The notes under the pieces are model-generated. The model did no database searches. It worked only from the letters and a program-made list of their open reading frames with translations, and had not been told where the DNA came from. This document shows positions 1 through 38,771 of a DNA stretch of 38,771 nt, piece by piece (the first letter of the stretch is position 1; every line of letters begins with the position of its first letter). The stretch lies in NCBI GenBank assembly GCA_027593035.1, contig JAQCJQ010000010.1, positions 1 through 38,771 on the forward strand, written 5' to 3'. Made by a program: the position numbers and the translations under genes. This stretch comes from Bacteroidota bacterium (GTDB taxonomy: Bacteria; Bacteroidota; Bacteroidia; Flavobacteriales_D; Sanyastnellaceae).

Positions 1-3000
1 TCGGTCGTTCGGAAGAGCAATTCGCCCCACTTGTTGAACACCACCATTTCGAATTCTACGATGCCCAAGTGATGGGGGTGGAATACGTCATTGTCCAAAC
101 TTGCTGGGTCGTATCCGCCGCCATTGGATCCCCCGTTGTTGGGCGTGAAAGCCGTCGGGAATTCCATGAAACCACCGTTGGTCGCTTCAATGGCTTCTTC
201 TATGATGAAGGTGCTCGGGCAGTTGAAGGCGTTGTTTGCTGTCAGAGAAACATCGTAGATCCCCGCTTCGCTGTACGTGTAAATTGGGTTCTCTTCCGTG
301 CTGACCATGCCGTCGCCAAACGTCCAGAGGAATTCAGTGGCACCTTGATCAGACAGGTTGATGAACTCAACCGGCTGGTCTGGAGCCACGACTTCAGAAG
401 GACTGAAGACAAAAGCTGCCGTTGCAGATGGGAAGACTTCTACTGTGGCATAATGCACGGCTTCATGTTCTTGCCCTTCGTATCCGATGGCTGTCAAGGA
501 GACGTTGTAGACTCCCGGACGCGTGTAAACGTGCACCGGAGATTCTTCAGACGTCATGTAATCATCACCAAAGTCCCACACATAGCCTGCTCCATGGTTG
601 GAGAGGTTATCAAAAGCGACCAGCAATGGAGCGCATCCAGCACCGCTACCCACGAAGTCGGCAACCGGATTTGGAGAGAGGATTTGAATCTGCTCAGTTT
701 GGGCGTCGGCGCAGTAGCCGTTGTCCACGAGCAAGGTGATGTTGTAAGTTCCCCACGTGTTGTAGGTGTGGAAAATAGGCTGCTCTCCAGCCAATTCAGC
801 ACCGTCACCAAAGCTCCAGTATTGAACTGCAGCATTAGACGACAAGCTCATGTTGTTGATTCCCACGGTTGCATTCGGGTACGTCTGGCTAACCGGAGTC
901 ACCGAGAAGGAAGCGATTGGCATAGGATAAACATGTACCCCAACGGATACGGTGTCCACACAGCCATAAGCTGATTGTGCAATCAACTGCACCTCATACA
1001 CCAAATCTTCATCGGTATTGTTCACAAAAGCGTGATCCGGCTGCACCTCGTTAGAAGGGATGGAGCCATCGTTGAAGTTCCAGCTAAAGGCAACAGCGCC
1101 TTCAGATTGATTGATCAACTGGGCATTCACAGGAGAGCAACCCGCCGTTACGGCACTGAATGCTGCGTTCAAATGCGGAGCAACTTCAAAGGATACGGTC
1201 GCTTCGGAAGCACACCCGTGATCGTTTATCGTGGTCAATACGGTTTCGTACACGATCAATTCTGACGTTGGATTGAAGAACACCTTGCTGTGCAGGCTAT
1301 CGTTGGTAGCGGATGTCTGACCATTTCCATAAGCCCACATGTTGGAGGTCTGGCCTTCACTCAGGTTTTCAAAAGTGACTTCTACCGGGTAGCAGCCATC
1401 CAAGTTGTTCAGGCTCAATTGAGCCTGAGGAGTTCCCCAAACGATCAGGTCCACAGTTGTTGTGTCTGAGCAACCCGCTGCGTTCTGAGCGACCAGGGTC
1501 ACGACGTAAGTTGTGTCCAAAGTGCTTTCGCTGCTGAAGAGATGTTCCGGTGCAGAGGCATTCGACATGCTGCCATCGCCAAACAACCACATGGCCGTGC
1601 CAGTAGCATTGATGGAGTTGTTGCCCAATTGAACAAGGGCTGGCGCACAAGCGGCTTCTGGAGTTTCGATGGCCGCTGTCACTTTCGGGTGGACCGTATG
1701 GGCTACCGTTGTTGCTGCAGCGCAACCAAAATCGGTGAAGACTTCTTGCGTCAATGTGAAGGTCAGATCGCTTGCGCTATCATTGGAGTATGTGACCGGA
1801 ATGCTCGTCAAATCGGAATTGATCAACGTTGTACCATTGCCCAAGTTCAAGACCACGCTGTCGGCAAAGGCAGACGCATTGGAAATCAACACTTCCGTTT
1901 CGGCGCAAGAAGCAGCCGTTTCTATGGACAGTCCGGTCAATGGAGTGGGGTGAACGGTGACATCAAAAGTGGATTGATCTGCACAGCCGTTTTCGCTCAT
2001 GATGGCCAATGAAACCGTGTAGTTGGCATCGGCCCCCATCGCTCCAGCATAGGAGGTCGCCGTCATAGCTTCCGTTGATTCGCTTTCATTGCCCAAATCC
2101 CATTGAATGGTCTCAACGGCAGCACCGATGTATTCCAGGTTTGTTTCAAATGGAGCACATCCTTCAACAGAACCCACCCAAGTGGCAAAGACTTCCGGGA
2201 AAACAGTCACAGAATCCAATTTCAAATCACTGCATCCCAAGGCATGCGTTGCGGTCAAAGCGACCGTGTAAGTCATCAGTGCAGATTCACCCTCATACGT
2301 GTAATCGTGATCCGACGTGTTGCTGAATGCGTTCTCATTGCCATTGCCATAATCCCAGTCATAGATGTCCGCGCGAACGCTTTCATTGGAAAATACGACA
2401 TCGAATGGAGCACATCCAGCATCCGAATTCTTGGAGAAATTGGCAATGGGTTGTGGCTTCACTGCGATGGTTGTGCTCGTTTCGTTGAAACAACCGTACT
2501 CGTTGGCTCCTTGGAACTGGATGTTGTGGCTTTCCAAAACATCGGAATTGTTGAACCAACTGTGCGAAGGTGTCGCCTCATTGGACATGGTGCCATCACC
2601 GAAAGACCAAAAAGTCGTTACCGCATCCTCCATAATGGGCATGATCGCTACAAACGGCGAGCAGGCTTCAGCGAACTCCAAATCCAAAGCATAGACCGGC
2701 GTAGGCAGGACATTGATTTCCGCAGTGCGCTCATCCGTGCAGCCCAATGCGTCAATAGCAATCAAGGTGACCGTAAAAGTGGTGGGTTCACCACTGGTTT
2801 CATACGTCCATTCAACATCTGAAGCACTGGCCATGCTCTCAGGAGCTTGACCATTTCCGAAACTCCAAACGTAGCTATCAGCACCTTCACTAGCATTGCT
2901 GAAAGTGGTGTTCAAAGGCTCACATCCGCTGTCGACGCTCATATCAAAAGCAGCAACCGGTTGAGGCTTGACGTGGACCATGGCCGAAGCCGTTCCGAAA

Positions 3001-5324
3001 CATCCGTCTGCCGTTTGTCCCTCGAAAGAAACCAAAGCAGAAAGGAGCTCGTCGGAATTGTTGGCCCAGGTGTGAGTGGGGTTGATTTCGTTGGAAGACG
3101 TCCCGTCACCAAAGCTCCACGTCACGTTTTGCGCACCTGCGATGGTGGGCATGGTGATTACGAGTGGAGAACATACCGAATCCGTAGCGAGTTGCAAATT
3201 GAAGTCCGAGGCAGGGAATACCGTTACGATTTCCGTTGCAGTATCGGCACAACCCAAGGCATCCGTCGCCGTCAACGTCACGGTGTAGTTGGCGGTCTCG
3301 CTTCCTGTTTGGAAGGCGTGGTTGACATCGCCATTGGCCTGTGCATCGTCTGACCCGTCACCGAAGTTCCACGTGTAAACATCACCGTTGGTGCTGTTGT
3401 TGTTGAACAGGGCATCAAAAGGCGCACATCCACCGTTGGCAGAAGCCAAAGCGATCTCAGCAACCGGTTGAGGCTTGACGTGGACCGTTTGCTGGTGTGT
3501 ATCACTGCAACCAAAAGCAGACGTCCCAGAAAAAGTAACGACAGAAGTCAGCAATTCGCCCGTTGCATTCGCGAGATACAAGTAAGGCTGTGCTTCGATC
3601 GAAGTCTCTCCGTTCCCGAAGTCCCAGTTGAATGTAGAAGCGCTGAAAATAGCGGGCATGGTCAATTCGAGCGGACTGCAAACTGAGTCCGTAGAGAGGT
3701 TAAAGGAAAAGTTCGCTTCTGGAAAAACTTCCATGATAACCGATGTGGTATCATGACAGCCATTGCTAGCATTGGCGATCAATTCCAAAGAACTTGCTTG
3801 CAATAAAGTCGAGGTGTTCTCAAAAGTATGATTGAGGTTGGTCGCGTTGCCCGCGGCCATCCCATCAATCAACCACTCGTATGCAGAGGCGCCTTCTGAC
3901 TGGTTGTTGATTGTGGGTTGGAAAGGTGCGCAAGCGGATTGATCGCTAATGGAAAATGCGGCTACGGCTTGAGCATGTGCGATGACGCTCAAGTTTTGTG
4001 TAGATGAGCATCCGTGCTCAGAAGTGGCTGTGACCGAAAGGTCGTGCGTGGAGTCATTCCCGATGGTCGTGATGAAATCGTGAGTCACCTGATCACCAGA
4101 CCCTGTGTCGCCATTTCCAAAGTCCCATGAATAGGAAGCGTTCAATGTCCCCGTAGCTTCCAAGTTCACGGACAAGGGTGAACATCCTTCCAGCAGGTCC
4201 GCCGAAACGGCGACCGTTGGAATGGCATGTGCAGATAAGGTGTCCGTAAACGTAGAGGTGCATAAAGGGGTGTTGACAGTCAATGAGACCGGGTAGTCTC
4301 CTGCGAAAGCATAATCGATGCTAGGGTTGGAAACATAGCTGGTTTGGCCATCACCGAATTGCCAGTACCACCCAATGATGTCCGTTCCCCATTGAATCGT
4401 CGATGTATCAACGAAATTCGATGGCTCACCAATGCAAACGGCTTCTACTTCAAAGCCAGCGACGGGTTCAGGATGAATGATCACCATTTCTTGCATGGAT
4501 GTGCGGCAACCGTTGATTCCTGTGACCTCCAAGGAGATCGGATACGTGCCTGCTCCGTTCAATTCGATGGTATCCAATGTGCTCCCAGCATTGAAGTACG
4601 GGGATACACCAAAGGACCAAACGTATTGAAAGGCATCCACTGAAACGGCTTCTCCGCTCAACTGAGCAGCCCCGCATGCTGATGATTGTGAAAGGATCAT
4701 TTCCGCGTCCGGTCGATCGAGTACGAATATGGTTACGCTAGACGTATCCGAACACGCGGCCTCTGTTCCATTGTAAAGAACCACGCTCTGAACCTCATAG
4801 ATTCCAGCGTTCTGGAATGTAAAGCTCACATGGCCCGTTGCCGTTGGAAGAAACACAGGATTCACACCAAAATTCCACTTGTATTGAATGCCCGGTCCAC
4901 TCGTTTCTTGATGAAACTGAACAGCCGTTCCCTGACAAATGACATTTGAGCTGCTCCAGAAATCGCTCACAGGAGCGCCGGCATAATACAATCCCGTAAG
5001 GGTACAAGAACCGTCCGCTTCAGAAAGCGTTACCTCGTAATGAGGGTTGCCTGCTACATACGGATGGGTGACCGCGGGGTCCCCAGGTTCAAACGCTCCA
5101 AATGTTTGCAACGGGCTGTCGTCTCCCCAGTCGACTACCAAGTTGCTCCATGAAGAGGCGGTTTCAATCGCCAAGATGTCCAAGCCATCGGTGCAATTGT
5201 ACCAAACCGGATTGCTGGTGATTTCCCCAGCAGAACCCATTACCTGAGGGCATTGGGCCAATGCCAATTGGGGTGCCGTGAAGCACGCCATGAGCATGAA
5301 TGAGATGAAAATTGAGCGGATCAT
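1..5324 (-). CDS. Giant secreted PKD-repeat protein with gliding-motility-type C-terminal domain (partial, 3' end cut off)
   Basis: The frame is open from an ATG at 5324-5322 to the left edge, giving 1774 codons without a stop. The first residues form a signal peptide (MIRSIFISFML...ALAQ, cleavage probably near residue 23). About 20 PKD-like domains follow, recognised by repeated W-x-F-G-D/N-G cores and by V-T/S-L-T-A-x-x-x-x-G-C ends. The last visible part (plus-strand positions 1 to about 170) reads FPTAFTPNN...NDVFHP...FNKWGELLFRT, the start of the CHU_C / gliding-motility-associated C-terminal domain used as a type B T9SS sorting signal. Perhaps 30-40 residues are missing beyond the window. 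PKD proteins of this kind are exported to the cell surface in Bacteroidota and are usually thought to act in adhesion or as stalks; that role is inference here. The gene lies 46 nt downstream of the YkgJ-like gene and may be read from the same transcript. Confidence 0.93.
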   Translation of the reverse strand, partial: MIRSIFISFMLMACFTAPQLALAQCPQVMGSAGEITSNPVWYNCTDGLDILAIETASSWSNLVVDWGDDSPLQTFGAFEPGDPAVTHPYVAGNPHYEVTLSEADGSCTLTGLYYAGAPVSDFWSSSNVICQGTAVQFHQETSGPGIQYKWNFGVNPVFLPTATGHVSFTFQNAGIYEVQSVVLYNGTEAACSDTSSVTIFVLDRPDAEMILSQSSACGAAQLSGEAVSVDAFQYVWSFGVSPYFNAGSTLDTIELNGAGTYPISLEVTGINGCRTSMQEMVIIHPEPVAGFEVEAVCIGEPSNFVDTSTIQWGTDIIGWYWQFGDGQTSYVSNPSIDYAFAGDYPVSLTVNTPLCTSTFTDTLSAHAIPTVAVSADLLEGCSPLSVNLEATGTLNASYSWDFGNGDTGSGDQVTHDFITTIGNDSTHDLSVTATSEHGCSSTQNLSVIAHAQAVAAFSISDQSACAPFQPTINNQSEGASAYEWLIDGMAAGNATNLNHTFENTSTLLQASSLELIANASNGCHDTTSVIMEVFPEANFSFNLSTDSVCSPLELTMPAIFSASTFNWDFGNGETSIEAQPYLYLANATGELLTSVVTFSGTSAFGCSDTHQQTVHVKPQPVAEIALASANGGCAPFDALFNNNSTNGDVYTWNFGDGSDDAQANGDVNHAFQTGSETANYTVTLTATDALGCADTATEIVTVFPASDFNLQLATDSVCSPLVITMPTIAGAQNVTWSFGDGTSSNEINPTHTWANNSDELLSALVSFEGQTADGCFGTASAMVHVKPQPVAAFDMSVDSGCEPLNTTFSNASEGADSYVWSFGNGQAPESMASASDVEWTYETSGEPTTFTVTLIAIDALGCTDERTAEINVLPTPVYALDLEFAEACSPFVAIMPIMEDAVTTFWSFGDGTMSNEATPSHSWFNNSDVLESHNIQFQGANEYGCFNETSTTIAVKPQPIANFSKNSDAGCAPFDVVFSNESVRADIYDWDYGNGNENAFSNTSDHDYTYEGESALMTYTVALTATHALGCSDLKLDSVTVFPEVFATWVGSVEGCAPFETNLEYIGAAVETIQWDLGNESESTEAMTATSYAGAMGADANYTVSLAIMSENGCADQSTFDVTVHPTPLTGLSIETAASCAETEVLISNASAFADSVVLNLGNGTTLINSDLTSIPVTYSNDSASDLTFTLTQEVFTDFGCAAATTVAHTVHPKVTAAIETPEAACAPALVQLGNNSINATGTAMWLFGDGSMSNASAPEHLFSSESTLDTTYVVTLVAQNAAGCSDTTTVDLIVWGTPQAQLSLNNLDGCYPVEVTFENLSEGQTSNMWAYGNGQTSATNDSLHSKVFFNPTSELIVYETVLTTINDHGCASEATVSFEVAPHLNAAFSAVTAGCSPVNAQLINQSEGAVAFSWNFNDGSIPSNEVQPDHAFVNNTDEDLVYEVQLIAQSAYGCVDTVSVGVHVYPMPIASFSVTPVSQTYPNATVGINNMSLSSNAAVQYWSFGDGAELAGEQPIFHTYNTWGTYNITLLVDNGYCADAQTEQIQILSPNPVADFVGSGAGCAPLLVAFDNLSNHGAGYVWDFGDDYMTSEESPVHVYTRPGVYNVSLTAIGYEGQEHEAVHYATVEVFPSATAAFVFSPSEVVAPDQPVEFINLSDQGATEFLWTFGDGMVSTEENPIYTYSEAGIYDVSLTANNAFNCPSTFIIEEAIEATNGGFMEFPTAFTPNNGGSNGGGYDPASLDNDVFHPHHLGIVEFEMVVFNKWGELLFRTT
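2951..3486. repeat. 29-bp exact direct repeat marking a two-domain PKD super-repeat
   Basis: The same 29 bases (cagcaaccggttgaggcttg plus nine more) occur at 2951-2979 and 3458-3486, 507 bp (169 codons) apart and in frame with the giant PKD gene. They encode the V-H-V-K-P-Q-P-V-A linker. A diverged third copy of the linker (VKPQPIA) lies one period further along, near 2435-2465. Between linkers, two PKD types alternate, one beginning near G-C-A/E-P and one near A/V-C-S-P. This indicates that the protein grew by duplication of domain pairs. Confidence 0.85.
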
Positions 5325-5370
5325 ACCGCGTTTTACGCAGAACAACCGACGGGGTTACAGAAAAGCGGGG

Positions 5371-5871
5371 TTATTTTTTGCCCACTCCGGCCTCTAGAAT
5401 TTTTTGAACCATGCTCGATACCGCTGGGCAAACGTGGGCGTTTTCCTCTGTCAGCGCTAAAATGCCCGACATCTGTTTTCGATCCGTGTGCGGATACTCG
5501 CTGCACGCTTGTGGGCGGACATCATAGATGTTACAAGAGTTGTCTTCATGCAAGAAGGGGCAAGGCGCTTGCTGCAAGACCCAATCACCTTCGTCATCCA
5601 TTTTCAAATACTTCGCACTGAACGCACCGATTTTCATGCGCAAAGACTTCGAAATCCGGTCGATGTCGCGGGCTTTGAAGATGGGGCTGGTTGTTTTGCA
5701 GCAATGGGCACAATCCAGGCAATCCACCTCAGCGAATACTTCTTCGTGTCGCTGATGGAATGTGGCGTCCAAATCACGCGGAGGCTTGCGACTCCAACGT
5801 TGGAATAAGGCATGGACCTTCTTGCGGTATTTTTTCGACCAAGCGAGCTGCTCCTCTAATTCTACTTTCAA
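5371..5871 (-). CDS. YkgJ-family cysteine-cluster protein (putative zinc/iron-chelating)
   Basis: This is a 166-residue soluble protein with no signal peptide. It has the family's CxxCxxCC core at C51, C54, C57 and C58, then C104, C113, C123 and C148, a layout typical of the CxxCxxCC (YkgJ, PF03692) family, whose members are thought to bind Zn or an Fe-S cluster. The biochemical function of the family is not established. The start is a TTG at 5871-5869 that overlaps the stop of the upstream peroxidase gene by 4 nt (TTGA); the next in-frame Met is residue 80, inside the conserved region, so TTG is very probably right. Translational coupling to the MbnH/MauG-like gene suggests a joint role, for example in metal handling or maturation of the exported partners, but that is inference. 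Confidence 0.85.
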
Positions 5872-7010
5872 TGGGGATCTTGGAATTGACTAGCCGCAAT
5901 GAATGACGTGTCCGTCAACGTTTCAAGAAAAGCCAGAAGTTGCGTTTTTTGAACGGGGTTCAGCGCAAGGCCGCCCGTCGTGTATTTCATGAAGGGATCA
6001 ATGGTGGTCGAAGGCACCCCTCCCGAATTGTAATGATCCAAAACTTCTTCCAGTGTAATGAAACGCCCATCATGCATGTAAGGCGCAGTAAGTGTTATGT
6101 TCCGCAAGGTCGGTGTTTTAAAACGGCCAGAATCCAGGGGCATGCCTGTGACTCCAGCACGACCGGCATCCGCTCCAAATGAGCCATCCAAGCCGTTGTT
6201 GCGAAAGAGGTAATCGCTGAATTGGAGGCCGGCTTCGCCGTGGCAATGAAAGCAGTCCCCGCCAAACTGACCGCCTGGGGTGGTTTCTGGATCGCCACCT
6301 TCACGCAGGAAAATCTCATACCCGGCAAACTCGTCATCACTCAACGAGGTTTCCCCTCTTCTCCACTGATCAAACTTTGAATCGGCGGAGATCAGGGTCC
6401 GTAGAAATTGCGCAATGGCTTTCGAAGTCAGTTCGGCCGTGATGGTTGTTGTGCCAAATGCTTCGAGGAACAATTGGGGGTAGCCTGGGGCTTCCGAGTT
6501 GGCTTGTAGCCGGGCGACGGCTTGGGGCCATGGCAAGGCCATTTCATCGGGATGCGCAACCGGTTCAAGAATCTGTTCTTCCAAAGTGGCCGCTCGCCCA
6601 TCCCAAAAATAGCTGGAAGCCCAACCGATGTTGATGATGGCCATGGCGTTTCGGATGCCCTGAGCTCCGGTAATGCCTGTGCTGTATGGACTGGGGTCTG
6701 AGAACCCATGCTCGGGCAAATGGCAACTTCCACAACTTATGCTGCCGTCCTCCGAAAGGGACTTTTCCCAAAAAAGCAGGTGTCCGAGGTGGACACCTTC
6801 TACCGTTAGCAGGTTGTCAGCCGGGATGTCCATGGGCGGAAAAAACGGCGGGATTTCCAGCAAATACGGAGTGGCTTCAGGATTGCAGTCGGCCCCGACG
6901 CACCCCGGGTCTTGACAACGATCACAGCTCGTAAGGCAGATCAATGCCAGCGCCCAGAGGAACCCGGTCAGCTGGGGGATTGGTCGGAATTGTGGTCTTG
7001 AAGCGATCAT
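5868..7010 (-). CDS. Di-heme cytochrome c peroxidase, MauG/MbnH-like lipoprotein
   Basis: The 380-residue protein has an N-terminal lipoprotein signal ([12 protein letters not shown]29), so it is probably anchored in the envelope. Two c-type heme sites are visible, CGSCH at 93-97 and CFHCH at 253-257, plus the family's Y-M-H-D-G-R-F segment near residue 310. This is the architecture of bacterial cytochrome c peroxidases, MauG and MbnH. Directly after the lipid Cys there is an unusual Cys-rich stretch (C29, C32, C37, C42). The ATG overlaps the stop of the MbnP-like gene by 4 nt (ATGA). In the MbnH/MbnP system the heme enzyme oxidises a Trp of MbnP to kynurenine; the pairing here makes that activity likely rather than plain H2O2 detoxification. 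Assignment to the superfamily is firm; the MbnH-type activity is inferred from context. Confidence 0.93.
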
Positions 7011-7801
7011 TGGCGAAGGGTCCAGGCATCGTCCATGAGATTCATGAGGCGGCCTCCTAGGGTTGTTCCTGAACCATTGTGCGTTACCGGATCCGTCACG
7101 ACGTCAATGCTGTCGGTCTCTCCAACCAATGCCTTGGCCGCATCAAAGACGAGCTCGTAGACCGTGAGTTGTCGCGATTGAATATAAACTGGTTCAGCGA
7201 ATTCGAGGGTGACTGTTCGGTAACTGCTGTCCGTTCCACAGTGATACGATAACGGCTCGAGGAGTGGGTCTCCCGCCTCTCCCGCGAATTTCCCCTCGTA
7301 TTTGACAAAAACATACCCGGATGACCACGTCCAAAACATGCCCGCGGAACCAGCGACACTGAGCGGGTGATCATTGGCGTATGAGGCGGGATCCATGTCG
7401 GAATTGATTTCCGGTGGAAGGCCCATCCCGAAACGAACGGCATCGTATACCCCAGCGGGAACAGGAGCTAAAATGCGGGGGTTGAGCACGCTGAAGTCGA
7501 TCAAGGCGACGTCTCCAATGGGCGCCCAATCCCCCGATTCAGAGCGCAGTTCCATCTCGGAGATGTACATCTGCACGTTATCCAATCGAATGGAATGCCC
7601 AAGGTGATCAATCGTGACGTCCCCCAGCACAGTGCTTTCCGCATTCCACTCCAATTGCGCATCAAAACGAAGCGTTCCCGGGATGGATTCGTTGCTCCAC
7701 CACCAAACCTGCGTGCACCCTTGGATCAGTAAAAAAGTGAATGCGACCCAAGTGACTGCATGCAGGGGCGTGTTCTTTCGTTTGGATGATTTGCAATTCA
7801 T
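7007..7801 (-). CDS. MbnP-like copper-binding lipoprotein
   Basis: The 264-residue protein (ATG at 7801-7799) starts with a basic stretch and a hydrophobic segment ending LLIQG|C29, a probable lipobox. The mature part matches the MbnP family in order: a V-Q-M-Y-I-S-E segment, a V-A-L-I-D-F strand, [15 protein letters not shown], and [14 protein letters not shown] with W157 and W159. MbnP proteins are periplasmic copper binders in which a Trp is converted to kynurenine by the partner MbnH; one of these Trp residues is the obvious candidate. The frame extends upstream to a GTG at 7855, but the ATG at 7801 puts the signal peptide near the N terminus and is preferred. It is the first gene of the minus-strand cluster and overlaps the peroxidase gene by 4 nt. 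Confidence 0.85.
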
Positions 7802-7811
7802 ATCAGAGAGG

Positions 7812-7842
7812 TTGGCTACTTCATTTAAGACACCTAATTTGG
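7812..7842 (+). promoter_or_regulatory. Possible -33/-7 promoter for the helicase-nuclease gene
   Basis: TTG at 7812-7814 is followed after 20 nt by TAATTTGG at 7835-7842, which matches five of the six fixed bases of the Bacteroidota -7 element TAnnTTTG. It would place the transcript start about 30 nt before the GTG start at 7881. The match is imperfect, so this is a weak call. Confidence 0.3.
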
Positions 7843-7880
7843 CAAGATGTTGCACAACCCTTTCAATTTCTGAATAAAAA

Positions 7881-10800
7881 GTGAGAACAAGCCAATCTAC
7901 ACCCGAATTCTTGATCGTTCGAGCATCGGCGGGTTCTGGGAAAACCTTCCGGCTGGTCCAAGAATATTTGCGGTGCTGTTTGCGAACGGATGATCCGACC
8001 TATTTCAGGAAAATTCTGGCCATCACGTTCACCAACAAGGCTGCGCAGGAAATGAAGGATCGGGTGTTGCGAGAGGTGCAGGCGGTTGCCGAAGGCGAGG
8101 GGGTGATGTTCGAAAAACTCCAAGAAGTGCTGGAAGTCGCTCCTGAGGAGATGCAACGCCGTGCTGAACAGCTTGGACAAAGCATGCTTTTCCGGTATGA
8201 GGATTTTGGCGTCATGACCATTGACAGTTTTGTGAACCGGTTGGTGCGCAGTTTTGCCCGCGATTTGGAATGGGACGATGCCTTTCAAATCCAGTTGGAT
8301 GAAGATGAACTCATTGACCAGGCTGTAGGTCGTGTATTGAATCGGGTCGGATTGCCGGGGGAAGAAGCGCTAACATCCATGATGGAAGGGTTTGTGCGCC
8401 AACAGGTGGAGGAGGAACGCAACACCATGTTGCGCGCGCAATTGATCAAATTCGGCAAGCAAGTCACGCGGGAACACATGCAGCCGGTGTTGCGCGCTTT
8501 GCCGCCGGACGAATGGCCCACCAAGCGATTTGGTGCGTATCGGACGGAAATTGCAGCGCACTTGAAAAGGTTGTATGCTGGACCTGTTGAAGCCGCCATG
8601 AAAGCCCAGAAAGCCATTCAGGATGCGGGCCTCAGTGATTCTGATTTTTCCTACGGCGCTTTGCCGAAATGGTTTGAAAAAATCCTTGCAGGTCAGGGAA
8701 GAAAAGCCACCCTTGGTGACCGTTTGACCAGGCAGTTTGAGTCCGATGGCTTTGGAAAGGCCAAGACGTCGGCCGCCACGTTGCAGACATTGGAAGGTCT
8801 AGCCCCCGTGTTCCTCAAGGTTCGCGAGGCTTGGGAAGGCGTTTATGATGGAGAGGAAGGGCAAAAGAACAAGCTGCTAGACCACCTGCAAGAGCGAGTC
8901 AGTCTCATTGGTACGTTGGCTTTGATTCGAGACGCTTTGGAGGAGGTGCAGGTGGAGTCCAATGTGCGGTTGCTGTCCTCACTGAATCGCGAGATTGCTG
9001 AATTGGTTCGAAACAATCCGGCCCCCTACATCTTTGAACGCTTGGGCAATCGGTACCAGCACATTTTCATTGATGAATTCCAGGACACCTCCATCACCCA
9101 ATGGCACAACTTGGTGCAATTGTTTGAGCACATCTTATCCACTCAGCACATGGGCATGGTGGTGGGTGATGGAAAGCAAGCCATTTACCGTTGGCGCAAC
9201 GGAAACTATGAGCAATTGCAGGCGTTACCGGATTTGATCGATGACCCGGGACCGGTTCTTTTGGAAGCGGCCGAATCGCTGAAACGGAATGCCAAGCCCC
9301 TCCACCTCGAGAACAATTTCCGCTCAGGGAAAGCCATCGTGGGCTGGAATAACCGGCTCTTTCGTCACGTTCAAGGTTTGTTGCCACCAGACTTGCAATC
9401 CGTTTATGGCGCCCCCGATCAAGTGGCGATGAAATCCTTCAACGGCGCGGTGCATGTGGCGAGTTTGGTTGACAAAAAAGTAGGGGATCGCGAACGCCAA
9501 CGCCATGAATGGGTGCTCCAACGCATCTTGGCGCACACCGGAGGTCAGCTCGTGAAGGTCGGAGACCGGATGCAGTTTGAAGCCGTTGAATCGGCCGACC
9601 ATTTTAACCTATCGGACCTGGCCGTTTTGATGCGCAAAAATCGAGATGGCGCGGCCCTCGCGCAGTTCTTGTTGGATCATGGCATCACACCGTTCACAAC
9701 GGAAAGCCTGCATTTGGGACGGCACCCGGCCCCACGGGGTGTCATTGCTTTGCTTCGAAGCATTTTGGATCCGCTCAATCCGGTCCATGTCATTGACTTC
9801 CTGCAATGCTATACGGCGTTGCATCCCGAGGTGGATGAAGCGGCTTGGTTGTGGGAGCATCACGAGATAGAAAGTTATGTTTCTGCTGACGGCCAAGAAC
9901 GTGAACGCGGGAAAGTGCGCACAGAAGCCTTGCTTCAAAAACTCGTCCCAACCCTTCAGTTGGAAAAGCGAAGTGCCGAACCGTTGGTCGCTTTGGTGGG
10001 GCATTGTTTCGACGTGTTGGGCTGGAGCGAAAGTCATCCCGCATATGCCGAGGGGCTGCTGGAACTTGCCCATGAGGTCAGCAATCACCGTCGTTCTGGA
10101 TTGCCGGCTTTCATTGCCACCTGGGATCGATCGGGTTACAAGCGGAGCATTCGGGTTAGTGGCGCGCAGGATGCGGTTCAAATCATGACGCCTCACAAGG
10201 CAAAAGGGTTGGCCTTTCCCGTTGTGATTGCCCCGATGGTACACGATAAAATTGCGACGTTCAAAGACGAGTTGCCCGTCTTGCTGGATGCGAAAAAATA
10301 TGGATTGCCCGCTGCGTTGCTCCGGGACGCTGATTTGAAAAATACGGAACTGGATTCGGAGCGTCAACGCGAAATCGACCGCACATTGCTGGACGCGTTG
10401 AACGTAGCGTATGTCACCATGACTCGGCCCATTGAGCGGTTGGATGTGCTCCTTGAATTCGAAGCCGAGGGCGTCCACGAAGAAGGCCCCAAGAGCTTAC
10501 CACAGCTTCTTCTGCAGAGCATCGAAGAGGAATTTTCCGGCCAAAGGTCAGCGGAGGGAACTTGGAATTTAGGCGCTGCAGACCGGAAACCACAGGACGA
10601 GGGCGCCCCTGATTCAGCTTTGAAAACACGGGAAACACATTTGAAATCGGGGGGTGCCATTCGCGCCATTGTGGCTCGTCCAAAAGGCGCTTGGTCTGAA
10701 GCCATGCCGGGAGGAGCGTTGAGCCAGCGCACATATGGCAATGCCGTTCATGGCCTGTTGGCCCAAGTCGGAGAGCTTGCGGATTGGAATTCCATCCAGC

Positions 10801-11153
10801 CTCGATTGGGTTCGTCGTTTGGGATGGATGCCGCGCAGCGTGATGAGGTGATCGAGGCCGTTGAAGCGGTGTTGTTGCATGAGGAATGGAGCCGATTTTT
10901 TGAGACACCGTCGGATCAGCGGTTCACGGAAAGGCCCTTGCGATTGACATCCGGAGATGAGGGGCGTCCAGATCGCGTGGTGAAACTGGAAGACGGCTGG
11001 CACGTGTTGGACTACAAAACAGGGGCTCCCGAAAAAAAGCATCACGCCCAAGTGAACGCATACATGCAGGCCATTGCCGAAATGGAGCCGGCAGAAAAAG
11101 TCCATGGTTGGTTGCTGTACACGAGGGAGTTGAAGCTTGTTCGGGTCGATTGA
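7881..11153 (+). CDS. addA: AddA/RecB-like UvrD-family helicase-nuclease
   Basis: This 1090-residue superfamily 1 helicase has all expected motifs: Walker A ASAGSGKT (15-22), motif Ia TFTNKAAQEM (49-58), motif II DEFQDT (about 398), motif III GDGKQAIYRWR (about 430), motif IV NFRSGKAI, motif V around TPHKAKGLAFPVV and motif VI VTMTRPIERL. The C terminus adds a RecB-type PD-(D/E)XK nuclease with G-N-A-V-H, then R-P-D-R and L-D-Y-K-T-G (about 1043), then a Q-V-N-A-Y helix. It would unwind and resect broken DNA ends for recombination together with an AddB-type subunit, which is not in this window. The start is a GTG at 7881, divergent from the MbnP-like gene. The call between AddA and another RecB-like subunit rests on domain order and length only. 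Confidence 0.88.
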   Translation: MRTSQSTPEFLIVRASAGSGKTFRLVQEYLRCCLRTDDPTYFRKILAITFTNKAAQEMKDRVLREVQAVAEGEGVMFEKLQEVLEVAPEEMQRRAEQLGQSMLFRYEDFGVMTIDSFVNRLVRSFARDLEWDDAFQIQLDEDELIDQAVGRVLNRVGLPGEEALTSMMEGFVRQQVEEERNTMLRAQLIKFGKQVTREHMQPVLRALPPDEWPTKRFGAYRTEIAAHLKRLYAGPVEAAMKAQKAIQDAGLSDSDFSYGALPKWFEKILAGQGRKATLGDRLTRQFESDGFGKAKTSAATLQTLEGLAPVFLKVREAWEGVYDGEEGQKNKLLDHLQERVSLIGTLALIRDALEEVQVESNVRLLSSLNREIAELVRNNPAPYIFERLGNRYQHIFIDEFQDTSITQWHNLVQLFEHILSTQHMGMVVGDGKQAIYRWRNGNYEQLQALPDLIDDPGPVLLEAAESLKRNAKPLHLENNFRSGKAIVGWNNRLFRHVQGLLPPDLQSVYGAPDQVAMKSFNGAVHVASLVDKKVGDRERQRHEWVLQRILAHTGGQLVKVGDRMQFEAVESADHFNLSDLAVLMRKNRDGAALAQFLLDHGITPFTTESLHLGRHPAPRGVIALLRSILDPLNPVHVIDFLQCYTALHPEVDEAAWLWEHHEIESYVSADGQERERGKVRTEALLQKLVPTLQLEKRSAEPLVALVGHCFDVLGWSESHPAYAEGLLELAHEVSNHRRSGLPAFIATWDRSGYKRSIRVSGAQDAVQIMTPHKAKGLAFPVVIAPMVHDKIATFKDELPVLLDAKKYGLPAALLRDADLKNTELDSERQREIDRTLLDALNVAYVTMTRPIERLDVLLEFEAEGVHEEGPKSLPQLLLQSIEEEFSGQRSAEGTWNLGAADRKPQDEGAPDSALKTRETHLKSGGAIRAIVARPKGAWSEAMPGGALSQRTYGNAVHGLLAQVGELADWNSIQPRLGSSFGMDAAQRDEVIEAVEAVLLHEEWSRFFETPSDQRFTERPLRLTSGDEGRPDRVVKLEDGWHVLDYKTGAPEKKHHAQVNAYMQAIAEMEPAEKVHGWLLYTRELKLVRVD

Positions 11154-11239
11154 GCCCTTATTCGCTTCCATTGCCCAATTTGAGCGTGGGTGTGTAACTT
11201 GCTCCACGACTGAATATCAACTGCTGTAGCCACCTTTCC

Positions 11240-14200
11240 ATGGTTCGATTCTTCCTGACAATTTTTGCTTCTTGTTGCTTTGCATGCGCATTCGCACAAG
11301 GGGCTGACGCTTCTGCCAATCAAAATGCAGCGGTAACGACTCAAAAAGGACACATCATCCCCAAGACCCACGAGTCGGTGCTCATTGAATCACGGGCGGA
11401 TGCCTGCGCTCCGGCCACGGCTTTGCGTGATTTGGAATGGAACAATGTGCGCGCGTTGATTGAAAATGCGGGGGCGCTTTGGTATAACCGGGCCATCGAC
11501 AAAGGGGCGTTCATGGTGCCCAAAGAGGAAGGGGTTTCCGTTGTTTACGGAGGGGCTTTGTGGATGGGAGGAATCAGTCCTGACCAACAGTTGAAGCTAG
11601 CAGCTGTCCGGTATCGCAATACGGGCAATGACTTTTGGCCGGGACCGTTGACCAATACAGGTGGTGCAGAAGTGGATCCGGCCACGTGCGAGCAATATGA
11701 CAAGTTTGCGATCTCACAGCGTGCGGACGCCATGCGGCACCGCCAGTACTTCGATTGTCAAGCGGATCCGGAATGCGACATGGAGGAGCAATTCCCCAAT
11801 GGCTATAGCATCCCACCCTATTTCTTTGATTACCCGGCCCACGGAAACGTGAGTTTGAATCAGGACTTTTATCTATCTCCGTTTTTGGATTACGATGGGA
11901 ATGGATTTTACGAACCATCTGCTGGAGACTACCCGTGGTATGACTTCTTGCAAGAAATCGATTGCGAAGAGCGCCGGCGTGAAGACCCGGTTCCTTTGTA
12001 TGGCGACCAAACGTATTACTGGATTTTCAATGACAAGGGCAACATCCATACCGAATCACAGGGCGAGCCGATCGGTATGGAAATTCGAGCGCAAGCCTTC
12101 GCGTTCTCGACCAACGATGAGGTCAACAACATGCAGTTTTACAACTATGTGGTGATCAATCAAGGAACGCAAACGTTGACGGAGACGTATTTCGCTCAGT
12201 GGGTGGATTGCGATTTGGGAGGACACGTGGATGATTACGTCGGAGTCGATGTGCGCCGCGGTTTGGGATATGCATACAATGGGGACGCCTTTGACGAAGC
12301 AACGAGCTACTCCATTGGTTACGGAGAAAATCCACCGGCCATGGGCGTGGACTTTTTTGAAGGGCCGTATCAGGATTCTGACTCCATCGACAATCCCTTG
12401 ACCGATGTCTTTACGGATGCCATTGACTCGTTGGGCATTCCTTATTCGGGCATTGGCATCGGTTATGGTGATGGCATCAAGGACAATGAGCGTTATGGGA
12501 TGCGCAAGTTCATTTATTACAATTGGAACTTCGGAATCAACGGTCAACCCACCTTGGCGGCGCAGTATTACAATTACATGCGGGGCTATTGGAAGAATGG
12601 GCAGCGCATGGCTTATGGCGGTGATGGATTGACTCCAGCATCAGGGGCCAACTTGGAGATTCCGGCAGATTACATGTTCCCAGATGACACCGATCCTTAT
12701 TCGTGGGGAACGGGTGGCGTGAACGTGGAGCCATGGACCGAGGTCAGCGCCGGCAACCCTCAAGGTGACCGTCTGTTTTTGCAGTCGGCGGGACCGTTTA
12801 CATTGGAACCAGGCGACTACAACAACATCACGGTAGGCATGGTTTGGGCGCGCGCCACAGGAGGTGAGCCGTTTGAAAGTGTTGAGCTCTTGCGTTTGGC
12901 GGATGACAAAGCGCAAGCCTTGTTTGACAATTGCTTCGAAATCGTGTCGGGACCCGATGCGCCCGATTTGGCCATTCAAGAGTTGGAGAATGAGCTCATT
13001 CTATACATCACCAATGAAAATCCGATTTCCAATAATTACAAGGAGGAATACACGGCAATGGACCCTTCCATTCCAACGGAATTGGAAGACGGAACGGTCT
13101 TGAGCGATGACGAACGCAGCTACGTTTTTGAAGGCTACAAGGTGTACCAGCTTTCGGACAAAACCGTCAGTCCTTCTGATTTAGGTGACATCAACAAATC
13201 ACGGCTCATTGCACAGTGCGACGTTCAAAATGGTGTCAACCAAGTGATCAACTACACGTTTGATGCCGTGATGGCGACACCCGTTCCGACCCTAGAGGCG
13301 GATGGTACGGACGATGGTATTTTCCACAGCATGAGCATCACCACGGATGCCTTTGCCCAAGGCGACAACCGTCTGGTCAATCACAAGACGTATTACTTCA
13401 TGGTGCTGGCTTACGGGTACAACAACTACGAAGAGTACAACTCGGTCCTCGGTTCGGGTCAAGATGTGCAGTTCAAGGCTTCGCGAAAAGCGGCGGTCGG
13501 ATCCATTCGCTCTTACTCCGGCGTCCCTCACAGTCCCAACCCGGAATCGGGCGGAACGGTGCAGTATGCGGCTTACGGCTCGGGCGTAGAGATGACGCGT
13601 CATGAGGGCAAGGGCAATGGCACGACCAACTTGGACATCACCGAAGCTTCGGAGATGGACATCCTCGACAACAACATCGCTTCGACCGTTACCTACAAAG
13701 CGGGCCACGGTCCGGTGGAGGTGCGGGTAGTGGATCCATTGCGGGTTCCTTCTGCGGACTTTGAGTTGCGGGTTGCTGGCGACGATGCCGATCTCGAGGA
13801 TGCGGTGGATGCGTTCTGGACGCTCACCAACTTGACGATGCTCGAGGACAACGATCCGGACAACGACTACAAAGCGATTCACGAATCGTCTTCATCCATT
13901 GCGCTGCTCAACGAAGAGCTGTTGTTGGATTGGGGGCTGTCGGTCACCGTTCACCAGTATGCGTATCCGGAAGAGGGCAAGTTCACCGAACCGGTGCACG
14001 CGTCCATCTCCTTTGACAACCCGGCACAGCCTTGGTTGTTGGGCATTCCGGATCGCGAAGGCTTCAGCGAACTCAACTGGATCCGTGCTGGAAACCAAGA
14101 GGGCGCAGACGATGTTCCTTCGGAAGTCATCTTCAATGATTTGAAGACGGGCAATCCCCTCGACGAAGACGAGGTCTACGAGGGCATTTTAGGCGGTACG

Positions 14201-15445
14201 TGGGCTCCTTATTGTTTGGTGAGCTACACCGGCGATGTCGAGCTTCCAACAGGTGAGGTGGTGAGCATTCCAGCCATCGCTCCAACCATTGATGGCCTTG
14301 AAGGCGATCTGAGTCCTTTCTCAGGCATCAGCGGCTTGAACAACGTCGACGTGGTGTTGACCAGCGACAAAGACAAGTGGACGCGTTGTCCGGTTTTGGA
14401 GATGCAGGCGGTTCCTGAACTCGCTCAATCGACAGACGGTTCTGATGCCGATAAGCTCAGCTTGCGACGCCACCCATCGGTGGACAAGAACGGGCGCTAC
14501 AACGGACAGAACGGTTACAACAGCGGTGAAGCCAACCCCAACGGAAGTCAATCCATGGGCATGGGCTGGTTCCCGGGTTATGCCATTGACGTTTCCACGG
14601 GAGAGCGCCTCAACATGGCCTTTGGCGAGGACTCGTGGTTGTCAGCAGACAACGGCAACGACATGTTGTGGAACCCATCACCGAACATCAACGGTGGAGT
14701 GGGCGGTGGATTTGGTGGCGGCGGTGCAACGTATGCCGGCGGACAGCACTGGATCTATGTCTTCAAGAACTCGCAATACGAAGAGGGATCGGAGAACCGC
14801 ATGCCAGCGTATGATGGCGGCAACTACCTCCATGAGAACTTGGAAGCCAACGCATCGACCACCACGGTTCGCCGGGTGTTCCGTGCTTGTACTTGGGTTG
14901 GTTCTTCGCTCTTAAACGAAGACTACGCCATGCTTTCTCCCGAAGACGGCTTGATTCCTAACGACGTGCGCATCCGATTGCGTGTGGCCAAGGCGTACGA
15001 GAAGTACAGCCCCACCAACATCGATGCAGAGAACTACGAAGGCGCAACCAACTTCTGGAACCCGCTCTACACCTTCTCTACGGCCAATGTCGCCACGGAC
15101 TTGGGCAACGCTGTAGCATTGAGCGAAGCGCTCGATCAGATCAACGTGGTGCCGAATCCGTACTACGCTTTCAGCGCCTACGAAACGAGCAAGCTCGACA
15201 ACCGCATCAAGATCACCAACCTGCCGGAAGTCTGTACCATCAGCATCTTCAATCTACAGGGCGTTCTGGTGCGGCAGTTCTCCAAAGCCGATCCATTGAC
15301 TTCTCTGGATTGGGATTTGAAAAACGAGAAGAACGTTCCCATCGCTGGGGGCATCTACATCATCCACGTCGACGTACCGGGTATTGGTGAGCGAACCCTC
15401 AAGTGGTTCGGTATCATGCGGCCAACTGACCTGGATAATTTCTGA
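11240..15445 (+). CDS. Large T9SS-exported protein with C-terminal sorting domain, function unknown
   Basis: The 1401-residue protein begins with a signal peptide (MVRFFLTIFASCCFACAFAQ). The C terminus has the typical type A T9SS sorting layout: V-V-P-N-P-Y-Y-A, then R-I-K-I-T-N-L-P, S-I-F-N-L-Q-G-V-L-V-R-Q-F, and G-G-I-Y-I-I-H-V close to the end, with a short tail after it. The middle is rich in Asp, Asn, Gly and Tyr with no catalytic motif that I recognise, and a Gly-rich run lies near residues 1150-1165. It is expected to pass the outer membrane by T9SS and be surface-attached or released. The gene has 86 nt in front of it, containing TTG (11171) and a poor -7-like TAACTTGC (11195-11202). 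The small cupin gene follows 18 nt after its stop. Confidence 0.88.
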   Translation: MVRFFLTIFASCCFACAFAQGADASANQNAAVTTQKGHIIPKTHESVLIESRADACAPATALRDLEWNNVRALIENAGALWYNRAIDKGAFMVPKEEGVSVVYGGALWMGGISPDQQLKLAAVRYRNTGNDFWPGPLTNTGGAEVDPATCEQYDKFAISQRADAMRHRQYFDCQADPECDMEEQFPNGYSIPPYFFDYPAHGNVSLNQDFYLSPFLDYDGNGFYEPSAGDYPWYDFLQEIDCEERRREDPVPLYGDQTYYWIFNDKGNIHTESQGEPIGMEIRAQAFAFSTNDEVNNMQFYNYVVINQGTQTLTETYFAQWVDCDLGGHVDDYVGVDVRRGLGYAYNGDAFDEATSYSIGYGENPPAMGVDFFEGPYQDSDSIDNPLTDVFTDAIDSLGIPYSGIGIGYGDGIKDNERYGMRKFIYYNWNFGINGQPTLAAQYYNYMRGYWKNGQRMAYGGDGLTPASGANLEIPADYMFPDDTDPYSWGTGGVNVEPWTEVSAGNPQGDRLFLQSAGPFTLEPGDYNNITVGMVWARATGGEPFESVELLRLADDKAQALFDNCFEIVSGPDAPDLAIQELENELILYITNENPISNNYKEEYTAMDPSIPTELEDGTVLSDDERSYVFEGYKVYQLSDKTVSPSDLGDINKSRLIAQCDVQNGVNQVINYTFDAVMATPVPTLEADGTDDGIFHSMSITTDAFAQGDNRLVNHKTYYFMVLAYGYNNYEEYNSVLGSGQDVQFKASRKAAVGSIRSYSGVPHSPNPESGGTVQYAAYGSGVEMTRHEGKGNGTTNLDITEASEMDILDNNIASTVTYKAGHGPVEVRVVDPLRVPSADFELRVAGDDADLEDAVDAFWTLTNLTMLEDNDPDNDYKAIHESSSSIALLNEELLLDWGLSVTVHQYAYPEEGKFTEPVHASISFDNPAQPWLLGIPDREGFSELNWIRAGNQEGADDVPSEVIFNDLKTGNPLDEDEVYEGILGGTWAPYCLVSYTGDVELPTGEVVSIPAIAPTIDGLEGDLSPFSGISGLNNVDVVLTSDKDKWTRCPVLEMQAVPELAQSTDGSDADKLSLRRHPSVDKNGRYNGQNGYNSGEANPNGSQSMGMGWFPGYAIDVSTGERLNMAFGEDSWLSADNGNDMLWNPSPNINGGVGGGFGGGGATYAGGQHWIYVFKNSQYEEGSENRMPAYDGGNYLHENLEANASTTTVRRVFRACTWVGSSLLNEDYAMLSPEDGLIPNDVRIRLRVAKAYEKYSPTNIDAENYEGATNFWNPLYTFSTANVATDLGNAVALSEALDQINVVPNPYYAFSAYETSKLDNRIKITNLPEVCTISIFNLQGVLVRQFSKADPLTSLDWDLKNEKNVPIAGGIYIIHVDVPGIGERTLKWFGIMRPTDLDNF

Positions 15446-15463
15446 TTTGACCTTGAAATCGCC

Positions 15464-15763
15464 ATGACCCGGAATCCGATTTCGCATCGCACAACCTCGT
15501 TTGGCTACTTGGAATTGTTGGTTGAACAGGGAGGGAAACCTTTGGTGGAATTCTTGCGTTTTGATCGCAGCGGACGCAATCACCACCATGATGAGTGGGA
15601 GTGTTGTCGTGTGGTGAACGGAGGGGGCATCATCCAAGTTGGGTTGGAGCGAATTCAGGTGAAGAAGGACAGTGTTTGCCGAATTCCACCGAACACGGAT
15701 CATTGGATGGAGCCGGATGGAATGATGGAGGTGCTATTGACTTATCTGCCAAAGGACGTTTGA
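15464..15763 (+). CDS. Small single-domain cupin protein
   Basis: The 99-residue soluble protein has the cupin beta-barrel pattern. Motif 1 is seen as G-R-N-H-H-H-D-E-W-E (H40-H42, E45), followed by V-N-G-G-G-I-I-Q-V-G, and motif 2 as I-P-P-N-T-D-H-W (H80). These His and Glu residues would bind one metal ion. Such minimal cupins can be sugar- or ligand-binding regulators or small dioxygenase-like enzymes; nothing here decides which. It starts 18 nt after the large T9SS protein and is probably co-transcribed with it. Confidence 0.8.
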   Translation: MTRNPISHRTTSFGYLELLVEQGGKPLVEFLRFDRSGRNHHHDEWECCRVVNGGGIIQVGLERIQVKKDSVCRIPPNTDHWMEPDGMMEVLLTYLPKDV

Positions 15764-15834
15764 ATCTTTTAGCGGCGGGCCCTCGTTCTCGGACTTCTTG
15801 AGCGAAATTTGTTCCCATATATTCTCAGCATCCT

Positions 15835-16977
15835 ATGCATCCAATTCTGAAGAGTGCTTTGCGCTTTGCGTTAGGCGCCGTCATCCTTGTCGTGGGGATC
15901 GTGGTCATGAAAGGTTTGATTTCTCTCAAGGAAGAATTGCCTGTTTCCGATCGACCGACCCCGGCTCGAGCGGTCCGCGTTTTGCCTGTTGAAATTGGAG
16001 CACGCGTGCCACTCACTCCGGTCGAAGGGCGGGTCGAAGCACGTGACCGCGCCGATATTATGGCGGAAGTGACCGGGACGTTGCAAATGGGGGGAAAGGA
16101 GTTTCGTGAGGGAACGGTGTTTCAACAAGGAGAAACGATGATGCAATTGGATGACCGGGAAGTCCGATTGAATTTGATTTCACAGCGCAGTCAATTCTTG
16201 CAGTTGTTGTCCGGTCAATTGGCTGATTTACACGCGGATTTCCCAGAAAGCGGAGCGGCATGGTCGGCCTTTTCGGATTCAGTGGATGTGGAGGGCGTGC
16301 TGCCCACTTTACCGATGGCGTTGTCGGACCGAGAGCGTTTGTTTGTGGCGAATCGGGGCATTTTGAGCAGTTATCATGCCATTCGTGCTGCAGAAGAACG
16401 CCTGTCCAAGTACACCATTCGTGCTCCCTTTGATGGGATTGTTGCAGCCACGACGGTGCAGCCGGGCGGATTGGTTCGCGCGGGTCAATTGGCGGGCTCC
16501 TTGATTGGACAAGGCGAATTTGAGGTCAAGACAGCGCTCCATTCCCGCTACTTATCGACGGTACAACGCGGCGATACCGTCTTGTTTCAGAACGAAATGG
16601 GCCAGACCATCGGAACAGCGAAAGTGCATCGAATTTCAGGGATGGTGGATCCATCCACACAAACAGCGGCGGTGTATTGTCGCACATTCTCGTCGACAGT
16701 TGCCAGCTCCAACCTTCGTGACGGACAGTTTGTTTCGGGGGTGATTCGTAGCAAAGCCCTCGCCGATGTGGCGGTGGTTCCCAATGCTTGGGTCATTCCG
16801 GGACAAAAGATTTTCACCGTTGAGGATGACCGGCTAGTCGCCAAGTCTGTTGACGTCGTGTTCCGTTCACGGACCGAGTCGATGATTCAGGGATTGGGCT
16901 CAGAGGATTGGCTCTTAGGGGAGATTTTGACGACCGCTTTTGAGGGCATGCCCGTTGCACCACAATCGGCGGAATGA
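15835..16977 (+). CDS. RND efflux periplasmic adaptor (membrane fusion protein)
   Basis: The 380-residue protein has one N-terminal membrane segment (about residues 5-27). The HlyD-like adaptor core follows: a first lipoyl half-motif around V-E-G-R-V-E-A-R-D-R-A-D-I, a short helical hairpin, the second half Y-T-I-R-A-P-F-D-G-I-V-A-A-T-T-V-Q-P-G-G, then beta-barrel and membrane-proximal domains. It would link the inner-membrane pump with the outer-membrane channel. Its stop overlaps the pump start by 4 nt (ATGA), so the three genes form one operon. The substrate cannot be told from sequence. Confidence 0.93.
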   Translation: MHPILKSALRFALGAVILVVGIVVMKGLISLKEELPVSDRPTPARAVRVLPVEIGARVPLTPVEGRVEARDRADIMAEVTGTLQMGGKEFREGTVFQQGETMMQLDDREVRLNLISQRSQFLQLLSGQLADLHADFPESGAAWSAFSDSVDVEGVLPTLPMALSDRERLFVANRGILSSYHAIRAAEERLSKYTIRAPFDGIVAATTVQPGGLVRAGQLAGSLIGQGEFEVKTALHSRYLSTVQRGDTVLFQNEMGQTIGTAKVHRISGMVDPSTQTAAVYCRTFSSTVASSNLRDGQFVSGVIRSKALADVAVVPNAWVIPGQKIFTVEDDRLVAKSVDVVFRSRTESMIQGLGSEDWLLGEILTTAFEGMPVAPQSAE

Positions 16978-19900
16978 TGCGGGGATTGATCCAATACTTC
17001 GTCCGTTACAACTTGACCGGCGACTTGCTGATGATTGCCATCTTGGCCGGGGGATTCATCGGTTTGACCAACACGCGTTCCAACTTCTTCCCGGAAACGG
17101 ATTCCAAGACCATCCAGGTTCAAGTGGTCTACCCCGGTGCTTCACCAGAGGAGGTGGAGGAAGGCATCATCGCCAAGATTGAGGAAAACCTGAAGGGCAT
17201 TGCGGGCATTGACCAAGTCAAATCAGTTTGCAACGAGAATGCCGGCAACATCACCATCGCGGTCATCTCTGCTGATCGAACCGATGAAGTGCTTCAGAAT
17301 GTCAAGAACGCCGTTGACCGGATTCCGAGTTTTCCTGTCGGCATGGAACCGCCGATTGTGTTCAAACAGGACGCCGTGGGCGTTGCGATTTCCTTCGCGG
17401 TGGTCGGGGTGGATGACCTGAAGATATTGAAGGAAGAGGCGCGCAGAATTGAACGCGAGTTGCGCAATGTTGAAGGCATTTCCCAGGTGCAGTTGAGCGG
17501 TTTTCCGAGCGAAGAGATTGAGATTCGCTTGCGGCAAGATCGCCTGAGCGAAATGAACCTTTCCATCCAGGAAGTGGCGGCAGCCGTGCGGAGTTCCAAT
17601 CTGGAAACTACGGGAGGTCGCCTCAAACTCAGCGATGAGGAGATGATCATCCGAGGTCGATACCGCACGTATGAGGCGCAGGGTCTTGAGGACATTGTCG
17701 TTCGGGCGGACCGGGATGGCCGCGTGGTGCGGCTCCGTGATGTCGCGATCATCGAAAATCGATGGGCGGAAAACGACCCGTCTCGAAATTGGTTCAATGG
17801 TGAGCCCGCAGCTGTGATCACTGTCAACAATCTCAATTCGGAATCCATTCTGGACATCGCTGAAGATGTGCGGACGTACATCGCGGCTTACAACCGCCGT
17901 GGTGATGCAACCCGTTTGGAGGTCATTCGGGATTCAAGTACGGTATTGAATCAGCGGATCAACCTGCTAGTCAACAACGGTGTCATTGGTTTCTTTTTGG
18001 TTCTCTTATTCTTGGCCTTGTTCCTCAATGTCCGGGTCGCTTTTTGGGTGGCATTGGCCATTCCGGTGTCCTTCATGGGCATGTTTTTGGTCGCCGCTCA
18101 TTTGGGCGTGACCATCAACGTGATTTCTTTGTTTGGAATGATTTTAGTCATTGGCATCCTAGTGGATGATGGCATCGTCATAGCCGAAAACATCTACCAG
18201 CATTATGAGCGCGGCGAGAGCCGATTGGACGCGACGATCAACGGTACCTTGGAAGTATTGCCCGCTGTTTTCGCAGCCATCATCACGACGATCGTAGCCT
18301 TTTCATCCTTCTTTTTCATCGAAGGCCAATTGGGCGATTTCTTCCGGGACATGGCGAAAGTCATCATCTTGACGTTGGTGTTTTCATTGGTCGAAGGGGC
18401 CTTGATCTTACCGGCGCACATCGGCCACTCCAAGGCGTTGAGACGGGATTTCAAGCCCAATCGGTTGGAACGTTTCATGCGGGATTTGATGAACGGATTG
18501 CGCGATCGTTTCTACGCTCCGGTGCTCCGATTTGCCTTGCGCCAACCGTGGGTGATGTTCTGCATCATCTTTACCGTTTTCTTGATTTCGGTCCCGGGCT
18601 TGATCGGCTCGGGTTTGGTGAAGACCACATTCTTCCCCTTCATTGAAGGAGACAACCTGACCATCAACTTGACCATGCAGTCGGGAACCCGAGACCACCT
18701 GACCAAGGCGCAATTGGATCACATTGAAACGGTCATTTGGGAGGTCAACGAGGAGCTTTCTGAACAACGAGACGACTCATTGCAAATGGTGGTGGCTGTG
18801 GACAAACGGATTGGACCGTCCATGCACAATGGATTGATCAATGTGCAGTTGCTGGACGGAGAACGCCGCAACATGAAGAGCACGGATGTTTCGTCCATGA
18901 TTCGGGACCGTGTCGGTCCCATAGTTGGTTCGGAAAACCTCAGCTTCGCTGCCTTTTCGCCTTTCGGTCGACCGGTGTCAGTTTCTTTGTTGGGCAACAA
19001 CATTGACGAACTCGTTGCGGCCACAGTCGAGCTGAAAGCGGCGATGCTCCAGCGGGAAGACCTCAAAGACGTGACTGACAACAACCAGAAGGGAATGCAA
19101 GAGGTGGAAGTCTTGCTCAAGCCAATGGCCTATCAGCTCGGTTTCACCCGCCAAGAGATCATGTCCCAAGTGCGTCAGGGATTCTTCGGTTCCGAGGTGC
19201 AGCGGTTGCAGCGCGGACGGGATGAAGTGCGGGTATGGGTGCGGTTGGATGAAGCAGATCGCGCCTCACTGGGAGACCTTCAGAATTTCAGAATTCGAGC
19301 CTTGGATGGTTCACGGATTCCTTTGAATGAATTGGCGGACGTCGTCGTCGGTCGTGGCATCACCGCCATCAATCGACTCTATGGTCAACGGGAAGTCCAA
19401 GTGTCCGCAGATTTGGCGGGACCTTGGGTGAGCGCGACGGATGCGAATGCCGCCATCAAAGAGGATGTGCTCCCGCAGATCTTGGCGCGCTATCCTTCGG
19501 TGACTCCGAGTTACGAAGGGCAAAATCGTGAAGTGGCCAAATCGCAATCGAGTATCGGTGGGGTCATGCCATTGATTTTTGCTTTGATGTTGTTCATCAT
19601 CATCTTGGCCTTCCGTTCTCCTTTGCAGGGTTTGGCGGTGTTTGGTTTGATCCCCTTTGGCTTCATTGGTGTCAGTTTGGGACACTGGATCCTGGGCGCT
19701 CAAATCAGTTTGTTTTCCATTTTGGGCATGATCGCGTTGATCGGAATTCTAGTGAATGATGCCCTTGTTTTCGTGGCCTCCTACAATGTGAATCTCAAGA
19801 AGGGCTTGCTGGTGAAAGAAGCCATCTGGGAGGCCGGCATGAGCCGATTCCGGCCCATTATCTTGACCTCGGTGACGACTGTGGCCGGCTTGGCCCCCTT

Positions 19901-20138
19901 GATGCTGAACAAGAGTTTTCAGGCGCAATTTTTGATCCCCATGGCCATTTCAGTGGCCTTTGGACTGCTGTTCATCACGGTCATTATTTTGGTGCTATTG
20001 CCCATCTATTTGCAATGGATCAATCCGTTCCACCGCACCTGGGTGTGGGTCAAGAAAGGTGATTGGCCAGGAGTTGAAGCCGCAGAACCCGCTATTCGTG
20101 AAGAACTTGCCTTGGACACTGAAATCGAGAAGTCATGA
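16974..20138 (+). CDS. RND-family efflux pump, inner-membrane permease (AcrB/HAE-type)
   Basis: At 1054 residues this is the normal length for a heavy hydrophobe/amphiphile RND pump. The N terminus has the first membrane helix followed by F-F-P-E-T-D and V-Y-P-G-A-S-P-E-E-V, typical of the porter domain. The fourth-helix motif I-L-V-D-D-G-I-V-I-A-E-N (about 394-405) carries the two Asp residues of the proton relay. The second half repeats the layout with six more helices (G-M-I-A-L-I-G-I-L-V-N-D-A-L-V near 920). It works as a trimer, driven by proton influx, with the flanking adaptor and channel. Substrate is unknown; antibiotics, lipids or metabolites are all possible. Confidence 0.96.
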   Translation: MMRGLIQYFVRYNLTGDLLMIAILAGGFIGLTNTRSNFFPETDSKTIQVQVVYPGASPEEVEEGIIAKIEENLKGIAGIDQVKSVCNENAGNITIAVISADRTDEVLQNVKNAVDRIPSFPVGMEPPIVFKQDAVGVAISFAVVGVDDLKILKEEARRIERELRNVEGISQVQLSGFPSEEIEIRLRQDRLSEMNLSIQEVAAAVRSSNLETTGGRLKLSDEEMIIRGRYRTYEAQGLEDIVVRADRDGRVVRLRDVAIIENRWAENDPSRNWFNGEPAAVITVNNLNSESILDIAEDVRTYIAAYNRRGDATRLEVIRDSSTVLNQRINLLVNNGVIGFFLVLLFLALFLNVRVAFWVALAIPVSFMGMFLVAAHLGVTINVISLFGMILVIGILVDDGIVIAENIYQHYERGESRLDATINGTLEVLPAVFAAIITTIVAFSSFFFIEGQLGDFFRDMAKVIILTLVFSLVEGALILPAHIGHSKALRRDFKPNRLERFMRDLMNGLRDRFYAPVLRFALRQPWVMFCIIFTVFLISVPGLIGSGLVKTTFFPFIEGDNLTINLTMQSGTRDHLTKAQLDHIETVIWEVNEELSEQRDDSLQMVVAVDKRIGPSMHNGLINVQLLDGERRNMKSTDVSSMIRDRVGPIVGSENLSFAAFSPFGRPVSVSLLGNNIDELVAATVELKAAMLQREDLKDVTDNNQKGMQEVEVLLKPMAYQLGFTRQEIMSQVRQGFFGSEVQRLQRGRDEVRVWVRLDEADRASLGDLQNFRIRALDGSRIPLNELADVVVGRGITAINRLYGQREVQVSADLAGPWVSATDANAAIKEDVLPQILARYPSVTPSYEGQNREVAKSQSSIGGVMPLIFALMLFIIILAFRSPLQGLAVFGLIPFGFIGVSLGHWILGAQISLFSILGMIALIGILVNDALVFVASYNVNLKKGLLVKEAIWEAGMSRFRPIILTSVTTVAGLAPLMLNKSFQAQFLIPMAISVAFGLLFITVIILVLLPIYLQWINPFHRTWVWVKKGDWPGVEAAEPAIREELALDTEIEKS

Positions 20139-21475
20139 ATTCTAAGATTTTTCAATTGGTGGGCATTGGCTTGGTTTTGATCCAGGGCTCTTCGTTAGAA
20201 TCCATGGCGCAAACGGGAGTCCGTTCCTTGAACAAGCAAGAAGCGGTCGCCCTGGCGTTGAATCAGAATTTTGGCATTCAATTGGCTCTGAAAAGGGCAG
20301 AACAGGCATCGGTCAATACGGGTTGGGGTGCCGCAGGTGCTTTGCCGCAGATTGGTGTTTCCACGGCGGCCTCAAGTACGATAAGCGATCAACGTGAAAA
20401 CCCCACATCCTTCATTCAAGAACGGCTGGAATCAGATGCATTGAATGCAGGTGCCCAGCTGAATTGGACCCTGTTTGATGGGATGCGCATGTTTGCGAAC
20501 AAACAGGCATTGGATGTTCTGGCGGAACAAGCTGAAGGCCAAGTCCACCTCGTGGTGGAACAAACGGTGGTTGCGGTGCTGATGGCTTACGATGACGTTT
20601 TGATTCAATTGGCTGTGGAGGAGGTGTTGCGGAACTCGCTAGCCGTTTCGGCGGAGCGCCTCAGTCGCCTAGAGTCCGCTCAGGAATGGGGAGGGGCAAG
20701 GGCGTTTGACCGGCTTCAAATTCAGAACGCTTTGTTTACCGACAGCTTGGCTTTGATACAGCAGGGCCTGTCGCGTGAAGTGGCCATGCACAACTTCAGT
20801 CGTCTTTTAGGAGGTTCAGAATGGTCCGATTGGAAACTCACATCGCCCTTGGACCAGCCCCTTGAAAATGGCGGTTGGGATGCAATCAAGTCGTCTGTTT
20901 TGCGTGATGCAACGGCCATTCGAAATGCCATGCTATCGCGTGAATTGGCCAATGTCGGAATTGCTCAAGCGGAGTCCGGCTTGTTTCCCATGGTGCAGTT
21001 GTCTTCGAGCTTTGGCGACCAGCGAAGCACATTTGCGGCGGGCGATTTGTCGGGTGAGGGGCGGAGTCAAAACCTAGCAGCCAATCTATCGTTGAATTTC
21101 AATGTTTTCAATGGCGGAGCCACCCGTCGAGCCATTCAACAGGCCAAAATTCAAATGGAAGTTGCAGATTTGGACTTCGCTGACCAACAACGTGAGGTGT
21201 TGCTTTTGGCGCGCACGGCAACAGATCGGATGGCCGCGCAAGCTTCCGTTCATCAGTTGGCCCTCCGAATGGCACAGAATGCTGCTGAACTGCTCGAAAT
21301 GGGGCGTGACCGGTTGGAATTTGGAGCCATCAATTCCTTGGATTTCCGTGAATTGCAAGTCGGATTGCAGCGGGCCGAGATGGAGGTGCTCCGAACACAG
21401 CAAGCGTGGAGCGCCGCTCAATTGGACTTGAAACGATTGCAGGGATTTTGGAACGGTACCATCGAATGGCAATGA
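20135..21475 (+). CDS. TolC-family outer-membrane efflux channel
   Basis: The 446-residue protein has a signal peptide (cleaved near S-M-A-Q) and two long helical repeats rich in Ala, Gln, Leu and Glu, the normal TolC layout. It includes the L-N-K-Q-E-A-V-A-L-A-L-N-Q-N start of the first repeat and L-S-L-N-F-N-V-F-N-G-G near the second strand pair. It overlaps the pump gene by 4 nt and completes the tripartite system. A second TolC-like gene lies at 31976-33457. Confidence 0.93.
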   Translation: MNSKIFQLVGIGLVLIQGSSLESMAQTGVRSLNKQEAVALALNQNFGIQLALKRAEQASVNTGWGAAGALPQIGVSTAASSTISDQRENPTSFIQERLESDALNAGAQLNWTLFDGMRMFANKQALDVLAEQAEGQVHLVVEQTVVAVLMAYDDVLIQLAVEEVLRNSLAVSAERLSRLESAQEWGGARAFDRLQIQNALFTDSLALIQQGLSREVAMHNFSRLLGGSEWSDWKLTSPLDQPLENGGWDAIKSSVLRDATAIRNAMLSRELANVGIAQAESGLFPMVQLSSSFGDQRSTFAAGDLSGEGRSQNLAANLSLNFNVFNGGATRRAIQQAKIQMEVADLDFADQQREVLLLARTATDRMAAQASVHQLALRMAQNAAELLEMGRDRLEFGAINSLDFRELQVGLQRAEMEVLRTQQAWSAAQLDLKRLQGFWNGTIEWQ

Positions 21476-21488
21476 AAGTGAATAGCCG

Positions 21489-22808
21489 ATGAGTGAAATC
21501 CCCCCAACTTCTTCGATAAAACTGTTGCTGATTGCCTACTATTGGCCACCGTCAGGAGGAATGGGGGTGCAACGTTGGTTGAGAATGTCGAGTCACTTAG
21601 TCCGTTCAGGAGTGGAGGTTCATGTGCTAACCTTGGATCCGGAATCGGCACATTATCCGATCAGCGATTCTTCGTTGCTGAAGGAGGTTGACCCCCGGGT
21701 ACATGTTACGCGTGTGCACGCATTCAACCCGTTCAGAATTGCCAAGAAACTGCTTGGAAAGAGGGTTCCTCAAACCGGATTTTCCTCCGAAGGGAAGTCT
21801 AATTTTTGGCTAAAAGGGATTACCTCTTTGCGCAGCCATCTTTTCATACCGGATCCAAGAAAAACCTGGAATCGGAAGGCGTTAGCAGCGGCTAAGGCGA
21901 TCATCGATGAGCATGGCATCCAATTCGTTGTCACAACAGGCCCACCTCAAAGTGTTCACCTGATTGGTCATGCGTTAAAGAAATCCCGATCGATCCATTG
22001 GATCGCTGATTTCCGAGATCCTTGGACTGATGTGTTTTACTACGCGAAGCTCCAACACAGCGCACTCAGTCGATTTTTTGACAAACGAATGGAGCGGTTG
22101 GTACTTTGCGGGGCGGACGCTGTTGTGACGGTTACGCCGGGTTTTATGAGGTTGCTTTCAGAAAAAGTACCGCTTGAACAGCGTAAAAAGTTTTCTGTCA
22201 TCACCAATGGCTATGAAGGTGAGGAAATGATGGCGCCTAGGCATGAACCTAAGACGGCATTCAAGATTTTATATACGGGCACCTTAATTGAGTCGTACCA
22301 ACCTGAAGCATTCTTTGAATCTATAAACAGGATTATTTCAGAATTCCCAGCGATTGAAGTGCGAATTATTGGGGCTGTTTCCAACTCCTATCAACAGAAA
22401 TTGATTGAGCGTTTCCCCTTCGTTCAATTTGACGGCGTGTTGGCTCATGAAGTGGTTATCAAAAGGCAGAAAACTGCGAATGCGTTACTATTGGTAGGGC
22501 CAGAAGGCGCGCAACACAACGGGATTGTCCCAGGAAAGCTCTATGAGTATTTGTGTACGGGTGTCCCAATTGTATACATAGGTCGTGAAGATTCCGATGT
22601 CGGAGCAATTCTAACTTCCTGCTCAGCAGGAAGGACTTTTCAGAGGAAGGGACATGAAGATGAGATGGATGAATTCAACAGATCATTGGTCACGAACGAC
22701 CAGAGCTTGCTTCGGCATGAGCCCAATTGGACTCAGATTCAAAAATTCAGAAGAGACCATGTCGCGTTGGAGTTTCTCCAACTGATTCACTCGATGCAAA
22801 AAGCTTGA
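21489..22808 (+). CDS. GT4-type glycosyltransferase
   Basis: The 439-residue protein has the N-terminal GT4 signature A-Y-Y-W-P-P-S-G-G-M-G-V-Q-R-W (16-30), the D-F-R-D-P-W segment (174-179), I-L-Y-T-G-T-L at the start of the second Rossmann domain, and G-I-V-P-G-K-L-Y-E-Y-L for nucleotide-sugar binding. It would add a sugar to a lipid-linked or surface glycan. It lies 13 nt after the TolC-like gene, so it may be co-transcribed with the efflux operon, although its role fits better with the convergent gmd gene. Its sequence is visibly richer in A+T than its neighbours, which could reflect exchange of surface-glycan genes. Confidence 0.9.
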   Translation: MSEIPPTSSIKLLLIAYYWPPSGGMGVQRWLRMSSHLVRSGVEVHVLTLDPESAHYPISDSSLLKEVDPRVHVTRVHAFNPFRIAKKLLGKRVPQTGFSSEGKSNFWLKGITSLRSHLFIPDPRKTWNRKALAAAKAIIDEHGIQFVVTTGPPQSVHLIGHALKKSRSIHWIADFRDPWTDVFYYAKLQHSALSRFFDKRMERLVLCGADAVVTVTPGFMRLLSEKVPLEQRKKFSVITNGYEGEEMMAPRHEPKTAFKILYTGTLIESYQPEAFFESINRIISEFPAIEVRIIGAVSNSYQQKLIERFPFVQFDGVLAHEVVIKRQKTANALLLVGPEGAQHNGIVPGKLYEYLCTGVPIVYIGREDSDVGAILTSCSAGRTFQRKGHEDEMDEFNRSLVTNDQSLLRHEPNWTQIQKFRRDHVALEFLQLIHSMQKA

Positions 22809-22832
22809 GTTTCACCAAAGCGACCGAAGGAC

Positions 22833-23918
22833 TCACTCGTACTGATTGAGCACGTCGTGCCCACCATCACGCAAATACTTGTTGCGCTCGAACAGTGTGA
22901 TGTCAGACTCCATCATTTCCTTGCAGAGCTCTTCAAGCGTGTAGGTGGCTTCCCAGCCCAAGACTCTTTTGGCCTTCGAGGCATCTCCGACGAGCAGGGC
23001 CACTTCGGCCGGGCGGAAATAGCGCGGATCCACTTGAACCAGTACATCGCCCGTTTCTTGGCAAATGCCTTGTTCGTTGACGCCTTCTCCTTTCCATTCC
23101 AATGTCTTTCCAACGTGGGCGAACGCCATGTTGACAAATTCGCGGATCGGCACCGTACGGCCTGTGGCCAAAACATAATCATCAGGAGTGTCCTGCTGGA
23201 GCATTCTCCACATGCCCTCCACATAGTCTTTGGCGTGTCCCCAATCGCGTTTTGCATCCAAATTCCCCAAATACAAACGGTCCAACAGGCCCAAGTGAAT
23301 TTGAGCCACGGCACGGGTAATTTTCCGGGTCACAAACGTCTCTCCACGCAATGGGCTTTCGTGGTTGAATAAAATGCCATTGGAGGCATGCATACCGTAT
23401 GATTCCCGGTAGTTTTTGACAATCCAAAACCCGTATAATTTGGCGACGCCATAGGGGCTTCTCGGATAGAACGGAGTGGTTTCACTCTGCGGGGTTTCTT
23501 GCACCAAACCGTACAGTTCGGACGTGGAGGCCTGGTAGAATCGACACGTTTTCTCCATGCCCAAAATCCGCATCGCCTCCAAAATCCGCAGGGTGCCGAT
23601 GCCATCGACGTTGGCTGTGTATTCAGGCGTGTCGAAGCTCACGGCCACATGGCTCATGGCGGCGAGGTTGTAAATTTCATCGGGCTGGACCTCTTGGATG
23701 ATGCGGATCAAATTGGTCGAGTCCGTCAAATCGCCATAGTGTAGCTTCAGACGAATGCCCGAATCGTGGGGATCCTGGTACAAGTGGTCAATGCGGTCGG
23801 TATTGAGCAACGAAGCTCTTCGCTTCACTCCGTGAACTTCGTAGCCCTTTTCAAGCAATAATTCCGTCAAATAGGCTCCGTCTTGTCCTGTAATCCCAGT
23901 GATCAATGCCTTTTTCAT
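22833..23918 (-). CDS. gmd: GDP-mannose 4,6-dehydratase
   Basis: The 361-residue protein begins with the NADP-binding G-I-T-G-Q-D-G (8-14), has the catalytic T132 within S-T-S-E-L-Y-G, the Y156-x-x-x-K160 pair, and the family's [16 protein letters not shown] segment near 184-199. It converts GDP-mannose to GDP-4-keto-6-deoxymannose, the precursor of GDP-fucose, GDP-rhamnose and GDP-perosamine for surface polysaccharides. No downstream reductase (fcl or rmd) is present next to it. It lies 45 nt downstream of the ABC exporter gene and converges with the glycosyltransferase gene (24 nt between stops, no clear hairpin). Confidence 0.97.
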
Positions 23919-23963
23919 GGTGCGCTTAATGAAGTCTCAAATTACGATAGCGTTGCCGCTAAT

Positions 23964-25826
23964 TCAAGCCATCCCAATCTCCTGGTTTTCTACCAAGCGG
24001 AAATAGGGGCCCTGCGCGGCCATTAAGTCTTCATGATTGCCCCATTCTTGAATGGCGCCATTGGTGATTACAGCAATCCGATCTGCGCTGCGAATGGTGC
24101 TGAGTCGGTGCGCAATGATCAAGCTGCTGCGACCGTGCATGAGCACATCCAAGGCTTTTTGAACCTCCAGTTCACTGGTTGAGTCGAGCGCACTGGTGGC
24201 TTCGTCAAGTATGAGGATGTCGGGATTGCGCAAAATGGCGCGCGCGATGGCGATCCGTTGACGCTGACCTCCAGAAAGCTGCACGCCACGTTCGCCTACC
24301 AAGGTGTCGAATCCTTCCGGAAAGGATGCAATGAATTCTTTGGCATTCGCTTTTTCAGCGGCGCCCATGATCTCTGCCTCCGTAGCAGAAGGCTTGCCAT
24401 AGGCGATGTTGCTCCGGATGTCCCCCCCAAAAAGAATGACATCTTGTGGAACGAAGGCGACGCGTTTTCGGTAGGAGGTCAAGGGGAAAGAAGCCAGCGG
24501 TTGGCCATCAATCAAAATTTCCCCGCTCACGGGATCGTGAAAGCGGAGCAAAAGCGAAGCAATGGTCGATTTCCCGGCTCCTGAAGGACCTACGAGGGCA
24601 ATGCGTTCGCCGGGAGCAATGTCCAGATCGACCCCGCTTAACACATTGATGTCTTCTCGATTGGGATAATGAAACTGAACATTCTTGAATTGAACACGGC
24701 CTTTCAACTTCAAATCGACGAGCGTGTCTGAACGCGTGTCGACCGGTTCTTGAGGCTCGTCCATGAGTTCCATCAGGCTCTCGATGGCACCCAGCCCTTT
24801 CTGCAGGGCTGAGAATTGCGCAGCAATTCCGCCTATCGATCCGGCGACCAATCCCGTCATCAAGAGGAAGGTAAAGAAATGTTCACTGGCCAAACCTCCG
24901 CTGGCCATCAGGTCAGCCCCTTTGAAAATAACGAGGGTGATGGCCCCGAAAATGAACAGAATGATGAAAGAAGCAAATGCTCCGCGCCAAATAGCCCCTT
25001 TTAAAGCGAGGGTTCGGATGTTGTGAATGCTGACCCCGTAACGCAACAGTTCCAGGGCTTCGTTGGCAAAGCTCTTCACGCTAATGATGCCCGTGAGTGT
25101 CTCTTGCACGATGGTGTTGGAGTCTGCTACTTGATCTTGGGTACGCTTGGATAAGGTCCGAATGAAACGTCCGAATAAAATGGCCGCAATGATCATGACG
25201 GGCAGTGTGGCCAACATCAGCAGTGTCAACGTGACCGAAAAATACAACAAGGCCAAAACCCCGCCAATGATGAGAATCACCTGCCTGAGCAATTCCGCTA
25301 TGGTGGTGGTGAAAATGTCCTGTATGGCTGTGATGTCGGCGGATACTCGGCTGTTCAAATCGCCCACTCTTCGCGTATCAAAAAACCGCATCGGCATGCG
25401 CACAATGGCTTCAAAGGCATCGCTTCGCATGTCCCGCATCATATCTTCGGTCATCCGCGCAAACAAAACCACTCGTACGAAACTCAGGGTGGCTTGAACA
25501 AACAAGACCACCAAAATTGCCCATCCGATGCTCGCCAAGTTGGTCATGTCGATGTTCAATGCTTGCATCGGCGATGCCAACTGAGCAGGACCTTCTCCCA
25601 TTGTTCCAACACCTCCGAGTTGTCCCCACAAACGGGTCACGAGCAACGTCAGGATGCCACTGGCGCTGATGATCAAAATACCGAGAGCGTAGCCCCAAGC
25701 GTGAGGACGCAAATAGGTGCCCATTTTGCCCAGTGCACCCCAGTTCTTCCAACTGAATTTGCGTCCCTCCTCGTTTCCCTTCTCCGCGCCCATTTTGGGT
25801 GATTCTTGCCGTCCACTTTTCGCCAT
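23964..25826 (-). CDS. ABC exporter, fused membrane and ATPase domains (MsbA-like)
   Basis: This 620-residue half-transporter has six predicted membrane helices (about residues 45-330) followed by an ATPase domain with Walker A G-P-S-G-A-G-K-S (413-420), signature L-S-G-G-Q (517-521), Walker B L-I-L-D-E (538-542) and switch H573. It would work as a homodimer, exporting a lipid, peptide or drug. Placement before gmd fits envelope biogenesis, but the substrate is unknown. The ATG at 25826 is preceded on the minus strand by TAATTTCG (25831-25838), one base off the -7 consensus, only 4 nt from the start codon. Confidence 0.94.
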   Translation of the reverse strand: MAKSGRQESPKMGAEKGNEEGRKFSWKNWGALGKMGTYLRPHAWGYALGILIISASGILTLLVTRLWGQLGGVGTMGEGPAQLASPMQALNIDMTNLASIGWAILVVLFVQATLSFVRVVLFARMTEDMMRDMRSDAFEAIVRMPMRFFDTRRVGDLNSRVSADITAIQDIFTTTIAELLRQVILIIGGVLALLYFSVTLTLLMLATLPVMIIAAILFGRFIRTLSKRTQDQVADSNTIVQETLTGIISVKSFANEALELLRYGVSIHNIRTLALKGAIWRGAFASFIILFIFGAITLVIFKGADLMASGGLASEHFFTFLLMTGLVAGSIGGIAAQFSALQKGLGAIESLMELMDEPQEPVDTRSDTLVDLKLKGRVQFKNVQFHYPNREDINVLSGVDLDIAPGERIALVGPSGAGKSTIASLLLRFHDPVSGEILIDGQPLASFPLTSYRKRVAFVPQDVILFGGDIRSNIAYGKPSATEAEIMGAAEKANAKEFIASFPEGFDTLVGERGVQLSGGQRQRIAIARAILRNPDILILDEATSALDSTSELEVQKALDVLMHGRSSLIIAHRLSTIRSADRIAVITNGAIQEWGNHEDLMAAQGPYFRLVENQEIGMA

Positions 25827-25880
25827 GGAGCGAAATTACGTCCGAATTGGGGTTTACATTGTAATCTTTGTGTCAAGCAA

Positions 25881-25911
25881 TTTGGAAGCACGCAATCTGT
25901 GACTATCTTTG
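25881..25911 (+). promoter_or_regulatory. rpmH promoter (Bacteroidota TTTG / TAnnTTTG type)
   Basis: TTTG at 25881-25884 and an exact TATCTTTG at 25904-25911 are 19 nt apart, matching the primary sigma factor consensus of Bacteroidota. The transcript would begin near 25917, leaving a leader of about 40 nt before the rpmH ATG at 25958. Expression has not been seen, only the motif. Confidence 0.65.
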
Positions 25912-25957
25912 CCGTCCTGAATTTGGGTGGTTGCATCCACCGAAACACTGACGCATT

Positions 25958-26125
25958 ATGAAAAGGACATTCCAACCCTCTGTACGCAAGCGACGCAGTA
26001 AGCACGGCTTCCGCAAGCGCATGGCATCTGCCAATGGACGCAACGTATTGAGTGCTCGACGGGCGAAAGGCCGGACAAAATTGTCGGTGAGTACGGAACG
26101 ACGCCACAAAGGCATCGAGCGTTGA
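25958..26125 (+). CDS. rpmH: 50S ribosomal protein L34
   Basis: This is a 55-residue, strongly basic protein. It starts M-K-R-T-F-Q-P-S and continues with [24 protein letters not shown], the invariant L34 core. The ribosomal large subunit needs it for assembly near the exit-tunnel region. It stands alone between a promoter and a terminator; rnpA, which follows rpmH in many bacteria, is not next to it. The tail ([11 protein letters not shown]) is a few residues longer than common L34 proteins. Confidence 0.97.
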
Positions 26126-26184
26126 TCGCGTTAGCATAGGAAATCCAAGCCTCCACGAGGCATTGAACAGACGATATAGACCAG

Positions 26185-26214
26185 AAGAGGAGTCCCCGGG
26201 CTCCTCTTTTTTTG
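26185..26214 (+). terminator. Rho-independent terminator after rpmH
   Basis: AAGAGGAG (26185-26192) pairs with CTCCTCTT (26201-26208) around the loop TCCCCGGG, and a run of seven T lies at 26207-26213. It ends 60-90 nt after the rpmH stop. On the minus strand there is no T run after the hairpin, so it should act only for rpmH. Confidence 0.85.
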
Positions 26215-26252
26215 TGCCTTGGAATTCAATGTGCGCGCCTGTCCGTAGCGAT

Positions 26253-26939
26253 TCAGACGAACTCTGCCTCCAAGGGGCCGCAGCACAGCCAGATCCTAGC
26301 ACCATTGGAAGGTGACCGCTGCGCCGAGACTTTCCAATGAAAACTCCGGCTTTGAACATGTCCTTCGATGGTCCAAAACGAAGCCGATTCAGGATCCCAA
26401 GTGGTCGGCAACGCGACGCGAAGATCGCGTCTGAAATCCAACCCGGGACCGAACGCTTTGAACATGGATTCTTTGATGGTCCACAAAGCAGAGAGGCGAG
26501 ATAGGGACGATTCAGCAGTGCCTTCATCAGGGCTGAGCACGCGGTGAGCCACCGTTCTCAAGGCCTCACGTTCGCCTTCGATATCGCAGCCAATAGCGCC
26601 GGAACCGATGGTGACCAGGGCATGGCACAGGCCTTCCTCGGTGGAATGGGCGATGGCAATGGCCTGTTGTGCCATGCCGACATCTTCACTTTGAATGATT
26701 GGTTTACGCTGGGCATCGTGTACGATTTGCATCTGATGCGCTTCCCAGCCCATGCGCTTCAGAACAACATCCACAGCATAGTGCTCCAATTGTCGGTGCG
26801 CAGGCAGCGCAGCGACGTCCCGTTCTGGAAACCGCCCCTGACTTTTCGCCCACAAAAGCAATGCTGTAGCGTCGGCCTGGACGGCCAATGCAAGGGCCAA
26901 TGGAGCGGATGAGGTGAAGAATGGACGGATCAAAGGCAT
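26253..26939 (-). CDS. Sfp-type 4'-phosphopantetheinyl transferase
   Basis: The 228-residue protein carries the superfamily motifs I-G-C-D-I-E (116-121, metal-binding D119 and E121) and W-T-I-K-E-S-M-F-K-A (153-162). It transfers phosphopantetheine from CoA to a Ser of a carrier protein. No carrier-protein or synthase gene is in the window, so the partner is unknown. The reading frame stays open upstream to 27347, but that would overlap ahcY completely; the ATG at 26939-26937 is the sensible start. A 9-bp inverted repeat lies 26 nt upstream. Confidence 0.87.
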   Translation of the reverse strand: MPLIRPFFTSSAPLALALAVQADATALLLWAKSQGRFPERDVAALPAHRQLEHYAVDVVLKRMGWEAHQMQIVHDAQRKPIIQSEDVGMAQQAIAIAHSTEEGLCHALVTIGSGAIGCDIEGEREALRTVAHRVLSPDEGTAESSLSRLSALWTIKESMFKAFGPGLDFRRDLRVALPTTWDPESASFWTIEGHVQSRSFHWKVSAQRSPSNGARIWLCCGPLEAEFV

Positions 26940-26964
26940 GGATTGCAAAGAATTGGCTTGGAAC

Positions 26965-26997
26965 GATTGAACCTTCTCGCTGCAGACCGGTTCAATC
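26965..26997. promoter_or_regulatory. Inverted repeat in the PPTase/ahcY divergent intergenic region
   Basis: GATTGAACC (26965-26973) and GGTTCAATC (26989-26997) are perfect inverted copies with 15 nt between them. The site lies in the 89-nt space between two divergent starts, a position expected for an operator. No known regulator is recognised for this half-site. Confidence 0.4.
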
Positions 26998-27028
26998 TTC
27001 GTAATTTTAACTTTCGAAAATAGAAAGC

Positions 27029-28348
27029 ATGAGCACGAGTTTGACAACAGAGAGATTGCCTTACAAAGTAAAGGACATTGCACTCGCAGAGTGGGGACGG
27101 AAGGAAATCCGTTTGGCCGAAGCCGAAATGCCTGGATTGATGGCCTTGCGGGCGAAGCACGGTGCTGACAAACCATTGAAAGGAGCGCGCATTGCGGGTT
27201 GTCTTCACATGACCATTCAAACGGCGGTGTTGATCGAGACGCTGGTGGAGTTGGGAGCCGATGTGACCTGGTCTTCTTGCAACATTTTCTCGACGCAGGA
27301 TCATGCGGCAGCGGCGATTGCTGCGGCGGGTGTTCCCGTATACGCATGGAAAGGCATGAACGAAGAAGAATTTGAGTGGTGCATCCGACAAACCATTTTC
27401 TTTGGTGAAGACCGCCAGCAATTGAACATGATTCTGGACGATGGAGGGGATTTGACCAACATGGTGTTGGATGAATACCCGGAGCTAGCGGAAGGAATCA
27501 ATGGGCTTTCTGAAGAAACGACTACAGGGGTGCTGCGTCTTTATGACCGCATGAAAGCAGGGACTTTGCCGATGCCCGCAATCAATGTCAATGACTCTGT
27601 CACCAAGTCCAAGTTCGACAACAAATACGGATGCCGTGAATCTGCTGTGGACGCCATTCGCAGAGCCACGGATATCATGATGGCAGGTAAGGTAGCGGTG
27701 GTAGCAGGGTATGGAGACGTGGGTAAAGGAACAGCGGAATCACTGCGCAGCGCAGGCTGTCGGGTTATGGTGACTGAGATCGACCCCATTTGTGCTTTGC
27801 AAGCTGCGATGGACGGTTACGAGGTGAAGCGCATGGCGGATGCCGTGAAAGAATGTGACATCATCGTCACTGCTACGGGCAATAAGGACATCATTTACGG
27901 CGAGCATTTCGAGCAAATGAAGGACAAGGCCATTGTATGTAACATTGGTCACTTTGACAATGAAATTGATGTGGCTTGGTTGAACAATCACCCCAGTGCG
28001 ACCAAGGATACCATCAAGCCGCAAGTCGATCTGTACAACCTCAACGGGAAAGACATCATTTTGCTGGCCGAAGGTCGCCTGGTGAATTTGGGTTGTGCTA
28101 CAGGCCACCCCAGTTTCGTGATGTCCAACTCGTTTACCAACCAAACTTTGGCACAATTGGAGCTATGGACCAATGCGTCAGCCTACAAGAACGAAGTGGT
28201 GACCTTGCCCAAGGTCTTAGATGAGGAAGTTGCTCGCTTGCACTTGGATAAAATCAACGTTGTTTTGGAGACGCTGTCTCAGGAACAGGCCGATTACATT
28301 GGAGTCCCAGTCAACGGTCCTTTCAAGTCGGATTTGTACCGCTACTGA
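27029..28348 (+). CDS. ahcY: Adenosylhomocysteinase (S-adenosylhomocysteine hydrolase)
   Basis: The 439-residue enzyme shows C-L-H-M-T-I-Q-T (58-65), [11 protein letters not shown] (81-91), S-V-T-K-S-K-F-D-N (190-198, catalytic K193 and D197), NAD-binding G-Y-G-D-V-G-K-G (227-234) and the usual C-terminal Y-R-Y. It splits S-adenosylhomocysteine into adenosine and homocysteine and so keeps methylation reactions running. Length is normal for the short bacterial form. It is followed after 8 nt by the exosortase gene, an unusual operon partner. A near-consensus -7 TAACTTTC lies at 27008-27015, very close to the ATG. Confidence 0.98.
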
Positions 28349-28356
28349 TCATTCGG

Positions 28357-28929
28357 ATGGGAGCCATCCAGCAATTGAAAGAATTCGTCCGGTCACAGCC
28401 GGACGTTTTTCGTTTTCTGGTGTTGGGTTTTGGCGGGTACATCGTTTGGCATCTCAGCTATGAAGAATTCCTGAAGCCCGCCACGTTCATGGACGAATAT
28501 GTCACAGAGAGCCTCATTGTGATCACGGAGTGGGCCTTGGATTGGCTGGGCTATGGGTTGAATGCGCATTTCCAAATCATGGATGAAGCATTCCGAACCC
28601 GCGTGGGAATTGAGGGAGCGGCCGGCGTGTTCGTGGGTCCGTCGTGCGACGGGGTGGTGTTGTTTGCCCTCTTTACCATCTTCATTGCGTCGTTTCCTGG
28701 GAATTGGAAGCGCAAGGCTTGGTTCATCCCCATAGGCATTGCAGTCTTGCACGCTGCCAATGCTTTTCGGATCATTTGCCTGCTCATGATCCAATTGTAC
28801 TGGCCTTCGGCATTGGAGTTCAACCACGATTATACCTTCACGGTGTTTGTCTACGGCATCATCTTCGCCCTATGGTACCTCTATGCCGTGCGTCACACGG
28901 GCATCCGTTGGGGGCGGTTCATTCAATAG
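28357..28929 (+). CDS. Exosortase/archaeosortase-family membrane protease (XrtX/XrtF-like)
   Basis: The 190-residue protein has several membrane helices and the three catalytic landmarks of exosortases: Cys in G-P-S-C97-D-G-V, Arg in N-A-F-R138-I, and His in F-N-H157-D-Y. Exosortases recognise a short C-terminal sorting tail on exported proteins, cut it and pass the product on, by analogy with sortases. Bacteroidota have small exosortase types coupled to one dedicated membrane protein; the next gene, 2 nt downstream, fits that pattern. The subtype name is my best guess. No substrate with a recognisable exosortase tail is in the window. Confidence 0.85.
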   Translation: MGAIQQLKEFVRSQPDVFRFLVLGFGGYIVWHLSYEEFLKPATFMDEYVTESLIVITEWALDWLGYGLNAHFQIMDEAFRTRVGIEGAAGVFVGPSCDGVVLFALFTIFIASFPGNWKRKAWFIPIGIAVLHAANAFRIICLLMIQLYWPSALEFNHDYTFTVFVYGIIFALWYLYAVRHTGIRWGRFIQ

Positions 28930-28931
28930 GG

Positions 28932-29489
28932 ATGAAGGAGGCAACAGTCACCCCCATCCTGCCGTGGAAGCGCCCCATTTGGATGGTGGTATTGCTGGGT
29001 ATGTTGGTGTTTGGTTTTTACCAAGAGCTCGCCAAAGTGCATTTGAATCACTACATCGATACCGTGCAAAAGCATCCGGAATTCGAATCGCTTCATCACT
29101 CCGAACGGGCGGTACTGTGGGAGCAAATCAATCAGCCGAAACGCTTACAGTACTATGTTATTCGGGGTACCTGGAGCGGCTTCCATCTCATGACATTGAG
29201 CGATTTAAAGGCATTGAAATGGGCCATGAGCGTGTTCATTCTCCTGGTGTTTTTCGTCTTTGATGGGCTGTTTTTGAAAACAACGGGTCACTTCCATCGT
29301 TGGCCCTGGTTGGTAGTAATCTATGGATTGGCCGGCCTGATCATGGGTTTTTTCATGCTCGTGATTCCAGGCAAAACAGGGTACAGCGTGTCCCATGAAT
29401 TCCTGGCGTTTTTACAATCTCCCTTGCCTTCTTTCCTCATCGTGCTGGTGCCTTCGTTGTTGGAACGAATGCGCCAAAATGAACCTTAA
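28932..29489 (+). CDS. Exosortase-associated integral membrane protein
   Basis: The 185-residue protein (ATG at 28932, two bases after the exosortase stop) has about four membrane helices (about 15-33, 94-115, 124-145, 161-178). A hydrophilic loop of about 60 residues lies between helices 1 and 2, carrying H-L-N-H-Y and R-L-Q-Y-Y-V-I-R-G-T. I recognise no enzyme motif. Small membrane proteins encoded right after exosortase genes are known in Bacteroidota and are presumed cofactors; the same is inferred here from position. Its stop overlaps the stop of the convergent Rieske-like gene (TTAA). Confidence 0.75.
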   Translation: MKEATVTPILPWKRPIWMVVLLGMLVFGFYQELAKVHLNHYIDTVQKHPEFESLHHSERAVLWEQINQPKRLQYYVIRGTWSGFHLMTLSDLKALKWAMSVFILLVFFVFDGLFLKTTGHFHRWPWLVVIYGLAGLIMGFFMLVIPGKTGYSVSHEFLAFLQSPLPSFLIVLVPSLLERMRQNEP

Positions 29490-29923
29490 GGGTTGTAAAC
29501 GCGAAGAATCGGAGGCGTCCAGGACGTCGCGTAACGGTGCAAGGGCACGGTGGCGTCACCGTCCACAACGGATCCGTCAATGATGAGCCATTGGGCGTTG
29601 CTGCACGGATCCGATAGAATCAATCCATCCGCTTCCAGTTGAACTTGACACGCTGCGGCGATATCAGCCGTTGCATGGCGGTCCAAGGCCACAAATTGAT
29701 CCAGAGTATAGCGGTAAAGTACAATGCCTTGTGAGCCTCCACTGACTTCAATGTGTCCGGTGGGGACGGATAAATCCATGTAAGCGGGCAGATCGATATT
29801 GATTTCGAAATCGACCGGCACATAGGGAATGAACTGATCTCGCTCGTTGCATTTGGATTGACACAGCAATGCCGTCAACAAACCAAACCAAACCACACGG
29901 ACTGTAGGACGTTGATGTTTCAT
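29486..29923 (-). CDS. Rieske-like envelope protein with degenerate cluster site
   Basis: The 145-residue protein has a hydrophobic N terminus with Cys at 21 and 25, though the lipobox is poor. The body follows a Bacteroidota Rieske-like family: G-I-V-L-Y-R (66-71), F-V-A-L-D-R (77-82), a C92-x-V pair, D-P-C107-S-N-A-Q-W, then I-D-G-S-V-V and a P-L-H-R-Y end. Real Rieske proteins hold a 2Fe-2S cluster with CxH and CxxH; here neither motif is intact, so cluster binding is doubtful. The start overlaps the tsaB stop by 4 nt, making it the last gene of that operon. Function unknown. Confidence 0.65.
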   Translation of the reverse strand: MKHQRPTVRVVWFGLLTALLCQSKCNERDQFIPYVPVDFEINIDLPAYMDLSVPTGHIEVSGGSQGIVLYRYTLDQFVALDRHATADIAAACQVQLEADGLILSDPCSNAQWLIIDGSVVDGDATVPLHRYATSWTPPILRVYNP

Positions 29924-30684
29924 GGGGCGGTGTGCTTGTCAATGGCGCGTTGGCGAAGGCCCAGGGGGTCCCGCGGTGTTCCAGCAATGAATTCTTTGAG
30001 ATAACGAGGCTCGAAATAGGCCACATCTTCAAAATCTTTGGACGCGTATTTCAGCGCAGCGCTTGTGCCAGCATCCAGGGCTTGCGGGTATTCTTGGATG
30101 AACGTCCAATCGCTTGCGGGCTCCCCGAGCAAGTCCTTGGTCTTCCAAGCGGCATCTCCGATGACCACCACTTTTTTACCTTGAGCAGCATATGGGAACA
30201 ACTGTTGGAGGGATGCACCGGCTTCTAGCACCAAAGCGCGAGTCGACGAAACTTTGGACCAATTAGCGCCTGTGGATCCAAATGTGGCCGTGTAGACTTC
30301 ATCTCTTCGTGCATCCAACACACAAATGATGGCATCACATGGTTCAGCAACCAAGCGCTTCGCTTGATAGGACAACGATTCCAAGGTGTCCATGGCAATG
30401 AGCGGAATGCCCAGCGCATGGCAAAGCCCTTTGGCCGTAGCCACACCTATGCGCAATCCCGTGTAGCTTCCTGGACCAGCAGAGACCACAACCGACTGTA
30501 AATCTTGATGTGTTTTCCCAGCCTCGACCAGCACTTGATCAATCAGCGGCAACAGGCGTTCTGCGTGGATGTACGTTGCATCAACTTCATGCCGATGGGC
30601 GATGGCCTCCTCACCTTGGAACAAGGCGACAGAGCAAGCCAGACTGGCGGTTTCAATGGACAATATCAACGGCTTTCCGTCCAT
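29920..30684 (-). CDS. tsaB: tRNA threonylcarbamoyladenosine biosynthesis protein TsaB
   Basis: The 254-residue protein starts with I-L-S-I-E-T-A-S-L-A-C-S-V-A (7-20) and has the diagnostic S-A-G-P-G-S-Y-T-G-L-R-I-G (68-80) of TsaB. It is the scaffold partner of TsaD in making t6A at position 37 of ANN-decoding tRNAs and is normally essential. It starts 4 nt after the adaptor gene and overlaps the Rieske-like gene by 4 nt, so a housekeeping gene is locked into an efflux operon. Confidence 0.95.
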   Translation of the reverse strand: MDGKPLILSIETASLACSVALFQGEEAIAHRHEVDATYIHAERLLPLIDQVLVEAGKTHQDLQSVVVSAGPGSYTGLRIGVATAKGLCHALGIPLIAMDTLESLSYQAKRLVAEPCDAIICVLDARRDEVYTATFGSTGANWSKVSSTRALVLEAGASLQQLFPYAAQGKKVVVIGDAAWKTKDLLGEPASDWTFIQEYPQALDAGTSAALKYASKDFEDVAYFEPRYLKEFIAGTPRDPLGLRQRAIDKHTAP

Positions 30685-30688
30685 GCCT

Positions 30689-31966
30689 TCAATCCTCCGT
30701 TTCTTCTGGGCTAATTTCCACAGCGTCTTGGTCCTCCAAAGATCGGGAAACCTGTTCGTAAGGCCCGGTAATGACGACTGCGCCCGTATCGAGACCAGAG
30801 GTGATGACGATGTTGCGGTTGTCTTGAATCCCGGAGGTTACAGGGGTCCAAATCGCTTGGCCATCATTCAGAAGAAAAACACCAAGAACACTTTCGCCCT
30901 CATCGTCGTCATTTTCTCGGGTGGTAACCGCTTGAATTGGAAGGGAAACAGCTTGATTCTCTTGGCGTGTCAGGATGTCCACTTTGGCACTCATGCCCGG
31001 CCGAAAGGGAGAAATCATGCTCGAGTCGGCTTCCAGCAAGTGGGCGTAGCTCGATGGAAGGAGTCGAACCTTCACCGAGAAATTGGTCACTTGGTCCATG
31101 GAGAAGCCATTCAGTCCGGCATTGAGTGCCGTGTTGCCAATTTCGGTAACCATACCACTGAAGGTGTCATTGAGGTAGGCATCGACTTCAATTTCGGCCA
31201 TGTCGCCCAGCCCAACGCGCACAATGTCACTTTCATTGACTTCGACATTGACTTCCATCGTCGATAGATCGGAAACCTTCATGACGACTTCGCCTGCTGT
31301 GAAACCATTGCCTTGGACGCTTTCTCCGATTTCTTTGACCAGGGCTGTCACCGTCCCGGATTGCGGGGCCGTCAATGTTGTCCGGGAAAGATTGTCCCGA
31401 GCTTCTTGTACGGAAGCGGCTGCACTGGAAATGGCGAATTCCGCGCTTCGAATGGATTCTATTGCGGATTTCTGCGTGGCATCGGCCGTTCGGAAATTCG
31501 CTTCTGCGGCGTCATAATCAGCTTGAGAGATGACCCCGCTGGCATGGAGTTGCTGGGTCCGCTCCCAGCTGCGTGACGCGGCGAAAAACTGGGCCTCTGC
31601 TTGGTTGGATTGCGCGCGTGCGGAAGCCAGGTTGGATCGAGCGGAATTCAGCGCAGCTTCGGCGCGATTCAGCGCGGCTTCATACAAATCGGGATTGATT
31701 TGAACCAAAAGATTCCCGGATTCGACCGCATCCCCTTCTTTCACCGGCAACGCCGTGATTTGACCGCTCACTTGGGCGGTGATGTTCACTTCAACCTCGG
31801 GTTGGATCTTCCCGGAAGCAGATACGCGCTCGACAATATCACGAAGCTGCACGTTCTCCACGTCCACTTGAGGCACGTCCACTTTTCCGCCATAGAATTT
31901 GGCAGCAACCACCAAGGTCGCGATCGCGACAACTAGAATGATCCAAAATTTCTTCGTGAATTTCAT
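30689..31966 (-). CDS. HlyD/MacA-like periplasmic adaptor
   Basis: The 425-residue protein has one N-terminal membrane segment (8-22) and a MacA-type body: a lipoyl half-motif V-S-G-Q-I-T-A-L-P-V-K-E-G-D-A-V, a long helical hairpin rich in Ala, Ser and Gln (about 90-180), L-T-A-P-Q-S-G-T-V-T-A-L closing the lipoyl domain, then barrel domains and an acidic tail (E-E-T-E-D). It would bridge an inner-membrane transporter and the TolC-like channel encoded 9 nt upstream. The expected MacB-like ABC partner is not beside it and may be encoded elsewhere. Confidence 0.92.
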   Translation of the reverse strand: MKFTKKFWIILVVAIATLVVAAKFYGGKVDVPQVDVENVQLRDIVERVSASGKIQPEVEVNITAQVSGQITALPVKEGDAVESGNLLVQINPDLYEAALNRAEAALNSARSNLASARAQSNQAEAQFFAASRSWERTQQLHASGVISQADYDAAEANFRTADATQKSAIESIRSAEFAISSAAASVQEARDNLSRTTLTAPQSGTVTALVKEIGESVQGNGFTAGEVVMKVSDLSTMEVNVEVNESDIVRVGLGDMAEIEVDAYLNDTFSGMVTEIGNTALNAGLNGFSMDQVTNFSVKVRLLPSSYAHLLEADSSMISPFRPGMSAKVDILTRQENQAVSLPIQAVTTRENDDDEGESVLGVFLLNDGQAIWTPVTSGIQDNRNIVITSGLDTGAVVITGPYEQVSRSLEDQDAVEISPEETED

Positions 31967-31975
31967 GGCGGTGGG

Positions 31976-33457
31976 CTATCGGAAGGTCATGGCGCGTCCC
32001 ATGTAGAAATCGAGGATGCGACTCTTGAAGGCGAGATCGTACTTCGCTCGGAGCGTATTGACCCGTGCGTTGTCCAACAGGGAACGGGCGTCCGCATAAT
32101 CCACGGCTGTGGATGCTCCTGCTTCGTATCGTTTTTCTGCATTATTGAATGCTTTTTCAGCAGCGGTGAGGGCCGCTTCTTGTGCGACAGCATTTTGACT
32201 GGCTGCTCGGGCATCGGCCCATGCCGACTCCACATTGGCCGTCAGCGTTTGGCGCGTCTGCTCCAATTGATAATTGGCACTCAGCACATTGACTTGGCCT
32301 TGCTCACGTGCCGATTTCACGCTGAAATTATTGAAAATTGGAATGCTCATTGAAAAGAACACACTTTGATTGAAGTTGCGTTCGATTTGATCCGAAAAAG
32401 GGGTGGTGACGAAGTTGTAGACCTCTTGCTGAGCGATGATGGGGTACAAGGTGCCATCGACCATCAAATTGCCCAAGGTAAATTCTTCCAATATCGGTTC
32501 TCCATCAATGGAGCGGGACGCCCCAGAATATCCTGACCCATAATTGTAGCTAGCGAAGACGCGCGGAAGGGAACCGGAGCGAGCGAGTTTCAGTCCGATC
32601 CCGGCGTCTTCTAAATTGAGATCAGCTTGGCGGATTTCTGGAAATGAACTGAGCGCGTGTGCCACGGCGGCTTCGGGTGATCCAGGCAAATTGTTGCGTT
32701 CCAAATCGCTGTCCGAAGGGCGGACCACTTGGAACGTTGCCGTTTCAGAGGCGGGGAGCTGAAGCAATTGCACCAAGTTGAGTTTGGCCAACCCCAAGGC
32801 GTTGGCCGTGCTGACGATGGTCGCTTCGTCCGCGGCGAGCTGAGCCGCCACGTCGTACAGGTCCGCTTCAGCGGCGGCGCCGGCGTTGACAAGTTGGGTC
32901 ATTCGATTGACCTGGCGCGCGGTCGCTGTGCGGTTGATTTCGGCAACCCGCACGAACTCCTCTTGGAAAAGGATGTTCAAATAGGCTCCAGCAATGGTCA
33001 GTACCACATTGTTTTCGACCACTTCGCGGTTCGCTTTGGCGCTTTGCTCAGCAAGATGTGCTCGCTTGAGGTTGAGGTGGTTTTGAAACCCATTGAACAA
33101 GGTCACTCCTGTGGAAAGACCAAAGCTATTGGATTGAATGCGCGAGGACTCAACAAATTGATTGGTGAATGGATCGATCGTGCGACCGAAATTGTATCCG
33201 TGGGAGACGTTTCCATTCAAGTTGGGGAGAAAAGCACCAAGAGCGGATTGGGTACCGATGTCAGCGCGGACCTCACCAAGCCCCGCCAATTTGATTTGCA
33301 AGTTGTATTCAAACGCATGGTCCAAGCATCGCTGTAGCGTCCAGGGCTCTTGAGCTTGACTGTTGGGTGTGCTCAGGCCAATGAAGAGAACACAAAAGGC
33401 AACGGCTGTGCTTTGGAGGTGTGACACAATCCGTAGGATGGAAACCGGTGTTTGCAT
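31976..33457 (-). CDS. TolC-family outer-membrane channel (second copy)
   Basis: The 493-residue protein has a signal peptide (F-I-G-L-S-T-P-N-S-Q-A-Q), then W-T-L-Q-R-C-L-D-H-A-F-E-Y-N-L, N-G-N-V-S-H-G-Y-N-F-G-R-T-I and long Ala/Gln-rich helices, as in Bacteroidota TolC proteins. It begins 42 nt after the OmpA-like gene and is followed by its presumed adaptor. It is only distantly similar to the TolC-like protein of the RND operon, so the two serve separate transporters. Confidence 0.94.
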   Translation of the reverse strand: MQTPVSILRIVSHLQSTAVAFCVLFIGLSTPNSQAQEPWTLQRCLDHAFEYNLQIKLAGLGEVRADIGTQSALGAFLPNLNGNVSHGYNFGRTIDPFTNQFVESSRIQSNSFGLSTGVTLFNGFQNHLNLKRAHLAEQSAKANREVVENNVVLTIAGAYLNILFQEEFVRVAEINRTATARQVNRMTQLVNAGAAAEADLYDVAAQLAADEATIVSTANALGLAKLNLVQLLQLPASETATFQVVRPSDSDLERNNLPGSPEAAVAHALSSFPEIRQADLNLEDAGIGLKLARSGSLPRVFASYNYGSGYSGASRSIDGEPILEEFTLGNLMVDGTLYPIIAQQEVYNFVTTPFSDQIERNFNQSVFFSMSIPIFNNFSVKSAREQGQVNVLSANYQLEQTRQTLTANVESAWADARAASQNAVAQEAALTAAEKAFNNAEKRYEAGASTAVDYADARSLLDNARVNTLRAKYDLAFKSRILDFYMGRAMTFR

Positions 33458-33461
33458 GGTG

Positions 33462-33469
33462 CAAAGCTA
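33462..33469 (-). promoter_or_regulatory. Possible -7 element for the tolC-adaptor-tsaB operon
   Basis: The minus strand reads TAGCTTTG, an exact match to TAnnTTTG, ending 4 nt before the ATG at 33457. No TTG is found at the usual 17-23 nt upstream. If real, transcription would start at or next to the ATG. Confidence 0.3.
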
Positions 33470-33499
33470 CTGCAAGCGAGGGGAGTTCTATCTCGGCAA

Positions 33500-34243
33500 T
33501 CAATAGTGGGTCACGCGAACGGTCACCCTACGGTTGGCTTCAGCCTCCTCAACGGTTTTGGGCTCTGGAAATCGCATGCGCTGGCTGCCTTCTCCTTCGA
33601 CCGCAAGCCGATTGGGGTCGACTCCATTGGTGACGAGATATTCCCAGACCGCTCGGGCACGTTCCCGACTTTCAAAAGCTGTTTCAGACGGGGTGGGAGC
33701 AGGCTGCTCATGTCCAACCACGGCAATCCCGACCGTTGGATTGATCACCAGAAACGTGTAGAGGGCTTCCAAGGTGGGAATCGAGGTGTGATACAGTTGG
33801 CTGGCACCCGGCGTGAATTCGATGGGTTCCAAGTCCACCTCGAGGCCCATTTCGAGTGGACGAAGTCTCAAGGTGTCGCAAAGGGTTTTTGGATCCGCCC
33901 AGATGCGATCGGTATGCAGCATGAATTCGGGTTCAACACAAATGCGGGTATACCGTCGAAAGGGCTGAAGAGATAGCATCATGGTACTATCCACATCCAA
34001 ACGGACTGTTTTGCGTGGATTGATGCCTTCAACAATCAGCTCGACGTGCAATGGTTCGTTCGTTTTCTGATTCGCAACCGCCCAACGTTGATCAATGGGT
34101 TCGTCTGTGATTTCCGGGCCATCTAACCAAGGGCTGCGCTCAACCGTAAACTGCCCCCACATAGGACGCGCTGATGAAAGCATCCCGATCAAGCAAATAA
34201 CACCGATCGATCGGGTGCAGACATTCCAAATGGTAATGGTCAT
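33500..34243 (-). CDS. OmpA-family envelope protein
   Basis: The 247-residue protein has a signal peptide (residues 1 to about 30, ending M-W-G-Q). The C-terminal third (about 140-245) is an OmpA-like peptidoglycan-binding domain: I-E-F-T-P-G-A-S-Q-L, A-V-V-G-H-E-Q, S-R-E-R-A-R-A-V-W-E-Y-L-V-T-N-G-V-D-P-N-R-L and E-A-N-R-R-V-T-V-R-V. The middle shows no family that I recognise. The usual peptidoglycan-binding region is complete, with N-R-R at the end. It starts 12 nt after the small CxxC protein gene and is probably part of the same transcript. Confidence 0.85.
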   Translation of the reverse strand: MTITIWNVCTRSIGVICLIGMLSSARPMWGQFTVERSPWLDGPEITDEPIDQRWAVANQKTNEPLHVELIVEGINPRKTVRLDVDSTMMLSLQPFRRYTRICVEPEFMLHTDRIWADPKTLCDTLRLRPLEMGLEVDLEPIEFTPGASQLYHTSIPTLEALYTFLVINPTVGIAVVGHEQPAPTPSETAFESRERARAVWEYLVTNGVDPNRLAVEGEGSQRMRFPEPKTVEEAEANRRVTVRVTHY

Positions 34244-34255
34244 AGGTAGCGTAAT

Positions 34256-34501
34256 TCAAGCGGAAGCATCCGCTTTCCACTTCCTATAAATTACGAAGAA
34301 AAGAGCAGATAACAAAACGTAAGGAATGGCCATGAGATAGAGGATCCCGCGGTTGAGCCCTGCTCCAAGGCCGCCATCAGAGGCGCTGTCCTCCGCCACG
34401 GCTTTGCACATGACACATTGGGCATCTGCATCCGAAGGAAAGAGACAGAGCGCTCCCGCTGTCAGCAATGCGCCGAAAAGGATGCGTTGCATGCCATTCA
34501 T
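34256..34501 (-). CDS. Small CxxC single-span membrane protein of the oxidase locus
   Basis: The 81-residue protein has a signal peptide (M-N-G-M-Q-R-I-L-F-G-A-L-L...D-A-D-A-Q), a C29-V-M-C32 pair right after the cleavage site, a Gly-rich link and one C-terminal membrane helix (about 53-72). The start ATG shares one base with the stop of the DUF420 gene (TGATG), so translation is coupled and the longer in-frame opening to 35008 is not the gene. Position next to SCO and DUF420 suggests a role in copper or thiol handling for the oxidase, which is inference. I do not know a named family for it. Confidence 0.78.
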   Translation of the reverse strand: MNGMQRILFGALLTAGALCLFPSDADAQCVMCKAVAEDSASDGGLGAGLNRGILYLMAIPYVLLSALFFVIYRKWKADASA

Positions 34502-35049
34502 CAGACCGGGTAGAAAGGGGAAATCATCCAGTATACCACTACGCCCGTGGCGGTCACGTAGAGCCAAATGGGCCAAGTGATGCGCGCCAATTTTCGATGG
34601 CGATCGATGTCCATGCGCAGTCCCCGGTAATACGTAAAAAGCACCAATGGAATGATGCCTGTGGAAAGAACGATGTGAGAAATGAGGACCATGAAATAGA
34701 CCGTTCGCTGCCACCCTGTTCCGCCATAGGGGGTGCTTTCTGTGGTGAGATGGAAGGCGACGTAGCTCAAAAGAAAGAGCACGCTCAATGAAAGTGCTAC
34801 CGTATTGAACAGCCGGTGCAACGGTACATTTTTGTTTTTGATGGCGACGAGCGCACCGATCAAACAGAAAAAGGCCGTGCCGTTGAACCAAGCATTGAGC
34901 TGTGGAAGCAGATACAGCGTCTGACGGGTTTCGTCTGATAAGTTCTCGGACGGTGGAATGAAAAACAACAAGGTCACAGCAACCGGAATGGCGACAGCGA
35001 CGATCCAAACAAAGCGTTTTACCGCACGTTCATTTTCTAGCATGGTCAT
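34501..35049 (-). CDS. DUF420 membrane protein of the cytochrome oxidase locus
   Basis: The 182-residue protein has five likely membrane helices and the DUF420 hallmarks: L-N-A-W-F-N-G-T-A-F-F, K-N-K-N-V-P-L-H-R-L-F-N, Y-V-A-F-H, the H-I-V-L-S-T pair and H-R-K-L-A-R-I-T-W-P-I-W-L-Y-V. The conserved His residues could bind heme or copper. DUF420 proteins (CtaG/CtaM-like group) accompany oxidase genes and are thought to help assembly. The start at 35049 gives an ATGA overlap with the SCO stop; ATGs at 35064 and 35043 are alternatives. Confidence 0.9.
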   Translation of the reverse strand: MTMLENERAVKRFVWIVAVAIPVAVTLLFFIPPSENLSDETRQTLYLLPQLNAWFNGTAFFCLIGALVAIKNKNVPLHRLFNTVALSLSVLFLLSYVAFHLTTESTPYGGTGWQRTVYFMVLISHIVLSTGIIPLVLFTYYRGLRMDIDRHRKLARITWPIWLYVTATGVVVYWMISPFYPV

Positions 35050-36293
35050 TGATTCAAGATCCAAAGTTGTTCAGTATCGTCCAAAAGTTGATCAACTTCT
35101 TTTGTGGATGTACCATCATAATACCCTCTAATCCGACCCGCTCGATCAATCAAAGCAAACAAGTCACTGTGAAAGAATCCTCCGGCCGCAGTGTCACTCT
35201 CCAAAGCGGTTAGGAAATAGCCTTCTCGCGCCATGGCATAAATGGATTGTTTATCACCGGTGACCATTTGCCATTGTTCGGGATTGAGACCAATGCGTTC
35301 ACCGTACTCTCGAAGGCGATGCGGGCGATCGTATTCCGGATCGACAGAATGACTCAATAAGAGCACATCATCTTGTATGCCCCGGGCTCGAAGCGTGTGT
35401 TGCAAGCGGGCCATCTGGCTGCTCATCAAAGGACAAATGGAGGGGCATTGGGTAAAGAAAAAATCGACGATGCGCAATCGATTGCCCACATTGCGGTGCG
35501 AAAACTCGAGGCTGTCCATGCCGAGAAAGGCAAATGGCGGTACGGTGTGTCCTTCAGGACCTAGGATGGGGAGAGGCGTGGCCTTTTGAGCGCGTTCAAC
35601 CGCTTTTTTTCTGGCATAGGCCGCTTCGTCCATTTCCTTCTGCAGCAGGGCAATGTCCTCAACGGCGTCCTTGATGGCATCTTCCGAAGCGGCATGGTAC
35701 ACACCACGCAAGTAGCCTTCACCATCCACGAGCCAAAGCGTCGCGATGTTGTTGGGGTCCTCTGAATCACGCTCAATCATGAACGATTCCGAAATCAATT
35801 GATCAATGGCTTCTTGGTCTCCCGTCAAAAACTGCCACTTGTCATTGGAGCCGTTGTAACGCGTCGTACGCTGGATGTATTCGTGAAGAACCTCGGGTTG
35901 GTCATGCGCCGCATCCAGCGTGAAACAAACCGTAGCGATGTCATCTTCATCCCGATAACGGAAATTGGGCCATAGGAGCTGTTTGGTCATTTGCGCCACA
36001 TGATCGGCTTGCGTCGAATAGAATGCAGCGAGCCACACCTTGCCGTCCAATGAGTCGGAGTGAAAGGCGACACCTTCTTGGTTGGTGAACGCAAACGGAC
36101 TGACTTGACGTGCTTCCGTACTCCAGGCTTCCATGGATCCCTCGGCGGAATAATAGGGAAGCGTGCTAAAATGGTGGTCCCCGTCAATTCCCAAGATGAG
36201 CAAACCCGTGAGCGGGAGGCCCAACATGATGACAATCAAATAAAATGACTGCTTCAGCTTTTTAGGGAAAATGAATTTCAAGACGCGGTTCAA
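35046..36293 (-). CDS. SCO1/SenC-type copper chaperone with an extra inactive N-terminal SCO-like domain
   Basis: The 415-residue protein has one membrane helix (about 17-36), then two thioredoxin-fold units. The C-terminal unit (about 248-415) is a complete SCO domain with F-F-T-Q-C283-P-S-I-C287 and G-G-F-F-H375, the three copper ligands, and S-V-D-P-E-Y-D. The first unit (about 64-205) follows the same strand order (V-S-P-F-A-F-T-N-Q-E-G, K-V-W-L-A-A-F-Y-S-T-Q, A-T-L-W-L-V-D-G-E-G-Y-L-R-G) but lacks the CxxxC. Ordinary SCO proteins are about 200 residues. It would insert copper into subunit II of the oxidase. The start is TTG (36293), just after an in-frame TAA; the next ATG (residue 23) lies inside the membrane helix. 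Confidence 0.92.
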   Translation of the reverse strand: MNRVLKFIFPKKLKQSFYLIVIMLGLPLTGLLILGIDGDHHFSTLPYYSAEGSMEAWSTEARQVSPFAFTNQEGVAFHSDSLDGKVWLAAFYSTQADHVAQMTKQLLWPNFRYRDEDDIATVCFTLDAAHDQPEVLHEYIQRTTRYNGSNDKWQFLTGDQEAIDQLISESFMIERDSEDPNNIATLWLVDGEGYLRGVYHAASEDAIKDAVEDIALLQKEMDEAAYARKKAVERAQKATPLPILGPEGHTVPPFAFLGMDSLEFSHRNVGNRLRIVDFFFTQCPSICPLMSSQMARLQHTLRARGIQDDVLLLSHSVDPEYDRPHRLREYGERIGLNPEQWQMVTGDKQSIYAMAREGYFLTALESDTAAGGFFHSDLFALIDRAGRIRGYYDGTSTKEVDQLLDDTEQLWILNQ

Positions 36294-36360
36294 TTAGGTG
36301 ACTCCGTGAGGAGAGATAACCGCGCTCGATAGCTCGAGGTTCAACCAGCGCAGCTGAAAA

Positions 36361-36738
36361 TCAGTGAAAAGCGTTGAAGTTGCCCAGATGCCCAAACCCT
36401 TCGGTAATGGCGATGAACAACAAATACGCAATGAAAAGCATATAGGGGGCGAGAACGGCCTTCTTCAAATTGCCTCTTTCATCACCTAGGTGCATGAAAA
36501 CGAGGACGATGTAGGCGGCTTTGACCAAGGTCAAAATGATGAACGTCCACTTGATCATCGTCCAAGAAAACGCTTCTGATCGCTTGAAATAAATGCCCAT
36601 GATGACTTCAATCGTCGTCAAGAGTGTCAAAATACCGGTGACCTTCCAGGTGTTTCGGCGAATTTTCGCGCCTTCTTCTTCGCTGTGATGAGCGTTGAGT
36701 GCGTAGCTGTCGTTGACAATGAGATCGTCGCGTTCCAT
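36361..36738 (-). CDS. Cytochrome c oxidase subunit IV-like protein
   Basis: The 125-residue protein has three membrane helices (about 33-51, 59-81, 93-113) and the COX4_pro pattern: I-R-R-N-T-W-K-V-T-G-I-L, T-I-E-V-I-M-G and Y-I-V-L-V-F-M-H-L-G-D-E. It is an accessory subunit of the heme-copper oxidase. The ATG at 36738 is chosen because the open frame farther upstream would overlap the COX3 gene; the spacing to COX3 is then 38 nt. Confidence 0.9.
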   Translation of the reverse strand: MERDDLIVNDSYALNAHHSEEEGAKIRRNTWKVTGILTLLTTIEVIMGIYFKRSEAFSWTMIKWTFIILTLVKAAYIVLVFMHLGDERGNLKKAVLAPYMLFIAYLLFIAITEGFGHLGNFNAFH

Positions 36739-36776
36739 GGGATTCGTTTGAGCGTTAGCGATGGATTGAAAGCCTA

Positions 36777-37757
36777 TCAGATGAGGTAGAAGAAGGTGAA
36801 AACAAACACCCAAACCAAATCAACGAAGTGCCAGTACAATCCAATTTTCTCGACCATTTCGTAATGCTTGCGTCGTTCAAAGACTCCGCGGTACGCCATG
36901 ATGAAAATGATGATGTTGATGACAACACCTGAAAAGACGTGAAATCCATGGAAACCGGTAATGAAGAAGAAGAAATTGGCGTAGGCTTGCTGAGAGGCAT
37001 ACTCATTCACGTGCATGTTGGCACCGAATGAAAAGCTTTCAGAGCGGGCATTCCACAACTTCATCGCATCGTCCCCACTGACGTGGGATTCGTTGTTGAT
37101 GTATTTATTCAGTGTGAGGCTGTGCAATTCCACCTCATGCGGATGCGCGCCCAACTCGACCAACTTCACCCCGTGATCACTTTCGACCAAGCTCACTTCC
37201 GGTTCTCCTTCAATCCAAGGCTCAGCCAAATGACCAAAGTGATGGTCCATGTAAACCGCATCCCCTTTGTTCAGGGAGAACGTCTGCCCATCATCCGAAG
37301 TCACTTCGACCGATTCGTTCAACAGGAAAGACCCTCCGCTACCGTGGATGTAGTGAGACCATTCCCAAGCTTGCGATCCCAAGAAGAAGAACCCGCCGAT
37401 GATGGTCAATCCCAGCCACTTGACAACCCCAGACTTGTCGTTTCGGTGGCCGGCTTCTACGGCCAACACCATTGTTACCGATGACACAATGAGAATGAAC
37501 GTCATCAATGCTACATAAATCAGCGGGTATTCCCCTTCGATAAACGGCAACGAGCGAAAAGCTTGTTCACCGATGGGCCAAGGATCTGTGCTGCTTGCAC
37601 GAACAAAGCCGTACGCCGTGAGCAATCCTCCAAACGTCAAAGCGTCTGATACGAGGAAGTACCACATCATCATTTTTCCGTAGCTGACGCTAAAAGGAGA
37701 CTGTCCGCCTCCCCAAAGAACTTCTTTCGAAATCACTTTTGTCGATTCTCCTCCCAT
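36777..37757 (-). CDS. Cytochrome c oxidase subunit III (with long polar insert)
   Basis: The 326-residue protein has the COX3 helices: M-M-M-W-Y-F-L-V-S-D-A-L-T-F-G-G, S-Q-A-W-E-W-S-H-Y-I, F-I-T-G-F-H-G-F-H-V-F-S-G and Y-W-H-F-V-D-L-V-W-V-F-V-F at the end. Between the W-E-W helix and F-F-F-I-T-G there is a polar insert of about 120 residues (138-258) with nine His and many Asp/Glu. Subunit III stabilises the catalytic core and proton entry. A -7-like element and a 16-bp palindrome lie just upstream. Confidence 0.95.
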   Translation of the reverse strand: MGGESTKVISKEVLWGGGQSPFSVSYGKMMMWYFLVSDALTFGGLLTAYGFVRASSTDPWPIGEQAFRSLPFIEGEYPLIYVALMTFILIVSSVTMVLAVEAGHRNDKSGVVKWLGLTIIGGFFFLGSQAWEWSHYIHGSGGSFLLNESVEVTSDDGQTFSLNKGDAVYMDHHFGHLAEPWIEGEPEVSLVESDHGVKLVELGAHPHEVELHSLTLNKYINNESHVSGDDAMKLWNARSESFSFGANMHVNEYASQQAYANFFFFITGFHGFHVFSGVVINIIIFIMAYRGVFERRKHYEMVEKIGLYWHFVDLVWVFVFTFFYLI

Positions 37758-37763
37758 GGGTCT

Positions 37764-37781
37764 AATTTGCGCGCAAATTTA
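37764..37781 (-). promoter_or_regulatory. 16-bp perfect palindrome overlapping a -7 element upstream of COX3
   Basis: AATTTGCGCGCAAATT (37764-37779) is its own reverse complement. The minus strand reads TAAATTTG at 37781-37774, an exact TAnnTTTG match, ending 16 nt before the COX3 ATG. No TTG lies at the right distance upstream. The overlap would suit a repressor site, but no regulator is identified. The rest of the 140-nt gap (37758-37897) shows nothing else convincing. Confidence 0.4.
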
Positions 37782-37897
37782 TGCAAATCAAGCCATACAC
37801 TCTACCCTTTTTTACGCTATCGAGAACCAATCAAAATAGGCGGGTGACAAAAGCGATTCGCCTGCCGCGGAAAGCCGCAGAATTTGAGGGGTGATTG

Positions 37898-38704
37898 TCA
37901 ATATAAAAAGAAGAGGAAAACAAATAGATAGAGCCACAACGCTCCCATAAAATGCCAGTAAATACTGAGGCTTTCGAGCCGAACGACATCCTTCGCATGG
38001 ATGGTGCCTTGAGCGACGCGGAAGCCACTGACGATCAAGTAAACGAAACCAAAGGTCAAGTGCAAGATGTGCACAGCAATGAGAATCCACAGGTATCCTC
38101 CTCCCGAATTGGACGTGCGGGCCACATCCCTCGTGATGGGCTTGACCATGAGCAGGTCGTTGGACGCATAAAATTCATTCTGAGAGGCGTCAAACAAAAT
38201 GGGTTCTCCACCGCGCGAAACGGTATAATCTTGTCCATAAACGGCTTCGCTTTTGAGCAACGTTTCGATGCTGTTCCAGCGGTATGCTTTCATGCCTGAT
38301 TCGTGGTCGGTGGTCGTCCAGCCCAGTCCCATCTCATTCAACGTTTTCCAACCTTCCGCCTGACTGAAGGTGAATCCTACGCCCAAAATCAGGGTGATCG
38401 CGAGCGCAGTCAATGTGCGCTGTTTGTCGCTGTTGCGCATGGAACGAACAGCCCACCAAAGGGTCAACGAGGAGAGAACGAGGAGCGCGTTGGAGGTCCA
38501 AAAGGCAGAAGTGGGTTCGACATGTACCCAATATTGACCCATGTTCGAAACGATGTAAGCACTGGTAAAACCAGCGAATAGCATCACGACGGCAAAAACG
38601 ATGAAGTACATCAACATCTTTTTTGTGCGTTCACGAACCACTGGATCGACGCCTTCGAAGACATCGTAACGAGAAGTGTTGCTGGGATTTGATTGATCAG
38701 TCAT
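37898..38704 (-). CDS. Cytochrome c oxidase subunit III family protein (first copy)
   Basis: The 268-residue protein has a soluble N terminus of about 30 residues, then helices with M-L-M-Y-F-I-V-F-A-V-V-M-L-F-A-G-F-T-S-A-Y-I-V, W-T-S-N-A-L-L-V-L-S-S, F-S-Q-A-E-G-W, H-I-L-H-L-T-F-G and the COX3 end L-E-S-L-S-I-Y-W-H-F-M-G-A-L-W-L-Y-L-F. A polar insert of about 70 residues sits after the Q-A-E-G-W helix, at the same place as the longer insert in the neighbouring COX3. Two adjacent COX3-like genes are usual in Bacteroidota oxidase operons. It starts 5 nt after the cyoE stop. Confidence 0.93.
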   Translation of the reverse strand: MTDQSNPSNTSRYDVFEGVDPVVRERTKKMLMYFIVFAVVMLFAGFTSAYIVSNMGQYWVHVEPTSAFWTSNALLVLSSLTLWWAVRSMRNSDKQRTLTALAITLILGVGFTFSQAEGWKTLNEMGLGWTTTDHESGMKAYRWNSIETLLKSEAVYGQDYTVSRGGEPILFDASQNEFYASNDLLMVKPITRDVARTSNSGGGYLWILIAVHILHLTFGFVYLIVSGFRVAQGTIHAKDVVRLESLSIYWHFMGALWLYLFVFLFFLY

Positions 38705-38709
38705 GAGTT

Positions 38710-38771
38710 TCAGAGCTTATCCAATACGTAGGCGAGTTGCACGACGGGCAAATAAATGAACGAGGCGAACA
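38710..38771 (-). CDS. cyoE: Protoheme IX farnesyltransferase (heme O synthase), C-terminal end only
   Basis: Only the last 19 codons and the TGA (38712-38710) are in the window. They read F-A-S-F-I-Y-L-P-V-V-Q-L-A-Y-V-L-D-K-L, which resembles the final helix of CyoE/CtaB proteins (S-x-x-Y-L-P-x-x-Q), and the gene stands where cyoE is expected, right before the COX3 pair. CyoE farnesylates heme b to heme o for the oxidase. The short sample keeps confidence moderate. Confidence 0.7.
   Translation of the reverse strand, partial: FASFIYLPVVQLAYVLDKL

Follow-up and report, generated by a model that had tools for sequence, protein, structure and literature searches.

The closest described relatives of the locus studied here are the MbnP-MbnH proteins, the metallo-mystery pair of TIGR04052 and TIGR04039, represented in the PDB by 7l6g (MbnP of Methylosinus trichosporium) and 6e1c (MbnH). 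A 2021 PNAS paper reportedly found that MbnP binds Cu(I), that the first tryptophan of its WxW motif is the residue oxidized, and that a histidine and a methionine are its copper ligands. Kynurenine-Cu(I) sites beside a MauG-like partner are also known from CorA-CorB and MopE-SACCP, which resemble the locus described here in setting a copper protein, there with a Trp-derived kynurenine, beside a MauG-like di-heme protein, and differ from it in the site itself, which consists of two His, water, and the kynurenine (PMC3912023). MauG, the di-heme enzyme of TTQ biogenesis, is comparable as an enzyme with a Tyr-His six-coordinate heme that acts on a protein Trp, and Met versus Tyr at this ligand position separates the classical peroxidases (Met-His) from MauG and BthA (Tyr-His) (PMC6405878).

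We analyzed a window of 38,771 nt (contig JAQCJQ010000010.1 of the Bacteroidota assembly GCA_027593035.1), in which three consecutive minus-strand genes, each overlapping the next by 4 nt, encode an MbnP-like lipoprotein (P), an MbnH-like di-heme enzyme (H), and a YkgJ-like cysteine-cluster protein (Y) (Table 1). A sequence-only reading had proposed a coupled triad, and both overlaps it named, ATGA at 7007-7010 (P/H) and TTGA at 5868-5871 (H/Y), are present, with the starts, the stops, and the residue numbers (W157 and W159 of P; C29, C32, C37, and C42 of H) being correct. Overlaps of 4 nt are frequent in bacteria and have little meaning on their own; the three genes would presumably be co-transcribed. 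The P-H pair shares with MbnP-MbnH the MbnP fold, the WxW motif, the adjacent di-heme enzyme, and the Tyr at the ligand position of the six-coordinate heme, and differs in that it scores below the equivalog cut-offs, lacks the four-Cys motif, consists of two proteins that both look like lipoproteins, lies in a genome with no MbnB match, is coupled to a YkgJ gene, and has an H of a subfamily (H2) with a paralog, H1, in sister genera.

Table 1. Features of the P-H-Y locus and its flanks, in window positions.
Feature	Position	Strand	Remarks
MbnP-family lipoprotein P	7007..7801	-	264 aa, ATG start, lipobox LIQGC29 by eye
MbnH/MauG-like di-heme enzyme H, H2 subfamily	5868..7010	-	380 aa, ATG start, lipobox LTSC29 by eye
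YkgJ-family (PF03692) cysteine-cluster protein Y	5371..5871	-	166 aa, TTG start
M155-F-W157-T-W159 motif of P	7325..7339	-	W157 (codon 7331-7333) is the candidate kynurenine and M155 a candidate ligand of Cu
H187 of P, candidate Cu ligand	7241..7243	-	by conservation; putative ligand role after the MbnP structure paper
First heme motif C93GSCH97 of H	6720..6734	-	
Second heme motif C253FHCH257 of H	6240..6254	-	
W136 of H, inter-heme Trp position (FWDGRA)	6603..6605	-	putative, by alignment and known structures
Y327 of H, where MauG-type enzymes have the Tyr that ligates the six-coordinate heme	6030..6032	-	by alignment with 6e1c
Conserved element ahead of P that may be a promoter or operator	7826..7853	-	
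UvrD/AddA-like helicase-nuclease, divergent context gene, outside the module	7881..11153	+	PF00580, PF12705
PKD-repeat protein encoded downstream of Y and continuing beyond the window edge	1..5324	-	PF18911, 12 stretches

P is a genuine MbnP relative, as the sequence-only reading had held. It matched the Pfam family MbnP (PF20243) with 94 bits against a gathering cut-off of 27, and its AlphaFold2 model (pLDDT 91.4, built with 44 sequences) found by Foldseek, with E up to 0.001, only six chains of 7l6g, with which it could be superposed at Z 17.9 over 201 aligned residues and 2.8 Å, while the next entry reached Z 8.0. Sequence searches of the PDB were weak, with 7l6g (E 0.33 and 0.38) outranked by 1e07 in one and by ketosteroid isomerases (E 0.006) in the other, which we took for chance matches, the fold search having settled the assignment. 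Against the equivalog model TIGR04052 (MbnP_like_WxW) P scored 42.8, below the curated cut-off of 140, and H likewise stayed under its own equivalog cut-offs (see below), which marks both as remote from the proteins that have been tested. The motif M155-F-W157-T-W159 aligns with GMAWNW of 7l6g, and the Trp conservation sought in an MbnP-family alignment was found: W157 and W159 are present in 83/83 distinct P proteins that adjoin an H, and in 9/11 that do not, both losses being paralogs in L222, so that the proposal of these two residues as candidate targets is borne out. W157, the first Trp of the pair, is presumably the target, and M155 and H187 are presumably the copper ligands. M155 was kept in 80 of the 83 P proteins beside an H, with three lacking it, and H187 in 79 (25/25 in a smaller alignment), with Asp instead in four, which suggests that the copper site may vary. 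P lacks the four-Cys motif to which the molecule name of 7l6g refers, its sole Cys beyond residue 30 being C188; C29 is, by eye, the lipobox cysteine, by which P would be lipid-anchored.

H, the product of the second gene, matched CCP_MauG (PF03150) with 175 bits (cut-off 25.6), carries two CxxCH heme motifs, and has MbnH (6e1c) as its best PDB match (E 1.3e-53, or 1.3e-72 with a profile), and thus profile and residues both agree with the MbnH identity proposed earlier. Its scores were 238.6 against TIGR04039 (MXAN_0977_Heme2, the MbnH family; cut-off 362.85) and 177.5 bits against TIGR03791 (cut-off 443.85); the latter sets it apart from MauG, as does the substrate, which here would be MbnP rather than methylamine dehydrogenase. 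By alignment with the Tyr of 6e1c (IDIYSEGG), Y327 occupies the position of the Tyr axial ligand of the six-coordinate heme, and W136, within a FWDGRA segment aligned with the peroxidases, is the residue that we take, from the alignment and known structures, to be the inter-heme Trp. The retention of FWDGRA, a match to the classical peroxidase 1iqc (E 4.2e-41), and the scores under both NCBIfam equivalog cut-offs would also fit an ordinary di-heme peroxidase that detoxifies H2O2 beside a merely co-located lipoprotein, with no Trp being modified. We regard this as very unlikely, since the Tyr is found at the six-coordinate heme position in all 71 proteins of the H2 clade described below, the best solved relative of H is MbnH, and the protein encoded beside it combines an MbnP fold with a strict WxW.

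The N-terminal cysteines of H (C29, C32, C37, and C42) had been proposed as an additional metal site, which our data mostly reject. C29 is, by eye, the lipobox cysteine (LTSC) and presumably the lipid anchor, and would thus not be free for a metal, so that at most three Cys remain. The C-x2-C-x4/5-C-x2/4-C pattern was found in only 16/71 H2 proteins; the 11 from typed genomes all belong either to the window's genus, not every member of which has the pattern, or to its sister g5. The quartet is therefore a lipobox Cys with three further Cys, confined to close relatives.

The statement that methanobactin genes are missing was upheld, in that the own genome (93.56% complete) had 0 matches to the methanobactin biosynthesis family MbnB (PF05114), a model that found matches in 2/14 control genomes. 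No copper gene was recognized beside the operon. Upstream of P, an element of the form GCAAC...CAAATTAGGTGTCTTA was recognizable, to varying degree, in the 14 loci of the same genus whose stretch includes P, and also in g5, which makes a promoter or operator possible; a search of the own genome allowing ≤2 mismatches gave a single site for its 16-base core, and a regulon was rejected on this account. The divergent UvrD/AddA-like gene is the neighbor in most loci of the family too.

To place the locus among its relatives, we fetched 80 stretches, comprising 48 YkgJ-centered loci in the window's family (f1), 31 taken from the order's other families, and one around the second MbnP pair that the own genome carries. 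YkgJ was present in 51 of 66 f1 genomes, and the analysis covered 49 loci, the window among them, with the weaker-hit genomes G065 and G134 left out; gene order was assigned by profile-based calling. Two tandem H genes were found in most other f1 genera with fetched P-H loci, while g5 has one, a two-paralog state that the sequence-only reading did not mention. A tree was built from 123 distinct H proteins, with the second MbnP-MbnH pair of the own genome as root. The only H of the window's genus and those of YkgJ-less loci grouped in it with the second H (H2; clade of 71, support 0.91), and the first H (H1) grouped with MbnH proteins encoded singly in other Bacteroidota, where basal support was weak. 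Both CxxCH motifs, W136, Y327, and E144 were present in 71/71 H2 proteins. In the H1 clade (the first H of the tandem, L078-L106), both heme motifs were kept in 41/41, the inter-heme Trp in 1/41 (missing from 40/41), and the Tyr in 29/41 (missing from 12/41). This indicates that the window's genus retained the paralog that has all of the MauG-type residues. The order MbnP-H1-H2-YkgJ forms a four-gene operon in f1, and the window's triad, having H2 and lacking H1, is a reduced form of it, with the change presumably having run in the direction of gene loss. Among the named relatives, of which 537 were confirmed and the best 80 kept, many being the same genomes as in the fetched set, 17 had P-H-Y, 31 P-H-H-Y, 25 P-H or P-H-H without Y directly after, and 7 were cut or had no P plus H in the stretch. 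In L093 and L169, probably the same genome, P-H-H is inverted relative to YkgJ, and YkgJ and H2 converge with a 4-nt overlap.

Y belongs to PF03692 (CxxCxxCC), with 53.5 bits against a cut-off of 23, and eight Cys (C51, C54, C57, C58, C104, C113, C123, and C148) are invariant in 29/29 sequences. Its AlphaFold2 model (pLDDT 89.5) gave no match in a PDB fold search, with nothing under E 0.84. The TTG start looks real: it was used in 14/15 same-genus loci, the exception, L068, being a mis-called start, and other genera with coupled genes have ATG at the equivalent overlap, except for L094, with GTG and no overlap. FliB, a [4Fe-4S] methyltransferase, is similar in its clustered Cys motif and eight conserved Cys, and its motif has been likened to PF03692 (PMC8598068); Y differs in its 166 aa and in having CxxCxxCC rather than CX4CX3CC, and this resemblance of motifs is a lead for the chemistry of Y only.

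The earlier suggestion that YkgJ is a new partner of the pair would give it an active part in the module, as an Fe-S enzyme of the cytoplasm or a protein that handles metal and readies P, H, or the supply of copper or heme. In f1 the linkage is indeed tight: Y lies directly after H on the same strand in 40/49 loci and in 15 of the 17 genera with fetched YkgJ (exceptions g6 and g13), the 4-nt H-Y overlap is conserved in 39 of these loci, and Y stays with H2 where the PKD gene is not next (L078, L082, L085, L086 (g9), L084 (g10), and L083 (g19)). The likeness of the FliB motif to PF03692 also speaks for such a member. Against this, our survey of gene neighborhoods found the P-H-Y order in a single Flavobacteriales family only, Y occurring elsewhere in other families. 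P or H adjoined Y in 0/31 loci of other families, L127 having a P-H pair 7.6 kb off; some of these stretches stop at contig ends, where a distant P/Y pair could be hidden. Class-wide, among the matches listed, the only P and Y within 10 kb on one contig outside f1 were on contig 6 of G208, where a second, weaker YkgJ copy is encoded on the other strand, ~4.9 kb away from MbnP, a check made by eye that could miss cases. YkgJ was found in 156/199 genomes of the order sample (one match in 138/156; two in 18, all 18 in f1). Over 129 genomes of the class, P and Y occurred together in 58, Y alone in 19, P alone in 32, and neither in 20, a co-occurrence that was not significant (Fisher p = 0.12, with no kinship correction). 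Moreover, distance from P-H makes little difference to the conservation of Y, since identity to the window's Y is 43-52% in L109-L138 (g13 and other families), where Y lies far from the pair, and 46-57% where it is coupled in genera other than the window's. By eye Y lacks a signal peptide, while both P and H look like exported proteins. Among the matches listed, no literature title placed a YkgJ gene beside MbnP or MbnH. On the gene-order and class-wide results, YkgJ as a conserved third member beyond f1 was rejected; Y is independently conserved and would be a protein of the cytoplasm, probably with an Fe-S or Zn cluster.

In two genera, g11 and g12, P was present in 10/10 genomes and a YkgJ match in 0/10, with the same model having found YkgJ in 77/129 class genomes. 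A single H with FWDGR and two CxxCH motifs followed P in 9/10 of these, the tenth locus stopping at a contig end, and 14 named loci of the H2 lineage also show P-H without Y. P-H2 thus persists where the genome has no match to Y, which indicates that YkgJ is no necessary companion of P-H2, contrary to its proposed partnership. In 5/6 g11 genomes an Nramp-like gene stands between H and the PKD gene, the slot that Y has in sister genera, and it was found in 10/14 of the named YkgJ-less loci; L177:1991-3247, L212:5597-6853, and L236-L240 are examples from these two sets together. Two of the slot proteins scored 29.2 and 26.6 bits against Pfam Nramp, just below the cut-off of 29.8. A transporter of this type in place of Y hints at a metal theme and would speak for a third member. 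G089 (g11) and the three readable g12 genomes had neither YkgJ nor the Nramp-like gene in the slot. A working role of YkgJ in the maturation of P appears unlikely on these grounds, and Y would be dispensable for it; the H2-Y coupling within f1 is nevertheless strong, and as a pure hitch-hiker need not show a coupling of 40/49, we counted it against our preferred explanation, as we did the scores below the equivalog cut-offs, the missing four-Cys motif, the variation at M155 and H187, and the finding of no copper gene next to these genes.

The gene downstream of Y offers another partner. YkgJ might work with the PKD protein, a secreted one, by modifying it ahead of its export in the way FliB modifies flagellin, with P-H having landed upstream. 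The PKD gene follows Y in many f1 loci and stays with it where P-H-H has moved away or is set off (L079, L080, and L094), and in family f9 a gene of cluster c9 follows Y in 9/16 fetched loci, the scored member, in L135, having a type IX sorting domain (CHU_C). Orthology of the two secreted proteins is not clear, however, and Y has no such neighbor in loci of g9, g10, and g13, so that we consider this connection highly improbable. In L064 the relative of the PKD protein is followed by a PorP/SprF gene.

Other MbnP arrangements were encountered during the survey. The own genome holds a second MbnP-MbnH pair on contig 117 (L142:7652-9904), whose MbnP reads MHWGW at the WxW motif and has a tail for type IX sorting (34.7 bits against Por_Secre_tail). 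Such type IX-sorted MbnP recurs across the class (L224-L234): of ten long MbnP proteins, chosen for length and scanned, 10/10 matched MbnP and 8 had Por_Secre_tail above the cut-off, the others scoring 22.4 and 24.2 bits, and all 11 fetched loci (L224-L234) had at least one MbnH-like hit. Searching the literature for type IX secretion together with kynurenine and copper gave no papers, and no title among the matches listed concerned a type IX-sorted MbnP. L222:5243-7780 contains three tandem MbnP genes, two of them without WxW, with the nearest MbnH-like gene ~2 kb upstream. A protein of cluster c38 (305-313 aa) is encoded beside MbnP or MbnH in L101 (2385-3320), L102, and L127, and the L101 member had no Pfam match.

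Taken together, we favor, with a probability of roughly 0.7, a methanobactin-independent MbnP-MbnH pair in which H2 makes W157 of P a kynurenine and P binds Cu(I), the pair being derived from a P-H1-H2-Y operon by loss of H1 and having no need of Y. The H2-type di-heme lipoprotein would be charged by peroxide (H2O2) and would then oxidize W157, the first Trp of the WxW, to kynurenine; the mature P, in the periplasm or at the outer membrane, would bind one Cu(I) through M155 and H187 and might serve in copper capture or buffering. The pair would have descended from the P-H1-H2-Y operon, with the divergent H1 lost in the window's genus, and Y would share the operon in f1 and not be required for the maturation of P. 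The evidence at the gene level is strong, and from it we infer the chemistry in this organism, including a part for P in copper homeostasis. A more elaborate scheme, in which the f1 operon would be a four-gene kynurenine-copper maturation system with a catalytic H2, an accessory or inhibitory H1, and a cytoplasmic Fe-S YkgJ that licenses or regulates it, the window's genus having a minimal version without H1, strikes us as quite unlikely.

In kind, the P-H pair is ordinary and had been correctly recognized, and Y is a family-specific operon companion, which is a caution against taking gene coupling for a new pathway member. MbnP-family proteins occur in 185/199 genomes of the order sample, nearly universally and far from the methanobactin makers. 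The H1/H2 split and the recurrent type IX-sorted MbnP variant are by-products worth attention. Family f1 provides a natural comparison, with one MbnP lineage standing beside two di-heme paralogs, one of them without the presumed charge-carrying Trp, and through this comparison of H1 with H2 the requirements of Trp-to-kynurenine maturation become testable.
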